DNA of 64,000 nucleotides. It comes from Phaeobacter italicus (GTDB taxonomy: Bacteria; Pseudomonadota; Alphaproteobacteria; Rhodobacterales; Rhodobacteraceae). Positions 1-64,000 of the stretch are shown piece after piece. Numbering within the stretch: the first letter of the stretch is position 1; each line of letters starts with the position of its first letter. The notes under the pieces are model-generated. The model ran no database searches. It was not told the DNA's origin and was given only the letters and a program-made list of their open reading frames with translations. The stretch is from the NCBI RefSeq assembly GCF_001258055.1, contig NZ_CVRM01000022.1:372001-436000 (forward strand). Reading direction: 5' to 3'. The position numbers were made by a program, and so were the translations under genes.

Positions 1-1
1 T

Positions 2-634
2 GGAACGCGCGTGCGCCTGGGGCGCGCGGCTTGGGTTGGGGCCGAGGCTGGCAGCAAGACGGCGGCTTTCCTTGACCGGGGAGACGGGGCGGCGCAGTCG
101 ATCACCTTTTCAGACAGTCTGCGCCCCGGCGCGGCAGAGGCCGTATCGGCGCTGCTGGAGGCAGGAAAGGAGGTCTGGCTGATCTCTGGCGATACAGACG
201 GTGCCGTGCGCGATCTGGCGCAGCGCCTTGGGATCACCAACTGGGTTTCCTCTGCGCTTCCTCAGGACAAATCTGCGCGGATCATGGGGCTGTCAGAGGC
301 CGGCCAGCACGTTCTGATGGTGGGCGACGGGCTGAACGATACAGCGGCATTGGCTGCTGCGCATGTGTCGATTTCCCCTGCGTCCGCCCTTGATGCAGCG
401 CGGGTGGCCTCGGACATCGTTTTGTTGGGGCAGGATCTGTCGCCGATCGCAGAGGCCTGCAGCGTTGCACAAAAGGCGACCCGCCGGATCAGCGAGAATT
501 TCCGGATCGCGACGCTTTACAATGTCATTGCCGTGCCGCTGGCAGTCGCTGGGCTCGCCACTCCCTTTGTTGCGGCCTTGGCGATGTCCACCTCGTCGAT
601 TACGGTGTCCCTGAACGCCTTGCGCTTGCGCTGA
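2..634 (+). CDS. ccoI: Cation-translocating P-type ATPase CcoI/FixI, C-terminal fragment
   Basis: C-terminal third of a copper-type P1B ATPase needed to supply copper to the cbb3-type cytochrome oxidase. The frame is open from base 2, so the start, the metal-binding domain, most membrane helices and the DKTG phosphorylation site lie outside the window. What is visible is the end of the P domain: a SGD motif near residue 60 of the visible part, the hinge motif GDGLNDTAAL near residue 100, and two final hydrophobic helices. The next gene is ccoS, which is the usual ccoG-H-I-S order, and this separates it from a general CopA. Confident as a P-type ATPase; the CcoI assignment rests on the ccoS neighbour. 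Confidence 0.88.
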   Translation, partial: GTRVRLGRAAWVGAEAGSKTAAFLDRGDGAAQSITFSDSLRPGAAEAVSALLEAGKEVWLISGDTDGAVRDLAQRLGITNWVSSALPQDKSARIMGLSEAGQHVLMVGDGLNDTAALAAAHVSISPASALDAARVASDIVLLGQDLSPIAEACSVAQKATRRISENFRIATLYNVIAVPLAVAGLATPFVAALAMSTSSITVSLNALRLR

Positions 635-667
635 ATGTGACTGGCGCGCTGACTGGAAAGCCCTGAC

Positions 668-826
668 ATGAGTGTTTTGTCCTATCTCATCCCGATTTCG
701 CTTCTTCTCGGAGGAGTTGGCCTTGTGGGGTTTCTCTACACGGTACGATCAAACCAATATGACGATCCCGAGGGGGATGCACGGCGCATCCTGAGTGATG
801 AATGGGATGATCATCCCAAACCCTGA
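668..826 (+). CDS. ccoS: cbb3-type cytochrome oxidase assembly protein CcoS
   Basis: A 52-residue protein with one N-terminal membrane helix (about residues 4-26) followed by a short acidic tail carrying the family pattern around SNQYDDPEGDARRIL. CcoS is needed for cofactor assembly of the cbb3 oxidase in the inner membrane. It starts 33 bases after the ccoI stop, on the same strand, and is followed by a strong hairpin terminator, so it is the last gene of the cco maturation operon. The length is typical for the family. Confidence 0.93.
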   Translation: MSVLSYLIPISLLLGGVGLVGFLYTVRSNQYDDPEGDARRILSDEWDDHPKP

Positions 827-848
827 TCCGGTGGATAGAACAGACACG

Positions 849-876
849 AAAAAGGCGCCGCTTGGGCGCCTTTTTT
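849..876. terminator. Bidirectional intrinsic terminator between ccoS and the DD-carboxypeptidase gene
   Basis: An A5 tract, GGCGCC, a five-base loop, GGCGCC and a T6 tract make an 11-bp stem that ends transcription in both directions. It serves ccoS from the left and the convergent carboxypeptidase gene from the right. Confidence 0.88.
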
Positions 877-903
877 GATGGATGGTGGTGTCTGTGTTTG
901 GCG

Positions 904-2520
904 TCAGGATGGACCAACCGTCTCGCAGCTGATGTTGCGGGCTGTGAGGCGACGACAGGCGAGGGCTGCGCTTTCCTTGGTCATGCCCAGGAAATTTGCG
1001 TCGAAACCGCGGGGCGTTTTCACCACCTTGCGCAAGGAACCGTCCAACGTTGCCATCTCAGCCAGTGCTGTGCGCAGGAGCACCTTTTCTGCCTGATAAC
1101 GGCTGCCGTAGCGTCCGACATTGATGCCCCAGTAGCGACCGCCAGAGGTGGAAAGGCGGGTCACGATCACAGGTTCCGGATCTGCTGCATCCTGGCTTTC
1201 GGCGAGGCGGGCAGGGCGCGCCTGTGGGCGCAGACCGGTAAAGGGACGGGGACGTGCCAAGGTCTGCGCAATGGGTGTCGTCGGTTGCGCAGCAACAGCA
1301 GAGACGATTTCTGCCTCTTCAATGGCGGCGGTGATGCTGGCGCGCAGAACGTCGCGATCCAGCTGCGGCGTGGCCTCCGCTGCGAGAACGTCGGTCGCCA
1401 GCACTTCGGCTGCCTGCGCTTCTGCGACTTGCTGCGCGATGGCCTCTGCGTCGACTTCAGTGTCTGCTTCCGCCAGCAGGGTGGCTGGTTCTTGTGTCTC
1501 GCTCTCTGGTCGTTGTTTCGGTCGCAGGCTGGTTTTGACAAGGCCGGACACGCGCACTGTTTTTCCTGCGGTGCCGTCAGCGTTTGCGACCTGAGTGCCA
1601 AGCCCCCGGTTGCCCTGATAAGGCGGCTGCGCCGGGCGGCGCAGTTTTGCGTGACTGGGGGCCCGGCGGAACCCCAGATCCAGAAGTTCAGCAACCTTTG
1701 CATTGCGCGAGGTCGAGGACTTGCCGCCAAACACCGTCGCGATTACCCGTTCGTTGCCTCGCTGGGCTGACGCAACCAGATTGAAACCGGCAGCGCGAGT
1801 GTAACCGGTTTTGATGCCGTCAGCACCACGATAAGCCGCAAGCAGTCGGCGGTTGGTGTTTGGCACCGTGCGCACCCCGGCATCGGCTGATTTGCGAGAG
1901 AACAGATTGTAGTATTCGGGATAGTCATAAAGGATATGACGCCCGAGTGTCGTCATATCTCGCGCCGTGGACATATGGCCATTCTCGGTCAGACCATGCG
2001 CGTTCTTGAATGTGGTACGCGACATGCCAAGCGCCTTGGCTGTACGGGTCATGCGCCGTGCAAAGGCAGCTTCGGATCCGGACAGTGTTTCACCAATTGC
2101 CGTGGCTGCGTCATTTGCGGATTTGATGGCTGCGGCGCGGATGAGATAGCGAAATGCAATGCGTTGACCTGCCTTGAGGCCCAGCTTTGATGGAGGTTCC
2201 GCTGCCGCGTTACGGCTGATTTTCACCTTGGTGTCGAGAGTGATCTCGCCGTTTCGGACGGCCTCAAACGCAATGTACAGCGTCATCATCTTGGTCAGAG
2301 ACGCCGGGTGCAAACGGGTATCGGCGTTGCGGGAGTGCAGCACCTCACCGGTGCGCGCGTCAATCACCATCGCAGCATAGGGTGCCGCACCAACATTGGG
2401 AGGCGCAGCCATGATCATGGTGAGAAAAACAACTAGTCCCAAGACCCAACGCGACAGCCGGTGCGATACCTGCTGCGCAAGGATCAGCGGAGTCCGCCTG
2501 ACCTGCACGTTATCTGCCAT
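904..2520 (-). CDS. D-alanyl-D-alanine carboxypeptidase (peptidase S11) with C-terminal SPOR domain
   Basis: Trims D-Ala from peptidoglycan stem peptides in the periplasm. All three S11 motifs are present: SLTK at residues 74-77 (nucleophile S74), SAN at 134-136 and KTG at 237-239. A hydrophobic segment at about 25-45, ending near GAA, is the signal peptide. After the catalytic domain comes a low-complexity Ala/Glu-rich linker (about 330-450), then a C-terminal SPOR domain (about 460-538) that should bind denuded glycan at the septum. This PBP5/6-like plus SPOR arrangement is common in Rhodobacteraceae and suggests a division role. At 538 residues it is longer than E. coli DacA because of the linker and SPOR. 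Start ATG has a GAGG Shine-Dalgarno. Confidence 0.92.
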   Translation of the reverse strand: MADNVQVRRTPLILAQQVSHRLSRWVLGLVVFLTMIMAAPPNVGAAPYAAMVIDARTGEVLHSRNADTRLHPASLTKMMTLYIAFEAVRNGEITLDTKVKISRNAAAEPPSKLGLKAGQRIAFRYLIRAAAIKSANDAATAIGETLSGSEAAFARRMTRTAKALGMSRTTFKNAHGLTENGHMSTARDMTTLGRHILYDYPEYYNLFSRKSADAGVRTVPNTNRRLLAAYRGADGIKTGYTRAAGFNLVASAQRGNERVIATVFGGKSSTSRNAKVAELLDLGFRRAPSHAKLRRPAQPPYQGNRGLGTQVANADGTAGKTVRVSGLVKTSLRPKQRPESETQEPATLLAEADTEVDAEAIAQQVAEAQAAEVLATDVLAAEATPQLDRDVLRASITAAIEEAEIVSAVAAQPTTPIAQTLARPRPFTGLRPQARPARLAESQDAADPEPVIVTRLSTSGGRYWGINVGRYGSRYQAEKVLLRTALAEMATLDGSLRKVVKTPRGFDANFLGMTKESAALACRRLTARNISCETVGPS

Positions 2521-2816
2521 CTATGCCTCTATGCCGTCGGTTTTCCGACTGACTTTTTTTGCCTGATTAGCAAAACCCTAACACAGGGGCAGTTCCGAAT
2601 AAACCTTGAGGTTTTTTACATAATTTCGTGAACAGGTGAGGTGTTTCGATATCTAGTGGATGAAAGTCGCACCCTCCACTAAATGCGCTGTTGGTTAATG
2701 AAAGGTTAGCAAAAAAACCTTGCAGAACTGCTGTCATCCTGCCCGGAGCGGCGGCAGTTGATGCCACCGCGCAACAGCCAAGCCCTACCTGTCATCGCTG
2801 GGGTGCGCAGATGGCG
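2521..2816. other. A/T-richer intergenic region upstream of the carboxypeptidase gene
   Basis: No gene found. The stretch carries the promoter region of the minus-strand carboxypeptidase gene and the downstream side of the CHMI gene. It is visibly richer in A and T than its surroundings and contains several short inverted repeats: TAGTGGA at 2654-2660 with TCCACTA at 2675-2681, AAACC/GGTTT at about 2603-2616, and AAGGTT/AACCTT at about 2702-2722. A CtrA-like site at 2694-2709 is listed separately. Confidence 0.5.
2694..2709 (-). promoter_or_regulatory. Candidate CtrA-type binding site
   Basis: On the minus strand this reads CTAA, seven bases, then TTAAC, one mismatch from the alphaproteobacterial CtrA consensus TTAA-N7-TTAAC. 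It lies about 175 bases upstream of the start of the SPOR-tailed DD-carboxypeptidase, a plausible cell-cycle target. A site this short can occur by chance. Confidence 0.3.
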
Positions 2817-3143
2817 CTAAACCTCGTGGGTGCCGGTGAAGTAGAAGGGGCCGGAATAGATGAGTTCCAGCGAAAAATGGCAGTTTTGGGGAATCATCGC
2901 CATGACCGCAGCTTTCAGCGAATCCAGCAGCCTGTTCGAAAAGGCGTCGTCGCGATGGGCCTTCACCAGCAGCGCCACCTTGATGTCGACGTGTGTGTGG
3001 TGATGCGCGTCTACGCGAAAGGCGCGGCCCTTACAGGCTCCTGCGCCATCGTCATGTTCAAGAATGATCTGTTCAATGCGTTCCAGAATGGCGGGCGCGT
3101 CGAGGGTGATATCTTGGGTATATTTGATTTCTGCGTGAGGCAT
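2817..3143 (-). CDS. 5-carboxymethyl-2-hydroxymuconate isomerase (CHMI) family protein
   Basis: A 108-residue protein that begins Met-Pro-His; after Met removal Pro1 would be the catalytic base, as in CHMI and related tautomerases. The pattern of histidines (KGRAFRVDAHHHTHVDIKVALL in part) and the closing FSLELIYSG fit the CHMI family. In the homoprotocatechuate pathway CHMI isomerises a ring-cleavage product, but no other hpa genes are nearby, so the substrate here is uncertain. It lies 71 bases downstream of a HAD phosphatase on the same strand. The ATG has only a weak Shine-Dalgarno. Confidence 0.8.
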   Translation of the reverse strand: MPHAEIKYTQDITLDAPAILERIEQIILEHDDGAGACKGRAFRVDAHHHTHVDIKVALLVKAHRDDAFSNRLLDSLKAAVMAMIPQNCHFSLELIYSGPFYFTGTHEV

Positions 3144-3214
3144 GATGAAGGCCGTCCGAACTGTCGAATGTTATGAAATGTCGTGGTGTAATGTGATGAA
3201 GGCTTACGGCCGGA

Positions 3215-3928
3215 CTACCCGATACCGGCCACAAGATCGGGCAGGGCAGAGAGGTCGGCAATTTCGCGGTAGCGTGCGCTGTGTTCGGGAGCGGGGGCAT
3301 ATTCCACCTCCCACACCAGACCATGCGGCACATAGGTGCCCCAACCTCCTGCATCGATGACAGGAACCACGTCAGAGCGCATGGAATTCCCCACCATCAT
3401 TGATCTCTCGGCTCCGTCGCCGTGACGCGCAAAGATGTCGGTGTAAACTGCGGGGGTTTTCTCGGACACGATCTCTACCCCGTCAAACAGCTCTCCCAGA
3501 CCAGACTGGGCGAGCTTGCGCTCCTGATCCAACAGATCCCCCTTGGTGATCAGAACCACCCGGTGACTGTCGGCGAGTGCCTCCACCGCGGTTTGTGCTG
3601 CAGGCAGCAGTTCGATCGGATAGGACAGCATCATCTGCCCTGCCGTGATCAATTCCTGGATGACGCTGGCAGGCACCTGTGCCTCGGTCACGTCGATGGC
3701 GGTTTCGATCATCGACAGCGTGAACCCCTTCACCCCATAGCCGTAGCGGCCCAGATTGCGTTTTTCAGCTGCCAACAGGCGTTCGGAGAGCGACCGGGAA
3801 TCAACCGTGTCAGGAACATGATCCATCAGCAATTCGGCAAAGCGGTCCTGCGTGACACGGAAAAACCGTTCATTATGCCAAAGGGTATCGTCGGCATCGA
3901 AGCCGATTGTTGTCAAATTTCGGGTCAA
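3215..3928 (-). CDS. HAD-superfamily hydrolase
   Basis: A 237-residue cytoplasmic phosphatase-like protein. Motif I is FDADDTLW (residues 9-16, nucleophile Asp and acid/base Asp), motif II sits in VLITKGD, and motif IV in [19 protein letters not shown] sequence with the GxxxxD pattern. The cap region lies between motif I and II (about 20-95), consistent with a subclass I HAD. The substrate cannot be told from sequence. The best start is TTG (RC of 3926-3928) with a weak GAG upstream; no in-frame ATG fits motif I. Divergent from clpS, with which it shares an upstream region of about 90 bases. Confidence 0.82.
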
Positions 3929-4016
3929 TCGAACACGCTCAATCCCTTTTCCTATCCGTCAGAAACGCTATATAAGCGGGACACCAAAATCCATCCATGA
4001 TCGGAATTCAGTGCCC

Positions 4017-4358
4017 ATGCTGCCTACGCCAGTAATGATGTCGGACCATTCAGATGACGATACCGAATTCGGTGTCCTGACCAAGACCCGACCGAAGACA
4101 CAGCGTCCGCCGCGGTACAAGGTGCTGCTGTTGAATGATGACTACACGCCAATGGAATTTGTCGTCATGGTTCTGGAGCGGTTTTTCAACATGACCCACG
4201 CCGAGGCGTTCGAGGTCATGCTGACCGTTCACAAGAAAGGCGTCGCTGTTGTGGGTGTCTTCAGTCATGAAATTGCCGAAACCAAGGTTGGGCAGGTCAT
4301 GGATTTTGCGCATCGTCACCAGCATCCGCTGCAGTGCACGATGGAAAAAGAAGAATAA
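4017..4358 (+). CDS. clpS: ATP-dependent Clp protease adaptor ClpS
   Basis: Delivers N-degron substrates to ClpAP. The conserved ClpS core is complete: [13 protein letters not shown] (the N-end residue pocket), a helix with [17 protein letters not shown], and [12 protein letters not shown] near the C-terminus. The 113-residue reading from ATG 4017 has a long acidic N-terminal arm; ATG codons at 4035 and 4038 give 107 or 106 residues and are equally possible because no strong Shine-Dalgarno decides. A TATATAA box at 3969-3975 may be the -10. No clpA follows; the next gene is an unrelated methyltransferase. Confidence 0.92.
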
Positions 4359-4372
4359 CGAGGCCCCAGAAC

Positions 4373-5365
4373 ATGTCTATTCGCCTGTCCCTGGCCGTCG
4401 AGACGGGCGGATTTTCCGTGCCCGAAACTGGCCGCATCGCTGTTTTCAATCCGGCCTCGGGTCTGGATCTGTCAGATTTGCCTAAAGAAAGGGTGCTGAT
4501 TGTCCAGCCATTCGCCCCCGATCATGAAATCTTTGCCGCTGCAGGGTATACCTGTTCGCCCGATCTGCCCGGGGATGATCGCTTCGCCGCTGCGGTGGTG
4601 TTCCTGCCCCGCGCCAAGGCTTTGGCCCGTAGTCTGATTGCCGACGCAACCGCGGTCTGTGATGGCCCTGTCCTGATTGATGGCAACAAGACTGACGGAA
4701 TCGATTCGATCCTGAAGGCACTGAAACCCCGCGCAACCCTCTCCAGCGCGATCTCAAAGGCCCACGGCAAGGCGTTTTGGTTTGAGGCGGCGTCTGCTGA
4801 TCTGGCAGATTGGCGGGCTGGTCCGCAGCAGATCACAGGTGGGTTTACCACGGCACCAGGTGTCTTTTCTGCAGATGACATCGACCCGGCCTCGGCCCTT
4901 CTGGCGGCGGCGTTGCCTGAAAAGCTGGGGCGCAATGTCGTCGATCTGGGGGGCGGATGGGGCTATCTGTCTGCCGAAATTCTCAAACGGGAAAACGTTC
5001 AGTCTCTGCATCTGGTCGAGGCTGATCATATTGCCCTGTCTTGTGCGCGGCAGAATATCTCTGATGACCGGGTCCAGTTTCACTGGGCTGACGCGCGGGG
5101 ATGGAAAGCACCAGACCGGGTTGATTGCGTCGTTTCCAACCCACCCTTCCACACCGGTCGCGCGGCAGAGCCCTCGCTTGGGCAGGCCTTTATCACTGCG
5201 GCCTCGGGCATGTTGGCGCCTGCGGGCTCTCTTTGGTTGGTGGCCAATCGGCACCTGCCATATGAGACCACCCTGGCAGAGCAGTTTGCCGTGGTAGAAG
5301 AGGTCGCGGGTGACAATCGGTTCAAAGTGCTTCACGCCAGCCGTCCGCGTCGGCATCGCCGCTAA
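4373..5365 (+). CDS. Class I SAM-dependent methyltransferase, RsmC-like
   Basis: A 330-residue two-domain methyltransferase of the RsmC/RlmG type, which methylate the exocyclic amine of guanine in rRNA. The C-terminal half has the SAM site VVDLGGGWGYLSAEIL (about 190-205) and the catalytic SNPPFH motif (about 253-258), the NPPF signature of base-N methyltransferases. The N-terminal half is a degenerate methyltransferase-like domain that binds RNA in RsmC. It starts 14 bases after clpS with a CGAGG Shine-Dalgarno, so the two are probably cotranscribed. Which rRNA position is modified cannot be decided here. Confidence 0.82.
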   Translation: MSIRLSLAVETGGFSVPETGRIAVFNPASGLDLSDLPKERVLIVQPFAPDHEIFAAAGYTCSPDLPGDDRFAAAVVFLPRAKALARSLIADATAVCDGPVLIDGNKTDGIDSILKALKPRATLSSAISKAHGKAFWFEAASADLADWRAGPQQITGGFTTAPGVFSADDIDPASALLAAALPEKLGRNVVDLGGGWGYLSAEILKRENVQSLHLVEADHIALSCARQNISDDRVQFHWADARGWKAPDRVDCVVSNPPFHTGRAAEPSLGQAFITAASGMLAPAGSLWLVANRHLPYETTLAEQFAVVEEVAGDNRFKVLHASRPRRHRR

Positions 5366-5464
5366 GGGTGCCGCAATACGATGGTTTCCTTGCCGCGCCC
5401 TGCAGTTTAGGTTGCCACTAGCGTGCAGCGCCTCGCGCGGCAGGGAACATGACGGAGGTCATTC

Positions 5465-6268
5465 ATGTCTTTTTCCATCTCTGGCAAAACCGCCATCGTA
5501 ACCGGTTCATCTAGCGGGATCGGTTTGGCAATCGGCAAGCAATTCGCCGCTGCCGGAGCAAACGTGATGTTTGCCGATACGGATGAGGCCGCGTTGTTGG
5601 CAGAGCTGGGCACGCAGGCAGACGAAAGCAATATCCGCTATTTCGCCGGAGATCTGCGTGAACGACTGACGATTGCAAACCTTTTGTCGGCAACCATTGA
5701 TGCCTTTGACGAGGTGGACATTCTGGTGAATGGCGCGCGTCAGGTGGTTCAAACCGATCCGCTCGATCCCGAAGATCAGTCGCTCGAATTGCTGCTCAAT
5801 CAAACCCTTCTGCCGACCATGCGGCTGTCGCAGCAAGTGGCGCGCCGAATGATCAAACAGGGCGAAGAACGGGACAACGGTGGCCCGAACGGGGCAATCA
5901 TCAACTTGTCCTCCATTGCGGCACGCAGATCACATCCCGAACTGATGGCCTATTGCGTTGCCTCCGCCGCGTTGGATCAGCTGACACGCTCTCTGTCGGT
6001 CTCGCTGGCGCCGCATCGGATCCGGGTGAACTCTATTGCGTTTGGTTCCGTCATGAGTGCCTCGATGCAGGCAACGCTCAAGGACAACCGGGCCTTTCGC
6101 CAGGATATCGAACGACACACCCCCTTGGGGCGGATTGCTTCGCCAAGCGAACTCACTGAGGCCGCACAGTTCCTTGCATCGGACGCGGCTGCCTTCATGA
6201 CCGGTCAGATCGTCACGCTTGATGGTGGGCGCACGCTGCTCGACACCGTCGAAGTCCCCGTCCACTAA
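5465..6268 (+). CDS. Short-chain dehydrogenase/reductase, catalytic lysine replaced
   Basis: A 267-residue classical SDR. The NAD(P) site TGSSSGIG is at residues 14-21, the NAG-type motif reads NGA (about 90), and the catalytic Ser lies in IINLSSIAA. The expected YxxxK becomes Tyr-Cys-Val-Ala-Ser, so the lysine that activates the tyrosine and binds the nicotinamide ribose is a serine. The rest, including the C-terminal FLASDAAAFMTGQIVTLDGG, is typical. Good Shine-Dalgarno (GGAGG). hemF follows after 28 bases on the same strand. It may be a non-catalytic or altered-mechanism SDR; the substrate is unknown. Confidence 0.85.
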   Translation: MSFSISGKTAIVTGSSSGIGLAIGKQFAAAGANVMFADTDEAALLAELGTQADESNIRYFAGDLRERLTIANLLSATIDAFDEVDILVNGARQVVQTDPLDPEDQSLELLLNQTLLPTMRLSQQVARRMIKQGEERDNGGPNGAIINLSSIAARRSHPELMAYCVASAALDQLTRSLSVSLAPHRIRVNSIAFGSVMSASMQATLKDNRAFRQDIERHTPLGRIASPSELTEAAQFLASDAAAFMTGQIVTLDGGRTLLDTVEVPVH

Positions 6269-6296
6269 CGCCCCCACCGTTGCCAGAGGTTGCGCA

Positions 6297-7190
6297 ATGA
6301 GCACTGACATGATCGACGAAAAGGCTCGCGCCGCGGCCTGGTTCAAATCCCTGCGAGACAGCATCGTTGCCGCGTTTGAGGGGCTGGAAGACAGCCATGA
6401 CACGGGCCCGTTCAGCGACCAGCCTGCCGGTCGTTTCGATGTCAGCGAAACCAAACGGACAGCAGAGGATGGAAGCGACGCGGGCGGCGGATTGATGAGC
6501 GTCATGCGCGGTGGCCGTGTGTTTGAAAAGGTGGGCGTCAACATTTCAGAAGTCTACGGCACCCTGGGCGAGCGCGCGCAGCACGCGATGGCCGCGCGCA
6601 AGGGTATTCCGGGCATGAAGGATGATCCCCGGTTCTGGGCCTCTGGGATTTCGCTGGTGGCGCATATGCAGAACCCGCATGTGCCCGCGGTCCACATGAA
6701 CACCCGGATGTTCTGGACGCCCCACGCCTGGTGGTTCGGCGGCGGTTCGGATCTCAACCCTTGTCTGGAATATGACGAAGACACGGCACACTTCCACCAT
6801 GTGCAAAAGCGTCACCTCGACCCTCATGGCGAAGATCTGTATCCCCGCCTGAAGGAATGGGCGGATGACTATTTCTACATCCCCCACCGCAAGCGGGCCC
6901 GCGGGGTCGGCGGCATCTTTATGGACGATCGAAACTCTGGCGATTGGGAGGCGGATTTCGCCCTGACGCAGGACATCGGACGCGCGTTTCTGCCGGCTTA
7001 TCTGCCCTTGGTGGAACAGCGGCGCACGCTTGCATTTGGTGCGGCAGAAAAGGATGCCCAGTTGGTGCATCGTGGGCTCTATGCGGAATACAATCTCGTC
7101 TATGACCGGGGCACCAAATTCGGCCTTGAAACGGGTCATGACGCCAACGCCGTCCTGATGAGCCTGCCGCCGCTCGCGAAATGGATCTGA
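6297..7190 (+). CDS. hemF: Oxygen-dependent coproporphyrinogen III oxidase
   Basis: Aerobic oxidative decarboxylation of coproporphyrinogen III to protoporphyrinogen IX in haem synthesis. The 297-residue product carries family signatures such as SVMRGGRVFEKVGVN, VPAVHMNTR and the WWFGGGSDLNPC substrate loop, and closes with GLETGHDANAVLMSLPP. ATG 6297 gives the normal family length; the frame is open upstream but that part overlaps the SDR gene. Together with hemC and hemE 1-3 kb away it makes this a loose haem gene neighbourhood. Confidence 0.96.
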   Translation: MSTDMIDEKARAAAWFKSLRDSIVAAFEGLEDSHDTGPFSDQPAGRFDVSETKRTAEDGSDAGGGLMSVMRGGRVFEKVGVNISEVYGTLGERAQHAMAARKGIPGMKDDPRFWASGISLVAHMQNPHVPAVHMNTRMFWTPHAWWFGGGSDLNPCLEYDEDTAHFHHVQKRHLDPHGEDLYPRLKEWADDYFYIPHRKRARGVGGIFMDDRNSGDWEADFALTQDIGRAFLPAYLPLVEQRRTLAFGAAEKDAQLVHRGLYAEYNLVYDRGTKFGLETGHDANAVLMSLPPLAKWI

Positions 7191-7199
7191 TGGGCGTGC

Positions 7200-7217
7200 A
7201 ACCGCTCCTGCGGTTTA
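7200..7217 (+). terminator. Weak hairpin downstream of hemF
   Basis: AACCGC, a four-base loop, then GCGGTT followed by a short TAT stretch, beginning 10 bases after the hemF stop. The stem is only six pairs and the T tract is poor. Confidence 0.4.
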
Positions 7218-7322
7218 TCGCTGATCTTTCGGTTGTTTGTCCTTGGTGATTGCCCGGTGGTGGCAAACAGGCTCTACTAAACCAAAGCGCGATTGAACGC
7301 GCAGGGTTTGGGAGGGCAGGGC

Positions 7323-8171
7323 ATGCGGATTGGCAAAGCGGTGCAGGGGATCGGTCTGGTTGCGTTGCTTCTGGCAATGGCGTGTGCGCCGCGTGTTTCT
7401 GCTCCACCTCCGACGCCGCCGATTGGTGTTCCGGTTCAACCCGGCGCGACAGAGGCAGCACTAGAGGCCGCGAAGGCGCGGCTGATTACGAACCCCAAAT
7501 TTGCCGACAGCGATCCCCATTCTTGGGAGGGGCGCACACCTTGGTCTTATCCCATTCACGGTATCGACGTGTCGCGCTGGCAGGGAGACATAGACTGGCA
7601 GCGGGCGCGCCGGTCGGGCGTTAGTTTTGCCTATATCAAAGCGACAGAAGGCGGGGATCTTCTGGATCCCAAATTTCGCGATCACTGGCAGGCGGCCCGG
7701 CGCGCGGGCGTGAAGCGCGGTGCCTATCACTATTTCTATTTCTGCAGACCGGCCGCCGAGCAAGCCCGCTGGTTCATTCGCCACGTGCCACGCGATCGCG
7801 CGGCCTTGCCTCATGTTCTGGATATGGAGTGGACGCCGCATTCGCGCACCTGCACCAAACGTCCCTCAGGTGCCAAGGTGCGGGCCGAAGCGAAACGGTT
7901 TCTGGATCTGCTTGAGGCCCACTATGGCCGTCGACCGGTGCTCTACACGACAGTTGATTTCTACCGCGACACCGGGATTGGGCGCTTGCCCGGAACCGAA
8001 TTCTGGCTGCGCTCTGTGGCGGACCATCCCCATATCACCTATCCCGGTGCGCTGTGGCGCTTCTGGCAATATACCGGGACAGGGCGGGTGCCGGGTATCG
8101 AGGGCAACGTGGACCTGAATGTTTTTGGTGGCGGACCAGAGCGTTGGCTGCGCTGGTCCGGCCAGATCTGA
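7323..8171 (+). CDS. Glycoside hydrolase family 25 lysozyme, probable lipoprotein
   Basis: A 282-residue muramidase-type protein. The N-terminus is a hydrophobic signal ending LLAMAC, a loose lipobox with Cys21, so an envelope lipoprotein is likely. A proline-rich stretch follows (28-40). The GH25 domain starts near HGIDVSRWQG (Asp82), includes AYIKATEGG, and has the catalytic pair in LDMEW (Asp167, Glu169). The end VDLNVFGGG is also typical. It would cut the glycan strand of peptidoglycan. Start chosen at ATG 7323, which puts the signal peptide at the terminus. Convergent with hemC, only 8 bases apart. Confidence 0.88.
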   Translation: MRIGKAVQGIGLVALLLAMACAPRVSAPPPTPPIGVPVQPGATEAALEAAKARLITNPKFADSDPHSWEGRTPWSYPIHGIDVSRWQGDIDWQRARRSGVSFAYIKATEGGDLLDPKFRDHWQAARRAGVKRGAYHYFYFCRPAAEQARWFIRHVPRDRAALPHVLDMEWTPHSRTCTKRPSGAKVRAEAKRFLDLLEAHYGRRPVLYTTVDFYRDTGIGRLPGTEFWLRSVADHPHITYPGALWRFWQYTGTGRVPGIEGNVDLNVFGGGPERWLRWSGQI

Positions 8172-8183
8172 GCAAAAACTCAG
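8168..8183. terminator. Small hairpin spanning the convergent GH25 and hemC stop codons
   Basis: CTGAG, loop CAAAAA, CTCAG. The plus-strand stop TGA (8169-8171) lies in the left arm and the hemC stop (TCA at 8180-8182) in the right arm. Five pairs are weak for a terminator, but there is no other hairpin between these two genes. Confidence 0.4.
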
Positions 8184-9142
8184 CGTTTCCAGTCGAAGAA
8201 ACCCTCGCCCGCCTGATCAAGAAGCTTTGCTGCCATGGCGCGGCCCAACTCTGCGCCATCTTCGATTGGGCAGCTCTGATCGTCGCTGATTGCCTCGGAG
8301 CCGTCGGGGCGCAGCACTTCTCCGCGCAGGCGCAGGGTTGTGCCGTCCAGCTCTGCAAGACCGGCAATAGGGGTTTCGCAGGATCCATCCAGCGCCGCAA
8401 GAAAGGCGCGTTCAGCGGCCAGTCGCTGTCCCGTCTGCTGATCGTGGATTGCGGCCAGCATGTCGGCAGCGCGACTGTCACTGGTGCGTCGCTCGATCCC
8501 GATGGCGCCCTGGGCAACCGCCGGCAGCATGTCATTCGTTTCGATCGCATTGGCAGGGACATCTGCCATCGCCAGCCGGTTCAGACCGGCCATGGCGAGA
8601 AAGGTGCATTCCGCAACGCCTTCCGACAGCTTGCGCAATCGGGTTTGCACATTGCCACGGAATTGCACCACGTTCAGATCGGGCCGACGGTGCAGCAGCT
8701 GCGCCCGCCGCCGCAGCGAGGAGGTGCCCACGACTGCCCCTTTGGGCAGATCATGGATCGATGTCAGCGAGGGCGAAATAAAGGCATCACGCACATCTTC
8801 GCGGGGAAGATAGGTGTCGAGCATCAGCCCCTCGGGTTGCTGGACCGGCATGTCCTTCATCGAGTGCACGGCAATGTCGATGGCGCCTGACAGCAGGTCT
8901 TCCTCGATTTCCTTGGTGAACAGACCTTTGCCGCCCAGCTCCTTCAGTGGCTTGTCAGCTGCAATCAGCGCCTGATTGTCGCCTGTGGTCTTGATGACCA
9001 CAATCTCGAAGGCATCGTCGGGCAGGTCAAAAGCGGCTGCCAGTCGCGCGCGTGTTTCATAGGCCTGAGCCAGGGCCAGCGGCGATCCGCGGGTGCCGAT
9101 TTTCAGGGGCGAAGCGGGAGAGGGCAGGTCAATCTGTGTCAT
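8180..9142 (-). CDS. hemC: Hydroxymethylbilane synthase (porphobilinogen deaminase)
   Basis: Polymerises four porphobilinogens to hydroxymethylbilane. The 320-residue product begins with the family N-terminus KIGTRGSPLALAQA, has the GTSSLRRRAQ cofactor/substrate loop, and the dipyrromethane-attachment cysteine in LDGSCETPI. The start at 9142 places KIGTRGS about 14 residues in, as usual; a longer upstream frame would run into the hemE promoter. Divergent from hemE with about 110 bases between starts, so the two probably share a control region. Confidence 0.96.
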   Translation of the reverse strand: MTQIDLPSPASPLKIGTRGSPLALAQAYETRARLAAAFDLPDDAFEIVVIKTTGDNQALIAADKPLKELGGKGLFTKEIEEDLLSGAIDIAVHSMKDMPVQQPEGLMLDTYLPREDVRDAFISPSLTSIHDLPKGAVVGTSSLRRRAQLLHRRPDLNVVQFRGNVQTRLRKLSEGVAECTFLAMAGLNRLAMADVPANAIETNDMLPAVAQGAIGIERRTSDSRAADMLAAIHDQQTGQRLAAERAFLAALDGSCETPIAGLAELDGTTLRLRGEVLRPDGSEAISDDQSCPIEDGAELGRAMAAKLLDQAGEGFFDWKR

Positions 9143-9252
9143 GTATTGACCCTTAATCGCGACATAATGCCATGACAAGCACCCCACCTGCTGCCCTTGA
9201 CAATTTGCCGCCAAGGCTAGACCTCAGTGACAGCAAAGAAATGAGGGTGAAC

Positions 9253-10287
9253 ATGGCCGAACAGAAAAAGCTGCTGCGCGCATTGGCGGGTGAGACGCAG
9301 GATGTCCCACCGATCTGGATGATGCGTCAGGCGGGCCGGTATCTGCCCGAATACCGCGCGACCCGCGCGCAGGCCGGTGATTTTCTGTCGCTGTGCTATA
9401 ATCCCGAACTCGCTGCAGAGGTGACGCTGCAGCCCATTCGCCGCTATGGCTTTGATGCGGCGATCCTGTTTGCAGATATCCTTTTGATTCCGCAGGCACT
9501 CGGTGCAGACTTGTGGTTTGTGACCGGCGAAGGGCCGCGCTTGTCCACGATCACAAGCGAAGCAGACTTTGCCAAACTGGGCCCCGTCAGTGACATCCAC
9601 GAGACCCTGAACCCGATCTACGAGACTGTTCGCATCCTCTCGCGCGAGCTGCCGTCCGAGACAACTCTGATTGGCTTTGCCGGTGCGCCCTGGACGGTAG
9701 CGACCTATATGATCGCAGGTCGTGGCACCCCGGATCAGGGCCCGGCTCATGCCTTGCGCGAAGAAAACACGGCCCTGTTCGAGGCCCTGCTGGCGCGCAT
9801 TACCGAGGCAACCATCGAATATCTGTCTATGCAGATCGACGCGGGCGCAGAAGTGGTCAAGATTTTTGACAGCTGGGCCGGATCGCTCAAGGGAGAGGCG
9901 TTCGAGAAATACGCGCTGGAACCCTGCCGCCAGATCACCGCTGCGCTGAAGGAACGGTATCCGCATATTCCGGTCATCGGCTTCCCCCGTGAGGCGGGCG
10001 ATAAATATGTTGGCTTTGCCAAGGCGACGGGCATCGACTGCGTTGCGCTCGACAACTCTGTTGATCCGGAATGGGCCGCTGCGAATGTGCAGGTCGATGG
10101 CTGCGTTCAGGGCAACCTTGCATCACGCCACATGGTCACCGGCGGACAGGATCTGATCGACGAGACCCGGCGCATCGTCGCGGCCTTCAAGAACGGGCCG
10201 CATATCTTCAACCTTGGTCATGGGATCACACCGGATGCTGATCCGGACAATGTGCAACTGATGATCGACACGGTTCGCAACGGCTGA
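9253..10287 (+). CDS. hemE: Uroporphyrinogen decarboxylase
   Basis: Converts uroporphyrinogen III to coproporphyrinogen III. The 344-residue product has the hallmark [14 protein letters not shown] near residue 25, FADIL (catalytic Asp), [13 protein letters not shown] and the C-terminal FNLGHGI. ATG 9253 is preceded by GAGGGTGA and gives the usual length; ATG 9241 would add four residues. A TTGACA at 9197-9202 with TAGACC 15 bases on could be its promoter, but the spacing is short. Confidence 0.97.
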
Positions 10288-10365
10288 ACCGGCGGCGACT
10301 GACCTTGCCAAGGCAGCGAAGATGCGGCATCAGCGGCATCTTCATAACCTTCCGGAGGTGTTACG

Positions 10366-10539
10366 ATGGACTACAGCCGAATGGGCGGCGTGAAGCCGGG
10401 CCGCAACAAACCCCGCCACGCAGAGCACAATGCCAAGGGGACGGCAAAGAACCCCTATGACAAGAAATCTGACAAAGCAGAGCTGCTGGAGCGCATGAAG
10501 GCCGCTGCTGCCAAGGGAAAGAAAGACCTCAGCGCCTGA
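10366..10539 (+). CDS. Small basic conserved hypothetical protein (57 aa)
   Basis: A 57-residue Lys-rich protein beginning MDYSRMGGVKPGRNKPRH and ending in a helical KAELLERMKAAAAKGKK region. The Shine-Dalgarno GGAGGTG, six bases before ATG, is excellent, and codon use is like the neighbours, so I take it as real although short. I recognise no domain; the composition suggests nucleic-acid or ribosome contact, which is only inference. Its last 11 bases overlap the end of the convergent CaiB-family gene, and both stop codons lie in one hairpin. Confidence 0.7.
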   Translation: MDYSRMGGVKPGRNKPRHAEHNAKGTAKNPYDKKSDKAELLERMKAAAAKGKKDLSA

Positions 10540-10545
10540 GGTCTT
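10523..10545. terminator. Perfect hairpin spanning two overlapping convergent stop codons
   Basis: AAGACCTCAG, loop CGC, CTGAGGTCTT: ten uninterrupted base pairs. The plus-strand TGA (10537-10539) is in the right arm and the minus-strand stop (TCA at 10529-10531) in the left arm. There is no T tract beyond the two T bases of the arm, so it may act as an RNA 3' end stabiliser as much as a terminator. Confidence 0.6.
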
Positions 10546-11635
10546 CAAGGTCTCTCAGGATTTCGGCGGTGTGCTGTCCGCGGGTGGGGCTTTCTGGTGG
10601 TGACCATTTTGTGCCCTCGTCCATCCCTTTGGAAAACCGGGGGGCTGGGGCGGCCTGAAGACCCCCACCTGTCTGCACCCACGTTCCGCGCGTGTTCATC
10701 TGATGATCCCGCGCTTCCTCGGGGGATAGAATAGGCGCAACGCAGGCATCGCTTCCCTCGAACATCGCTGCCCAGTGATCGCGCGGTCGGGTCACAAAAA
10801 TCCCGGCAAGCCGGGCGCTGAGAACGGGCCACATCGACTTGTCATATTGGCGGGCAAAGTCGGGATCGTCCGTCAGCTCCATGTGTTTCAAAAACACCTG
10901 ATAGAATTGCGGCTCAAGGCACTGCACCGTGATATGGCCCCCGTCAGCACAGGTATAAGCCCGGCTCCAGTGGGGGCCGTCCAGTAGATTTTCGCCACGG
11001 GGATGACCGAACTGACCTGCCTGCTGCAGCGTCATCAACAGGTTCATCATATGGGCTGAGCCGTCATAGATTGCGGCATCCACCACGCATCCATCGCTTG
11101 CACGGTCCTTGCGGGCAAGCAGGGCCGACAGAATGCCGGCCACAAGGTAAAGCGCGCCTCCGCCGATGTCGCCGACCAACGTAGGCGTTGCCATCGGTGG
11201 GGTGCCGGGCAGAGAGCTGTGCCAAAGCGCGCCGGACATGGCGATATAGTTCATGTCATGGCCTGCGGATTGGGACAGGGGGCTGTCCTGACCCCAGCCC
11301 GTCATGCGGCCAAAAATCAGGCCCGGATTGCGCGCGTGACATTCGTCAGGGCCCAGTCCCAGCCGTTCCATCACACCGGGGCGGAACCCTTCGATCAGAC
11401 CATCGGCCGTCTCCAGCAGTTGCAACAGGGTCTCGACGTCCTGCGGGTCTTTGAGATCCAGCTCGATGGAACGTTTGCCGCGATCCAAAATCGCCTGGGC
11501 CGGAGCAAGGCCATCTGGCTTTTTGCCCTTGCGATGAACGCAGATGACATCCGCCCCAAGATCCGCCAGCATCATCGCCGCAAACGGACCGGGCCCCAGC
11601 CCTTCGATTTCGATGATCCGAATGCCCTGCAGCAT
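10529..11635 (-). CDS. CaiB/BaiF family CoA-transferase (alpha-methylacyl-CoA racemase type)
   Basis: A 368-residue family III CoA-transferase/racemase. The start GIRIIEIEGLGPGPFAAMMLADLGADVI is diagnostic, as are LDLKDPQ, IEGFRPGVMERLGLGPDE and GHDMNYIAMSG, the last holding the His/Asp pair used by alpha-methylacyl-CoA racemase (Amacr). Family III transferases use the Asp in the region VVDAAIYDGS. Racemase activity on branched acyl-CoA is more likely than carnitine CoA transfer because of the GHD motif. Shine-Dalgarno GGAGAG before ATG. Stands alone on the minus strand. Confidence 0.88.
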   Translation of the reverse strand: MLQGIRIIEIEGLGPGPFAAMMLADLGADVICVHRKGKKPDGLAPAQAILDRGKRSIELDLKDPQDVETLLQLLETADGLIEGFRPGVMERLGLGPDECHARNPGLIFGRMTGWGQDSPLSQSAGHDMNYIAMSGALWHSSLPGTPPMATPTLVGDIGGGALYLVAGILSALLARKDRASDGCVVDAAIYDGSAHMMNLLMTLQQAGQFGHPRGENLLDGPHWSRAYTCADGGHITVQCLEPQFYQVFLKHMELTDDPDFARQYDKSMWPVLSARLAGIFVTRPRDHWAAMFEGSDACVAPILSPEEARDHQMNTRGTWVQTGGGLQAAPAPRFSKGMDEGTKWSPPESPTRGQHTAEILRDLEDLRR

Positions 11636-11742
11636 GATGCGCTCTCCCCAAATCTGTTGTCAGGGCGAGACTAACCGGTTCACGATGTCAGCCAAGTGCG
11701 CCGTTGCGGCACAGAAGCAGGCTTGGCCCAATCAGATCCGGA

Positions 11743-11937
11743 TCAATAGTGGGGGGGACGTTCGTCACCCAGAATAACACCACCGTTGCCTTCCTGATCA
11801 CGGGCGCGTTCGCGCTCCATCAGCATGGCGACACGGTGGGTCAGCCGGTCGATCTCGCCTTGCTGGCGGCTGATCACATCGCTCAGCTCGTCGACAGTTC
11901 GGGTCAGGTGGGCGATCTGCTCTTCGAGATGTTGCAT
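11743..11937 (-). CDS. slyX: SlyX family protein
   Basis: A 64-residue protein, nearly all one coiled-coil helix (about 1-45, heptads of Leu/Ile/Val) with the family ending DERPPHY. SlyX is widely conserved but its function is not settled. The start has a strong AAGGAG Shine-Dalgarno. It is monocistronic, between the CaiB-family gene and hisS on opposite strands. Confidence 0.9.
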   Translation of the reverse strand: MQHLEEQIAHLTRTVDELSDVISRQQGEIDRLTHRVAMLMERERARDQEGNGGVILGDERPPHY

Positions 11938-12142
11938 GGCTGTCTCCTTGGTCTGATGCTCTCATATGCGGTTGGGGCGGGTAGGTCCATGCTGTCACGG
12001 ATCTGAAACACTCTGCCCGCATATGAGGCGCCGCAGGGGTGGGCGAGGGGGCATGCCGCTCTGCCGCCTTGCTGTTGAGCCTGCCTTGGGCTAGACCGCC
12101 GGGCGAGTAATTGTCCCATTTCGACACCCCGAGGAGGCCAAG

Positions 12143-13630
12143 ATGGCCAAAGTCAAGAAACAGCCCCGTCCAAAGGCGATCACGCCCAAAGGATTCCGTG
12201 ACTATTTCGGCGAAGAGGTGAGCCAGCGCACTGAGATGTTGCAGGCCATCGCGGGTGTCTATCATCATTACGGCTTTGATGCGCTTGAATCCTCGGCTGT
12301 TGAGACGGTCGAAGCGCTGGGTAAATTCCTGCCCGATGTCGACCGCCCCAATGAAGGCGTCTTTGCCTGGCAAGAAGCGGATGACGATGGCAAGGGCGAC
12401 TGGATGGCGCTGCGTTACGATCTGACGGCGCCCCTGGCCCGCGTCTATGCCCAGCACCGCAATCATCTGCCCAACCCCTATCGCCGCTACGCGATGGGGC
12501 CGGTCTGGCGCAACGAGAAACCCGGTCCTGGCCGCTACCGCCAGTTCTATCAGTGTGATGCTGATACCGTTGGCACCGCTTCGATGGCAGCAGATGCCGA
12601 AATCTGCATGATGCTGTCTGACACGCTGGAAACCGTCGGCATTCCGCGCGGTGACTATTTGGTGCGTGTCAACAACCGCAAGGTGCTGAACGGCGTTCTG
12701 GAAGCAATGGGCCTGGCAGAAGACGACCCCAAACGCGACGACGTTCTGCGCACCATCGACAAGTTCGACAAGGTCGGCGAAGCAGGCGTGCGCGAGCTGC
12801 TGGGCAAAGGACGTCTGGATGCATCTGGTGCCTATATCGACGGTGTCGGTCTGGGCGAGGCGCAGGCCGACCCTGTGATCGCATTCCTGACCTCCCGTGC
12901 GGATGATGTCGCCGGAACCATGGCCAACCTGCGTGCAGCTGTCGGCGACAGCAAAGTCGGGGCCGAAGGCATCGCGGAACTGGAACAGATCGGTGAGTTG
13001 ATCGCCGCCGGTGGTTACGGTGCCGATCAGGTGCTGATTGACCCCTCTATCGTGCGCGGGCTTGGCTATTACACCGGCCCGGTCTTTGAGGCTGAGCTGA
13101 CCTTTGAAATCCTGGATGAAAAGGGCCGCAAGCGTCAGTTCGGTTCTGTCTCAGGTGGTGGCCGCTATGATGGGCTTGTCAAACGCTTCATCGGTCAGGA
13201 AGTCCCGGCGGTTGGTGTGTCGATTGGTGTCGATCGCCTGCTGGCTGCGCTGCGTGAAAAGGGACGTCTGTCCACGACACCGACTGGCCCTGTTGTGGTC
13301 ACGGTCATGGATAAGGCCCGCATGGCGGATTATCAGGCAATGGTCGCTGAACTGCGCAACGCAGGCATCCGGGCAGAGGTTTATCTCGGCAACCCCAAGA
13401 ATTTTGGCAACCAGCTGAAATACGCAGACAAACGCAATTCTCCCATCGCCATCATCGAAGGTGGTGAGGAAAAAGAGCGCGGCGTCATCCAGATCAAGGA
13501 TCTCATCCTTGGGGCCAAGATCGCCGAGAGCGCGACGCTGGAAGAGTGGAAAGAACGCCCCAGCCAGTTTGAGGTGCCACGCGGTGATCTGGTGGCGAAA
13601 GTGCGGGAAATCCTCGCAAGTCAGGACTGA
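12143..13630 (+). CDS. hisS: Histidyl-tRNA synthetase
   Basis: Class II aminoacyl-tRNA synthetase charging tRNA-His. Motif 2 is visible as [18 protein letters not shown] (part), the substrate loop as [10 protein letters not shown] (the YY-TG histidine A region), and motif 3 near [10 protein letters not shown]. The C-terminal anticodon-binding domain follows (about 395-490). At 495 residues it is longer than the E. coli enzyme (about 424), as usual for the alphaproteobacterial type. GAGGAGG Shine-Dalgarno. It is followed after four bases by hisZ, a HisRS paralogue, in one operon with hisG. Confidence 0.96.
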
Positions 13631-13634
13631 ACCG

Positions 13635-14723
13635 ATGAGCGATCGTATGAACGCCTTGGCGCTGGCCGCCCGGCTTCGGATGAATTTTGAAGCCGCAGGG
13701 GCCCGCGTGGTCGAACCGCCTTATCTGCAACCTGCAGAAACCCTGCTTGATCTCTATGGCGAGGACATTCGCGCCCGTGCCTATGTGACTACCGATGCGC
13801 TGCGCGGGGAGCAGATGCTGCGCCCCGATTTCACCGTACCGGTCGTGCAGATGCATATGAGCCACGGCGCTGAACCGGCGCGCTATACCTATGCAGGAGA
13901 GGTGTTTCGTCGCCAGGAGCACGACGAAGACCGTGCAAACGAGTATCTCCAGGTGGGGTATGAGGTCTTCGACCGCAAGGATCCCGCCAGCGCAGATGCC
14001 GAAGTCTTTGCCCTGATCGCACTGCAGTTGCGCGACATGCCCGTTCGCGCGGCAACCGGTGATATTGGTATTCTGATGGCTGCGGTTCAGGGGCTGAACA
14101 CGACGGACCTGCGCAAGGCCGCGCTGATGCGCCATATCTGGCGCCCGCGCCGGTTCCGTGCGCTTCTTGACCGGTTTGCGGGCCGCGCTCCGCTTGCGGA
14201 CAGCCGGCGCAAGCTTCTGTCAACTGAAGGCGTGCTGACTGGACAGGTTCCCGCAATCGGCAAACGCCGCCCGGCTGAAATCGATGCGCGGGTTGATGCG
14301 CTGCGCGCCGATGCGGCGGAACCCCCGATCGCAGAGCATGAGATTCTCGCGCTTGAGGCGCTGATGGCGGTGCGGGAAACCATCCCATACGCGTCTGAGC
14401 AGCTGCGCGACATCGCGGTGGATCTGCCATCCATCAATCCTGCGCTTGATCGCCTTGATGCGCGCACGGCAGCAATGAAAGCCCGCGGAATTGATATCGA
14501 AACGCTCGACTTCGAAGCGTCTTATGGTCGGACATCGATGGAATACTACGATGGCTTTGTGTTCGGCTTCTACGCTGATGCGCGCCCGGATCTGCCGGTG
14601 ATCGCCAGCGGCGGTCGCTATGATGCTCTGACCCGCCAACTGGGGCAGGGCGCCGAGATTCCCGCCGTGGGTGGCGTACTGCGCCCGGACTTGATGCTGC
14701 GACTGGAAGGGGCAGAGCAATGA
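13635..14723 (+). CDS. hisZ: ATP phosphoribosyltransferase regulatory subunit HisZ
   Basis: A 362-residue HisRS-like protein without the anticodon-binding domain; it pairs with short HisG to form the hetero-octameric first enzyme of histidine synthesis and carries the histidine feedback site. Visible HisRS-type pieces are LRPDFTVPVVQMH, YAGEVFRRQ and the C-terminal SGGRYDALTRQLG. It begins four bases after the hisS stop and its last codons overlap hisG by ATGA, so the three genes are translationally linked. Placement next to its paralogue hisS is notable. Confidence 0.94.
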   Translation: MSDRMNALALAARLRMNFEAAGARVVEPPYLQPAETLLDLYGEDIRARAYVTTDALRGEQMLRPDFTVPVVQMHMSHGAEPARYTYAGEVFRRQEHDEDRANEYLQVGYEVFDRKDPASADAEVFALIALQLRDMPVRAATGDIGILMAAVQGLNTTDLRKAALMRHIWRPRRFRALLDRFAGRAPLADSRRKLLSTEGVLTGQVPAIGKRRPAEIDARVDALRADAAEPPIAEHEILALEALMAVRETIPYASEQLRDIAVDLPSINPALDRLDARTAAMKARGIDIETLDFEASYGRTSMEYYDGFVFGFYADARPDLPVIASGGRYDALTRQLGQGAEIPAVGGVLRPDLMLRLEGAEQ

Positions 14724-15415
14724 CCCTCAAACTTGGTGTGCCGTCCAAGGGGCGGCTGATGGAAAAGACCTTTGAGTGGTTTGCCAAGCGTGGCATCACG
14801 CTGAGCCGCACGGGCTCTGATCGCGAATACGCGGGCGCTGTTGAGGGCGTCGATGGCGTCGACCTTGTGCTGCTGTCCGCTGGGGAAGTTCCGCGTGAAC
14901 TGGCGGCGGGGCGGATCCACCTCGGGGTGACGGGCACTGACCTTGTGCAGGAAAAGCTGCCGCTCTGGGAGCAACAGGTCGAGGAAGTTGCACCGCTTGG
15001 GTTCGGTCATGCGGATCTGATCTTGGCTGTTCCTCAGCTTTGGGTCGATGTGGACACGCTGGATGACCTTGATGCGGTTGCAGCCGCATTTCGTCGCAAA
15101 CATGGCCACCGCCTGCGGATTGCAACGAAATACCATCGCCTGGTGCGTGAATACCTGATGGATGCCGGGGTGGCGGACTATCAGCTGGTTGACAGCCAAG
15201 GTGCGACCGAAGGCACGGTGAAGAATGAAACCGCCGAGATGGTGGCAGATATCACCTCCACCGGCGAAACCCTGCGTGCAAACCACCTGAAGCTTTTGTC
15301 AGATGGCCCGGTCTTGCGGTCTCAGGCGACCCTTTGGCGCAGCCGCACGGCAAAATGCTCGGCCGACGAGAAAAAGGTGCTGGGCGCGCTTTTGGACCGA
15401 CTGCACAACGGGTAA
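14720..15415 (+). CDS. hisG: ATP phosphoribosyltransferase, short form HisG
   Basis: First step of histidine synthesis: ATP plus PRPP gives phosphoribosyl-ATP. At 231 residues it lacks the C-terminal regulatory ACT-like domain, which defines the short form that needs HisZ. Family motifs: LGVPSKGRLME at the start, AAGRIHLGVTGTDL, and the PRPP loop in VDSQGATEGTVKNETAEMV (part). The start overlaps the hisZ stop by four bases. A strong terminator follows. Confidence 0.96.
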   Translation: MTLKLGVPSKGRLMEKTFEWFAKRGITLSRTGSDREYAGAVEGVDGVDLVLLSAGEVPRELAAGRIHLGVTGTDLVQEKLPLWEQQVEEVAPLGFGHADLILAVPQLWVDVDTLDDLDAVAAAFRRKHGHRLRIATKYHRLVREYLMDAGVADYQLVDSQGATEGTVKNETAEMVADITSTGETLRANHLKLLSDGPVLRSQATLWRSRTAKCSADEKKVLGALLDRLHNG

Positions 15416-15442
15416 TCGCCCCATCACTGTCTGTAATTCAAT

Positions 15443-15479
15443 CGGGCCTCGGTAGAAATCTGCTGTGGCCCGTTTTTTT
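15443..15479 (+). terminator. Intrinsic terminator after hisG
   Basis: CGGGCC at 15443-15448 pairs with GGCCCG at 15467-15472 across an 18-base loop and is followed by seven T. It ends the hisS-hisZ-hisG transcript. Confidence 0.75.
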
Positions 15480-15491
15480 GCGGGTTGCAGA

Positions 15492-15524
15492 CAAAACAAA
15501 AGGCGCCCAAGGGCGCCTTGTTTT
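15492..15524. terminator. Intrinsic terminator for tRNA-Pro, symmetric
   Basis: AAGGCGCCC pairs with GGGCGCCTT around two A bases, flanked by A-rich sequence on the left and TTGTTTT on the right. On the minus strand it lies just after the CCA end of tRNA-Pro and gives a TTTTGTTTTG tail. It could also back up hisG termination. Confidence 0.8.
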
Positions 15525-15526
15525 AT

Positions 15527-15603
15527 TGGTCGGAGCGAGAGGATTCGAACCTCCGGCCCCTGCCTCCCGAAGACAGTGCTCTACCAGGCTGAGCTACGCT
15601 CCG
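15527..15603 (-). tRNA. tRNA-Pro (anticodon CGG), CCA encoded
   Basis: On the minus strand the acceptor stem CGGAGCG/CGCTCCG is perfect, the D arm reads GCTC..GAGC, the anticodon stem CTGTC/GGCAG encloses loop TTCGGGA with anticodon CGG, and the T arm has TTCGAAT between GGAGG and CCTCT. The discriminator is A and CCA is encoded (15527-15529), giving 77 nt. It reads proline codon CCG, common in this GC-rich genome. No integrase or repeated 3' tRNA fragment was seen beside it. Confidence 0.96.
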
Positions 15604-15646
15604 ACCGTGGCGCGGGAGTACACGGGGTGACCGGGATATGCAAGCC

Positions 15647-16603
15647 CTATTCGCTGGCTTTTTGCACGCCTTTGCGTTTGAGGATCAGCGACACATTGGT
15701 GCCGCCGGCGGTGTAGCCACGGGTGCGGGTCCGCAGCACTGGCGTATTGTCCGACCGGCCGCCAAATGCTTCGCGCAAAACGATAAAAATACCGCTGGCG
15801 ATGATAATTGCGGCGCCTGTCAGGGTCATCACATCGACCGTTTCTCCAAACATCAGCACTGAAAACAAAGTGGCCCAGATGATCTGCGAATACTGCATCG
15901 GCGCCACGATGGCGGCTTCGCCGATGGTGTATGCACTGACCGTCAACAAGGTGGCGCAGAAACCAAACAACGCCACAACCGCGATTCCTGCGAACATGCT
16001 GCCTTCCATCGGGACGTAGACGAGAGGCAGTGCAATCCCCATGACGGCAAATGTGGTGAGCATTGGGTAAATCATCAGAACCACCCGGCGTTCATCGGCG
16101 CTGATCTTGCGCAGCACAACCGACTGGAACGCTGCACACAACGCGGCAAACAAGGCGGCAGCGTGGCCCAGGCCAAGTGTCGTTGCCCCGGGACGCAGGA
16201 CAACCATGACGCCGATGAATCCAACCAGAACGGCACCCAATCGCGGCAGTCCCACGCGTTCACCCAGAATGGGGATCGACAACAGTGTAATCAGCAACGG
16301 GGTGACAAACAGCAGCGCGTAGGCCTGCGCGAGCGGCAGCTCTGAAAACGCGTAAAACGCAGAGGCCGGCACCAGAGACATCGTGATAGAGCGCAGCGCG
16401 GTCCACCACGGATGGGCCGGGCGCAGATGGCCGGGGGTCACATCCTTGATCAGCATCAGCATGATCAGCGGAAAGGACAGAAGGCTGCTGAAGAAAACCA
16501 GCTGAATCGGCGAGATATTTGCGCCCAAGACCTTAACCACGACATCGTGGGTGGAGAAAATCGCATAGGCAAGCAGGGCAAGCAGGGCGGCTTTGACGTT
16601 CAT
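15647..16603 (-). CDS. DMT-superfamily (EamA) transporter
   Basis: A 318-residue inner-membrane protein with about ten hydrophobic segments in two EamA repeats (about 5-140 and 150-285). Repeat landmarks are FLLVTPLLITLLSIPILGERVG-like sequence in the first half (PILGE) and VLMFGETVDVMTLTGAAIII in the second. The C-terminal tail is basic and cytosolic. These transporters export or import small metabolites; the substrate is unknown. The ATG has no clear Shine-Dalgarno. tRNA-Pro lies 43 bases downstream on the same strand. Confidence 0.86.
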   Translation of the reverse strand: MNVKAALLALLAYAIFSTHDVVVKVLGANISPIQLVFFSSLLSFPLIMLMLIKDVTPGHLRPAHPWWTALRSITMSLVPASAFYAFSELPLAQAYALLFVTPLLITLLSIPILGERVGLPRLGAVLVGFIGVMVVLRPGATTLGLGHAAALFAALCAAFQSVVLRKISADERRVVLMIYPMLTTFAVMGIALPLVYVPMEGSMFAGIAVVALFGFCATLLTVSAYTIGEAAIVAPMQYSQIIWATLFSVLMFGETVDVMTLTGAAIIIASGIFIVLREAFGGRSDNTPVLRTRTRGYTAGGTNVSLILKRKGVQKASE

Positions 16604-16724
16604 GTGAAATCGCTGATTTATGCTGGGCTGACAGGTTCCGCGAGCGGCTAGCGCTAACAGATGGTGGTGACTTAACAGAAATCGGCTTTTGCGCCTAGAT
16701 GGTGCGTGAGGTCCGAGAAAGCGA

Positions 16725-16748
16725 AAAGGGCCGGTGACCCGGCCCTTT
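16725..16748 (-). terminator. Intrinsic terminator after leuB
   Basis: AAAGGGCCGG pairs perfectly with CCGGCCCTTT over a four-base loop; on the minus strand it is followed by a T-rich tail. It lies 26 bases past the leuB stop. Confidence 0.85.
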
Positions 16749-16773
16749 CCTGAAACTGTGCAAATCTATCGGC

Positions 16774-17877
16774 TCAGAGGCTTGCGTCGAGCGCCGCGAC
16801 AATCACATCGCCCATTTCTGAGGTGCTGATCGGCGATACGCCTTCTTCACCCAGCAGATCCGCCGTGCGGTGGCCGTCTGCCAGCACCTTTTCAACCGCC
16901 GCTTCCAGGCGGTCAGCCTCGGCGCCCTGATCAAAGCTGTAGCGCAGCGCCATCGCAAAGCTGAGGATACAGGCAATCGGGTTTGCCTTGCCCTGGCCCG
17001 CAATGTCGGGGGCCGAGCCGTGCACCGGCTCATAGAGCGCCTTGGGGCGGCCGTTTGCCATTGGTGCACCAAGAGACGCGGAGGGCAGCATGCCCAGCGA
17101 ACCGGTCAGCATTGCGGCGCAGTCGGACAGGATGTCGCCGAACAGGTTGTCGGTCAGGATCACGTCGAACTGTTTGGGCGCGCGCACCAGCTGCATGGCG
17201 CCATTGTCGGCGTACATGTGGGAAAGCTCTACTTCGGGATAATCCGCTGCAACGCGGGTCACCACCTCGCGCCACAGGATGCCGGATTCCATCACGTTGG
17301 CTTTTTCCATCGAGCAGAGCTTTTTGTTGCGGCGCATCGCCAGCTCAAACGCGGAACGTGCCGCGCGCTCGATCTCGGATTCGGTGTAGCGCTGGGTGTT
17401 GATGCCAACGCGCTCGTTGCCCTCTTCAAAGATGCCGCGCGGCTCGCCGAAGTAGACGCCGGAGGTCAGTTCGCGCACGATCATGATATCGAGACCGGCC
17501 ACGATGTCCTTTTTCAGCGAAGAGAAATCAGCCAGCGCATCAAAGCACTGGGCAGGGCGCAGGTTGGAGTAGAGGTCCATTTCCTTGCGCAGACGCAACA
17601 GGCCGCGCTCGGGCTTCACCGAGAAATCAAGATCGTCGTATTTCGGACCACCCACAGCACCCAGCAGAACTGCGTCCACATTCTGGGCCTTGTCCATGGT
17701 CTCATCCGCGAGCGGTTTGCCGTGCACGTCATATGCCGCGCCGCCAACCAGATCCTCGCTCACATCAAAGGCCAGATCGCGCTTGTCGCCGAACCATGTG
17801 ATGATCTTGCGAACCTCTGCCATGACCTCGGGGCCGATGCCGTCACCGGGCAGAATCAGAATCGATGGGTTGGACAT
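16774..17877 (-). CDS. leuB: 3-isopropylmalate dehydrogenase
   Basis: Oxidative decarboxylation of 3-isopropylmalate to 2-ketoisocaproate in leucine synthesis. The 367-residue product has [11 protein letters not shown] at the start, [11 protein letters not shown], the substrate arginines in [16 protein letters not shown], the catalytic Tyr/Lys/Asp set ([31 protein letters not shown]) and the NAD site [18 protein letters not shown] 17877 has AAGGAG seven bases upstream. It is separated from leuC-leuD by two unrelated genes on the same strand. Confidence 0.97.
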
Positions 17878-18007
17878 ATGGGTACTCCTTGAAACCGTTG
17901 CCGCCGGGGTAACGGCACATCGCTCTTGGGTCAATGTTCGGGGCCATATATAGCGCCGCGTCGCTTTATTTTTATGGCTAAAAGTGGGGTTTTCGCGCCA
18001 TGTTGTT

Positions 18008-19093
18008 TCAGTCGGCGCTGCTGGGAATTTCCAGATCTATCCAGACGAGGGCATGGCGGCTGGCCAGCCGGTCGCCGTCGCCATCCGGGGCTGGAATTTC
18101 TGCGGGCCAGATCAGCCTCGCGTCCAGCACGTTCATGGCGCGGGACGGCACCAGATAATCCACCCGCATGCGACCTGACTTGCCCCAATCCACTGTTGCA
18201 ACACGCCCGTCTGCGCCAGTTGGGCGGGGATCCTGCAGGCGTGGGTCTTGCAGCAGGCGGGAGATTGTATCGCGGTGGCCCGCGCCGCGTCTGGGGTCCA
18301 GACTGGCGCCGCCTGCAATGACAAATGGGGGCGTTGGCACCGGGCCGAGATCTCCATCCAGCAGCACCTGCCAGAGCCGGATTTCATCGCGGTTTCGCAG
18401 GCCGTTGCGATCTTCCTCTCCGTCAAAGAGCGGCGTGGTTGCCTGAAACGCCATGAGCGTCAGGGTGACGTCATCTCGCAGTTGGATCGGCACAACCCAA
18501 TGGCCCGTACTCGATAGACGTTGCGCGTCTCTCGCCTCTGCCGATGGAAAGGGAGAGCCATCAGGATGGACAGGCAGCACCGCCCCCGGCAGATCTTTCC
18601 ACAACAGGGCAGAGAGATCACGAACTTGGCTTGAATGGATGGGGTGACGGGACAACAGGGCCATGCCCCCCTGGCCCGTGAAACGACCATATCCCTGGGC
18701 GTCGCGCGCTTCTCCCAGTCTGCCATTGCTATCCATATCAAGCCCCGTTGCGAGACCGCTGTTTGGGCGGGGGGCAAAACGATGAGGATAAGGGGCGATG
18801 GTCTCTGCCAGGAGGTCGGCAAAGGCGTTTAGGGTCGCGCTGTTCAAATCCCAGTCCATCCCTTGCAATAGAAGGATATCAGGGTCAGCCGCGGTGATTG
18901 TCTTTGCCACTGCGGCGATCTGCGGATCCTTTTGTCGGAGCAGGTCGCGCAGCAGCAGGCCCGGTCCCTTGCGTGACAGTTCCGTGTTGAACGTCGCAAT
19001 CCGAATTCGATCTGTCTGCAGTGCTATTGCTGTTTCGGCTTGCGCAGCGAGCGGCAGCAGGAGGGCCGTGCAGAGGGCGGCCCAAAACCTCAT
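18008..19093 (-). CDS. Endonuclease/exonuclease/phosphatase-fold protein, active site degenerate
   Basis: A 361-residue secreted protein: signal peptide about 1-19 ending AQA, then an EEP domain. The start [18 protein letters not shown] and the final [13 protein letters not shown] (the SRH pair) fit the family. Two key sites are changed: the GDxN motif that should give the catalytic Asp and Asn reads Gly-Gly-Ala-Ser (in [11 protein letters not shown]), and the metal-binding Glu of the usual LQE is Gly in LLLQGMDWD. The LQG form may be normal in its subfamily; the GGAS change I do not recognise. Starts inside the stop of the upstream membrane gene (ATGA), so it is cotranscribed with it. Confidence 0.8.
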
Positions 19094-19923
19094 GCGATCT
19101 GCAAGGCTTCGGCGTCGGCATAGGCTGCGCGCCGTTTGAAGGTGATCAGTTCGGCAATCCGTTGCATCGCCAACCCCCGCATGATCATGGAGGCGGGGAG
19201 AAAGGCCCAGAACGACATCACCCAGACAAGGGTCTGAGGCGACGACAGCAGCGTCGGATCGGCAATCCCGCTCAGCATTTTGGCGGCGGCGGGCAAGCCA
19301 AAGGGCAACAGCACCCCTGCAATGATGTTGATGCGGGCGTCGCGTTGCAGGCGCTGGACCACATCGCCTCCGGCTGTTGGGTCAAACAGGGGCAGATTGG
19401 TCCATACGTTGAACGGCCCATTGCCAAGCGGCCAGTTCTGCCAGCGGATCGCGATGAAAAAGCTCGCTACAGCAAGAAACGCGATCACAAAGGCCAGCGC
19501 GGCAGCTGCCATCACCTGCGCCAACAAAGGTGCAGGCGCATGGGCGGGCATCATCAGCCCAGTCAATTGAACCGGGGAGAACGGGAAATCCAGCACCCCA
19601 GCCAAGCCATAGGCCAAGCCGCTGAGCAATCCGGTCAGAGCCGTGCCCTCGAGCGGATGGCGTGCCAGCAGGCTGAGCGAAAGAACCATGAGGCTAAGCG
19701 CGACGAACCGCATCCGGTTGAGTGGGGGCGCATCGCGGAATTCCATGAAACTGGGATAGTTCGAAGAGTATTCCGCAAATGTCAGACCTGCGGCCAGAAT
19801 GGCAAGAAGGGCGATCACTTCGGGTGATTTGGTGGCCGCAACAGGCAAGAGCAGAGACGGCATCGCGATCAGCAATGCGATGAAAACGCCTCGGATGGCC
19901 GCGCCTGAAATGCGTGTTATCAC
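19090..19923 (-). CDS. Conserved hypothetical inner-membrane protein
   Basis: A 277-residue protein with about six hydrophobic segments (roughly 8-30, 35-50, 72-88, 98-112, 140-165, 205-250). It contains no family motif I recognise. Start is GTG at 19923 with GAGAGGA eight bases upstream. It overlaps the secreted EEP-fold gene by four bases, so the two form an operon between leuB and leuC-leuD; a joint envelope function is plausible but not shown. Confidence 0.7.
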   Translation of the reverse strand: MITRISGAAIRGVFIALLIAMPSLLLPVAATKSPEVIALLAILAAGLTFAEYSSNYPSFMEFRDAPPLNRMRFVALSLMVLSLSLLARHPLEGTALTGLLSGLAYGLAGVLDFPFSPVQLTGLMMPAHAPAPLLAQVMAAAALAFVIAFLAVASFFIAIRWQNWPLGNGPFNVWTNLPLFDPTAGGDVVQRLQRDARINIIAGVLLPFGLPAAAKMLSGIADPTLLSSPQTLVWVMSFWAFLPASMIMRGLAMQRIAELITFKRRAAYADAEALQIA

Positions 19924-20298
19924 GTCTCGATCCTCTCAAATCGGACCAGCCGGTACATTGCCGTGCCGTGTTCCAACTTGGTGATCCGGGCGCATCCCTT
20001 GCTGGGGTGTCTTTACCGGACCGTGCCTCAATTCCGCCTTATTTGTGCCTGCAAACCCGATTCCGCTCAAGCAGGGGTGAGGGGGTGCAGGTCCATTTTG
20101 CCTCAGTCACAGGCCGACTGGTGCCAGTTTGCATCAGTAACGGCCAGAGGGCTGTGTATAATCAATGACTTATCAACAGGCCCCCATACGCCCTGTTCCA
20201 ATCAAACCTCAAACCAATCGGTCGCGGCTCCAGGATGGGCACTTGGCAATCAATGTGGCAAAGTTTTGACGCCCTCGCATGGGGCGGGGCCGCGAAAC
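19924..20298. other. Intergenic stretch without recognised gene
   Basis: About 375 bases between the membrane-protein gene and the leuD terminator. Both neighbours are on the minus strand, so it should hold the promoter of the membrane/EEP operon. Open frames here lack a Shine-Dalgarno and have cysteine-rich, non-protein-like translations. No tRNA or known RNA fold was recognised. Confidence 0.5.
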
Positions 20299-20326
20299 AA
20301 AAAAGCCGCCCGGATCGGGCGGCTTT
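20299..20326 (-). terminator. Intrinsic terminator after leuD
   Basis: AAAGCCGCCCG pairs with CGGGCGGCTTT over loop GAT; on the minus strand it is followed by T6, 23 bases beyond the leuD stop. Confidence 0.9.
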
Positions 20327-20348
20327 GATGATGTCATGTGCAGGGCAA

Positions 20349-20954
20349 TCAGACCCAGGGGCGTTCCTGGCTGGCCTTGTCCTCAAACGACTTGATGGAT
20401 GCGGATTTCTCCATTGTCAGGCCGATGTCGTCCAGACCATTCAGCAGGCAGTGCTTTTTGAACGCATCAACTTCGAAGGTGATCACCTCGCCATCGGAAG
20501 TGGTGATTTCCTGCGCTTCCAGGTCGACAGTCATGCGCGCGTTGGCGCCTTTCTCTGCGTCCTTCATCAGGATGTCGACCTGCTCTTGCGGCAGGACGAT
20601 CGGAAGGATGCCGTTCTTGAAGCTGTTGTTGAAGAAGATGTCCGCGAAGGATGTGGACACGATGCACTTTATGCCAAAATCGGCAATGGCCCAAGGCGCA
20701 TGTTCGCGCGAGGAGCCGCAGCCAAAGTTGTCGCCCGCGATCAGGATCTCGGCGTCGCGGTACTGCGGCTTGTTCAGCACGAAGTCCTCGATCTCGGAGC
20801 CGTCACGGTTATAGCGCATCTCGTCGAACAGGTTCTTTCCGAACCCGGTGCGCTGAATGGACTTCAGGAACACCTTGGGGATGATCATGTCGGTGTCGAT
20901 GTTGACCAGCGGCATGGGGGCAGCGATGCCTTGGATTTTTGTGAACTTTTCCAT
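20349..20954 (-). CDS. leuD: 3-isopropylmalate dehydratase small subunit
   Basis: Small subunit of isopropylmalate isomerase, which interconverts 2- and 3-isopropylmalate. At 201 residues it is the bacterial standard length. Motifs: [10 protein letters not shown] near residue 18, [17 protein letters not shown] (the swivel-domain loop) and [13 protein letters not shown]. It follows leuC by 12 bases, with AAGGAG as Shine-Dalgarno, so both subunits come from one mRNA. Confidence 0.97.
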
Positions 20955-20966
20955 TTTGCTCGCTCC

Positions 20967-22370
20967 TTAATTCAGCTCGCGCACGTCGGTCAGCTTGCCG
21001 GTAAGGGCAGCGGCGGCAGCCATCGCAGGCGACACCAGATGGGTGCGGCCCTTGTAGCCCTGACGACCTTCGAAGTTGCGGTTGGAGGTTGCGGCGCAAC
21101 GCTCGCCTTCGGACAACTGGTCAGGGTTCATCGCCAGACACATGGAGCAGCCCGCAAGGCGCCACTCAAAGCCTGCGTCCTGGAGGATCTCGGCGATGCC
21201 TTCTTCCTCGGCCTGAGCGCGGACCAGACCAGAGCCCGGAACGACCATGGCACGCATGCCGTCCTTGATCTTCTTGCCCTTCACGACCTCTGCCACAGCG
21301 CGCAGGTCTTCGATGCGGCCGTTGGTGCAGGAGCCGATGAACACGGTATCGATCTCGATGTCGGTCAGTTTCTGGCCGGGAGTCAGGCCCATGTACTCGA
21401 GCGAGCGGCGTGCTGCCTCGACCTTGCCGCCGGTGAAGTCTTCAGGCGATGGAACCACACCGGTGATCGGCAGCACGTCCTCGGGGGAGGTGCCCCAGGT
21501 CACAACCGGCTCGATGTCCTCGCCCTTCAGGGTGACGACCTTGTCGAAATGCGCGCCTTCGTCGGTGTAAAGCGTCTTCCACCAGTTCAGCGCCGCTTCC
21601 CACTGGGCGCCTTTGGGGGCGTGCGGGCGGCCTTTGACGTATTCAAAGGTGGTTTCGTCCGGCGCGATCAGGCCGGCGCGCGCGCCGCCTTCGATGGCCA
21701 TGTTGCAGACGGTCATGCGGCCTTCCATTGACAGATCACGGATCGCTTCGCCGCAATATTCGATGACATAGCCGGTGCCGCCGGCAGTGCCGGTCTCGCC
21801 GATCACCGCGAGGGTGATGTCCTTGGCGGTCACGCCCGGCTTCAGCTTGCCGGTGATCTCCACCTTCATGTTCTTGGACTTTTTCTGGATCAGCGTCTGG
21901 GTGGCCAGCACGTGCTCGACCTCGGAGGTGCCGATGCCATGTGCCAGCGCGCCAAAGGCGCCGTGGGTGGCGGTGTGGCTGTCGCCGCAGACCACGGTCA
22001 TGCCGGGCAGGGTCCAGCCCTGTTCCGGGCCGACGATGTGCACGATGCCCTGGCGGACGTCATCGACCGGGTAGTAATGCACGCCGAATTCGCGGGCGTT
22101 CTTGTCGAGGGCCTCAACCTGGATGCGGCTTTCCTCGTTCTCGATGCCCTTGGCACGGTCGAGCGTGGTCGGCACGTTGTGATCCGGCACGGCGATGGTC
22201 TTTTCCGGTGCGTGCACCTTGCGGCCGGCCATGCGCAGGCCTTCGAATGCCTGCGGGCTGGTCACTTCGTGAACCAGGTGGCGGTCGATGTAGAGCAGGC
22301 AGGTGCCGTCCTCGGCTTCATGCGCGACATGCGCATCCCAGATTTTGTCGTAGAGCGTTTTGGGGGACAT
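20967..22370 (-). CDS. leuC: 3-isopropylmalate dehydratase large subunit
   Basis: Aconitase-family large subunit with a [4Fe-4S] cluster. The 467-residue product shows [50 protein letters not shown] (in part), and the three cluster cysteines in SCTNGR and [13 protein letters not shown] 22370 has GAGAGGA upstream and gives the family length. Codon use is strongly GC-ending, as in well-expressed genes. It is the first gene of leuC-leuD; a TATATT about 40 bases upstream may be its -10. Confidence 0.97.
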
Positions 22371-22425
22371 GAGTCCTCTCCCGTAGTTTTTGGAATATAG
22401 CTGGCAAAAGGGCTTGGCGGCAGCC

Positions 22426-22539
22426 TTATAGCCGCGCCAGGACCGTGCGGGCGGCGCCAAAGAACCGCTCGCGCAGGCGTGCGCGGTCTTGCAGCTCGAT
22501 ATGGTGGGCCAAAACGTGGGTCATGGCTGTCAGATACAT
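22426..22539 (-). CDS. Possible small ORF upstream of leuC (37 aa)
   Basis: A minus-strand frame starting [13 protein letters not shown] and ending [12 protein letters not shown], 55 bases ahead of leuC on the same strand. Its third-codon positions look like coding sequence, and the C-terminal half would be an amphipathic helix rich in Arg and Leu. There is no Shine-Dalgarno and no run of leucine codons, so it does not look like a classical leucine leader peptide. It may be a remnant or a real small protein; I have no family for it. The rest of the 22371-22677 gap holds nothing else I can name. Confidence 0.25.
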
Positions 22540-22677
22540 CTGCTGGGCGCTGCAATCAAGATTCGTTCTGGACTGCGGTGAACAAGGTCTTGGCCCAGAT
22601 GCAAACCGGTTGCGGAATGTCCTGCCTTGATCCTCGCGGCAAGGGGCGGCAGACTTCTGACTGAGATAGGGAGCATC

Positions 22678-24069
22678 ATGGATCCGGAAGAACAGATCGA
22701 AACAAAAGATGCGCTGGCTGAGAGCACGGCAGAGGCGATCGAGTTTGGCCAGCAGCTGTGGGCTTTTCTGACAGATACGGCTGAGGTTCTGCTGCGGCCT
22801 TGGAATGCCTACCAACTGGGCATCGCTGCGGGCCTATTTCTGATTGCGGCGCTGCTGGCGCGTCCGATTGCGGCCAGCTTTCATGACTGGCTGCGAGGCC
22901 GCGCAGGATGGCCAAAGTGGCGGATCCGGGCAGGGCTTGTGGTGCATAAACGGATCAGAGGGATCCTTTTTGTGCTTTTGATCTGGTCCACGGTCCTCAT
23001 CATGCAAGAGATCACCTGGCCAAGTCGCTCGCGGGTGCTTGTGGTGATCGCCAACCTGTCGCTGGCTTGGCTGATCGTGTCCTTTGCCACCCGTCTCGTG
23101 GCCAATCCGCTGCTGCGCAAGATGGTCAAATACGGCGCGTGGGTGTGGATTACCCTTAGAATTCTGGGTCTGACGGCCGAGGCGACGGCCTTTCTCGACA
23201 GTATAGCGATTGATTTTGGCGATCTGAGGATTTCCCTGTTCCTCATCGTGCAGGCCATCGTGATCCTGGGGGTTATGCTTACGCTGGCGCGCGCGGTTTC
23301 ATCCGTGGCGGCAAACAGGATCCGCAACAATCCCGACATTTCGCCCTCGATGCAGGTCCTCGGAGCAAAGCTCGCTCAGATCCTTCTGCTTGGCGGGGCC
23401 TTTTTCATCGGGCTGAAGGCGATAGGCATTGATCTCACCGGCCTTGCGGTTCTGTCCGGCGCGATTGGTGTTGGTCTTGGTTTCGGTCTGCAGAAGGTGG
23501 TGTCCAATCTCGTTTCAGGCCTCATCATCCTGTTGGATAAATCCATCAAGCCGGGGGATGTGATTTCGCTCGGCGAGACCTTTGGCTGGATCAATTCCCT
23601 TGGCGCGCGCTATGTGTCTGTGGTCACACGGGATGGGCGCGAATACCTGATTCCGAACGAGGATTTCATCACCAATGAGGTGGTGAACTGGTCTCACTCG
23701 GATCGATTCGTCCGGCTGGATCTGAAGTTCGGCACCGCGTATGGGGATGACCCGCACGAGGTGCGGCGCGTGGCTATCGACGCCGCAAAAGGGGTCAGCC
23801 GTGTGCTCAGCGGCGGCAAGCGCGCGCCGGTGTGTCACATCATCGGATTTGGCGATAGCAGCGTGGATTATGTGTTGCGGTTCTGGATTGATGACCCCAC
23901 CGGAGGTCTCACCAATATTCGTGGCAACGTCTATCTGGCTTTGTGGGATGCGTTTAAAGACGCGGGCGTGTCCATTCCGTTCCCGCAGCGGGAGGTGCGG
24001 GTGATGAATGATGCGCTGTCGGTTGAAGTCGCTGAAACCCGCGGTGGAGAGAGCGCAGAGAGTGGTTGA
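22678..24069 (+). CDS. MscS-family mechanosensitive ion channel
   Basis: A 463-residue inner-membrane channel that opens under membrane tension. The N-terminal half has four extra hydrophobic helices (about 45-65, 95-112, 120-140, 175-205), then the conserved pore helix and MscS core: GLAVLSGAIGVGLGFGLQKVVSNLVSGLIILLDKSIKPGD (in part) at about 265-300, followed by the beta domain with YVSVVTRDGREYLIPNEDFI. Longer than E. coli MscS (286) and closer to the YbdG/DUF3772-free medium-length group. ATG 22678 chosen by GGGAG upstream. Stands alone, divergent from leuC. Confidence 0.92.
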   Translation: MDPEEQIETKDALAESTAEAIEFGQQLWAFLTDTAEVLLRPWNAYQLGIAAGLFLIAALLARPIAASFHDWLRGRAGWPKWRIRAGLVVHKRIRGILFVLLIWSTVLIMQEITWPSRSRVLVVIANLSLAWLIVSFATRLVANPLLRKMVKYGAWVWITLRILGLTAEATAFLDSIAIDFGDLRISLFLIVQAIVILGVMLTLARAVSSVAANRIRNNPDISPSMQVLGAKLAQILLLGGAFFIGLKAIGIDLTGLAVLSGAIGVGLGFGLQKVVSNLVSGLIILLDKSIKPGDVISLGETFGWINSLGARYVSVVTRDGREYLIPNEDFITNEVVNWSHSDRFVRLDLKFGTAYGDDPHEVRRVAIDAAKGVSRVLSGGKRAPVCHIIGFGDSSVDYVLRFWIDDPTGGLTNIRGNVYLALWDAFKDAGVSIPFPQREVRVMNDALSVEVAETRGGESAESG

Positions 24070-24211
24070 GCCATTCCCGTGGGGGAGGTGGTGGGCCTGC
24101 GTGCCACGCAATGCAGCCTCTCGTTTAAGGTTCATTGAAAAAGCACGTCTGCCTTGCTAAATTGAGACTACCCCAGCGCCGGGGGACCGGCGGCGCGCTA
24201 CAAGGAGGACA

Positions 24212-24268
24212 ATGTCCTGTCACCCGAACCTCAGGCGGCCCAAGATGCAGGCCGCGGTGTGGCTGTAA
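24212..24268 (+). CDS. Putative 18-codon leader ORF coupled to rsfS
   Basis: The only strong Shine-Dalgarno ahead of rsfS, AAGGAGGA at 24202-24209, is placed for an ATG at 24212. That frame encodes MSCHPNLRRPKMQAAVWL and ends with TAA whose last base is the A of the rsfS ATG (TAATG at 24266-24270). This is what a translationally coupled leader looks like. The alternative is that rsfS itself starts earlier at a rare codon (CTG at 24217, or GTG at 24259) and the leader is fortuitous. Confidence 0.35.
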   Translation: MSCHPNLRRPKMQAAVWL

Positions 24269-24636
24269 TGGCCACCAAATCACAGCCGACCAGCGATCAG
24301 CTGCTGGCGCGTGTTCTTTCCTCGCTTGATGACGACAAGGCCGAAGATGTTGTGCAGATCGATCTGCGCGGCAAGACAGCCATTGGCGATCACATGGTTA
24401 TTGCCTCGGGCCGTTCGACCCGTCAGGTCGCGTCCATGGCCGAGAAACTTGCCGACCGGCTGAAGCAGGACTACGGCCTGCTGTGCAAGGTCGAGGGCAA
24501 GGATACTGGCGATTGGGTGTTGATCGACACTGGCGATATCATCATCCATCTGTTCCGTCCGGAAGTGCGCGAGTTCTATCAACTCGAAAAGATGTGGCTT
24601 CCTGCTGGCACCTCACCAGCGCAGAGCGAGAACTGA
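24268..24636 (+). CDS. rsfS: Ribosomal silencing factor RsfS
   Basis: Binds L14 of the 50S subunit and blocks subunit joining in starvation. The 122-residue product has the DUF143 core: DDDKAEDVVQIDLRGKTAIGDHMVIASG (in part), GRSTRQVASMAEKL, and the closing DTGDIIIHLFRPEVREFYQLEKMW. Start is uncertain: ATG 24268 overlaps the stop of a short upstream ORF; GTG 24259 adds three residues; a strong Shine-Dalgarno lies about 60 bases upstream. rlmH follows after 122 bases, the usual partner gene in this order. Confidence 0.92.
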   Translation: MATKSQPTSDQLLARVLSSLDDDKAEDVVQIDLRGKTAIGDHMVIASGRSTRQVASMAEKLADRLKQDYGLLCKVEGKDTGDWVLIDTGDIIIHLFRPEVREFYQLEKMWLPAGTSPAQSEN

Positions 24637-24650
24637 AGACAGCCTGACCG

Positions 24651-24673
24651 CAGAACCGGGTAGGCCGGTTCTG
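24651..24673 (+). other. Perfect hairpin between rsfS and rlmH
   Basis: CAGAACCGG pairs with CCGGTTCTG around loop GTAGG. There is no T tract, so it is not a standard terminator; it could moderate read-through or mark an mRNA processing point between two ribosome-related genes. Confidence 0.5.
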
Positions 24674-24758
24674 ACTGGATCGGCCTGTGCGATCCTTGGC
24701 GCCAGTTGCCACGGCAATGCGCCGCTGATCCCTGCAGGCCCGAATCGAAAGATCTTCC

Positions 24759-25229
24759 ATGCGACTTCATTTTTGTGTGGTCGGGCGCCTACGGGCCAGC
24801 CCGGAGAAGCAGCTCATTGATGACTATCTTGAGCGGTTTGACCGTACGGGCCGGGCCTTGGGTCTTGGCCCCTGCAAGGTGATCGAAGTCGAGGACAAGA
24901 AAAATGCAGGGATGGCTGCCGAGGCTGATCTCCTGCGCAAGGCAATCCCCAAGGGGGCTGTCATCTGTACGCTGGATGAACGTGGCAAGCTTTTGACGTC
25001 ACCGGATTTCTCGAAACGGCTGGCTGATTGGCGCGATACAGGGCGCCAGGATGTCGCCTTTGTCATCGGTGGCGCGGATGGGATCGATCCCAGCCTGCGT
25101 GCTGAGGCAGATTTTTCCATCTCTCTGGGCAAGATGGTCTGGCCGCATATGCTGGTCAGGGTCCTGCTGGCAGAGCAGGTCTATCGCGCCGCCACGATCC
25201 TGGCAGGCAGTCCCTATCACCGGGTCTGA
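24759..25229 (+). CDS. rlmH: 23S rRNA (pseudouridine1915-N3)-methyltransferase RlmH
   Basis: SPOUT-class methyltransferase acting on helix 69 of 23S rRNA in the assembled ribosome. The 156-residue product has the family C-terminus FVIGGADGIDPSLR, the trefoil-knot SAM site, and SLGKMVWPHMLVRVLLAEQVYRA (in part) with GSPYHR at the end. The N-terminal MRLHFCVVGRLRASPEKQLIDDYLERF matches the family. Probably cotranscribed with rsfS. Confidence 0.96.
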   Translation: MRLHFCVVGRLRASPEKQLIDDYLERFDRTGRALGLGPCKVIEVEDKKNAGMAAEADLLRKAIPKGAVICTLDERGKLLTSPDFSKRLADWRDTGRQDVAFVIGGADGIDPSLRAEADFSISLGKMVWPHMLVRVLLAEQVYRAATILAGSPYHRV

Positions 25230-25250
25230 CAGCTGCCCGGCGCTACTCGC

Positions 25251-25622
25251 CTAGCAGCTGGCGTCGCAGTTGAGCACGAGGATATAGGACGCCTCTGCCC
25301 ATCCATCGACATTGCAACGCGCCTGGATTTTGACCTGTTCAGTGCCATCCGGGATCGCCACTCCTGCCAGCGACCGGGTAAATGGCTGTTCGTTGACATG
25401 GGGATGCACCAGCTCGCGCAGGCCAAGCGGATTGCCGTCCATGTCCAGAACCCGCCAGCCATCAGCATAATGATCCCAGCCGGTGTCCGGGTGGCTCAGC
25501 GTTACGCTGATCCGCCAGCTGCTGCCGGTTTGGGTTGCGGTTGCCTCAAGGATGCGCGGATCATCGGCCCAGGCAGCGATGGGCAGACAGGTGGCACAGG
25601 CAAGGGTCAGAGCTTTCAACAT
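25251..25622 (-). CDS. Conserved hypothetical secreted protein
   Basis: A 123-residue protein with a clear signal peptide (about 1-19, ending AWA before DDPRIL). The mature part, about 100 residues, has a beta-rich look with HPDTGWDHYADGWRVLDMDG and a closing NCDASC with a possible disulfide (CxxxC near the end plus an internal Cys). I know no function. Convergent with rlmH. Not obviously part of an operon. Confidence 0.7.
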   Translation of the reverse strand: MLKALTLACATCLPIAAWADDPRILEATATQTGSSWRISVTLSHPDTGWDHYADGWRVLDMDGNPLGLRELVHPHVNEQPFTRSLAGVAIPDGTEQVKIQARCNVDGWAEASYILVLNCDASC

Positions 25623-25681
25623 GGATCCAGCCTAGGTCGGATTCGCCCGGCTGTCTTTGACATTTCGCAAGGTGCCCGGTG

Positions 25682-26407
25682 TTAGGCAGAAGTTTGCGGG
25701 GGCTTTGTATCCGCTGGCAGACGTTGCAGGATCTGGCGGGATTGCGAGGCAAATTCGCGCCGGTAAAGAACCGCGAGGGTGATCAACGTCGTGGCGATCA
25801 GGGCAAGTGGGCCCACCAGCCAAGCGACAGAGGCCAGCGAGAAATAGGTTGATCGCATCGCACGGTTAAAGCTCCGGGCGGCAGTGATCGACAGATCCGC
25901 GGCCTGCTCTGCGCGTTTGAACGCATTGGGGGCGTCTCCACTGTTTGGCACTGCTCCCATCAGGACAAAGCAGTAGCCAAATAGCCGGTGAGCCCAAACG
26001 TATTTCAGGAACGCGTTGCTTAGCAGCAGAAGGACCAGCAGGATTTTCACGTCCCAGACAAAGGCTGGCGCACTGTCGAGGCTGAGGTTGCGCGCGACAC
26101 CGACCAGCTGGTCGGTGTTGCCAATCAGCGCCAGGCCGCCGCCGATTGCAATCATCGAGGCTGACGCGAAAAACGCCGTTCCCTGACGCAGGTTGCTGAT
26201 CAATTGGGCATCAAAGATACGCGGCTGGCGTGACACCATCTGGATCATCCACTCATGCCGGAACTGTGCCATCAGTTCTGAAACTGATGGTTTGCCCTTG
26301 GGCGCGTTTTCAATGCGCCAGCCAATGCTCAGCCAGCTCAGCAAAAGCAGGGTGCAGGCAATCAAATCGAGAGGAGAGAACAGGGCCAGTCGGTCAATCA
26401 ATGTCAT
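25682..26407 (-). CDS. DUF599 domain-containing membrane protein
   Basis: A 241-residue inner-membrane protein with four hydrophobic helices (about 10-28, 78-98, 115-140, 190-215), matching the DUF599 layout with SRQPRIFDAQLISNLRQGTAFFASA and FNRAMRSTYFSLASVAWLVGP (each in part). Function of the family is unknown. It is divergent from glcD with 79 bases between the starts, so the operator-like palindrome there could affect both genes. Confidence 0.8.
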   Translation of the reverse strand: MTLIDRLALFSPLDLIACTLLLLSWLSIGWRIENAPKGKPSVSELMAQFRHEWMIQMVSRQPRIFDAQLISNLRQGTAFFASASMIAIGGGLALIGNTDQLVGVARNLSLDSAPAFVWDVKILLVLLLLSNAFLKYVWAHRLFGYCFVLMGAVPNSGDAPNAFKRAEQAADLSITAARSFNRAMRSTYFSLASVAWLVGPLALIATTLITLAVLYRREFASQSRQILQRLPADTKPPQTSA

Positions 26408-26452
26408 GTGGTCAACTTACCCGCCGAACAACTGGCTTGCCAGATCGGAAAA

Positions 26453-26473
26453 TTGGTCATATTATTTTACCAA
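26453..26473. promoter_or_regulatory. Inverted repeat upstream of glcD, possible operator
   Basis: TTGGT at 26453-26457 and ACCAA at 26469-26473 form a 21-bp imperfect palindrome just before the glcD Shine-Dalgarno. TTGGT/ACCAA half-sites are used by FadR-type GntR regulators such as PdhR and GlcC, but there the two halves are closer together, so the assignment is tentative. A second palindrome, CTGGC-TT-GCCAG, lies at 26432-26443. Confidence 0.35.
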
Positions 26474-26486
26474 AGAGGAGAGCCCC

Positions 26487-27935
26487 ATGGAGATGCCATC
26501 CCCGAACCCCGCCATTCTGGCCTGCAAGTCGCGGCTGGTTGAGCGTCTGGCCAAGGTCCTGCCCGCTGACGCGGTGATCGAGGACGAGGCAGAGACCCGT
26601 GCCTATGAGTGTGATGCGCTGACGGCCTACAAATGCCCACCGCTTCTGGCTGTGCTGCCGCGCAGCACACAGGAGGTTTCCGACGTCCTGCGGATCTGCC
26701 ACGAAGAGGGGGTGCCAGTGGTGCCGCGCGGGGCCGGAACCTCGCTGGCCGGCGGGGCGCTCCCGACGGCGGATTGTGTGATCCTTGGTGTGGCCCGCAT
26801 GAACGACGTGTTGGAAACGGATTATGCGAACCGCACAATCCGCGTACAGACAGGGCGTACCAACCTCAGCGTATCGGGTGCGGTCGAGGAGGAAGACTTC
26901 TTTTACGCGCCTGATCCGTCTTCACAGCTGGCCTGTGCAATCGCAGGCAATATCGCCATGAACTCCGGCGGAGCGCATTGCCTGAAATACGGGGTGACGA
27001 CCAACAATCTCATGGGGGTGACCATGGTGATGATGGATGGCACCGTGGTTGAAATCGGGGGGGCTCATTTGGACGCTGGCGGCCTCGACCTTCTGGGGGT
27101 GATCTGTGGCAGTGAGGGACAGCTTGGCGTGGTGACAGAGGCCACCCTTCGGATCCTGCGCAAACCTGAAGGCGCCCGCCCCGTTCTGATCGGATATGAC
27201 AGCAATGAGGTGGCAGGCGCCTGTGTCAGCGATATCATCAAGGCCGGTGTTCTGCCGGTTGCGATCGAGTTCATGGATCGACCCTGTATCGAGGCCTGCG
27301 AAGCCTTTGCCAAAGCGGGTTATCCGATGTGTGAGGCGCTGCTGATCATCGAAGTCGAGGGCAGCGAAGCAGAGATTGACCACCAGCTCCGACTGATCAC
27401 CGATATTGCGAGATCGCATAACCCTGTTGAACTGCGCGAGGCCACCGACAGCGATGAAGCCGCCCGGATCTGGCTGGGTCGCAAATCCGCCTTTGGCGCC
27501 ATGGGGCAAATCAACGACTATATGTGCCTTGATGGAACGATCCCTGTGACCTCGCTGCCGCATGTGCTGCGCCGGATCGGTGAGATGAGCAAGGAATTCG
27601 GACTGGCCGTTGCAAATGTATTCCATGCCGGTGACGGCAACATGCATCCGCTGATCCTGTTTGATGCCAACAAGCCCGGCGATCTGGAAACCTGCGAGGC
27701 CTTTGGCGCCGAGATCCTTAAACTCTGCGTTGAGGTGGGGGGGTGTCTGACCGGTGAACACGGTGTCGGTATCGAAAAGCGTGACCTGATGCTGCATCAG
27801 TACCGGCCAGCCGATATCGAGGCCCAGTTGCGGGTAAAGGATGTCTTTGATCCGAAATGGCTGCTCAACCCGGCCAAGGTCTTTCCCTTGTCCACAACAC
27901 AGAGCCGCCGCGCGCCCGCAATGGCCGCAGAATAG
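26487..27935 (+). CDS. glcD: Glycolate oxidase subunit GlcD
   Basis: FAD subunit of glycolate oxidase, turning glycolate into glyoxylate. The 482-residue product has the PCMH-type FAD domain: VPRGAGTSLAGGALP near residue 75, FYAPDPSSQLACAIAGNIAMNSGGAHCLKYGVT (in part) at about 140-170, and the C-terminal FHAGDGNMHPLI and GGCLTGEHGVGIEK that mark GlcD. ATG 26487 is preceded by AAAGAGGAG. First gene of glcD-glcE-glcF; phytoplankton glycolate is a common roseobacter substrate. Confidence 0.96.
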   Translation: MEMPSPNPAILACKSRLVERLAKVLPADAVIEDEAETRAYECDALTAYKCPPLLAVLPRSTQEVSDVLRICHEEGVPVVPRGAGTSLAGGALPTADCVILGVARMNDVLETDYANRTIRVQTGRTNLSVSGAVEEEDFFYAPDPSSQLACAIAGNIAMNSGGAHCLKYGVTTNNLMGVTMVMMDGTVVEIGGAHLDAGGLDLLGVICGSEGQLGVVTEATLRILRKPEGARPVLIGYDSNEVAGACVSDIIKAGVLPVAIEFMDRPCIEACEAFAKAGYPMCEALLIIEVEGSEAEIDHQLRLITDIARSHNPVELREATDSDEAARIWLGRKSAFGAMGQINDYMCLDGTIPVTSLPHVLRRIGEMSKEFGLAVANVFHAGDGNMHPLILFDANKPGDLETCEAFGAEILKLCVEVGGCLTGEHGVGIEKRDLMLHQYRPADIEAQLRVKDVFDPKWLLNPAKVFPLSTTQSRRAPAMAAE

Positions 27936-27970
27936 GAACTGGCCTGACAGGCCCTTGATGCGGGCCAGTC

Positions 27971-28016
27971 GCGGGGGCTTTGCCCCCACACCCCCAGAGT
28001 ATTTTTGAAAAGGTGA
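27971..28016 (+). repeat. Hairpin plus GAGTATTT element, copy 1 (glcD-glcE gap)
   Basis: GGGGGC, loop TTT, GCCCCC (27973-27987), a C-rich stretch, then GAGTATTTTTGAAAAGGTGA (27997-28016), whose AAGG supplies the glcE Shine-Dalgarno. A second copy at 43935-43980 matches the last 20 bases in 17 positions. It looks like a dispersed intergenic element that carries a ready-made ribosome-binding site. Confidence 0.6.
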
Positions 28017-28020
28017 AACC

Positions 28021-29121
28021 ATGACACCTCAGAGCGAGGCCGAACTGGCCGACATCATTGCGGCCGCCAAGGGACCTATGAGCATCCGGGGCGGTGGCAC
28101 CCGTGGCAGTTCGGGGGAGGGGGATCCACTGTCGGTCGCCGGTCTTAGCGGTGTGACCCTGTATGAGCCCGGCGCGCTTACGCTGGTGGTGCAGGCCGGC
28201 ACGCCTGTTGAAGAGGTGAAGAAGATCCTTGCGGGCGAGAACCAGCGCCTGGCCTTTGAGCCTATGGATCACCGTGGATTGCTTGGCACGCAGGGGGTGC
28301 CGACCATGGGCGGGGTCTTTGCCGCCAACACCTCTGGGCCCCGGCGCATCCAATCCGGAGCAGCGCGCGATTTTCTTTTGGGGGTGCGGTTTGTGGATGG
28401 TCGGGGCGATGTCCTGAGCAACGGTGGCCGGGTGATGAAGAACGTGACGGGTTATGATCTGGTCAAGCTGATGGCCGGTGCATATGGCACCCTGGGGGTG
28501 CTGAGCGAGCTGTCCCTGAAGGTGCTGCCAATGGCCGAGGCCTGCGGGACGGTTGCTGTTGACGTGGCTGATCTGGCGACAGCGGTGGCGGCGATGTCGG
28601 TTGCTTTGGGATCGCCCTATGATGTGACCGGGGCGGCATATGACCCTGATGCGGGCACCGTCTTCATCCGGGTTGAGGGGTTTGAGACCTCGGTTGCGTA
28701 TCGCGGCGAGGCGCTCTTGCAGGCGCTGGCGAAATTTGGCGAGGCGCGTATGACGCTGGGCGAAGGCGCTGCCTTGTGGGAGGGAATCCGCGACGTTGCG
28801 GCCTTTCATGACAAACCGGGAGACGTCTGGCGGATCTCGGTCAAACCGTCTGATGCGATCGTTTTGGCGCAGACGCTGGGGGCGACAGCGCTGCAGTTCG
28901 ACTGGGGCGGCGGATTGATCTGGGCCTTGATGGAAGAGGGAACCGATTTGCGTGCCCGAATGAACGTGCCGGGCCATGCCACATTGGTGCGGGCCAGCGC
29001 GCAGACACGTGGCGCCATTGCGCGCTTTCAGCCAGAGCCCGCCCCGCTGGCCGCGATTTCTGCCGGGCTCAGGGCGCAGTTCGATCCGCGCGCGATCCTC
29101 AGTCCGGGACTGATGGGATAA
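28021..29121 (+). CDS. glcE: Glycolate oxidase subunit GlcE
   Basis: Second FAD-binding subunit of glycolate oxidase. The 366-residue product has a shortened PCMH FAD fold: IRGGGTRG near residue 24, HRGLLGTQGVPTMGGVFAANTSGPRRIQSGAARDFLLG (in part) at about 85-120, and VMKNVTGYDLVKLMAGAYGTLGVL, the GlcE signature. Its Shine-Dalgarno AAAAGGTG lies inside a dispersed repeat element. glcF follows after four bases. Confidence 0.95.
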   Translation: MTPQSEAELADIIAAAKGPMSIRGGGTRGSSGEGDPLSVAGLSGVTLYEPGALTLVVQAGTPVEEVKKILAGENQRLAFEPMDHRGLLGTQGVPTMGGVFAANTSGPRRIQSGAARDFLLGVRFVDGRGDVLSNGGRVMKNVTGYDLVKLMAGAYGTLGVLSELSLKVLPMAEACGTVAVDVADLATAVAAMSVALGSPYDVTGAAYDPDAGTVFIRVEGFETSVAYRGEALLQALAKFGEARMTLGEGAALWEGIRDVAAFHDKPGDVWRISVKPSDAIVLAQTLGATALQFDWGGGLIWALMEEGTDLRARMNVPGHATLVRASAQTRGAIARFQPEPAPLAAISAGLRAQFDPRAILSPGLMG

Positions 29122-29125
29122 AGAT

Positions 29126-30454
29126 ATGCAAACGACCTTTACCGAAGAGCAGCTCCAGGATCCCGGCACCCAGCGCGCCAATGAGATATTGCGAACCTGC
29201 GTGCATTGCGGTTTTTGCACAGCGACCTGTCCGACGTATCAGGTGCTGGGAGACGAGTTGGACAGCCCCCGTGGCCGGATCTACCTGATCAAGGATATGC
29301 TGGAAAACCAGCGCACGCCGGATGCCAAGACGGTCAAACATATCGATCGCTGCCTGTCGTGCCTGGCCTGTATGACGACCTGCCCGTCTGGGGTGCATTA
29401 CATGCATCTGGTCGATCATGCCCGTGCCTATATCGAAAAGCACTATGACCGCCCCTGGAGCGACCGCGCGTTGCGCTGGCTGCTGGCGCGAATCCTCCCC
29501 TATCCCGGTCGTTTCCGGCTTGCCTTGTTCGGGGCAAAGCTGGCCCGCCCGTTTCGTGGTCTTGTTCCGGATGCGCGGCTGCGGGCGATGCTGGATATGG
29601 CGCCAAAGCACATCCCACCGGTGAGCCGCAACGACGATCCGCAGAGTTTCCATCCAACTGGCCCGCGCAGGAAACGGGTGGCTCTGATGACGGGCTGTGC
29701 GCAAAAGGCGCTCAACACTGATATCAATGACGCGACAATCCGTCTTTTGCGCCGCTTTGGCTGCGAGGTGGTGGTGGCCGAAGGTGCGGGATGTTGCGGG
29801 GCGTTGACCCATCACATGGGCCGCGAAGACGAAAGCCATGCGACCGCAGCCAAGAATATCCGGGCCTGGTGTGCAGAGATGGACGGCCAGGGGCTGGACG
29901 CGATTGTCATCAACACCTCCGGGTGCGGCACGACTGTGAAGGACTATGGGCATATGTTCCGTAACGATCCGCTGGCAGAGGATGCGGCAAGGGTGTCGTC
30001 GTTGGCGATGGATATATCAGAGCTGCTGATGCAGCTGGATCTGCCAGAGGGGGCAGACAAAGAGCTGACCGTTGCCTATCATGCTGCTTGCTCTCTGCAA
30101 CATGGCCAGCAGATCAAGACCCATCCGAAGACGCTGTTGAAACGGGCAGGGTTCAAGATCGTTGAGCCGGCTGATCCGCATCTGTGTTGCGGCTCTGCGG
30201 GGACCTATAACCTGATGCAGCCGGAGATTTCAGCCGAGCTGAAGGCGCGGAAGGTCAAGACGCTTGAGGCCAGGAACCCCGATCTGATCGCAGCCGGGAA
30301 TATCGGCTGCATGATGCAGATCGGTTCGGCCACCGGGCTGCCCATTGTCCACACAGTTGAGCTGCTGGACTGGGCCACTGGTGGGCCCAAGCCCCGCGCA
30401 ATGGAGGCAGGGAACACCGTCAGCCGTGCGGGAGAGGTGCCGATCCTGCGCTGA
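29126..30454 (+). CDS. glcF: Glycolate oxidase iron-sulfur subunit GlcF
   Basis: Electron-transfer subunit linking GlcDE to the quinone pool. The 442-residue product has two [4Fe-4S] ferredoxin motifs near the N-terminus (CVHCGFCTATCP at about 25-36 and CLSCLACMTTCP at about 75-86), then two cysteine-rich CCG domains (GAGCCGAL, HLCCGSAGTYN) with the NTSGCGTTVKDYG and CMMQIG motifs. It completes the operon and is followed by a terminator. Confidence 0.96.
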   Translation: MQTTFTEEQLQDPGTQRANEILRTCVHCGFCTATCPTYQVLGDELDSPRGRIYLIKDMLENQRTPDAKTVKHIDRCLSCLACMTTCPSGVHYMHLVDHARAYIEKHYDRPWSDRALRWLLARILPYPGRFRLALFGAKLARPFRGLVPDARLRAMLDMAPKHIPPVSRNDDPQSFHPTGPRRKRVALMTGCAQKALNTDINDATIRLLRRFGCEVVVAEGAGCCGALTHHMGREDESHATAAKNIRAWCAEMDGQGLDAIVINTSGCGTTVKDYGHMFRNDPLAEDAARVSSLAMDISELLMQLDLPEGADKELTVAYHAACSLQHGQQIKTHPKTLLKRAGFKIVEPADPHLCCGSAGTYNLMQPEISAELKARKVKTLEARNPDLIAAGNIGCMMQIGSATGLPIVHTVELLDWATGGPKPRAMEAGNTVSRAGEVPILR

Positions 30455-30489
30455 TGCCGCTGCGCTATCGCAAATCACAGTAAGCGACG

Positions 30490-30521
30490 CCCCGCCTGTC
30501 ATCGGCGGGGTGTTGTGTTTT
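30490..30521 (+). terminator. Intrinsic terminator after glcF
   Basis: CCCCGCC pairs with GGCGGGG over a seven-base loop, followed by a T-rich TGTTGTGTTTT tail, 35 bases past the glcF stop. Confidence 0.75.
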
Positions 30522-30613
30522 CGCGGGTGCAATTGCCCGGTCTGTGCCGTAATTTCGCCTGAAGGGGGCGTTATCCCAGACGGCAGGCAATTTCAGCGCG
30601 GAGCACATCACTT

Positions 30614-31477
30614 ATGGCAGCACTGGCCAAAGACATGGCAGCAGGGAAGTGGCGGCTCGCGCGTGCATGTGCCGTGCTTCTGGTGCCGCTTCTTGCCATT
30701 GCGGCGCCGCAGGTTTCGCAGGCGCAGGACAGCCGTCTGCAGCGGTTGGAGACAACCGAGGCTGGCCGGGATTGGCAGGCCGTTGGGCGGCTCGACGTGA
30801 ATGGAGAGGGCTTTTGCACCGGTGCCTTGATTGCCCCTGATCTGGTCCTTACTGCGGCGCACTGTCTGTTTGATCGCGACAGCCGCACCCGGATTGCCCC
30901 GCAAACGATCGAGTTTCTGGCGGGGTGGCGAAATGGGCGTGCCTCGGCCTATCGCAGTGTACGCCAGGCGGTGATCCATCCGAACTATGTATTCGACGGA
31001 GAGCTGTCGACGGATCGGGTGCGCAATGACATTGCTTTGTTGCAGCTACAGCGCCCGATCCGCAACACGACCGTCACCCCATTTGAGACCAGTTTGCGCC
31101 CTCAGAAAGGGGCGCGGATCGGCGTGGTTTCTTATGCCCATGATCGCTCTGAGGCGCCATCTTTGCAGGACGTTTGCGCCGTAATGGCCCGCCAGGAGGG
31201 GGTGTTGGTGATGTCCTGTGATGTCGACTACGGCTCTTCGGGGGCGCCTGTGTTCTCGTTCGAAGGGGGGCGAGCACGTATCGTGTCTGTGGTGTCGGCC
31301 AAGGCTGAAGTCTCTGGTCAGCAAGTGGCGCTGGGCTCTGCGCTGGCGGAAGAGCTGGATTTGCTGCGGGCTCAGCTTGGAAATGGCCGATCCGCCGGTC
31401 AGATGCCCCCCGGTGTGGGTCGTGTGCGTGTCGGCGAACGGGCCCGGTCGGGTGGGGCGAAATTCATCAAGAACTAG
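30614..31477 (+). CDS. Secreted trypsin-like serine protease (S1 family)
   Basis: A 287-residue exported protease. Signal peptide about residues 14-37, ending SQAQ. The catalytic triad is in place: His in LTAAHC (about 78), Asp in RNDIALLQ (about 138) and Ser in DYGSSGAP (about 207). A short basic tail of about 40 residues follows the domain. Fits the V8/glutamyl-like or trypsin_2 type of bacterial S1 proteases. ATG 30614 used; ATG 30635 would shorten the n-region. It precedes hsp20, but that gene has its own promoter. Confidence 0.88.
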   Translation: MAALAKDMAAGKWRLARACAVLLVPLLAIAAPQVSQAQDSRLQRLETTEAGRDWQAVGRLDVNGEGFCTGALIAPDLVLTAAHCLFDRDSRTRIAPQTIEFLAGWRNGRASAYRSVRQAVIHPNYVFDGELSTDRVRNDIALLQLQRPIRNTTVTPFETSLRPQKGARIGVVSYAHDRSEAPSLQDVCAVMARQEGVLVMSCDVDYGSSGAPVFSFEGGRARIVSVVSAKAEVSGQQVALGSALAEELDLLRAQLGNGRSAGQMPPGVGRVRVGERARSGGAKFIKN

Positions 31478-31505
31478 GCGCGCGACATCCGCAGTTGCCC
31501 GACCT

Positions 31506-31533
31506 CTTGAACCCCTCAAAACAGTCCTTATCT
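31506..31533 (+). promoter_or_regulatory. Heat-shock (RpoH) promoter of hsp20
   Basis: CTTG at 31506-31509, exactly 17 bases, then CTTATCT at 31527-31533. This fits the alphaproteobacterial sigma-32 pattern CTTG-N17-CYTATNT in every fixed position. It lies about 100 bases ahead of the hsp20 ATG, leaving a 5' leader of roughly 90 nt. Confidence 0.8.
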
Positions 31534-31631
31534 CAGTGTCATCGGGTCGCCGTCGATCGGGGCCCGAGCAACCTGATGCCCGTCCCAGAGGGGAGGGCAC
31601 GCTAGAAAATCGCTCAAGATGAGGATGAAAA

Positions 31632-32090
31632 ATGCGTAGTTTTGATTTTGCCCCGCTGCACCGTGCCACCATCGGTTTTGACCAGATCGCAGATCTCATG
31701 GATCGTGCTCTGAGCACCGACGTGGCCCAGCCGAGCTACCCGCCCTACAACATCGAAAAAAACGCAGCTGATGCGTATCGGATCTCGATTGCCGTCGCCG
31801 GTTTCTCCGAAGAGGATCTGAGCGTCGAGGTCAAGGAAAATGCCCTTGTTGTCTCGGCCAAGAAATCCGACGACGACAGCGACCGCACGTATCTCCACCG
31901 CGGCATCGCCACCCGCGCCTTTGAGCGCCGCTTTACGCTGGCTGATCACGTGCGGGTCACAGGCGCGAGCCATTCTGACGGGATGCTGCATATCGATCTG
32001 CACCGGGAAGTGCCCGAGGCGCTGAAACCCCGCCGGATCGAAATCGCATCGACCAAAGCGCCGAAACTGGACGCCAAGCCGGTCAACTGA
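31632..32090 (+). CDS. Small heat-shock protein, Hsp20/IbpA family
   Basis: A 152-residue ATP-independent holdase that keeps denatured proteins soluble. The alpha-crystallin domain spans about 35-135: YPPYNIEKNAADAYRISIAVAGFSEEDL (in part), VEVKENALVVSAKK, YLHRGIATRAFERRFTLADHV (in part), and GMLHIDLHREVPE. A C-terminal IEIA stands in for the IxI motif. Start has GAGGATG. Regulation by RpoH is read directly from the promoter at 31506-31533. Confidence 0.95.
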   Translation: MRSFDFAPLHRATIGFDQIADLMDRALSTDVAQPSYPPYNIEKNAADAYRISIAVAGFSEEDLSVEVKENALVVSAKKSDDDSDRTYLHRGIATRAFERRFTLADHVRVTGASHSDGMLHIDLHREVPEALKPRRIEIASTKAPKLDAKPVN

Positions 32091-32145
32091 TCTGACTTCA
32101 GACAGGGGTGAGCTGCACGGATGGCTGCACCCCTGATGAACCACA

Positions 32146-32178
32146 ACAGCCCCCGGCAATCCACCGGGGGCTGTTTTG
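32146..32178. terminator. Terminator between hsp20 and the phytase-like gene
   Basis: ACAGCCCCCGG pairs perfectly with CCGGGGGCTGT over a seven-base loop, then TTTT. It ends hsp20 from the left and lies 25 bases past the stop of the convergent gene, so it may serve both. Confidence 0.85.
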
Positions 32179-32202
32179 CGTTTGTCAAAAGAACGGGTCG
32201 GA

Positions 32203-34392
32203 TCAGTTGGTCGTGGCCGTATCCACAGGCCCAATCGAGAAGAACATCGTCTCGCCCGAGGCATCATCAACACCGTCGTTGTCGGTCAGGATATAGCCTT
32301 CTCCCTCGGCGGTGATCGCGAGGCCTTCGACCTTGTCCAGCACATAGCCGCCCGTTGCGGTCAGATCCGGCAGCAGATCGCGCACCAGCTCCTTGCTGAC
32401 AACCGGCAGTTCGCCACCCAGCGGTGCGGGCTGCATTTCGGCCAGCGGGATGCGATAGACCTTTTTGGTGACAGCGCGGAAATCATGCTGGTTGTCGCGC
32501 TCAATCACGTAGACATGATCGCCGTGGGCCACGATCTCCGAGAGACCAACCCAACCGGTGTCAGGCTCTGCCTTGGGGTAGTGCACCGCACCCCATTCCT
32601 TGGTCTCAAGATTATAGGCCACCAGTTTGACGTGGTTCTTGGGGTCATCTTTCCATTCCCGCTGGACCGCCATCCACAGCGTGTCACCGACCTTGGTGAT
32701 GCCTTCAAAGCCAAAGCGTCGTTCAACTGCCATCAGCTCGGCAGGCAGTCCGATTTCGCCCTTCTTGGCTTTGATGAGCCCGTCTTTGGAGACGTGATAG
32801 ATGGCATGTGGGGTCACCCGATCAGTGCGCCCTTCCGAGGCGACATAAAACCCGCCGTTGCCGTCCAGCGTGATGCCTTCGAGATCAAGTTTCTGGGCCG
32901 GGTTGCCGTCTTGCCGATGGATGCGGATCACGTCGACGATACGGGCAGGCGTCTGGCTGGGATCAATTTTGAAGATCGAAGGCTGGAAGCCGTAGAAGCT
33001 GTCGTTGACCGCGTAGATCATGCCATCCGCATCCGCCACCATGCCAGAGAGTGCGCCCCAGCCGATCAGTTCCTCCGCCCCGGCAGAGGTCAGATGTGGA
33101 TAGTTGGGGGCGCCGTCTTGCAACTCGTACATCATCACGTGCGCGCGGGGGCCCTTGTCCTCGATCAGGTCTTTCTCGTTGGCAGAGACCAGCAGGTTGC
33201 GTTCCGGCAGGACTGCGTAACCTTCCGGGCCAACACCCGAGGGCAACAGCTGTGTGAGCACCGGATTGGCCAGATCGCTGACATCGTAGACGCCGACAAC
33301 TGATGCGCGCTCCGCTCCGACAAACACATAGGGTGTGCCGTCAAATTCAGCGAAGGTCACGCTTTCGGGTTCGACGCCCTTTGCGTCAGAGCGTTTGTCG
33401 GGGTAGTGGCCAATCTGCACGATGGCATGTTCAAAGGAGGTGCCGCTGTCGTAGACGACAGTGCCGTCCTTGTTGAAGATCGTCCAACCGCGCGAACCTC
33501 CCTGATAGTCCCCTTCGTTTGCGGTGGCAAAGTGCGTGTCGTCGATCCAGGTAACGGCGTCGGGTTCACGCAGTCGCGCGGTCTGGCTTTCGTTGAAGAT
33601 CAGCGCGCCGCGTTCGTCAGTTGCGTCGATCCCGTCAAGATCCACCGAACCGGCAGAGAAATGCGTCACGATCTCGCCGTTCTTGGAGACGACCACCAGG
33701 TGGTTGTTTTCCTGCAACGTGACGACGGTTTCCCCCAGCCCGTTGATCGAGACATATTCAGGCTCCGGATCCTCGCCTGCGATATCGGCAAGGCCTGTCA
33801 GGCTCACGACCTTCATCGACGCGCAATCAAGGCCCGTCTTGGTGGTATCCACCAAGACAAGGTTGCCTGCAGGCATCTGTGGCAGCATGCCATCGTTCAG
33901 GTCTTCGTCCCGCTCGTTTTCGATCGCCACAGCGAGAAAGCCGCCGTCCTTGGATTTCGCGACAGAATCCGGCTGACCACCCAGGTCGCAGGAGCCCGTT
34001 TCAGAGCCCGTTTCAGTGTCGATGGATTTCAGCAGGCCCGAGGGTTGCGTGTAGCTTTCAGAGGTATTCACGCCGACATAGGCCGTGCTGCCAATAACTG
34101 CGACCGATGTGGGTTCGCCGGGCAGGGCGATATTGCCCTTGGGTGCGGGTTTGGCAGGGTCGGTGATATCAATCAGCCCCAGCGCCTGCATTGGGCTGTC
34201 GGTATAGACCAGCGTCATGCCATCTGCGGTCGCGTCGATGATCTCTGGCGAGGATTCGCGCGTTTGATCCTCACCGGCAGTCATGTTCTGGACAACGGGA
34301 AAGGCGGCAATGCGGTTAAAGGATTTCTCTGCCTGGGCGGCACCGGTGGTGAGGGCCAGCGCAGAGGTCAGGCACATGAGGCGCGGAAACAT
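32203..34392 (-). CDS. Secreted esterase-like/phytase-like beta-propeller protein
   Basis: A 729-residue exported protein with a signal peptide (1-21, ending AQA). The N-terminal part (about 25-430) has repeated propeller-blade stretches such as GLIDITDP, VYDVSDLANP and GPEGYAVLPERNLLVSANE (in part), like the choice-of-anchor I group. The C-terminal half (about 440-720) resembles the esterase-like activity of phytase domain, with LDLEGITLDGNGGFYVASEG (in part) and VEGLAITAEGEGYILTDNDG (in part). A phosphate-ester role is possible but not proven. It is monocistronic, with a GGAG Shine-Dalgarno; a Pho-box-like repeat lies upstream. Confidence 0.82.
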   Translation of the reverse strand: MFPRLMCLTSALALTTGAAQAEKSFNRIAAFPVVQNMTAGEDQTRESSPEIIDATADGMTLVYTDSPMQALGLIDITDPAKPAPKGNIALPGEPTSVAVIGSTAYVGVNTSESYTQPSGLLKSIDTETGSETGSCDLGGQPDSVAKSKDGGFLAVAIENERDEDLNDGMLPQMPAGNLVLVDTTKTGLDCASMKVVSLTGLADIAGEDPEPEYVSINGLGETVVTLQENNHLVVVSKNGEIVTHFSAGSVDLDGIDATDERGALIFNESQTARLREPDAVTWIDDTHFATANEGDYQGGSRGWTIFNKDGTVVYDSGTSFEHAIVQIGHYPDKRSDAKGVEPESVTFAEFDGTPYVFVGAERASVVGVYDVSDLANPVLTQLLPSGVGPEGYAVLPERNLLVSANEKDLIEDKGPRAHVMMYELQDGAPNYPHLTSAGAEELIGWGALSGMVADADGMIYAVNDSFYGFQPSIFKIDPSQTPARIVDVIRIHRQDGNPAQKLDLEGITLDGNGGFYVASEGRTDRVTPHAIYHVSKDGLIKAKKGEIGLPAELMAVERRFGFEGITKVGDTLWMAVQREWKDDPKNHVKLVAYNLETKEWGAVHYPKAEPDTGWVGLSEIVAHGDHVYVIERDNQHDFRAVTKKVYRIPLAEMQPAPLGGELPVVSKELVRDLLPDLTATGGYVLDKVEGLAITAEGEGYILTDNDGVDDASGETMFFSIGPVDTATTN

Positions 34393-34444
34393 CGGCTACT
34401 CCGAAAGTTGGACAATGGACTGCCCTTGCTCCTGCCGTTTCTGC

Positions 34445-34462
34445 CTAACGGGACTGTGACGG
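34445..34462 (-). promoter_or_regulatory. Pho-box-like direct repeat upstream of the phytase-like gene
   Basis: On the minus strand the sequence reads CCGTCAC, four bases, CCGTTAG, an 11-base-period direct repeat similar to the PhoB box unit CTGTCAT (5 of 7 and 4 of 7 matches). It lies about 55 bases before the ATG. The match is weak. Confidence 0.25.
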
Positions 34463-34484
34463 TTTGATGTAGTTTTGATGATGC

Positions 34485-34514
34485 AAGGCCCCGACAACCG
34501 CTTGACGGGGCCTT
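34485..34514 (-). terminator. Hairpin after gabD
   Basis: AAGGCCCCG pairs with CGGGGCCTT across a 12-base loop, 11 bases past the gabD stop. The T tract on the minus strand is poor. Confidence 0.55.
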
Positions 34515-34524
34515 GTGAGGCGGA

Positions 34525-36000
34525 TCAGACCGACATGCAGATGTATTTCATCTCCAGATAGTCCTCGATGCCGTGATGGCTTCCTTCACGGCCCAGGCCT
34601 GACTGCTTGACCCCGCCAAACGGGGCCACCTCTGTCGAGATGATGCCGGTGTTGACGCCGACGATCCCATATTCCAGCGCTTCGGCGACCTTGTAGACCC
34701 GGCTCAGATCCTTGGCGTAGAAATAAGAGGCGAGACCAAAGATGGTGTCATTGGCCATGTCGATCACGTCATCTTCGGTTTCGAATTTGAAGAGGGGTGC
34801 CATCGGTCCAAAGGTTTCGTCCTGAGAGAAAACCATGTCCTGGGTCGCGCCGGTAAGGATTGTCGGCTCAAAAAAGGTGCCGCCCAGTTCAGAGGGATTG
34901 CCGCCCAGGATCACCTCTGCGCCTTTCTCCTTTGCGTCGGCAATATGCGCCTGCACTTTTTCGACGGCTTTCTGGTTGATCAGCGGGCCAAACTGGGTGC
35001 CCTCTGCCAGACCGTCGCCAACCGTCATCTTGGCCACGGCGTCCTTCAGCTTGGCGGCAAAGGCGTCGTATACCCCAGCCTGCACATAGATCCGGTTGGC
35101 GCAAACGCAGGTTTGGCCGTTGTTGCGGAACTTGCACATGATGGCTCCTTCGACAGCAGCGTCGAGATCGGCGTCATCAAAGACGATAAAGGGCGCGTTG
35201 CCGCCCAGTTCCATCGAGCATTTCATAACAGTGTCTGCCGCCTGCCGCATCAGGATGCGACCCACTTCGGTAGAGCCTGTAAAGGTCAGCTTGCGCACGG
35301 CGTTGTTCTCGCAGAACTCCTTGCCGGTCTCTGATGCATTGGAAGAGGTGACAACGTTGAACACACCGGCGGGGATGCCTGCGCGCTCTGCCAATACGGC
35401 CAGAGCGGTCGCAGAAAGAGGCGTCAACTCGGCTGGGCGTGCGACAAAGGCGCAGCCTGCTGCCAGTGCGGGCCCCGCCTTGCGGGTGATCATCGCATTG
35501 GGGAAATTCCACGGTGTAATCGAAGCCGCAACGCCGATGGGTTGTTTCAAAACAGTGATGCGTTTGTCACGTTGGTGGCCCGGAATGGTCTCGCCATAGA
35601 TGCGTTTGGCTTCTTCGGCAAAGAACTCAATGAAAGAGGCGCCATAGCCGATCTCGCCGCGCGCTTCTGCCAGGGGTTTGCCCATTTCAGCGGTCAGGAT
35701 TACGGCCAGGTCTTCCTGGTTTTCCATCATCAGGTCGAACCATTTGCGCAATACGGCTGCGCGTTCCTTGCCAGTCCATTTGGCCCAGTCCTTTTGTGCT
35801 GCCTCTGCTTGTGCGATGGCGCCCGCCACCTGGCTGCGGCTGACATCGGCCACCTGCGCGATCACGTCGCCACGGGCCGGGTTGATCACGTCAAAGGTGC
35901 CGTCCTCTCCATCAACGAACTGGCCGCCGACGTAGGCCCGGCTTTCCAGCAGGCTGGTGTCTTTGAGCAGGGATTTCAGATCTGTAGTCGCGTCAAGCAT
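34525..36000 (-). CDS. gabD: NAD(P)-dependent succinate-semialdehyde dehydrogenase
   Basis: Oxidises succinate semialdehyde to succinate at the end of GABA breakdown. The 491-residue aldehyde dehydrogenase has the NAD site TPWNFPNAMITRKAGPALAAGC (in part) near 165, the catalytic Glu in MELGGNAP (about 262), and the catalytic Cys in NNGQTCVC (about 296), whose second Cys is the redox switch typical of GabD. The end EDYLEMKYICMSV is also GabD-like. ATG 36000 chosen by GGGAG and family length; the open frame continues upstream without coding character. Confidence 0.93.
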   Translation of the reverse strand: MLDATTDLKSLLKDTSLLESRAYVGGQFVDGEDGTFDVINPARGDVIAQVADVSRSQVAGAIAQAEAAQKDWAKWTGKERAAVLRKWFDLMMENQEDLAVILTAEMGKPLAEARGEIGYGASFIEFFAEEAKRIYGETIPGHQRDKRITVLKQPIGVAASITPWNFPNAMITRKAGPALAAGCAFVARPAELTPLSATALAVLAERAGIPAGVFNVVTSSNASETGKEFCENNAVRKLTFTGSTEVGRILMRQAADTVMKCSMELGGNAPFIVFDDADLDAAVEGAIMCKFRNNGQTCVCANRIYVQAGVYDAFAAKLKDAVAKMTVGDGLAEGTQFGPLINQKAVEKVQAHIADAKEKGAEVILGGNPSELGGTFFEPTILTGATQDMVFSQDETFGPMAPLFKFETEDDVIDMANDTIFGLASYFYAKDLSRVYKVAEALEYGIVGVNTGIISTEVAPFGGVKQSGLGREGSHHGIEDYLEMKYICMSV

Positions 36001-36224
36001 GGCTTGTCTCCCGGATGTCGTTTGCTGGAAATGGAAATCAGCTGTCACTTGATATGTCCAGAAAGAGTGATGAGTCCAGAATTTGATCAAATCCAGCGGC
36101 AGATAGAGGGCTGACCTCATGGGGCAACCATTGATGAGCCCGCCAGATGACAGCTCCTGTGCGTTTGACATGTTCTTCTCAAGATAGTCAGGTAGGGCAA
36201 ACAACACATAAGGGGAGGGCTGGC

Positions 36225-37010
36225 ATGGAATTGGATGATGCCTATGCCAACGGGGTCTATATCGAGAATGCAGCAAGCTATCCGCCACGCTGGGCAGCCT
36301 CAGCCGAGGATTTCCGCAATGCGATGCGGGAACGCTCGCGGATTGATGTTTCCTACGGTGAAAGCCCGCGTCAGGCATATGATCTGTTTTTCCCGGAGGG
36401 AGAGCCCAAGGGCCTGATGATTTTTGTCCATGGCGGCTATTGGCTGGCCTTCGATAAGTCCAGTTGGTCGCATCTTGCGGTCGGGGCTTTGGCCCACGGG
36501 TATGCGGTGGCACTGCCTTCCTATGATTTGTGCCCCGGGGTTCGGATTGCCGATATCACCAGCCAGATTGCGGCGGCTGTGACTGCCATCGCGGCAGAGG
36601 TGGCAGGGCCGATCTCGCTGGCCGGACATTCCGCTGGTGGGCATCTCGTCGCGCGGATGCTGGACCGGTCGTTGCTGCCTGCAGACGTCGGAGAGCGCAT
36701 CCAGAGGGTGGTGCCGATTTCGCCGCTGGCGGATTTGAGACCACTTTTGCGGACTTCAATGAACGACAAGTTCAAGATGGACGCAGCCAGCGCCGCCGCC
36801 GAAAGCCCGGTGGATATGCAAGACCGCTATCCCGCCGAGGTCACTGTCTGGGTGGGCGGAGAGGAACGCCCTGCGTTTTTGGATCAGGCCGTCTGGCTGA
36901 CCGAAGCCTGGGAGGCAGATCACGTCATTGCCTTTGGCAGGCACCATTTCAACGTGATCGAACCCCTCGCAGATCCGGAAAGCGATCTGGTGAAGTTGCT
37001 GGTGACCTAA
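36225..37010 (+). CDS. Alpha/beta hydrolase, kynurenine formamidase-like
   Basis: A 261-residue cytoplasmic hydrolase. HGGYW (about 67-71) forms the oxyanion hole and is typical of the arylformamidase group; the nucleophile Ser is in GHSAGGH (about 137), and the catalytic His in FGRHHFNVIEPL (about 243). No kynurenine-pathway genes are near, so N-formylkynurenine as substrate is only a suggestion. ATG 36225 has GGGGAGG upstream and matches family length. Divergent from gabD; creatinase follows on the same strand after a terminator. Confidence 0.82.
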   Translation: MELDDAYANGVYIENAASYPPRWAASAEDFRNAMRERSRIDVSYGESPRQAYDLFFPEGEPKGLMIFVHGGYWLAFDKSSWSHLAVGALAHGYAVALPSYDLCPGVRIADITSQIAAAVTAIAAEVAGPISLAGHSAGGHLVARMLDRSLLPADVGERIQRVVPISPLADLRPLLRTSMNDKFKMDAASAAAESPVDMQDRYPAEVTVWVGGEERPAFLDQAVWLTEAWEADHVIAFGRHHFNVIEPLADPESDLVKLLVT

Positions 37011-37030
37011 CCCCGCCAGACCATTTGGCG

Positions 37031-37064
37031 AAAGGACCGTGGATATCCGCGGTCCTTTCTGTTT
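37031..37064 (+). terminator. Intrinsic terminator after the alpha/beta hydrolase gene
   Basis: AAAGGACCG pairs with CGGTCCTTT over a 10-base loop, followed by CTGTTTG, 20 bases past the stop. Confidence 0.7.
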
Positions 37065-37244
37065 GAGAGATGTCGTTTTTCGGCGATGGTTGGTGATTTC
37101 GGGCTAGCGGCGGCGGGCCGCTTCGCCCATTGTGTCGGGACGGGAAGGCGATGGCGTCGCCGCATGCTTGGCATGCTGCCCGTTTCAAATCTCAAAATTA
37201 CGTCCTGAACGCCGGGACCTTTCTTGTAAGATGGAAGGGTCACT

Positions 37245-38453
37245 ATGACTTCACGTCCTGAAATGTATCGTTTTCACAACGGCGAAAAGGCGCCGCTGCA
37301 GTTTGCTGTCTCTGAATATGAGGCGCGGATCGCAGGCCTGCGCAAGATCATGGCAGACACCGGTGTGTCCGCTGCTGTTTTCACATCGATGCACAATATC
37401 TCCTACTACTCGGGCTTCACGTACTGTGCCTTTGGTCGCCCCTACGGCCTGGTGGTAACCGCCTCCGAGGCCGTGACCATCTCGGCTGGCATCGACGCGG
37501 GCCAGCCCTGGCGCCGGTCGTTCTGCGACAACATCACCTACACCGACTGGCAGCGCGACAATTTCTGGCGTGCCATCCTGTCGGTAAGCGGCGAGGGTGT
37601 TGCCGTCGGCTATGAGAGCGATCACCTGACCCTGCTGCAAAAGGCCAAGCTGGAACATTTCCTGAAGCCATCGCAGCTGGTTGACCTCTACGAGCCGACC
37701 ATGCGCCAGCGGATGGGCAAATCCGCGGCTGAGCTGGAGATTATCCGCGCCGGTGCGGCGGTGGCCGACGTTGGCGGCTTTGCGATCCGCGATGCGGTCA
37801 AGGAAGGCGCGCGTGAGATCGATGTGGCGATGGCGGGCCGTGACGCGATGGAGCTGGAGATTGCCAAGCGCTTCCCGGATGCGGAGTACCGTGACACCTG
37901 GGTCTGGTTCCAGTCGGGCATCAACACCGACGGCGCCCACAACCCGGTGACGGGCCGCCGGCTGGAGCGCGGGGACATCCTGTCGCTGAACACCTTCCCG
38001 ATGATTTCCGGCTATTACACCGCGCTGGAACGCACCATGTTCGTGAAAGAGGTCGACGCCGAGTCCCTGCGCATCTGGGAGGCCAATGTGGCGGCCCATG
38101 AACTGGGTATCTCGCTTTTGAAACCGGGGGCGAGCTGTGCGGAAATCACCCATCAGATCAACGCCTTCTTTGAAGAGCAGGATCTGCTGCAGTACCGCAC
38201 CTTCGGCTATGGCCATTCGTTTGGTGTCTTGTCGCACTATTATGGCCGCGAGGCGGGCCTTGAACTGCGTGAGGACATCGACACGGTGCTTGAGCCGGGC
38301 ATGGTGATTTCGATGGAGCCGATGCTGACCATCGCTGATGGCCAGCCGGGCGCCGGGGGCTACCGTGAGCATGACATCCTGATCATCCACGAGGACGGCA
38401 ACGAAAACATCACCAAATACCCCTACGGGCCGGAGTTCAACGTGGTCGGCTGA
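37245..38453 (+). CDS. Creatinase (creatine amidinohydrolase)
   Basis: Hydrolyses creatine to sarcosine and urea. The 402-residue protein has the pita-bread (M24) fold without the metal ligands, as creatinase does. Long identical stretches to the Pseudomonas enzyme as I remember it include the catalytic region WFQSGINTDGAHNPVT (catalytic His), SGYYTALERTMF, LQYRTFGYGHSFG and the ending GAGGYREHDILI. This separates it from prolidase. Sarcosine oxidase and urease genes are not in the window. The Shine-Dalgarno GGAAGGG is good and codon use is strongly biased, as in an expressed gene. Confidence 0.93.
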   Translation: MTSRPEMYRFHNGEKAPLQFAVSEYEARIAGLRKIMADTGVSAAVFTSMHNISYYSGFTYCAFGRPYGLVVTASEAVTISAGIDAGQPWRRSFCDNITYTDWQRDNFWRAILSVSGEGVAVGYESDHLTLLQKAKLEHFLKPSQLVDLYEPTMRQRMGKSAAELEIIRAGAAVADVGGFAIRDAVKEGAREIDVAMAGRDAMELEIAKRFPDAEYRDTWVWFQSGINTDGAHNPVTGRRLERGDILSLNTFPMISGYYTALERTMFVKEVDAESLRIWEANVAAHELGISLLKPGASCAEITHQINAFFEEQDLLQYRTFGYGHSFGVLSHYYGREAGLELREDIDTVLEPGMVISMEPMLTIADGQPGAGGYREHDILIIHEDGNENITKYPYGPEFNVVG

Positions 38454-38532
38454 TCGCGCAGGATCCGTATCTTGTGGGGCAGGTGGGGCTCCCGCCTGCT
38501 CTGCGCCCTGACGGGCGCTCACCGTTGGGCCA

Positions 38533-38562
38533 GGCACCGTGCATTGCACGGTGCCGTTTCGT
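38533..38562 (+). terminator. Intrinsic terminator after creatinase
   Basis: GGCACCGTGC pairs perfectly with GCACGGTGCC around ATT, followed by GTTTCGTTT. Confidence 0.8.
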
Positions 38563-38724
38563 TTGTGCCAACCCGTGCCTGCCCAGCCAGCCCTGCCCAA
38601 GCTGCCCAAGCTGTCCGCAGGTGGACCAGCCGTTGCGCGGCGGCGTTGGTTCAGGCATATGTCGCTGATGGCGCTTTGCGCCGCGACCGCAGGCAAATAT
38701 GCCGCGAAGAAGGACATCACCATA

Positions 38725-39477
38725 ATGACCGACCGCCCAGAAAAACGACGTTCCGAATACGCGCTGATCCAGTTGCTGCCCAACATGATGACCATTGCTG
38801 CGATCTGCGCGGGTCTGTCTGCCATCCGGTTTGGGGTGCAGGGCAACTATACGCTCGCGGTTCAGCTGATCCTGGCAGCGGCCATTTTGGATGGCTTTGA
38901 CGGACGGCTTGCGCGAATCCTGCGCAGCGACAGCAAAATGGGAGCCGAGCTGGATTCGCTGGCGGATTTCCTGAACTTCGGCGTCGCCTCACCACTGGTG
39001 ATCTACTATTGGGCGCTGCAGGACATGCGGGGCCTTGGTTGGCTGGCGGTTCTGGTCTTCTCGGTCTGCTGCGTCGTGCGTCTGGCCCGATTTAACGTCT
39101 CCACAAAATCAGAAGAAAAAGTCGCCGCCAAAAGCATTTATTTTGTTGGTGTTCCCTCACCGGCCGGGGCTCTTTTGGCGATGCTGCCGATGTTTATTTC
39201 CTTTGCCTTTGCAGATGCGCCGGTGATCCCTGATGTGCTGATCTGCATTCACATGGTTGTCATCGGATTGCTTATGATCAGCCATGTGCCAACCTGGTCT
39301 CTCAAGGCGGTCAAGATTTCGCGTGAAAATGTGAAGTACTTCCTGGTCGGTTTTGCCTTTGCGGGAGCGGCTGTCCTGATTTACGCATGGATAACACTTG
39401 TGATCCTGTGCCTTGGGTACGCTGCCATGGTGGCCTGGGGGTTGGTACGAAGAAAAACGCCGGAGGACGGCGTGTAG
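38725..39477 (+). CDS. pssA: CDP-diacylglycerol-serine O-phosphatidyltransferase
   Basis: Makes phosphatidylserine, the precursor of phosphatidylethanolamine. The 250-residue integral membrane protein has the CDP-alcohol phosphotransferase motif DGFDGRLAR...GAELDSLAD at about 53-80 and six to eight helices, matching the subclass II (Bacillus-like) PssA. ATG 38725 gives the expected MTDRPEKRRSEYALIQLLPN start; the frame runs further upstream into non-coding sequence. pmtA follows 16 bases later, so PS synthesis and PE methylation share an operon. Confidence 0.93.
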   Translation: MTDRPEKRRSEYALIQLLPNMMTIAAICAGLSAIRFGVQGNYTLAVQLILAAAILDGFDGRLARILRSDSKMGAELDSLADFLNFGVASPLVIYYWALQDMRGLGWLAVLVFSVCCVVRLARFNVSTKSEEKVAAKSIYFVGVPSPAGALLAMLPMFISFAFADAPVIPDVLICIHMVVIGLLMISHVPTWSLKAVKISRENVKYFLVGFAFAGAAVLIYAWITLVILCLGYAAMVAWGLVRRKTPEDGV

Positions 39478-39493
39478 TTGTTAGGGTGGGAAA

Positions 39494-40120
39494 TTGGATA
39501 TCAAGGCAGTTGAATCGTCATACGCGCGTTGGGCGCCGGTTTATGACAGAACTTTTGGCGCAATCACCAACGTCGGACGCAAGCGCGCGGTTGGTTATGT
39601 GAACGCGAACCGGACCGGTCGTCTGCTTGAGGTGGGTGTCGGTACGGGCCTGTCCCTCCCTCTTTACAAACCAGACCTCAAAGTGACCGGCATCGATTTC
39701 AGCGAGGACATGCTGGAAAAGGCGCGCCAACGGGTGCAGGACAACAATCTCGATAACATCGAGGCACTGCGTCAGATGGATGCCCGCCAGCTTGATTTTC
39801 CCGATGCCACCTTTGACACGGTTTCGGCCATGCACGTGCTGTCTGTCGTTCCTGACCCGGAACAGGTGATGGGGGAAATCGCCCGCGTGCTAAAACCCGG
39901 TGGCAAGCTGGTCGTCACCAACCATTTCCTGCGCGACAAAGGGGTTCTGGCCTTTCTCGAACGGGCCTCCGCGCCATTTGCAAACCTTTTGGGCTGGCAT
40001 TCCGATTTCCAGATCGAAACGGTCCTCAGCGAAGATGATCTTGCACTTGAGGAAAACCAGCCGTTGCCGCCTTTCGGCTTGATGACCTTCTTGATCCTGA
40101 GCAAGGTTCAGCCCGTCTGA
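39494..40120 (+). CDS. pmtA: Phosphatidylethanolamine N-methyltransferase, PmtA type
   Basis: Methylates PE stepwise to phosphatidylcholine using SAM. The 208-residue soluble class I methyltransferase has motif I LLEVGVGTGLSLPLY at about 43-57, the acidic residue in GIDFSEDMLEKA, and VLKPGGKLVVTNHF. The N-terminal YARWAPVYDRTFGA matches the Rhodobacter-type PmtA. The start is TTG with GGGTGGG upstream; no in-frame ATG precedes motif I. Its position right after pssA supports the lipid role. Confidence 0.86.
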   Translation: MDIKAVESSYARWAPVYDRTFGAITNVGRKRAVGYVNANRTGRLLEVGVGTGLSLPLYKPDLKVTGIDFSEDMLEKARQRVQDNNLDNIEALRQMDARQLDFPDATFDTVSAMHVLSVVPDPEQVMGEIARVLKPGGKLVVTNHFLRDKGVLAFLERASAPFANLLGWHSDFQIETVLSEDDLALEENQPLPPFGLMTFLILSKVQPV

Positions 40121-40146
40121 CCACCACGCCATTGCGAATGCCCTTG

Positions 40147-40188
40147 CAGCCCGGCCCGAACCCAACGGCCGGGCTGTTTTGCGTTTTG
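40147..40188 (+). terminator. Intrinsic terminator after pmtA
   Basis: CAGCCCGGCC pairs with GGCCGGGCTG over a 10-base loop, then TTTTGCGTTTT. Confidence 0.85.
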
Positions 40189-40313
40189 GGAGGGGGGATG
40201 TAAACTCTGTTTACTTATCCCATATCTCTGCAAGGCGGGGCGAGAGGGCAGATGCAGCTGGACATGGTCATAACCGACACAAGATCCAATCTCATGCAGA
40301 TCGGTGGCCAGTG

Positions 40314-40580
40314 ATGTTTGGGTTTTTCCGCCTCGTTCTGATCCTGTTTGTGGGGCTCACACTCGTCTATCTGGCGGTCTCTCTCTACTCGCGCGAGGTG
40401 CGGCGCGCCAAACTCCGCCGTCGCTGGCAACAGAAGGGGTTGACCGGCGACCGCGCGGCCTTCATCCAGCGGGGGCTGAGGCAATACGACCGCTCGTTCA
40501 GACGCAAACTGATCCTGCTGGTCTATATCATTCCGCTGGGGGCTCTGATGCTCTTGGTCTATGTCATTAATTTCATGTGA
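40314..40580 (+). CDS. Small hypothetical membrane protein
   Basis: An 88-residue protein with two membrane helices (about 3-23 and 65-86) flanking a strongly basic cytosolic loop with an EVRRAKLRRRWQQKG stretch. I know no function. It lies nine bases before the DUF1523 gene and is very likely cotranscribed with it. ATG 40314 (preceded by an in-frame GTG) puts the first helix at the N-terminus. Confidence 0.72.
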   Translation: MFGFFRLVLILFVGLTLVYLAVSLYSREVRRAKLRRRWQQKGLTGDRAAFIQRGLRQYDRSFRRKLILLVYIIPLGALMLLVYVINFM

Positions 40581-40589
40581 GGTGGCGCG

Positions 40590-41234
40590 ATGCGTACCAT
40601 CAAATGGGTTTTCCTGATCACCATCTGGGTGCTGTTTGGTGCCTTTCTGCACTACACGCTGCCGCAATATGACGTGGTTCGGATCGTCAACACCTACGAG
40701 GAACGCCAGGAGCTGAACGACTGGACCCGGATTTTCTGGTCGACGCCCGATAGCCAGTCCGCCGAGATCAGCAATCGCGACGTGCAGTTCATTCAGGCCG
40801 TGCGTCCGAACGGGCGCAACATCGTCTACCGGAACGAAGACACTGGCTGGAACTGGCCGCCGTATTTCAAGTTCGACACCGCCAATCTCTACACCGACGC
40901 CAATGACAGCATTTCCACAAAGGCCAACCCCGAGTGGGTGGCAGTGATGCACTATGGGTGGCGCAATGAATTCCTGTCTGCGTTTCCCAATGCCGTGACG
41001 ATCCGCACGGTCGCAGGGCCGGACGATAAGCCGACCAACTGGTTCACTATCATCTTCCTCATCGTGCTGGCAGCCGTCTTCTGGGCGATCTATGTCCGCT
41101 GGCGCAGGTTCCGCCGGGCCCGGATTGATCCAATGGTCGAAAACGTCGAAGACAGCCTGTATGCGGCGGGGGATGCAATCGCGGAACGTCAGGGGCGGCT
41201 GCGCCGTTGGCTCAGCAGCTGGAAGTCAAGCTAG
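40590..41234 (+). CDS. DUF1523 family protein
   Basis: A 214-residue protein with an N-terminal membrane anchor (about 5-25), a periplasmic middle domain containing the conserved DVVRIVNTYE and GWNWPPYFKFDTANL, and a second membrane helix (about 153-170) with a cytosolic basic tail. This is the DUF1523 layout, common in Rhodobacterales and of unknown role. Second gene of a two-gene operon, followed by a terminator. Confidence 0.87.
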   Translation: MRTIKWVFLITIWVLFGAFLHYTLPQYDVVRIVNTYEERQELNDWTRIFWSTPDSQSAEISNRDVQFIQAVRPNGRNIVYRNEDTGWNWPPYFKFDTANLYTDANDSISTKANPEWVAVMHYGWRNEFLSAFPNAVTIRTVAGPDDKPTNWFTIIFLIVLAAVFWAIYVRWRRFRRARIDPMVENVEDSLYAAGDAIAERQGRLRRWLSSWKSS

Positions 41235-41263
41235 GCCGTCGCGCGCCACGAGACGAGAAATGG

Positions 41264-41291
41264 AACCGGGGCAGGTGCGTCCCGGTTTTTT
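41264..41291 (+). terminator. Intrinsic terminator after the DUF1523 gene
   Basis: AACCGGG pairs with CCCGGTT across a 10-base loop, followed by T6. Confidence 0.85.
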
Positions 41292-41336
41292 GTTGCCGGG
41301 TCCCTGTCTCGGCCAGAGGCGGACGGAAAGCGGGGA

Positions 41337-42914
41337 TCAATCCGCAAACAGATGTTCCGTGCGCGCCAGCGCCAGGGCGGTGTCGCGGTCCACGCCGAGG
41401 AACGGGATCAACTGATCGGCAATCTGCTCGTCGGTATCGCCATCGCGGATCAGCCCGTAATGTGTAAAGCCCACGTCGCGGATGCGATCGGTTTCAAACT
41501 GAATGTCATTGCGGATCGTCGGCAAGATGCTGTCCAGTGCCGACTGCGATGTCTGCGGCCCGGCAAGGCCGATCCGCTCTGCGTGACCGATGAGATAGGC
41601 ATCATCAAATGTGCAATCGATCTGCAGAATGCGGGTCACCGAGCGATCTGAACTGAAATCCTGCATCAGATCAAAGGCCGATGGATCCAGGCAGATCACC
41701 ATGCGGTCGGTTTCATAATAGTCGAACAACATTCGCACCAAGGCCCGGCGGTGGCGCGTCCGCTTCCAGATTGTCTTTTCAATTCCGCCAAGCGCAGGCA
41801 TCTCCGTGCCTTCCTCGTCGAACAGATAGGCCAGCGCTGGAATGTTGCTCATCTCGCGCAATTTGGCGATCAGCCGCTTGGCGACGTGCCATTTCTTGCA
41901 GGTGATAATCAGCAACTCTCGGTCCCGCCCCAGTGTCCCCTCTGTTTCCCAGAACCGCGGCGCAAAGCGCAGGCCGACGCGCCCGCGCTGGGTGAGAAAA
42001 GAGTAGAGGTTGCGTCCTTCGTCAGAGATCTGAAACTCAACATTCTCGGCGGCGTAGAGCGCGCCAAGCCGTGCTTTCAGCTCTTCCGCTTCGGGGCTGA
42101 TCTTGCGGGCAAACAGAAAATCCTGCCCAAGCAGCAGATCGTAGTGGTCGTTGTAGAATTGAACCGGCATCCCGTAGTCTGAAAACATCAGAAAGGTGAG
42201 CGTGCGGCATTCAATTTCAGCACTTGGCACGAGGTGACGGACTAGGGTCTGGAAAAACGTCTCATCCGGGATCCAGGTGGTGCGGAAAAACCGCACGACG
42301 TCACGCCGTTTGCGGATGAAATCCAGCAGCCATTCGATGGTGCGACGGCGCAGGCACCACCATTGGCTGCCGATCTGGATCTGCAAATCCTCTGGCGGGC
42401 TGCGGCGCAGGCCGAACCGCTTTTGCAGGCGATGGCTCAGTTCAAACAGGCGCTTCTGGGTGCGTTCGTTGAACACGTGGCGATAGATCAGCCGGTCTTC
42501 CTTCATGCCGGTCTTGATCCAGTCGCTCTGAAAGAAGTCAAAGCTCTCGATGTAGTCGCAATCGCGCGCATCCAGCAGCCTGTGGGCGTATTCGGCGGTT
42601 TTGATTGCCATGCAATCGCCAGAGACCATGTAGAAATGGGTCGCCTGCGGAAAGGCCGCAACCGCGCTTTCCAGGGCCTTCAACGTCGCCTCAACCAACG
42701 ACCATTCACCCCAGCCGCATTTGATGCGCTTGTGGGCAAAGCAGACATGGGGATTGTCCTGCAACGCCTGCCGGATACGGTCAAAGTCCGCTTCCGAAGA
42801 GCGGGCATCAAAATGAATCGCGATATAGTCCCCAACCGCCGTCAGACGCTCTGCCTGCTCGATAATGGCGTCCGGGTCTTTGTGGCAGAGCAGCACATAT
42901 GCAATTTTCGCCAT
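41337..42914 (-). CDS. GT14-type beta-1,6-N-acetylglucosaminyltransferase fused to DUF5928
   Basis: A 525-residue protein. The N-terminal 280 residues look like core-2/I-branching glycosyltransferases: IAYVLLCHKDPDAI at the start, HFDARSSEADF, a SGDCMAIKT stretch, and WWCLRRRTIEWLL, the GT14 acceptor region. The C-terminal part (about 290-525) is the DUF5928 extension seen in roseobacters. It likely adds a sugar to a surface glycan; the acceptor is unknown. It is divergent from a sulfotransferase gene with about 130 A/T-rich bases between, which suggests coordinated surface decoration. Confidence 0.82.
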   Translation of the reverse strand: MAKIAYVLLCHKDPDAIIEQAERLTAVGDYIAIHFDARSSEADFDRIRQALQDNPHVCFAHKRIKCGWGEWSLVEATLKALESAVAAFPQATHFYMVSGDCMAIKTAEYAHRLLDARDCDYIESFDFFQSDWIKTGMKEDRLIYRHVFNERTQKRLFELSHRLQKRFGLRRSPPEDLQIQIGSQWWCLRRRTIEWLLDFIRKRRDVVRFFRTTWIPDETFFQTLVRHLVPSAEIECRTLTFLMFSDYGMPVQFYNDHYDLLLGQDFLFARKISPEAEELKARLGALYAAENVEFQISDEGRNLYSFLTQRGRVGLRFAPRFWETEGTLGRDRELLIITCKKWHVAKRLIAKLREMSNIPALAYLFDEEGTEMPALGGIEKTIWKRTRHRRALVRMLFDYYETDRMVICLDPSAFDLMQDFSSDRSVTRILQIDCTFDDAYLIGHAERIGLAGPQTSQSALDSILPTIRNDIQFETDRIRDVGFTHYGLIRDGDTDEQIADQLIPFLGVDRDTALALARTEHLFAD

Positions 42915-42974
42915 GAAGACGCCCCGATGCCTTATTTTGTTTGATTGTTTCCTTGATACTGACGAATTCTGTCT

Positions 42975-42992
42975 GAATAAACCGGATTATTC
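42975..42992. promoter_or_regulatory. Inverted repeat between divergent GT14 and sulfotransferase genes
   Basis: GAATAA, six bases, TTATTC, in the A/T-rich divergent promoter region. It overlaps a possible -10 (AATAAA) located 17 bases after TTGATA at about 42953. Could be a shared operator. Confidence 0.3.
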
Positions 42993-43044
42993 GCGTTTTA
43001 ATAACAGCTTTGACATTATTGCCGGATAGGGCAAGCGGAGACAG

Positions 43045-43866
43045 ATGATGGGATTTCCAGGCACTTGGATGACAGAGAGCGAAAGCGTGGTGTATCGCGT
43101 AGTGCCCAAATGCGCCTGCTCCACCATCGGTCAGATTCTTTACTATTCCGATCATGGGCAGTTCTTTGACGGCGACATTCACGATGCGACCAGCGGTCTG
43201 CACAAATGGGCGCTGCCCGACAGCCAGGACAAGATCGTCCGCGCCGTACAGGGACAGGAAACTTATGCCTTTACCTGTGTGCGCAATCCATACACGCGGG
43301 TGTTGAGCTCGTTTTTCGACAAGATCTGCGGCATCCAGCGCAACGGCAAACGCTATCGCGGCAATCTGGTGCCGCGGTTGATTTACGATTACGGCATTGA
43401 TGTCGGCGGCGACGATGGCAAGCAGGAGTTCGACCAGATCAAGAGCTTTCGCCGCTTTTTGCTGTTTGTGCGCGACACCATCCGCTTTCGTCGTCCCATG
43501 GATCCCGACATCCATTGGTCAGCGACATCAGGGCATGTCTCTACCTTCATCTGCAATGGTGGTCGCTACAACAAGGTGATCTGGACCGAGCGGTTCAACG
43601 AGGGCATGCAGGATGTGCTGAACACCATTGAGACGCCGCATCAGGTGGATCTGGCCACAATCCCGCGGTTCAACGAAAGCGAGGGCCACGGCCCCAAACG
43701 CGCCCATCCGGTCGAAGACTATTTCGACGATCTGTCGATGCATCTGGTCTATGAAATCTACAAACGCGATTTCGAGGTGTTCAAATATGACGTCGACAAT
43801 CCGGCCAACAAGATGCCGGTGGGTGAAATAGATCTGGATGAAGTCCACGCCAAATTGGGCGAGTGA
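43045..43866 (+). CDS. Sulfotransferase family protein
   Basis: A 273-residue carbohydrate-type sulfotransferase. The PAPS 5'-phosphosulfate loop is VPKCACSTIGQIL (about 20-32), and the 3'-phosphate site is FTCVRNPYTRVLSSFFDK (about 76-93). This is the sulfotransferase family 2 pattern. It would move sulfate from PAPS to a glycan or other acceptor. Start ATG 43045 (or 43048) has GGAG upstream. Divergent from the GT14-type gene, so both may modify one surface polysaccharide; that link is inference. Confidence 0.85.
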   Translation: MMGFPGTWMTESESVVYRVVPKCACSTIGQILYYSDHGQFFDGDIHDATSGLHKWALPDSQDKIVRAVQGQETYAFTCVRNPYTRVLSSFFDKICGIQRNGKRYRGNLVPRLIYDYGIDVGGDDGKQEFDQIKSFRRFLLFVRDTIRFRRPMDPDIHWSATSGHVSTFICNGGRYNKVIWTERFNEGMQDVLNTIETPHQVDLATIPRFNESEGHGPKRAHPVEDYFDDLSMHLVYEIYKRDFEVFKYDVDNPANKMPVGEIDLDEVHAKLGE

Positions 43867-43934
43867 CCTGCGGCTGCGCAACGCTCCCGCCCGGGTAGCG
43901 ATCATTGCATGATCTGACCCGGTTGGGCCGGGCG

Positions 43935-43980
43935 CCGCTGGCGCGGCGCGCCTCCGGCGGGAGTATTTCGGGAAAGGTGA
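43935..43980 (+). repeat. Hairpin plus GAGTATTT element, copy 2
   Basis: GC-rich hairpin-forming sequence (GCGCCGC/GCGGCGC at about 43931-43950) followed by CTCCGGCGG and then GAGTATTTCGGGAAAGGTGA at 43961-43980. The 20-base tail matches copy 1 (27997-28016) in 17 positions. Here no gene start follows, so this copy lies free downstream of the sulfotransferase gene. Confidence 0.55.
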
Positions 43981-44014
43981 GGGAATGGGCGGTGACTGCG
44001 CCCAAACGCCTGCC

Positions 44015-44547
44015 TTACGATCGGGAACGGATGGCGTCCATCACGAATGAAACCCTGTCTGCAACCGTTGTTCTGGGGAGGAAGACAGGCTCCAGCCTCA
44101 GTTCACGAATGGCCGTCAAAATCCGTCTGTATTCTGCCTGTGCATCTTGCAGGCTGTGTCTGCGCTCTGCATCGACCTGAAAGAGATCCGGCCAGTCCGG
44201 GGCGACAAACACGCAGCTTGCATACGGGAACGCGCCCCGAAAACTGTGGTCGAGCGGCGTGCCACAATGGTGGCGCAAGGCGACCGCAGCGTCCAAAACG
44301 CCGCGATCAAAACAACCGGGGCAGCTGTATCCTTCAATCGGGCCAGATCCGCATGTGCCAGTTCAAGCGTATCCGCCAAAAAGGCCGAAAGGCTTTGCCA
44401 GGGCAAGGCATCGCTGCCAGCCGCCTGTGCAGCGGCGATTACGCGGCGGCCGGGTTCTGGTACGGTTGTGATCCCTCTGCCTGCCAGCGCCTCAATCAAC
44501 GTCGATTTCCCACCGCCGGAACACCCTGTGAGGAGAAACTTGTGCAT
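44015..44547 (-). pseudogene. P-loop AAA-family ATPase gene broken by a one-base frameshift
   Basis: The N-terminal frame starts MHKFLLTGCSGGGKSTLIEALAG, with the Walker A loop GCSGGGKST, and runs to KDTAAPVV. At 44309-44312 (a run of four A on the plus strand) the reading frame is lost. The continuation lies in the next frame, FDRGVLDAAVALRHHCGTP to DRVSFVMDAIRSRS, ending at 44015. Adding one base to the run would restore a protein of about 178 residues resembling AAA_28-type ATPases with a DRG (Walker B-like) motif. Either a recent pseudogene or a sequencing error in a homopolymer. It lies between the sulfotransferase gene and ilvD. Confidence 0.85.
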
Positions 44548-44561
44548 CATGAGGCCCAAAT

Positions 44562-44594
44562 AAAAAGCCCCCGCAGGCCAAAGCACTGCGAGGG
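44562..44594 (-). terminator. Intrinsic terminator after ilvD
   Basis: On the minus strand CCCTCGCAG pairs with CTGCGGGGG (one G-T pair), followed by CTTTTTATTT, 26 bases past the ilvD stop. Confidence 0.8.
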
Positions 44595-44619
44595 TAATTC
44601 ACAACTCATTTGGCGGCGA

Positions 44620-46464
44620 TCACTCGTCGTCAGGCAGTGCGCGCACAGCACCCTTGGCGGCTGAGGTGGTCAGCATGGCATAGGCTTTGAGCGCGGTTGA
44701 GACCTTGCGCTTGCGTGGTTTTACCGGCTTCCAGCCCGCGGCGTCCTGGGCTTCGCGGCGCGCGGCCAGTTCGTCATCCGATACCGCGAGGTTGATGGTG
44801 CGGTTGGGGATGTCGATTTCAATGGTATCGCCGTTTTGAACCAGGCCGATTTCACCGCCTTCAGCCGCCTCTGGAGAGACGTGGCCGATCGACAGACCTG
44901 ACGTCCCACCGGAGAAACGGCCATCTGTCAGCAGCGCGCAGGCTTTGCCGAGGCCTTTCGATTTCAGGTAGGAGGTCGGATAGAGCATTTCCTGCATGCC
45001 CGGACCGCCGCGCGGCCCCTCGTAGCGGATCACCACCACATCGCCTTCTTTGACCTTGCCGGTCAGGATATCGCTGACCGCCTGATCCTGGCTTTCGCAG
45101 ACATAGGCCGAGCCGGTGAACTTGAGGATGTTCTCGTCCACACCGGCGGTTTTCACGATGCAGCCGTCGCGGGCGATATTGCCAAACAGCACCGCCAGAC
45201 CACCGTCCTGGCTAAAGGCATGTTCCTTGGAGCGGATCACCCCGTTTTCACGGTCGTCGTCCAGTTCCTTGTAGCGGTTGGACTGCGAAAACGCCTGCGT
45301 GGTGCGCACGCCGCCGGGGGCCGCTTTGAACAGTTCTTCGGCTTCGGGGTTGTTGGCGACCTTGATGTCCCATTTGGCGATGGCTTCGCCCATGGAGCTG
45401 GAGTGAACCGTCGCGCAATGGTTATGCAGCAGGCCCGCGCGGCTGAGTTCGCCCAGGATCGAGAAAATACCGCCCGCGCGGTGAACGTCTTCCATATGGA
45501 CGTTCTCGGTGTTGGGCGCGACCTTGCACAGGCATGGCACCTTGCGTGAGAGCCGGTCCATGTCGGTCATTGTGAAATCGACTTTGCCTTCGTTTGCGAT
45601 CGCCAGAAGGTGCAGCACCGTGTTGGTGGAGCCGCCCATTGCGATATCAAGGCTCATGGCGTTTTCAAACGCATCAAAAGTCGCGATTTCACGCGGCAGC
45701 AGGCCTTTTTCCTCGCCCACGTAGTGGCGCTTGGTGATGTCGACGATCTTGCGGCCGGCCTCGAGGAACAGCTGTTTGCGGTCGGCATGGGTTGCGAGGG
45801 TGGAGCCGTTGCCCGGCAGCGCCAGACCCAGCGCTTCGGCCAGACAGTTCATCGAGTTTGCCGTGAACATGCCGGAGCAGGAGCCACAGGTCGGGCAGGC
45901 GTTTTCCTCGATGTGCTGGACCTGCTCATCGGTCAGGTTTTCGTTGGCGGCGGCGACCATCGCGTCAACCAGGTCGATCTTCTTGGCGTCGAGGTCGGCA
46001 ATGTCGATTTTGCCCGCTTCCATCGGGCCGCCGGAAACAAAGATCGCCGGGATGTTGAGGCGCATCGCGGCCATCAACATGCCGGGGGTGATCTTGTCGC
46101 AGTTGGAAATGCAGACCATCGCGTCTGCACAATGGGCGTTGACCATATATTCGACGCTGTCCGCGATCACCTCGCGCGAGGGCAGGGAATAGAGCATCCC
46201 GTCATGTCCCATGGCGATGCCGTCATCCACCGCGATGGTGTTGAACTCCTTGGCGACCCCGCCAGCGGCTTCGACCTCGCGGGCGACCATCTGGCCCAGG
46301 TCCTTCAGGTGGACGTGGCCGGGTACGAACTGGGTGAAGGAGTTGACGATGGCGATGATCGGTTTGCCGAAATCATCGTCCTTCATGCCGGTGGCGCGCC
46401 ACAGGCCGCGCGCGCCCGCCATGTTGCGGCCGTGGGTGGAGGTTCTGGATCGGTACATTGGCAT
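44620..46464 (-). CDS. ilvD: Dihydroxy-acid dehydratase
   Basis: Dehydrates dihydroxy acids to 2-oxo acids in isoleucine and valine synthesis; an Fe-S enzyme. The 614-residue product has the signatures [11 protein letters not shown] (about 122), [19 protein letters not shown] (in part, about 195) and [18 protein letters not shown] (in part) near the C-terminus. ATG 46464 ([19 protein letters not shown]) fits the E. coli enzyme start; the frame extends 12 codons further without better evidence. Monocistronic, with AAGGGAA as Shine-Dalgarno. Confidence 0.97.
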
Positions 46465-46605
46465 CTGGCTGGTTCCCTTGTCTTTGCCCCTCAGGGACAC
46501 GATTTGCGCAATAAAGGCAACATGTCGGGGCGGTCTTCGGTAATTATCTGGTGGTTTATGTGGGTTTTCGGGGTGTTTGGTCGCGTCTGAAAGGTCCTGG
46601 CCCGC

Positions 46606-47811
46606 TCAGGGCCGGGCAGGGGTTGGTGTCTCTTGTGGTGGGGGCGCCTGTGCTGCGGGGGCCGAAATCAGGTGATTCACGACAATCCCGACCAGCAGCG
46701 CCCAGAAGGCGGCTCCGATGCCGAAGAAACCAACCCCGGAGACCGTGACCATGAAGGTGATCAGGGCGGCGTCACGTCCCTGCGGCTCCTGCAATGCCGC
46801 GGACAGGCTGTTGGAGATTGTCGACAAGAGCGCAAGACCCGCAACCGTGGCAACCAGCGCCTTGGGGGCGATCAGGAACAGGCTGATGACAGTGGCGCCG
46901 CCAAGACCCACGATGATATAAAACACGCCGGTCATGACACCGGCCAAATAGCGGGTTTTGGGGTTTTCATCCGCTTCCGGGCCACATCCAATGGCTGCGG
47001 TGATCGCCGCGAGATTGAAGGTAAACCCGCCAAACGGGGCCAGAAGGAGCGATGCCAGACCGGTCACCACAAGGCTGGCTGACACTGGCGGAGCGTAACC
47101 TGCCGCCTTGAGCGTGACCACGCCGGGCATATTCTGCGAGGACATGGTCACGATATAAAGCGGCAGGCCAATCCCGATCAGTACGGGCAGGGAAAAGCTT
47201 GGCATCACAAAGACCGGCTGCGCCACAGACAGATCCAGCGGTCCAGCACCGGCAAAGCTGCCATCGCCAAGCCCCCACAATATGCCCACAGCCAGAACAG
47301 CCGGAATGGTATAGCGCGAAAAGAGCCGCCGACCGGCAACATAGGTCACAGCCATCGCCGCGACCAATGCGGTCTCGCTCTGAAAGGCGGAAAAGGCCGC
47401 GAGCCCAAAGGGAAACAGCAATCCCGCCAGCATGGCATTCGCCAGGGCATCCGGGATCAGCCGAGACAGCGCAGCAAACCAGCCCGTCACCCCGGTGAGG
47501 ATCAGGAGGGATGCACAGAAGAGAAACGCGCCGATCGCATCGCTCAGCGCGACATCGGTCAGGCTGACGGCCAAAAGCGCAGCACCCGGTGTTGACCAGG
47601 CGGTCAGGATCGGCATCCGGTAGATCAGTGACAGCGCAAGGCTGGTCAGCCCCATGCCAAGCCCCAGCGCCAGCATCCAGCTGTTGGCCTGCGCCTGACT
47701 GGCGCCGGAGGCCTCAATCGCCTGAAAGATGATCGCGACCGATCCAGTATAGCCCACCAGCACGGCAACCGCGCCCGCAACGACATGTGAGAGTTTCAAG
47801 GAACCGAGCAT
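46606..47811 (-). CDS. BenE-family benzoate/H+ symporter-like transporter
   Basis: A 401-residue inner-membrane transporter with about twelve helices. BenE family features are SWMLALGLGMGLTSLALSLIYRMPILTAWSTPGAALL (in part) in the first third, MPSFSLPVLIGIGLPLYIVTMSSQNMPGVVTLKAAGY (in part) in the middle, and FGGFTFNLAAITAAI. The substrate may be benzoate or another aromatic or organic acid; no benzoate catabolism genes are near. It is divergent from an XRE-cupin regulator, with a pair of palindromic operators between the two starts, so control by that regulator is likely. Confidence 0.87.
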   Translation of the reverse strand: MLGSLKLSHVVAGAVAVLVGYTGSVAIIFQAIEASGASQAQANSWMLALGLGMGLTSLALSLIYRMPILTAWSTPGAALLAVSLTDVALSDAIGAFLFCASLLILTGVTGWFAALSRLIPDALANAMLAGLLFPFGLAAFSAFQSETALVAAMAVTYVAGRRLFSRYTIPAVLAVGILWGLGDGSFAGAGPLDLSVAQPVFVMPSFSLPVLIGIGLPLYIVTMSSQNMPGVVTLKAAGYAPPVSASLVVTGLASLLLAPFGGFTFNLAAITAAIGCGPEADENPKTRYLAGVMTGVFYIIVGLGGATVISLFLIAPKALVATVAGLALLSTISNSLSAALQEPQGRDAALITFMVTVSGVGFFGIGAAFWALLVGIVVNHLISAPAAQAPPPQETPTPARP

Positions 47812-47854
47812 CCGGGTTTTCCTCTGGTGGCAGATCCGCTAGAGATCGGGTTGC

Positions 47855-47896
47855 GTGCGTTATAGCGCACAGTAGCGTTTGTGCGTTATAACGCAC
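47855..47896. promoter_or_regulatory. Twin palindromic operator between benE-like gene and XRE-cupin regulator
   Basis: Two 16-bp sites: GTGCGTTATAGCGCAC (47855-47870, one mismatch to a perfect palindrome) and GTGCGTTATAACGCAC (47881-47896, perfect). Their centres are 26 bp apart, about 2.5 helical turns. They lie 44 bases from the benE-like start and 65 from the regulator start, where a repressor would control both genes. The neighbouring XRE-cupin protein is the obvious candidate binder. Confidence 0.82.
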
Positions 47897-47960
47897 AAGA
47901 GGTTTTTGGCGCGCAGCAGCAAACAGTCTGCGCCGAGTAGAGATACGACAGGCAGCACGA

Positions 47961-48521
47961 ATGAGCGAAGACGGCATTACCTTGAATTTGCGGGAGATTC
48001 GACAGGATGCGGGGCTCAGCCTTTCGAAGGCGGCAGAGATCACGGGCGTCAGCAAGGCCATGCTGGGCCAGATCGAACGGGGCGAATCAAGTCCCACCAT
48101 TGCCACTTTGTGGAAGATCGCAAAAGGGTTTCATCTCCCGCTGAGCGCGCTGATCGGCGAAGCGGCGCAACCGGATCTCGCGGCTGGTGGGGAACGGGTC
48201 TTTCGCTCTGTCCAGTTTCCCGGTTCGATCGCGGTCAAGATGGTGTTTCCCTTTGATCCCGCGTTGGCGGCAGAGACCTTTCATGTGACGCTGCATCCCG
48301 GCCAATGCCATCTCTCCCAACCTCATGACAGTGGCGTGACCGAAGAGGTTTTTGTCCTGGAAGGCGCGATGGAAGTGCTGCGGGGCGAGGATTGGGTGGC
48401 CCTGGAGACGGGCCAAGGGCTGCGGTTTGCTGCCGATCAACCCCATGGGTATCGCTGTTCAGACAGCGGTGCGGCCTTTCTCAACATGCATCACTACCGC
48501 CGCGCGGACCCGGCTGGCTGA
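47961..48521 (+). CDS. XRE-family transcriptional regulator with cupin sensor domain
   Basis: A 186-residue regulator. The helix-turn-helix lies at about 10-64: LREIRQDAGLSLSKAAEITGVSKAMLGQIERGESSPTIATLWKIAKG (in part). The cupin domain is at about 105-178, with HPGQCHLSQPHDSGVTEEVFVLEGAMEV (in part). This HTH_3 plus cupin_2 layout is common in regulators of small-molecule uptake and breakdown. Twin palindromes upstream suggest autoregulation and control of the divergent transporter. The Shine-Dalgarno is weak (GGCAGC). Confidence 0.9.
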   Translation: MSEDGITLNLREIRQDAGLSLSKAAEITGVSKAMLGQIERGESSPTIATLWKIAKGFHLPLSALIGEAAQPDLAAGGERVFRSVQFPGSIAVKMVFPFDPALAAETFHVTLHPGQCHLSQPHDSGVTEEVFVLEGAMEVLRGEDWVALETGQGLRFAADQPHGYRCSDSGAAFLNMHHYRRADPAG

Positions 48522-48738
48522 CTGCCCGGCAGGGGGCTGGCGACGCCGCAGCCCACCCGGCAGGCGGCGCTGCCGGATCAATTGGCCGCAGCGGCACGGG
48601 TTGTGACGCCCGCTGCGCCTGCCTAATGCTGGGTTTATTGATGATGAGGGATGAGCGCCCAGAGGGTTGGCCATCCCGTCTATTTCAGAGACTGCCGCAG
48701 ACCGTCGTGTCGGCCATTTTAGGAAAGCGATCAGACCC

Positions 48739-49605
48739 ATGGATACACTGCGCGGCAGTCTTTTGATGGTGTTGGCCATGGCGGCCTTTGCACTGGAGGA
48801 CATGTTCATCAAATCCGCAGCGCAGAGCCTGCCTGTCGGTCAGATCCTGATCCTCTTCGGGGCCGGTGGCATGGTCATCTTTGCGCTTATGGCGCGTGCG
48901 CAGAGCGAGCCGCTGTGGAACCCGGTGTTCTGCACGCGCGCGCTGCTGCTGCGCTCGGTTGCAGAGGTGGCCGGGCGCCTGTGCTTCACGCTTGCCATCG
49001 CGCTGACCCCGTTGTCGTCGGCTTCGGCCATTCTGCAGGCCACCCCATTGGTCGTATCGGCCGGGGCTGTGGTGTTTTTCAAGGAACATGTGGGCCTGCG
49101 CCGTTGGATCGCGATCGCAGCAGGGTTTGTCGGTGTGTTGATGATCTTGCGCCCCGGTGCCAGCGGGTTTGAGCTGGCCTCGCTGTTTGCCGTGGCGGGC
49201 ACTTTGGGCTTTGCAGGCAGAGATCTGGCAACCCGCGCCGCGCCCAAGGGGCTGTCCAATGCCCACCTTGGGCTGGCGGGGTTTGCCATGCTGATTGTTG
49301 CAGGTGCCGTTGCCTTGCCGTTCGGTGGGCCTGTGGCTTTGCCTGATCTGTCCACCAGCGTTGATCTAGTGGCTGCGACCCTTGTTGGTGTGGTCGCCTA
49401 TCATGCGCTGATCGGTGCGATGCGTCTTGGCGAAATCTCGGTGGTGGCGCCCTTCCGCTACACCCGTCTGATCTTTGCGATGATCCTTGGGGTGGTTGTC
49501 TTCAACGAGAGCCCAGATGCCTGGACCCTGGCTGGCAGTGCGGTGATCGTGATCAGTGGCGCCTTCACGCTCTTGCGCAGCAATCGCACGGCAAGGGCAA
49601 GTTAG
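48739..49605 (+). CDS. DMT-superfamily (EamA) transporter
   Basis: A 288-residue inner-membrane protein with ten helices in two EamA repeats: the first ends near GVLMILRPGASGFE, the second with GVVVFNESPDAWTLAGSAVIVISG (in part). It differs from the DMT protein near 16 kb, so the two are not recent copies. ATG 48739 puts helix 1 at the N-terminus; AGGAAAG lies about 12 bases upstream, a long spacing. A frame from TTG 48667 is possible but less likely. Substrate unknown. Confidence 0.85.
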   Translation: MDTLRGSLLMVLAMAAFALEDMFIKSAAQSLPVGQILILFGAGGMVIFALMARAQSEPLWNPVFCTRALLLRSVAEVAGRLCFTLAIALTPLSSASAILQATPLVVSAGAVVFFKEHVGLRRWIAIAAGFVGVLMILRPGASGFELASLFAVAGTLGFAGRDLATRAAPKGLSNAHLGLAGFAMLIVAGAVALPFGGPVALPDLSTSVDLVAATLVGVVAYHALIGAMRLGEISVVAPFRYTRLIFAMILGVVVFNESPDAWTLAGSAVIVISGAFTLLRSNRTARAS

Positions 49606-49745
49606 GGACCGTGCCGGATGGGCGGCTGAAAGGGGCTGCCTTGGGTGCCGCACTGTGAACGGGCAGGTCTGATGCATGGAATTCCGTCCCGGACAGGCGT
49701 TGCGCCACCTTGCACCTTTCCCTGCAGCGCCTTACATCCGTTTGC

Positions 49746-50222
49746 ATGGCCAAGCAAAAGACAGACCCGAATTACAAAGTGATCGCTGAAAACCGCCGCG
49801 CGCGGTTTGATTATGCGATCGAGGATGATCTGGAGTGCGGGATCCTTCTGGAAGGGTCCGAGGTCAAATCTCTGCGCGCGGGTGGGTCCAACATCGCAGA
49901 GAGCTACGCGACCGTGGATGACGGAGAGCTGTGGCTCGTGAACTCTTATATTGCGCCATACGAACAGGCCAAGATGTTCAAACACGAGGAACGCCGCCGC
50001 CGCAAACTTCTGGTGTCGCGCAAGGAACTGTCGAACCTGTGGAATGCGACACAGCGCAAGGGGATGACCCTGGTGCCGCTTGTTTTGTACTTCAATCACC
50101 GCGGGCTGGCGAAGCTGAAGATCGGCATCGCCAAAGGTAAGAAGAACCATGACAAGCGCGAGAGCGAAGCGAAACGCGATTGGTCGCGGCAGAAACAGCG
50201 CCTGCTGAAAGACCACGGCTGA
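49746..50222 (+). CDS. smpB: SsrA-binding protein SmpB
   Basis: Partner of tmRNA in rescuing stalled ribosomes. The 158-residue product has the SmpB start [13 protein letters not shown], the [15 protein letters not shown] core, [25 protein letters not shown] (in part) and the basic C-terminal tail [21 protein letters not shown] (in part), which mimics a tRNA. ATG 49746 chosen by homology. I did not see ssrA in the window. A T7-tailed terminator follows. Confidence 0.97.
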
Positions 50223-50257
50223 GCCAACCTTCCGCACAGGATCAAGCTTATTCCAAA

Positions 50258-50290
50258 CCGTCTGCCGTTGCCCCGGCTGGCGGTTTTTTT
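50258..50290 (+). terminator. Intrinsic terminator after smpB
   Basis: CCGTCTGCC pairs with GGCTGGCGG (one T-T mismatch) over an eight-base loop, followed by T7. Confidence 0.8.
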
Positions 50291-50468
50291 CCTGAATTTG
50301 CTCCTGAACATGTGCCTGAAAACCTGCGTGCAAGGGTGGGGTTGCTAATTCTGACAAAATGAGTCAGATATCCGCGACCCAGCAGACTCACCCTCGCGTC
50401 AGGCCCGGCACCTCTGTCTTTGTTCTTCCGATCCCGACCTGCGCCTGGCCCATAAGGAGCTTTGCACC

Positions 50469-50996
50469 ATGACTGTTGCCCTGTTTTCCGCGACCGATGA
50501 GACCGCCATTTCGTGTGACTCTCTGTGCCTTGATCCGTTCGAGGCAGGGATGCTCCCGGTGTTGCGCCATCTTCTGACCAGTTTGCAGGTGGCCGAGAGC
50601 CAGGCCTGGCAGCATGCGTTTCAGATTGCGGCAGAACGCTGGGGGGCGAGTTTCGGTCTGGGCGTGGCGCAGGCCCTGGTGCCGGTGGTTGCGCGACTGC
50701 ACGCGCTGCGCGGCCAAGGGGTGGAACTGCACGATCCGCTGGATCTCGATCAACGGGACCGGCTGAGCGCGGACGAGGCGGCGCTTTTGCTGGTTCTGCA
50801 CCACATGCGGCGGGATCAGACATCGCAGGCCCGCGATGCGCTGGCGGATTTGCTGATGGGCCGAATGGATGCGGATCTGATCCGGGCCGCCCTTGGTTTC
50901 GCACACCGCTTTCCCGCGGCGGAGCGGGCCGAACACCTGCAGGCCGCGGCTGTTGACCGCCCCCAGTCTCGTGCTGTCTTGCGGGTGGTGCGCTAA
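50469..50996 (+). CDS. Conserved hypothetical protein
   Basis: A 175-residue, probably all-helical cytosolic protein with no recognised domain. It has LCLDPFEAGMLPVLRHLL near residue 20 and a C-terminal LMGRMDADLIRAALGFAHRFP region, and is rich in Ala, Leu and Asp. Codon use and third-position GC look like real coding sequence. The nearest Shine-Dalgarno-like bases are AAGGAG about 12 upstream of ATG. It stands alone between smpB and sseA. Confidence 0.65.
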   Translation: MTVALFSATDETAISCDSLCLDPFEAGMLPVLRHLLTSLQVAESQAWQHAFQIAAERWGASFGLGVAQALVPVVARLHALRGQGVELHDPLDLDQRDRLSADEAALLLVLHHMRRDQTSQARDALADLLMGRMDADLIRAALGFAHRFPAAERAEHLQAAAVDRPQSRAVLRVVR

Positions 50997-51211
50997 CGCA
51001 TCGGGTATATGCACAGCGCACGCGCACAGCACACCGACCAATTGAGCCGAACGCGCAGCCGAGCTGCTGCAAAAGGTCCGGCCAGCAGGGGGCAGGCAAT
51101 CTGCCACAGTGTGGCCGGGTCATAATATTGCGTGACCCTGCCGGCTTCCCTTGCGACTCTGTCCGGTCGGTTGTACTGCTTCGACAGCTTACATGACAGG
51201 AGGCGGTAATC

Positions 51212-52063
51212 GTGGACGATCCCAAAACGCTTGTGTCGACAGACTGGCTGATTTCACATCTCAAGGATCCGGACCTACGGCTTCTTGATGCGTCCTGGTA
51301 CATGCCGCACGAAGGCCGCGACGCCAAGGCCGAATATGAAGCCGCCCATATTCCCGGCGCCCGTTTCTTTGACATCGACGATATCGCCGATAACCGCTCG
51401 GATCTGCCGCATATGATGCCCCCGGTCGAGAAATTCATGTCCCGCCTGCGGGCCATGGGGGTGGGGGACGGCCATCAGGTGGTGGTCTACGACGGCTCTG
51501 GTCTGCGTTCCGCCGCGCGGGTGTGGTGGATGTTCCGCCTCATGGGGCAGACCAATGTTGCCGTGCTGGATGGCGGCTTGCCCAAATGGCAGGCCGAGGG
51601 CCACCCGGTTGAGGATCTGCCGCCAGTGATCCGGGATCGCCACATGACGGTGCGGGTGCAAAACCATCTGGTGCGCGATGTGACGCAAGTGTCCTCCGCA
51701 GCCAAGCTCGGTGACCACGAGATTATCGACGCACGAGCAGCAGAACGCTTTCAGGGCGCGGTTCCCGAGCCACGAGAGGGTCTGCGTTCGGGCCATATTC
51801 CCGGCTCGCGCAATGTGCCCTTTACCAGCCTGCTGAACAGCGATCAGACCATGAAATCGCCGGACGAGCTGCGCGCTGTTTTCGAACGCGCCGACGTCGA
51901 CCTCGGCAAACCAGCCATTACCACCTGCGGGTCAGGTGTCACCGCTGCTGTCCTCAGCCTCGCGATGGAGCGTTTCGGCAAGACCGATCATGCGCTCTAT
52001 GACGGCTCCTGGACCGAGTGGGGCGCCTTCCCGACACTGCCCGTTGCAACCGGAGAAGCCTGA
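51212..52063 (+). CDS. sseA: 3-mercaptopyruvate/thiosulfate sulfurtransferase
   Basis: Two rhodanese domains in 283 residues; the second carries the active-site loop CGSGVTA (about 231-237), the CGSG(V/T)T signature of 3-mercaptopyruvate sulfurtransferase. The first domain has the conserved LLDASWYMP and DIDDIADNRSDLPHMMP (each near the N-terminus). It transfers sulfur to thiophiles or cyanide. Start is GTG with AGGAGGCG upstream. Its stop overlaps the next start (TGATG), so it is translationally coupled to an aminotransferase; such an enzyme can feed it 3-mercaptopyruvate from cysteine. Confidence 0.93.
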   Translation: MDDPKTLVSTDWLISHLKDPDLRLLDASWYMPHEGRDAKAEYEAAHIPGARFFDIDDIADNRSDLPHMMPPVEKFMSRLRAMGVGDGHQVVVYDGSGLRSAARVWWMFRLMGQTNVAVLDGGLPKWQAEGHPVEDLPPVIRDRHMTVRVQNHLVRDVTQVSSAAKLGDHEIIDARAAERFQGAVPEPREGLRSGHIPGSRNVPFTSLLNSDQTMKSPDELRAVFERADVDLGKPAITTCGSGVTAAVLSLAMERFGKTDHALYDGSWTEWGAFPTLPVATGEA

Positions 52064-53247
52064 TGTTCGAAACCCTGAAACCCCAGCCAGCGGACAAGAT
52101 CCTGGCGCTGATGCAGATGTATCGCGACGATCCGCGCGAGACCAAGATTGATCTTGGCGTGGGCGTCTACAAGAACGCCGAAGGGGTGACGCCGGTCATG
52201 CGCGCCATCAAGGCGGCAGAGCACAAACTCTGGGAAGAGCAGACCTCTAAATCCTATGTCGGTCTGGCAGGTGATCCGGCCTATTCCGATGCGATGATCA
52301 AGCTGATCCTGTCCGACAGCGTTGCGCGCGGCAACATCGCTGCTGCGGCGACACCGGGGGGCACCGGCGCCGTGCGCCAGGCGTTTGAACTGATCAAGAT
52401 GGCCAACCCGGGTGCTCGCGTTTTTGTGTCGAACCCGACCTGGCCGAACCATATTTCGATCCTGAACTATCTCAACATCGAAACGGTCGCCTATCGCTAC
52501 TTCGACCGCGAAACCTGTGGCGTCGATTTCGACGGTATGGTCGCGGACCTGAAGACGGCCAACAAAGGCGATGTGGTCCTGCTGCATGGCTGCTGCCACA
52601 ACCCGACGGGTGCCAACCTCAACATGGTGCAGTGGCAGGAAGTTGTCGCGATCCTGAATGAACGCGGTCTGATCCCGATGATCGACATTGCCTATCAGGG
52701 CTTTGGCGATGGTCTGGAGGAAGACGCCCAGGGTGTGCGCTATGTTGCGGCCAATACGCCCGAGTGTCTGATCGCGGCCAGCTGTTCCAAGAACTTCGGC
52801 ATCTACCGTGAGCGTACGGGTCTGTTGATGGCGGTGTCTCAGGACGCAGGCGCACAGGCGTTGAACCAGGGCACCTTGGCCTTCCTCAACCGTCAGAACT
52901 ATTCCTTCCCGCCGGATCACGGCGCGCGTCTGGTTTCGATGATCCTGAACGACGACGCGCTGCGGGCCGATTGGGCCGCAGAGCTGGAAGAGACCCGTCT
53001 GGGCATGCTGACCCTGCGCCAGCAACTGGCCGATGAACTGCAGCGCCTGACCGGTTCTGATCGTTTCGGCTTCCTCGCACAGCACCGCGGCATGTTCTCG
53101 CTTCTGGGCACCTCGCCAGAGATGGTGGAAAAGATGCGGGCCGACAGTGGCATCTACATGGTGGGCGACAGCCGGATGAACATCGCGGGCCTGAACACGC
53201 AGACCGTGCCGATCCTGGCACAGGCGATTGTCGACGCTGGCGTCTGA
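52063..53247 (+). CDS. Aromatic amino acid / aspartate aminotransferase (class I)
   Basis: A 394-residue PLP enzyme of the AspC/TyrB type. Signatures are DLGVGVYKNAEGVTPVM at about 30, NPTWPNH, the CCHNPTGANL loop, and the PLP lysine in SCSKNFGIYRERTG (about 246). The C-terminal Arg that binds the alpha-carboxylate lies in DSRMNIAGL (about 373). It fits tyrosine/aspartate aminotransferases. Coupled to sseA by TGATG; transamination of cysteine to 3-mercaptopyruvate would supply SseA, which is a reasonable but unproven link. Confidence 0.93.
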   Translation: MFETLKPQPADKILALMQMYRDDPRETKIDLGVGVYKNAEGVTPVMRAIKAAEHKLWEEQTSKSYVGLAGDPAYSDAMIKLILSDSVARGNIAAAATPGGTGAVRQAFELIKMANPGARVFVSNPTWPNHISILNYLNIETVAYRYFDRETCGVDFDGMVADLKTANKGDVVLLHGCCHNPTGANLNMVQWQEVVAILNERGLIPMIDIAYQGFGDGLEEDAQGVRYVAANTPECLIAASCSKNFGIYRERTGLLMAVSQDAGAQALNQGTLAFLNRQNYSFPPDHGARLVSMILNDDALRADWAAELEETRLGMLTLRQQLADELQRLTGSDRFGFLAQHRGMFSLLGTSPEMVEKMRADSGIYMVGDSRMNIAGLNTQTVPILAQAIVDAGV

Positions 53248-53281
53248 CGCAGCTCACAGGGGCATTCGCTCTGAGCCAATC

Positions 53282-53310
53282 AAAACGCCCCGCATTGTCG
53301 GGGCGTTTTT
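53282..53310 (+). terminator. Intrinsic terminator after the aminotransferase gene
   Basis: AAAACGCCCCG pairs with CGGGGCGTTTT around a six-base loop, then an extra T. It ends the sseA-aminotransferase operon. Confidence 0.9.
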
Positions 53311-53366
53311 CGTATCGGGCGTTCAGACTTTCGATGCGAATGCGGGACAAGCGGCACAGACAAAGA

Positions 53367-53388
53367 CGGCCCCCGTTTCCGGGGGCCG
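53367..53388 (-). terminator. Intrinsic terminator after amtB
   Basis: CGGCCCCCG pairs with CGGGGGCCG over a four-base loop; the minus-strand tail is TCTTTGTCTG. It lies 28 bases past the amtB stop. Confidence 0.75.
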
Positions 53389-53415
53389 CATCGTTGTGTT
53401 CAGGATGTGATGGGA

Positions 53416-54747
53416 TCAGCTGGGAGAGAACTCCGGGTAGGCTTCCATGCCCAGCTCGGCCATATCCAGCCCGTTGATCTCGTCTTCCTCATCCACGCGG
53501 ATGCCGGTGACTGCGCGCAGGATCAGCCAGACAACCGCAGAGGCGATCACCACGAAGAGCGCGACAACAACGATACCGGTGAGCTGAGTGATCAGGCTGG
53601 CATCGGGGTTGGTCAGCACCACGGCCAGCGTGCCCCAGATACCGGCAACCAGGTGCACCGGGATGGCGCCGACGACATCGTCAATCTTCATCTTGTCCAG
53701 CATCGGGACAACAAACACCACGATCACGCCGCCAACAGCACCGATCAGGGTGGACATGCCAAGGCTCGGGGTCAGCGGCTCGGCGGTGATCGACACCAGA
53801 CCAGCCAGCGCACCGTTCAGAACCATCGTCAGGTCAGGCTTCTTGAACAGCAGCTGGGTCAGCAAAAGCGCGGCTACGGCACCACCTGCTGCAGCGGCAT
53901 TGGTGTTGGCAAAGATGCGGCTGACGTCGGCAACATCACCCACGCTGCCCATGGCAAGCTGGGATCCACCGTTGAAACCGAACCAACCGAGCCACAGGAT
54001 AAAGGTGCCGAGGGTCGCCAGTGCCAGGTTCGAGCCGGGCATCGGGATGGTCTTGTCGCCCTTGTACTTGCCCAGACGCGGACCAAGGATCAATGCGCCG
54101 GTCAGAGCGGCCCAACCACCGACAGAATGCACAACGGTAGAACCCGCAAAGTCGAGGAAGCCCATCTCGTCGAGGAAACCACCACCCCACTTCCAGCTGG
54201 CCTGCAGCGGGTAGATCACAGCGGTCAGCACGATGGTAAAGATCAGGAAGGGCCACAGCTTGATGCGCTCCGCCAGGGTGCCGGACACGATGGATGCGGT
54301 GGTCGCACAGAACATCAGCTGAAAGAAGAAGTCGGACCCGGTAGAGGCATAGGAATAGTCGTCGGCCTGTTCTGCGGTGATGCCGACGGCTTCCAGAACA
54401 CCGGGACCCCAGACGCCAGACAGCACGCCGTCAATGGACCAGGTGCCAAGCGGATACATCAGATTGTAGCCGATCAGATAGTAAAAGATCGCCGCCAATG
54501 AGAAGAGCGCGACGTTTTTGGTCAGCTGCATGGTGACGTTCTTGGACCGAACAAGGCCCGCCTCGAGCATCGCAAAACCTGCAGCCATCCAAAAGACGAG
54601 GAAACCGCCGATCAGGAACAGGAGCGAGTTGAGGATAAAAACGCTATCGGTCGGAACCGCTGCCGGCGCTGCGGCCTCTTGTGCGAGCGCAACGCCCGGC
54701 GCGGCCAGCGCGCTGATCGCCGCAAGGGATAGTGTGGATTTTCTCAT
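53416..54747 (-). CDS. amtB: Ammonium transporter AmtB
   Basis: Trimeric channel for ammonium uptake. The 443-residue protein has a cleaved signal peptide (1-22, ending ALA), then eleven helices with the Amt signatures FAGSTVVHSVGGWAALTGALILGPR (in part, with the first pore His), and the second pore His in IPVHLVAGIWG. FxxFQLMFCATTASIVSG-like and GFNGGSQLA stretches are also typical. ATG 54747 follows a GGAAGG site. It lies 26 bases after glnK, the usual glnK-amtB operon in which the PII protein plugs the channel when nitrogen is plentiful. Confidence 0.96.
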   Translation of the reverse strand: MRKSTLSLAAISALAAPGVALAQEAAAPAAVPTDSVFILNSLLFLIGGFLVFWMAAGFAMLEAGLVRSKNVTMQLTKNVALFSLAAIFYYLIGYNLMYPLGTWSIDGVLSGVWGPGVLEAVGITAEQADDYSYASTGSDFFFQLMFCATTASIVSGTLAERIKLWPFLIFTIVLTAVIYPLQASWKWGGGFLDEMGFLDFAGSTVVHSVGGWAALTGALILGPRLGKYKGDKTIPMPGSNLALATLGTFILWLGWFGFNGGSQLAMGSVGDVADVSRIFANTNAAAAGGAVAALLLTQLLFKKPDLTMVLNGALAGLVSITAEPLTPSLGMSTLIGAVGGVIVVFVVPMLDKMKIDDVVGAIPVHLVAGIWGTLAVVLTNPDASLITQLTGIVVVALFVVIASAVVWLILRAVTGIRVDEEDEINGLDMAELGMEAYPEFSPS

Positions 54748-54773
54748 GATGTGTTTCCTTCCTTTACGGGCGC

Positions 54774-55112
54774 TCAAAGCGCATCGTGATTGGTTTCACC
54801 GGTGCGCACGCGAACGGCCTGTGCGACATCCAGGACAAAAATCTTGCCGTCACCGATTTTGCCGGTACGGGCGGTTTGGGTGATGGTGTCGACTACCTGA
54901 TCGGCCAGACTGGAGGGCACCACGAGATCAAGCCGGACCTTGGGCACGAAGTTCACTTCGTACTCTGCGCCGCGGTAGATTTCGGTATGGCCTGCCTGTG
55001 CGCCAAACCCTTTGATTTCGGTGACCATCAGCCCGGAAACGCCGATGGAGGTCAGCGCTTCGCGGACCTCCTCCAGCTTGAAAGGCTTGATGGTTGCTAT
55101 GATCATTTTCAT
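54774..55112 (-). CDS. glnK: Nitrogen regulatory PII protein GlnK
   Basis: Trimeric sensor of 2-oxoglutarate and ATP/ADP. The 112-residue product has the T loop with the uridylylation Tyr51 in YRGAEYEVNFVPK, the B loop TGKIGDGKIFV, and the N-terminal MKMIIATIKPFKLEEVREAL. The start was set at this Met-Lys-Met; the frame continues upstream without coding character. It is the first gene of glnK-amtB. No clear sigma-54 or NtrC site could be read upstream. Confidence 0.96.
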   Translation of the reverse strand: MKMIIATIKPFKLEEVREALTSIGVSGLMVTEIKGFGAQAGHTEIYRGAEYEVNFVPKVRLDLVVPSSLADQVVDTITQTARTGKIGDGKIFVLDVAQAVRVRTGETNHDAL

Positions 55113-55227
55113 CCCAGAACCCCTGTCGCGTTGTCTGCATCTGAACTGTTTGCACCTGCAGCAAATCGGCAGATCCGAGTCGGTGGAATGTTCGGGGGGC
55201 TGATTCACGGCGATGCCGCAGGGGCGA

Positions 55228-55268
55228 GCCTAAAAAATAGGCGGCCTTTCGCCGGTGCGCCTAAAAAA
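55228..55268. repeat. Pair of GCCTAAAAAA direct repeats upstream of glnK and pbp1A
   Basis: GCCTAAAAAA occurs at 55228-55237 and again at 55259-55268, a 31-bp period (about three helical turns), in the shared upstream region of the divergent glnK and penicillin-binding protein genes. Could be a paired activator site; could be chance. Confidence 0.35.
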
Positions 55269-55370
55269 CACCCGGCGTGTTGAGGGAATTTGCCCAAAAT
55301 CTGCCCCTCAACAAAGCGGCGGCGACGCTGTATTGTGCGCAAAACGGGCAAACCGGGCAGGATCTGGAAG

Positions 55371-57617
55371 ATGGCACAAGGAACGCGGCGTCGGCCTCTG
55401 GTCGCAGACAAACGCTATGCGAGTTCAGGGCGGGGCGCACAGTCCAAGCCCGCCGCGCGCACGCGCAAACCCCGCGCCAAAGCGGCAGGCAAGGCCCGCA
55501 AGGGGGGCTTTTTCGGGCTCTTTGGTCAGCGCAAGGCGCGTGAGGGTGGTTCGGGCGGTGGTGGGCGTGGGCCGCGCAAACCCAAGTCGGCGCTTGGTCG
55601 GCTGGTGTGGCTGTTGCTGACACCTTTCCGCTGGGCCTTCCGTCTTGCTTGGGGCTTTACGTGGCGGATCGGGATGATTTCGATTGCGCTGGTCGGCCTC
55701 GCGGTGGGGTATCACTACCTCAAATTGCCTGAGGCTTCGGCGCTCCTGGATGGCCGGGCACGTGGTTCCGTCACGCTGACGGACCGCAATGGCGAGGTCT
55801 TTGCCTGGCGCGGCGATCAGTTTGGCGGTGTCGTGACCGCTGATACCGTCTCCCCCTTCCTCAAGAACGCGATCATCGCGACCGAGGATAAACGTTTCTA
55901 TCGCCATTTCGGGGTCTCCCCCCGTGGTGTGGCGAGCGCTGTGCGCATCAACCTGCGCGAGGGCCGCGGCCCTCTCTCCGGGCATGGCGGCTCTACCATC
56001 ACTCAGCAGACGGCCAAGCTCCTGTGTCTGGGCGTGGTCTATGACCCTGATGAATGGGAAAGTGAACGCGCCTATGAACGCGACTGTCGCCAGGGCTCTC
56101 TTTGGCGCAAGGCCAAGGAAGCCATCTTTGCGATGGCAATGGAGGCGAAATACACCAAGGACGAGATCCTATCGATCTACATGAACCGCGCCTATCTTGG
56201 TGGCGGTGCCTACGGGGCAGAGGCGGCAGCGCAGCGCTATTTTGGCAAGTCGGCCAATCAGGTCAACGCAGCCGAAGCGGCCATGATGGCAGGCCTGTTG
56301 ACGGCTCCGTCCACGCTGGCGCCCACAAACGACCTGCAACGCTCGCAGGATCGCGCCGCCACCGTTTTGCGCCTGATGCAGGAGCAGGGCTATCTGACCA
56401 CGGCGGAAATGCGCTCAGCTCAGGACAATCCGGCCGTCCTGAGCGAAGCCGCCGCCGCCCGGGCCGGTGGGTATTTTGCCGATTGGGTCATGGACACAAT
56501 CCCTGATTTCTTTGGCTCGGAAACCACCGAAGACGTGGTGATCCGCACCACGTTGGATCAACGTCTACAGCGCGCAGCCGAAGAGGCGCTGGCGCATGTC
56601 TTTGAAACAAAGGTCCGCGAAGGCTCCAAAGCGCAGGCCGCGATTGTCGTGATGAGCGCAGATGGCGCGGTGCGCGCTATGGTCGGCGGGCGCAAGACGC
56701 GGGTGTCGGGGGTCTTCAATCGCGCCACACAGGCCCAGCGTCAAACCGGATCAGCCTTCAAGCCATTTGTCTATGCCACCGCGCTAGAGCTGGGCTATTC
56801 ACCGCTGGATCGTGTGCTGGACGCCCAATATTGCCTCGACATTCCCGGTTCCGGCCAATGGTGCCCGCAAAACTATACCCGTAAATTCTATGGTGAGGTT
56901 ACGCTCGCGCGGGCATTGCGCGACTCTCTCAATGTGCCGGCTGTCAAGGTTTCAGAGGCGGTCGGGCGCGACCTGGTGCGCCAGGTGGCGGGTGACTTTG
57001 GCCTGAAAAGCGAACTGGCCGCTGGCCCCGCTCTGGCGCTTGGCGCATCGGAAAGCACGCTGATCAACATGACGGGCGCCTATGCCGGTATTCTGAACGG
57101 TGGCTCTTCGGTGACACCTTATGGTGTGACAGAGTTGGCACTGGTCGGTGACAGCACCCCTCTGATGGGGGCAAGCGGTGGCCTGGGCGAGCGGGTGATC
57201 CAGACCAAGGCCGCCCAGGAACTGATCTGGATGATGGAGAAAGTGGTCTCTGAAGGCAGTGGCAAACGAGCCCAGATCCCCGGCTGGCAGGCTGCGGGCA
57301 AGACGGGCACCACCCAGGCCGCCCGCGATGCGTGGTTCGTTGGGTTCACCGCCGACTATGTTGCCGGTGTCTGGATGGGCTATGACGACAACACGCCCTT
57401 GTCCGGCGTGACGGGGGGCGGGTTGCCTGCTGATATCTGGCGCGAGGTCATGGTGCGGGTGCATGATGGGCTGACCCCCAAACCCCTGCCGATGACCGCT
57501 CCCAAGCCGATCGCACCACCGCCCCAACCCGAACCCCAGCGTCGCCAGCGCCCGAATGTCGGGCAAGAGCTGGGCCGCGCGGTAGACAGTCTCCTGCGCG
57601 ATATCTTCGGGAACTGA
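55371..57617 (+). CDS. Bifunctional penicillin-binding protein 1A-like transglycosylase/transpeptidase
   Basis: A 748-residue class A PBP that polymerises and cross-links peptidoglycan. A long basic cytosolic N-terminus (1-75, Gly/Arg/Lys-rich) precedes a membrane anchor (about 90-118). The GT51 domain has EDKRFYRHFGVSPRG (catalytic Glu) at about 168 and GGSTITQQTAKLL at about 200. The transpeptidase domain has GSAFKPF (about 462), DSLNVP (about 520) and KTGTT (about 644). The end is Pro-rich. ATG 55371 gives the basic start MAQGTRRR. Divergent from glnK; bidirectional terminator downstream. Confidence 0.93.
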   Translation: MAQGTRRRPLVADKRYASSGRGAQSKPAARTRKPRAKAAGKARKGGFFGLFGQRKAREGGSGGGGRGPRKPKSALGRLVWLLLTPFRWAFRLAWGFTWRIGMISIALVGLAVGYHYLKLPEASALLDGRARGSVTLTDRNGEVFAWRGDQFGGVVTADTVSPFLKNAIIATEDKRFYRHFGVSPRGVASAVRINLREGRGPLSGHGGSTITQQTAKLLCLGVVYDPDEWESERAYERDCRQGSLWRKAKEAIFAMAMEAKYTKDEILSIYMNRAYLGGGAYGAEAAAQRYFGKSANQVNAAEAAMMAGLLTAPSTLAPTNDLQRSQDRAATVLRLMQEQGYLTTAEMRSAQDNPAVLSEAAAARAGGYFADWVMDTIPDFFGSETTEDVVIRTTLDQRLQRAAEEALAHVFETKVREGSKAQAAIVVMSADGAVRAMVGGRKTRVSGVFNRATQAQRQTGSAFKPFVYATALELGYSPLDRVLDAQYCLDIPGSGQWCPQNYTRKFYGEVTLARALRDSLNVPAVKVSEAVGRDLVRQVAGDFGLKSELAAGPALALGASESTLINMTGAYAGILNGGSSVTPYGVTELALVGDSTPLMGASGGLGERVIQTKAAQELIWMMEKVVSEGSGKRAQIPGWQAAGKTGTTQAARDAWFVGFTADYVAGVWMGYDDNTPLSGVTGGGLPADIWREVMVRVHDGLTPKPLPMTAPKPIAPPPQPEPQRRQRPNVGQELGRAVDSLLRDIFGN

Positions 57618-57653
57618 CCCAGGCCCCAGCCACGATCACAAACCCAAGCACAA

Positions 57654-57685
57654 AAAAAGGCCCCGGCAATCACCGGGGCCTTTTT
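57654..57685. terminator. Bidirectional terminator between pbp1A-like gene and mlaC
   Basis: AAAAAGGCCCCGG pairs with CCGGGGCCTTTTT around CAATCA: 13 base pairs with A and T tracts on the two sides, so it works on both strands. Confidence 0.92.
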
Positions 57686-57718
57686 GGTTTTGCACGTCCG
57701 CTGCCCGGTTCGGGGGCG

Positions 57719-58327
57719 TCAGCTCAGGCGCTTCAGTTCTGAAATCAGGCTGTCGATGTCGCCTTTGTTGCGGTCCAGAATGGCACCGATTTCGGTGCGT
57801 TCGGTCAGCAAGAGGTTCACGCCTTCGATGAACATGTTGAAGAACTTGTCGCGGCCGGATTTGTCGGACACCAGAAAGGTGACTTCAAACGGGGCCTGCC
57901 CCTGCAGTTTGGCAATCGACTTGATTTCATAGCCGGCCTTGATCTTGCGCGCGGATTGCACCTCGACGGAACCGCCGATGAATTCGCGGAAGCGGCGGCC
58001 GTATTTGGTCGCGATGTAGCCCTGGAACGCTTGGGTAAAGGCCTTCATCTGGCTTGCGCTTGCCCGGCGGCTGTCGACCCCCAGCGCGTAGCGGGCCATG
58101 ATGTTCACATCCGCATAACGCACAAAGATCTTTTCAAAGTCGCGGATCATCGCGCTTTCGGACTTGCCGGAGGCGATGACCTTGTTGATATCGCCCACAA
58201 CGCTGCCCACAAGGGTGCGCGCACCAGCTTCAGTCAGGGCGAGCAGTTTGGCAGGCAGGGCCGCAAGCGCCAGCCCGGCCAGACCGGTTGCGATGAAGGT
58301 GCGACGGGTCAGAAAATTACTCGGCAT
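57719..58327 (-). CDS. mlaC: Phospholipid-binding protein MlaC
   Basis: Periplasmic shuttle of the Mla pathway, carrying phospholipid between MlaA at the outer membrane and the MlaFEDB complex. The 202-residue product has a Tat-like signal (TRRTFIATGLAGLALAALPA at about 5-25), then the MlaC/Ttg2D fold with FxxYALGVDSRRAS-like and YATKYGRRFREFIGGSVEV-like stretches and the C-terminal GVNLLLTERTEIGAIL. It starts inside the last codons of mlaA (11-base overlap), so it is translated from the same mRNA. MlaFED genes are not in the window. Confidence 0.9.
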   Translation of the reverse strand: MPSNFLTRRTFIATGLAGLALAALPAKLLALTEAGARTLVGSVVGDINKVIASGKSESAMIRDFEKIFVRYADVNIMARYALGVDSRRASASQMKAFTQAFQGYIATKYGRRFREFIGGSVEVQSARKIKAGYEIKSIAKLQGQAPFEVTFLVSDKSGRDKFFNMFIEGVNLLLTERTEIGAILDRNKGDIDSLISELKRLS

Positions 58328-59096
58328 AGATGTCCTCATAAGGATCGGAGTAGGGATCACCATAGACCCCTTCAAGTTCGCTCTGGTCTTGACCCAATTC
58401 GAAGCGGCGGTTCTGCAGATAGATCAGGCGGGCCTGCGCATAGCTGTCGGCGCTTTCGTAAAGGATCGAGTCAATTGTGTCGGAATATGTGCCACGATCC
58501 CCGAGCCGGCGCACGACCTCAGCATAGATGCCGATGTTGTCGGCCGGATTATGCCGAGCGTAGCTGATCGGGTTGGTAAAGAAATCCACCAGAATGCCCG
58601 CACCATCGCGCGCAGTGGAGGGGCCAAAGAACGGCAACTCCACATAGGCACCTTCACCGACGCCCCAGACATGCAGTGTTTCACCAAAATCGGTGTCCAC
58701 GCGCGGCATGTTGAAATCAGAAGCCGGATCACCCAGACCACCAATGCCGAACACCGTGTTGACGGCAAAGCGGGACATAGCGATCCCGGCTTCCTTGAGG
58801 TTGCCCTGCAGCAGCGCATTCACGGCCTGGCCGGGCATCGAAATGTTCTCGGCAAAGTTGTTGAACGCGCGCACCATATCCTTGGGGACAACCGCAACAT
58901 AGCTTTTGGCCGCCGGGCGAAAGGCATAGCGGTCAACATTGCGGTTGAAGTTGTGAACAGAGCGGTTGCTGTTTTCGTAAGGGTCAAACACCTCGCCAGA
59001 GGCGCGCGAGACAGAATCCTGCGTCGCACAGCCTGCAAGCGCCGCGCTCATCGTTACCATGGCCATCATCAAAAAGGGTCGCAGCGGAAAAGTCAT
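58317..59096 (-). CDS. mlaA: Outer-membrane lipoprotein MlaA (VacJ family)
   Basis: Removes phospholipids from the outer leaflet of the outer membrane. The 259-residue product has a lipoprotein signal with lipobox LAGC (Cys near residue 23), then the family core FDPYENSNRSVHNFN, FAVNTVFGIGGLGDPA and FGETLHVWGVGEGAYVELPFFGPST (in part). The C-terminus is acidic and Tyr-rich (DPYSDPYEDIYAE). ATG 59096 is preferred; ATG 59111 adds five residues without a Shine-Dalgarno. First gene of mlaA-mlaC. Confidence 0.93.
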   Translation of the reverse strand: MTFPLRPFLMMAMVTMSAALAGCATQDSVSRASGEVFDPYENSNRSVHNFNRNVDRYAFRPAAKSYVAVVPKDMVRAFNNFAENISMPGQAVNALLQGNLKEAGIAMSRFAVNTVFGIGGLGDPASDFNMPRVDTDFGETLHVWGVGEGAYVELPFFGPSTARDGAGILVDFFTNPISYARHNPADNIGIYAEVVRRLGDRGTYSDTIDSILYESADSYAQARLIYLQNRRFELGQDQSELEGVYGDPYSDPYEDIYAE

Positions 59097-59278
59097 TCGC
59101 TCGGAGTCCATTATTTTACTGTGGGTGCGATGTGGTCCCACTTATAAAGTTTCTGAGCCCTGCCTAGTGGGGGACTCGGTTTGTTTACCGACTTGTGACA
59201 GATATGGAACAGATCCTGCTGACACCTTGGCGCTAAGCGGATACATAGGGCATTTTTAGAAGGAAGTGCAGGCCTGTC

Positions 59279-61012
59279 ATGATGAAATCACTTCATAAGG
59301 CCGGGAGCGACGAGTTACGCGCCCATCGCCGCCGCAGTCGGGGGCTTTATTGGGCGGTTGGCATATTCAGCTTCTTTGTGAACATGCTGATGCTGACCGG
59401 TCCGCTCTACATGATGCAGGTCTATGATCGTGTTCTTGGCAGCCGCTCGGTCGAGACGCTGCTGGCGCTGTCACTTCTGGTGGTCTTTCTCTACGGGCTG
59501 ATGGGGGTGCTGGACTATGCTCGGGGTCGTATTCTCGCCCGGATCGGCGCGCGCTTTCAGGCGGGTCTGGATCAGCGGGTGTTTGATGCGATGATCCGTC
59601 GTTCCGCCGTGGCACCCGATCCGGTCGCCCAAACCGGCCTCAGCGATCTGGAGTCGGTTCAGCGTCTGATTGCTTCGCCTGTGCTGGGGGCGGCTTTTGA
59701 TCTGCCTTGGACGCCATTGTTCCTGCTTGGCATTGCCCTGTTTCATCCGTGGCTGGGCCTGTTGGCCCTTGGCGGCGGAGCGGTTCTGATCGCCATCGCA
59801 ATCATCAATCAGATCCTGTCGCGCGGTCCTCTCCTTGAGGCGGCCCGCTCAGGCCATCGGGCCAACTTGATGTCCGAGGAAATTCGCACCGAAGCCGAGG
59901 TGATCCAGTCCATGGGCATGCGCCAGGCGGCATTTGAGCGTTGGAAGCAGGGGCGCGATGCCGCCCTTGGCGACAATGTGGCCGCCAATGACATTGGCGG
60001 CAGCTTTACGACGCTGACCAAGACACTCCGCCTGTTTCTGCAATCGGCGATGCTGGGTCTTGGCGCATATCTCGTGCTGCAAAATCAGGTGACGGCAGGG
60101 GCGATGATCGCAGGCTCCATCCTGATGGGGCGGGCTCTTGCGCCGATCGAGCTGGCGCTGGGGCAATGGGCGATGGTGCAGCGCGCCCTGAAGGGTTGGC
60201 GCAACCTCGCCGAGCTGCTGACCACCGTACCGGAAGAGAAAGAGCGCACCGCGCTGCCAAAACCTCAGGCCAAGCTGGAAGTGCAGGCGCTGGCGGTGAT
60301 CCCTCCGGGTGACAACCGTCCGCAACTGCGCAACGTCAGCTTCCGGGTAGAGCCGGGGCAGGCGATCGGTGTCATCGGGCCTTCGGGGTCAGGCAAGTCC
60401 ACGCTGGCACGCGCCCTGACCGGGGCATGGCGCCCGGCGGCGGGGACTGTGCGGCTTGATGGGGCCTCCATCGACCAATATGCACCAGAGGTGCTGGGAC
60501 AGAACATCGGCTACCTGCCGCAACGGGTCCAGCTGTTTGAAGGCACGATTGCCCAGAACATCGCCCGTCTGTCCACAGCCCCGGACGCCCAAAAGGTGGT
60601 GGAGGCCGCCAAAAAGGCCGCGGCACATGATATGATCGTGCGCCTGCCCGAGGGCTATGACACTCGCATCACCGCGGGAGGGGGGCGGCTTTCTGGTGGA
60701 CAGATGCAGCGGGTGGCGCTGGCGCGCGCCCTTTATGATGACCCGGTGATCGTCATATTGGATGAACCGAATTCAAATCTCGATAACGACGGATCGGTGG
60801 CGCTCAACAACGCGATCCGTCAGATGAAGGCCGAAGGACGCTCTGTTCTGATCATGGCGCACCGTCCTGCCGCGATCCAGGAATGCGATCTGTTGCTGGT
60901 CGTCGATCAGGGGATTCAGACCGCCTTTGGCCCCAAAGACAAAGTGTTGCGGGAAATGGTCGCCAACCATCAGACCATCCAGCAGTCCACCGGCGCAGGA
61001 GGTGTGCGATGA
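59279..61012 (+). CDS. Type I secretion system permease/ATPase (PrtD/AprD type)
   Basis: A 577-residue inner-membrane ABC exporter for unfolded proteins with C-terminal signals. Membrane domain about 25-300 with six helices, then the ABC domain: Walker A GPSGSGKST (about 367), signature LSGGQMQR (about 480), Walker B VIVILDEPNSNLD (about 500). It lacks an N-terminal C39-like domain, which fits the PrtD rather than the HlyB group. Coupled by ATGA to the HlyD adaptor. No RTX-type or other substrate gene and no TolC lies in the window, so the cargo is unknown. Confidence 0.92.
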   Translation: MMKSLHKAGSDELRAHRRRSRGLYWAVGIFSFFVNMLMLTGPLYMMQVYDRVLGSRSVETLLALSLLVVFLYGLMGVLDYARGRILARIGARFQAGLDQRVFDAMIRRSAVAPDPVAQTGLSDLESVQRLIASPVLGAAFDLPWTPLFLLGIALFHPWLGLLALGGGAVLIAIAIINQILSRGPLLEAARSGHRANLMSEEIRTEAEVIQSMGMRQAAFERWKQGRDAALGDNVAANDIGGSFTTLTKTLRLFLQSAMLGLGAYLVLQNQVTAGAMIAGSILMGRALAPIELALGQWAMVQRALKGWRNLAELLTTVPEEKERTALPKPQAKLEVQALAVIPPGDNRPQLRNVSFRVEPGQAIGVIGPSGSGKSTLARALTGAWRPAAGTVRLDGASIDQYAPEVLGQNIGYLPQRVQLFEGTIAQNIARLSTAPDAQKVVEAAKKAAAHDMIVRLPEGYDTRITAGGGRLSGGQMQRVALARALYDDPVIVILDEPNSNLDNDGSVALNNAIRQMKAEGRSVLIMAHRPAAIQECDLLLVVDQGIQTAFGPKDKVLREMVANHQTIQQSTGAGGVR

Positions 61013-62313
61013 ACAGCCAGCAAACATGGTCCGCACGTCGTCCGCTGATTGTGGGCGTTATTGGGGTGCTGGTTCTGATCGGTGGTTTTGGCACTTGGTC
61101 TGTTGCCACCTCCATCGCGGGGGCCATCGTTGCCTCGGGGCGGATCGAGGTGGATCGAAACAGGCAGGTCGTGCAGCACCTCGATGGCGGTATCGTGCAA
61201 GACATCCGCGTGGACGAGGGGGACACCGTCGAGAGCGGGCAGATCCTTTTGCAACTGGATGCGCGGGAGCTGCGCTCGCAATTGGCAATCACGGAAGGGC
61301 AGCTGTTTGAGCTGATCGCCCGCCGCGCCCGGCTGGAGGCAGAGCGCGACCGCGCCGAAACCATCACCTTCGACCCCGAACTGGAAACAGCAGCCAGGAA
61401 TAGTGCCGATGTGCGCGACTTGATGCAGGGGCAGACACGGTTGTTTCTGGCCCGGCGTGATTCAGTGGCGCGCGAGATCGAACAGCTGGAAAAGCGCCGC
61501 GCCCAGATCAGCAACCAGATCACCGGGATCCAGGCCCAACAGGCCTCGCGCCGCACCCAGCTGGAGCTGATCCGCGAGCAACTGGAAAACCAGCAGTCCC
61601 TGCTGGATCGCGGGCTTGCACAGGCGGGCACCGTGCTGTCGCTTCAGCGCAGCGAGGCGGATCTGCAGGGCTCATTGGGGGAGCTGATCGCAAGCGAGGC
61701 ACAGGCCGAAGGCCGGATCACGGAGATTGATATCGAAATCCTCAAACTTGGTACCCGCCAGCGAGAGGAGGCGATCAGCCGTCTGCGCGATCTGCGCTAT
61801 CAGGAGCTGGAGCTGGCAGAAACGCGCCGCACCCTGCTGGATCGTCTGGAACGCCTGGACATCACGGCACCTGTGTCCGGCGTCGTCTATGGCCTGCAGG
61901 TCCATACCCCTCGCTCTGTCATCCGGGCGGCCGAGCCGGTGTTGTACATCGTCCCCCAGGACCGCCCGCTGGTCATTGCCGCGCAGGTGGCGCCCACGGA
62001 CGTCGATCAGATCTTTGTCGGCCAGCCTGTCACCCTGCGCTTTCCGGCGCTGGATCAACGCAGCACGCCCGAACTCTTCGGGGCGGTGCAGCAGGTTTCT
62101 GCAGATGCCTTTGAGGATCCAAATACGGGGATCTCCTATTATCGGACGGAAATCGCGCTGGATCCGGGGCAGATCGACCGCTTGCCGGAAGGTACGGCCC
62201 TCATTCCGGGCATGCCGGTCGAGGGCTACATCCGCACCGCCGATCGTTCTCCGCTGGCCTACCTGGTAAAGCCGCTGACGGACTACTTCGTCCGCGCCTT
62301 CCGCGAGAGCTGA
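61009..62313 (+). CDS. Type I secretion membrane-fusion protein, HlyD family
   Basis: A 434-residue periplasmic adaptor joining the ABC exporter to an outer-membrane TolC-type duct. One N-terminal membrane helix (about 12-35), a barrel-sandwich half (VVQHLDGGIVQDIRVDEGDTVESGQ in part), a long coiled-coil hairpin (about 95-285, Glu/Arg/Leu-rich), the second half-motif DITAPVSGVVYGLQVH and a beta-barrel end. Strong AGGAGG Shine-Dalgarno; starts inside the stop of the ABC gene. Terminator follows. Confidence 0.93.
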   Translation: MNSQQTWSARRPLIVGVIGVLVLIGGFGTWSVATSIAGAIVASGRIEVDRNRQVVQHLDGGIVQDIRVDEGDTVESGQILLQLDARELRSQLAITEGQLFELIARRARLEAERDRAETITFDPELETAARNSADVRDLMQGQTRLFLARRDSVAREIEQLEKRRAQISNQITGIQAQQASRRTQLELIREQLENQQSLLDRGLAQAGTVLSLQRSEADLQGSLGELIASEAQAEGRITEIDIEILKLGTRQREEAISRLRDLRYQELELAETRRTLLDRLERLDITAPVSGVVYGLQVHTPRSVIRAAEPVLYIVPQDRPLVIAAQVAPTDVDQIFVGQPVTLRFPALDQRSTPELFGAVQQVSADAFEDPNTGISYYRTEIALDPGQIDRLPEGTALIPGMPVEGYIRTADRSPLAYLVKPLTDYFVRAFRES

Positions 62314-62354
62314 GCCGCAGGACCGTCCGGCGGCGGTCAATCGTCGCAAATCAC

Positions 62355-62388
62355 AGGCGGAAGGGCCGAATTTCGTCTTTCCGCCTTT
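62355..62388 (+). terminator. Intrinsic terminator after the type I secretion pair
   Basis: AGGCGGAA at 62355-62362 pairs with TTCCGCCT at 62379-62386 across a 16-base loop, followed by TT. Confidence 0.6.
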
Positions 62389-62436
62389 ACACTTCCCGGT
62401 TAGCGTTCGTCCAAATCGTTTCAAAGGACCAAGACA

Positions 62437-62895
62437 ATGGATATCGAAGCCAAACTCAAAGAGCTGGGGATCGAACTGCCTGCAGCTCCCGCACCGGCCG
62501 CAAACTATGTGCCCTACGTGGTCGCAGGTGACATGGTCTACATCTCCGGCCAGATCTCTGCTGATGCAGGCGGGCTGATCACCGGCAAACTGGGTGCAGA
62601 CATGGATGTCGCCGCCGGTCAGAAAGCTGCCCGCCAATGTGCGATCGCGCTTCTGGCTCAGCTCAAGGCCGCATGCGGTGGCGATCTGAACCGGTTGAAG
62701 CGGGTTGTGAAACTGGGGGCCTTCGTGAACTCCACCGATAGCTTTACCGACCAGCCGCAGGTTGTGAACGGCGCGTCTGACCTGATGGTCGAAGTGCTGG
62801 GGGACGCGGGCCGTCATGCCCGCTCTGCGGTCAGCTCGCCTTCGCTGCCGCTGGGTGTCGCGGTCGAAATCGACGGCGTGTTCCAGATCGCATGA
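62437..62895 (+). CDS. RidA family enamine/imine deaminase
   Basis: A 152-residue protein of the YjgF/RidA superfamily, which hydrolyses reactive enamine/imine intermediates from PLP enzymes. It has the family pattern YVVAGDMVYISGQISADAGGLITGKLG (in part), ARQCAIALLAQLKAACGG and the C-terminal GRHARSAVSSPSLPLGVAVEID (in part), with the conserved Arg in RSAV and Glu in VEID. The length and the ARSAV motif point to the longer Rid subgroup rather than RidA proper. Overlaps the next gene by ATGA. Confidence 0.9.
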   Translation: MDIEAKLKELGIELPAAPAPAANYVPYVVAGDMVYISGQISADAGGLITGKLGADMDVAAGQKAARQCAIALLAQLKAACGGDLNRLKRVVKLGAFVNSTDSFTDQPQVVNGASDLMVEVLGDAGRHARSAVSSPSLPLGVAVEIDGVFQIA

Positions 62896-63665
62896 CCATG
62901 AAACTGCCAGACGCCTTTGTGCGCACCCCGATCACGCATCGCGCGCTGCATGATGTGACGGACGGTCGCCCCGAAAACAGCCGCGCCGCCATGCGCGCCG
63001 CCATCGAGGCAGGCTATGGGATCGAAATGGACCTGCAACTGTCGTCGGATGGCCGCGCGATGGTGTTCCACGACTACGGGCTCAAACGTCTGGCAGAAGG
63101 CACCGGGCTGGTGGCGGATTACACCCGCGACCAGCTGCGTGCCATTCCCCTGAAAGGGGGCGATGGAGAGTGCATTCCTGATTTTGCAGAAATCCTTGAG
63201 CTGGTGGATGGGCGCGTGCCGCTGCTGATCGAGCTCAAGGACCAGGACGGCAACATGGGCTCCGACATCGGCACGCTTGAGGCAGACACCGTGCGCCAAT
63301 TGCAGGGCTACACGGGTGAGGTGGCGCTGATGTCCTTCAACCCCCATTCGGTGGTTGAACTGGCCCGTCTGGCCCCGGATCTGCCGCGTGGCATTACCAC
63401 CAGCAGCTATCAGGCCAAACACTGGCCCGAACTGACGCCAGAGGTCTGTGACCATCTGCGCGAGATCCCTGATTTTGACCGGTCCGGGTCGTGCTTTATC
63501 AGCCACGAGGTCGCTGATCTCGCCAGCCCCCGCGTTGCAGAGCTGCGCGCCAAGGGGGTTCCGATCCTGTGCTGGACCGTGACCTCTGCCGCGATGGAAG
63601 AAGAGGCGCGCAAAATTGCGCATAATGTCACCTTCGAGCGGTATCTTTCTGATATCTCGGCTTGA
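62892..63665 (+). CDS. Glycerophosphodiester phosphodiesterase
   Basis: A 257-residue GDPD-fold enzyme that cleaves deacylated phospholipids to glycerol-3-phosphate and an alcohol. Visible motifs: THRALHDVTDGRPENS (catalytic His, H-R form) near residue 16, the metal pair in GIEMDLQLSSDGRAMVFHD (in part), and LLIELKDQDG. There is no signal peptide, so it acts in the cytoplasm, like UgpQ. Translationally coupled to the RidA-family gene and followed 46 bases later by a GNAT-like gene. Confidence 0.92.
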   Translation: MTMKLPDAFVRTPITHRALHDVTDGRPENSRAAMRAAIEAGYGIEMDLQLSSDGRAMVFHDYGLKRLAEGTGLVADYTRDQLRAIPLKGGDGECIPDFAEILELVDGRVPLLIELKDQDGNMGSDIGTLEADTVRQLQGYTGEVALMSFNPHSVVELARLAPDLPRGITTSSYQAKHWPELTPEVCDHLREIPDFDRSGSCFISHEVADLASPRVAELRAKGVPILCWTVTSAAMEEEARKIAHNVTFERYLSDISA

Positions 63666-63711
63666 TCCCTTCCGCGGCGGACCCAGATACTGTCTGTCGC
63701 GGAGGAATTGA

Positions 63712-64000
63712 ATGGAACAGGCGCAGATCGAAATCGCGGTTCTCGGTGCGCTGTCGCAGGTGGCGGCAGCCGACTGGGACGCCTGCGCCTGCCCGGAGGC
63801 CGCCGATGGTGGTGCGCCTCTCGATCCCTTTACCACCCATCGTTTCCTGAGCGCGCTGGAAGACAGCGGTTCGGTTGGGCCCGGAACCGGCTGGCAGCCA
63901 CAATATCTGACAGCTCGCCAAAACGGAGAGCTGATTGCCTGCGCGCCGATGTACGCCAAATCCCACAGCCAGGGCGAATATATCTTCGACCACAACTGGG
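63712..64000 (+). CDS. GNAT-like / DUF482-type peptidogalycan biosynthesis protein, N-terminal fragment
   Basis: The first 96 residues of a gene cut by the window end. The Shine-Dalgarno GGAGGAA, six bases before ATG 63712, is strong. The N-terminal [28 protein letters not shown] (in part) and the [16 protein letters not shown] ending fit the large GNAT group annotated peptidogalycan biosynthesis/recognition (DUF482). It probably belongs to the ridA-gdpd operon. Confidence 0.75.

Follow-up and report, generated by a model that had tools for sequence, protein, structure and literature searches.

Between the gene for a BenE-family transporter and a divergently transcribed gene for an XRE-cupin regulator, Phaeobacter italicus carries two closely similar palindromes, which raises the question of what protein reads them and which genes they control. 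We analysed a 64-kb stretch of P. italicus DNA, referred to here as the window. Direct reading of its letters bore out the sequence-only reading, which had described twin 16-bp palindromes, one of them perfect, with centres 26 bp apart. Site 1, GTGCGTTATAGCGCAC at 47855-47870, matches in seven of its eight palindromic pairs, and site 2, GTGCGTTATAACGCAC at 47881-47896, is a perfect palindrome that extends to a perfect palindromic 20-mer, TTGTGCGTTATAACGCACAA (47879-47898). The site starts, and hence the centres, are 26 bp apart, and both sites lie inside the gap between benE and the XRE-cupin gene. The features on which the argument draws are these:

44620-46464, minus strand: ilvD, dihydroxy-acid dehydratase, downstream of benE (NF009103, 1162.9 bits)
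46606-47811, minus strand: benE, BenE-family transporter, counterpart of Escherichia coli YdcO (PF03594, TIGR00843)
47855-47870, no strand: site 1, predicted operator on the transporter side; letters read, conserved in 100 of 100 loci at four mismatches or fewer
47873-47878, plus strand: candidate -10 element TAGCGT of the regulator promoter, directly before site 2; a weak candidate, drawn from conservation
47879-47898 (core 47881-47896), no strand: site 2, predicted operator on the regulator side; letters read, conserved in 100 of 100 loci at four mismatches or fewer
47961-48521, plus strand: XRE-cupin regulator, orthologue of E. coli SutR (YdcN) by sequence; HTH_3 and Cupin_2 domains, clade support 100/100, 1y9q the nearest structure

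A SutR orthologue beside two palindromes

Chance statistics set the pair apart within the window. At up to three mismatches the pattern occurs twice, compared with 0.17 occurrences expected from dinucleotide shuffles. Sites 1 and 2 are also the sole near-palindrome pair spaced 16-60 bp apart in the window (at least seven of eight pairs matching in each, and at most three differences between the two), and 60 windows simulated with a first-order Markov model gave one comparable pair. Across the 4.05-Mb genome of the same strain, sites 1 and 2 are the only places within two mismatches; five further places lie at three mismatches, for a total of seven compared with 11 for a reversed-pattern control. 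The comparative evidence presented below is far stronger than these window and genome statistics.

Both flanking proteins could be placed in families. The transporter matches the BenE models well above their cut-offs (PF03594, E 2.4e-128, 428.7 bits against 27; TIGR00843, 369.7 bits against 203.4), and the E. coli K-12 record labels its counterpart YdcO a putative transport protein. The regulator, whose start codon at 47961 we took as given in the list of open reading frames, combines an N-terminal XRE helix-turn-helix (HTH_3, PF01381) with a C-terminal cupin (Cupin_2, PF07883), both above cut-off. No NCBIfam model reaches its cut-off for this protein, nor for E. coli SutR. The nearest solved chain is 1y9q (E 3.7e-38; 44% identical over 172 residues). 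In a midpoint-rooted tree of 36 rows, the window protein and E. coli SutR fall in one clade of 32 with a support of 100/100, and four paralogues fall outside it. The regulator is 41% identical to SutR over the aligned part. Its recognition helix reads VSKAMLGQIER, the SKAM portion of which is found in all 100 orthologous loci described below and in none of 49 XRE-cupin paralogues; among 27 sequences, residues V30 to R40 are invariant, save for one exception at L35. By these sequence criteria the window regulator is an orthologue of E. coli SutR (YdcN), and the earlier view of it as an uncharacterised XRE-cupin protein was mistaken.

The E. coli locus has the same layout. In strain K-12, sutR (ydcN) is divergent from ydcO, itself a member of the BenE family (TIGR00843, 703.8 bits), and the 91-bp gap between them holds GTGCGTTATAGCGTAC and GTCCGTTATAACGCAC, which are two and one mismatches, respectively, from the perfect site of the window. 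The two systems thus share protein architecture, recognition helix, a divergent BenE-family neighbour and twin palindromes in the gap; they differ in spacing, 32 bp in E. coli and 26 bp in the window, and in the sequence divergence of the regulators noted above. The sequence-only reading had not recognised the site as that of a named regulator; by this finding the twin motif is not an orphan and belongs to the SutR/YdcN clade. According to a table entry in PMC11196684, SutR acts through 'SutR boxes' to repress both ydcO and itself, and the part of PMC8464067 available to us describes the YdcN motif from ChIP-exo as palindromic. A literature search under SutR, YdcN, ydcO or BenE with XRE-cupin found no open paper describing the twin site, and a search with the motif letters, judged by title, found none either.

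Conservation of the pair with the SutR clade

Orthologous loci were collected from the genus (7/7 genomes), from the best 80 of 86 loci returned by a contig search, from E. coli and from three taxon samples comprising 149 genomes of the family, 142 of the class and 299 of the phylum. Removal of four exact duplicates reduced 104 loci to 100 non-redundant operator regions. Two loci were dropped, L007 as the same contig stretch as L035 and L114 for want of upstream DNA; L177 and L178, which lack the SKAM helix, were moved from the orthologues to the controls; and L034, a helix-turn-helix match only, enters no count.

All 100 loci have the two sites at four mismatches or fewer, 98 at three or fewer and 91 at two or fewer, in a set in which 83 loci are closely related core roseobacters and most were retrieved by similarity to the window protein. 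Among the 17 loci from beyond the core roseobacters, E. coli K-12 included, 16 have both sites within three mismatches. All 13 further orthologues from the phylum sample, accepted from 15 new hits by their SKAM helix in a decision made after helix and upstream sequence had been viewed, show a divergent benE and both sites, with L169 and L171 carrying them in a weak form (three to four mismatches). We also looked for relatives that keep both genes and have lost the motif: each of the 56 non-redundant loci with benE opposite the regulator retains both sites at four mismatches or fewer. The same procedure applied to the 49 XRE-cupin paralogues gave a best site of at least five mismatches in every case. 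The proposal that the palindromes form a regulator-operator motif in a divergent promoter region was therefore right, as the pair is retained across orthologous loci.

Orthologues are patchy outside the roseobacters. Five of the 149 genomes in the family sample have one (at least 55% identity), each with the pair, and the class sample yields an orthologue in 3 of 142 genomes at E 1e-30, the P. italicus genome included. One locus, L040, comes from a record titled Nocardioides marinus; its orthologue is roseobacter-like (80% identity) and sits among Leisingera loci, so the title looks mislabelled. Pattern matches also occur in 14 of the 144 family-sample genomes without a close orthologue (19 genomes with matches less the five above). 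Two of these 14 genomes, G026 (30 copies counted) and G028 (six), carry a palindrome of related sequence, often reading GTGCGCTACAGCGCAC and in most copies differing at the centre; some G026 copies match the degenerate pattern exactly, and in G028 two copies form a pair spaced 25 bp. These copies are probably a dispersed repeat, which makes the palindrome alone a poor marker.

Several proteins often have sites in the same divergent gap, and a different regulator might bind the palindromes. One such protein is the IclR-type PlaR, since the part of a PlaR study available to us predicts that the sutR and ydcO operons are among the targets of this protein. Against this stands the distribution of the pair: all 100 loci of the SutR clade have it, and none of the 49 paralogues has it upstream. 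Moreover, in 24 orthologue-bearing genomes, chosen from the available loci and tallied by hand, 63 sites lie within two mismatches, 44 at the locus and 19 elsewhere, compared with 33 for the reversed pattern; the pair adjoins the sutR-type gene, and sites elsewhere occur at control level only. We consider binding by another regulator very unlikely.

The reading that we favour is that the twin palindromes are operators of the adjacent SutR-type regulator, dimers of which would block both promoters until a ligand binds; comparative sequence makes this very probable. One regulator dimer would occupy each palindrome, making contact through the conserved helix SKAMLGQIER. The sites would lie over two back-to-back core promoters, so that bound regulator would block RNA polymerase and both benE (ydcO in E. 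coli) and the regulator's own gene would be repressed; a small molecule in the cupin barrel would then release the regulator from DNA. By analogy with characterized relatives, the window regulator most likely uses the twin sites to repress the genes on either side. The points that we infer are binding in P. italicus, promoter overlap, ligand-induced release and the ligand's identity.

Proposed promoter overlap, hairpins and spacing

Across the 100 loci, positions within the sites carry 1.4-2.0 bits, with lower values in site 1 at offset 2 (1.06), in site 2 at offset 5 (1.0) and in both sites at offset 10 (about 1.3); flanking positions are mostly below 0.6 bits, and a few more are near 1 bit. 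After the core of site 2, the letters AAG are retained in 100, 98 and 93 of the 100 loci, respectively. Before it, 88 loci have T at offset -8 and 84 have A at offset -7, and this conservation suggests that the TA may mark a -10 element. A consensus scan of 47780-47980 found no sigma-70 promoter. In some relatives a start codon follows closely behind a site, at 9 bp for E. coli ydcO and, as read by eye, 5 bp for L168 and 10 bp for L175. Start codons within about 10 bp point to transcription starts that probably lie inside the site or immediately ahead of it, so that each site would cover one of two start regions.

An alternative is that the palindromes are conserved promoter elements only: TATAAC would face outward as a -10 box on each strand, and the arms would be a by-product. 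The central TATA of both sites is indeed invariant or nearly so across the 100 loci, and TATAAC faces outward at site 2 in 82 of them. However, the arms GTGCG and CGCAC are retained almost as strongly as the centre (1.4-2.0 bits, with the one value of 1.06), and for E. coli ydcO, L168 and L175 the close start codons would give transcripts from TATAAC a leader just a few bases long. Bare promoter elements are in our judgement a highly improbable account of the sites.

The palindromes could instead work at the RNA level, folding in the two divergent leaders into a hairpin that terminates or attenuates transcription. A terminator scan does flag site 2 followed by AGGTTTTTGG as terminator-like, and 42 to 44 of the 100 loci, depending on where counting starts, have a T-rich stretch after site 2. 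The remaining 56 to 58 loci have no such stretch, and 96 of 100 have none after site 1 on the other strand; in addition, centre and arms are retained as letters, as expected of a protein site, rather than as varying pairs. We rejected the terminator or attenuator reading on the grounds that the T-rich stretch is not conserved across the 100 loci, and regard action in RNA as extremely unlikely.

The spacing between the sites is 25-27 bp in 82 of the 100 loci and 16, 31-37, 39 or 42 bp in the rest. A fixed helical phase between the sites was considered and discarded, because these spacings include both in-phase and out-of-phase values; rigid cooperative binding is thus unsupported.

Possible targets, ligand and ancestral role

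The gene opposite the regulator varies. benE occupies this position in 56 of the 100 loci, comprising 16 of the 17 from beyond the core roseobacters and 40 of the 83 within. All 44 loci in which benE is missing, defined as no tblastn match below 1e-20 in the stretch fetched, retain both sites at four mismatches or fewer, indicating that the sites do not serve the transporter alone. An ilvD-like open reading frame, recognised by its start, lies opposite the regulator in all eight benE-less loci that were mapped, making ilvD a possible further target of the regulator in such relatives. At L134, in a genome without a BenE match, the position is taken by a tRNA_edit-domain protein. From these sequences it appears that the regulator gene, at the least, is served by the operator, which may also have been reused for a new neighbour. 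BenE is encoded elsewhere in 6 of 10 genomes with a benE-less locus, at 39-40% identity to the window BenE, and no good site was found in about 4.1 kb around each of these copies (best sites, four to seven mismatches). We considered them as relocated targets and set the idea aside: with low identity and no good site, they look like another branch of the family.

SutR of E. coli is credited with a broader role. The part of PMC11196684 available to us attributes 12-16 sulfur-related transcription units to it, and that of PMC6094552 gives 15 gSELEX interactions in RegulonDB, whereas the P. italicus genome has a single locus with a site within two mismatches. In E. coli itself, the upstream stretches scanned for the three reported targets pfkB, fliZ and cysE hold best sites of eight, five and seven mismatches, respectively. 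Either SutR has another binding mode at these genes, or they are indirect targets, or the sulfur role is not part of the conserved core; a site search may accordingly miss the sulfur regulon. A further E. coli K-12 match, CTCCGTTATCACGCAC, differs from the site at three positions and is found a short way upstream of yniD (L208:1128-1143). Among the 19 sites found elsewhere in the 24 genomes, GTGCGTTATAAAGAAC recurs in three related genomes and GTGCTGTATAACGCAC in two, and this recurrence suggests that some may be real targets. The three GTGCGTTATAAAGAAC copies, each with two mismatches (G352:C1:3065866, G382:C5:2281099 and G520:C1:3357453), come from one genus, and all three genomes have the orthologue; they may mark another target of the regulator, or else part of a conserved coding sequence. 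On the evidence of site searches, the conserved regulon looks local. Near the SutR orthologue, the window also encodes a 3-mercaptopyruvate sulfurtransferase (51212-52060; NF008557, above cut-off), and at L067, L089 and L101 an open reading frame with a similar start is, by eye, the next sizeable one on that strand. This neighbour may reflect a sulfur link or mere synteny.

Characterized XRE-cupin proteins offer precedents for the proposed mechanism. According to the text of PMC7901475 available to us, those of Pseudomonas aeruginosa bind palindromes, probably as dimers, act as repressors and bind beside their own genes, with PauR, at 29 genes, an outlier; neither SutR nor BenE is named in the main text of that paper. 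DbuR is described in the accessible part of PMC12724383 as protecting a 20-bp palindrome together with a predicted -10 element. The Pseudomonas repressors (ErfA, PsdR, PauR and others, and DbuR) resemble the window system in their helix-turn-helix and cupin domains and palindromic sites, and in the repression and binding beside its own gene that are predicted for the window regulator, and differ from it in having their own consensus sites and targets. An XRE-cupin activator, NceR, also exists, to judge from a paper title in the reference list of PMC12724383. For SutR, the same table entry of PMC11196684 that gives repression of ydcO records activation of ypfN, also through SutR boxes, and the E. 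coli record classes the protein as a dual regulator, which leaves pure repression uncertain.

Among the paralogues scanned, 9 of 49 share a recognition helix, SRSMVSQIERG, and a palindrome of their own, TTCCGYCATGACGGAA, over or near the start codon (L012, at C32:234606-235142 of the P. italicus genome, L013-L016, L018, L147, L153 and L157). At the start codon of L012-type paralogues, ATGACGGAA would read M-T-E. From its position, TTCCGYCATGACGGAA is likely to be a second autoregulatory site. The L012 match carries one in-frame TGA in the P. italicus genome, which may lie past the true gene end.

The closest structural relative bears on the ligand. The chain 1Y9Q is an XRE-cupin protein of Vibrio cholerae with a recognition helix identical to that of the window regulator, and its solved cupin pocket contains D-methionine, according to the part of PMC7901475 available to us. 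L170, the most similar available locus to 1Y9Q (68% identical), has a divergent benE and twin sites. Six residues of the window protein (S119, H122, E128, G135, H162 and Y164) show no variation among 27 sequences, suggesting a conserved pocket or metal site. The sequence-only reading had proposed that the cupin would sense whatever the transporter carries, with aromatic acids as the compounds to try. By analogy with 1Y9Q, a methionine-like compound would be as good a first ligand candidate as an aromatic acid.

The tight link between site, helix and locus indicates that the conserved target of SutR comprises the regulator gene and its divergent neighbour. More speculatively, and with the odds in our view against the proposal as a whole, the ancient job of SutR may have been that of a one-locus switch, covering the regulator and the gene opposite, and not a sulfur regulon; the BenE/YdcO cargo would then be methionine-like or otherwise amino-acid-derived rather than benzoate, and in Ruegeria-type benE-less genomes the operators would now control ilvD. 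Judged by sequence conservation, the twin sites are almost certainly where the adjacent SutR-type regulator binds, a solid but fairly ordinary gene switch that is widely conserved beside such regulators. The link between site and locus puts in question how far the reported sulfur regulon represents the core role of SutR. The twin sites supply a precisely defined operator, open to testing, for a clade of regulators present in E. coli, in Alphaproteobacteria and elsewhere in the phylum, and the operators retained where benE is missing offer natural experiments on operator reuse.
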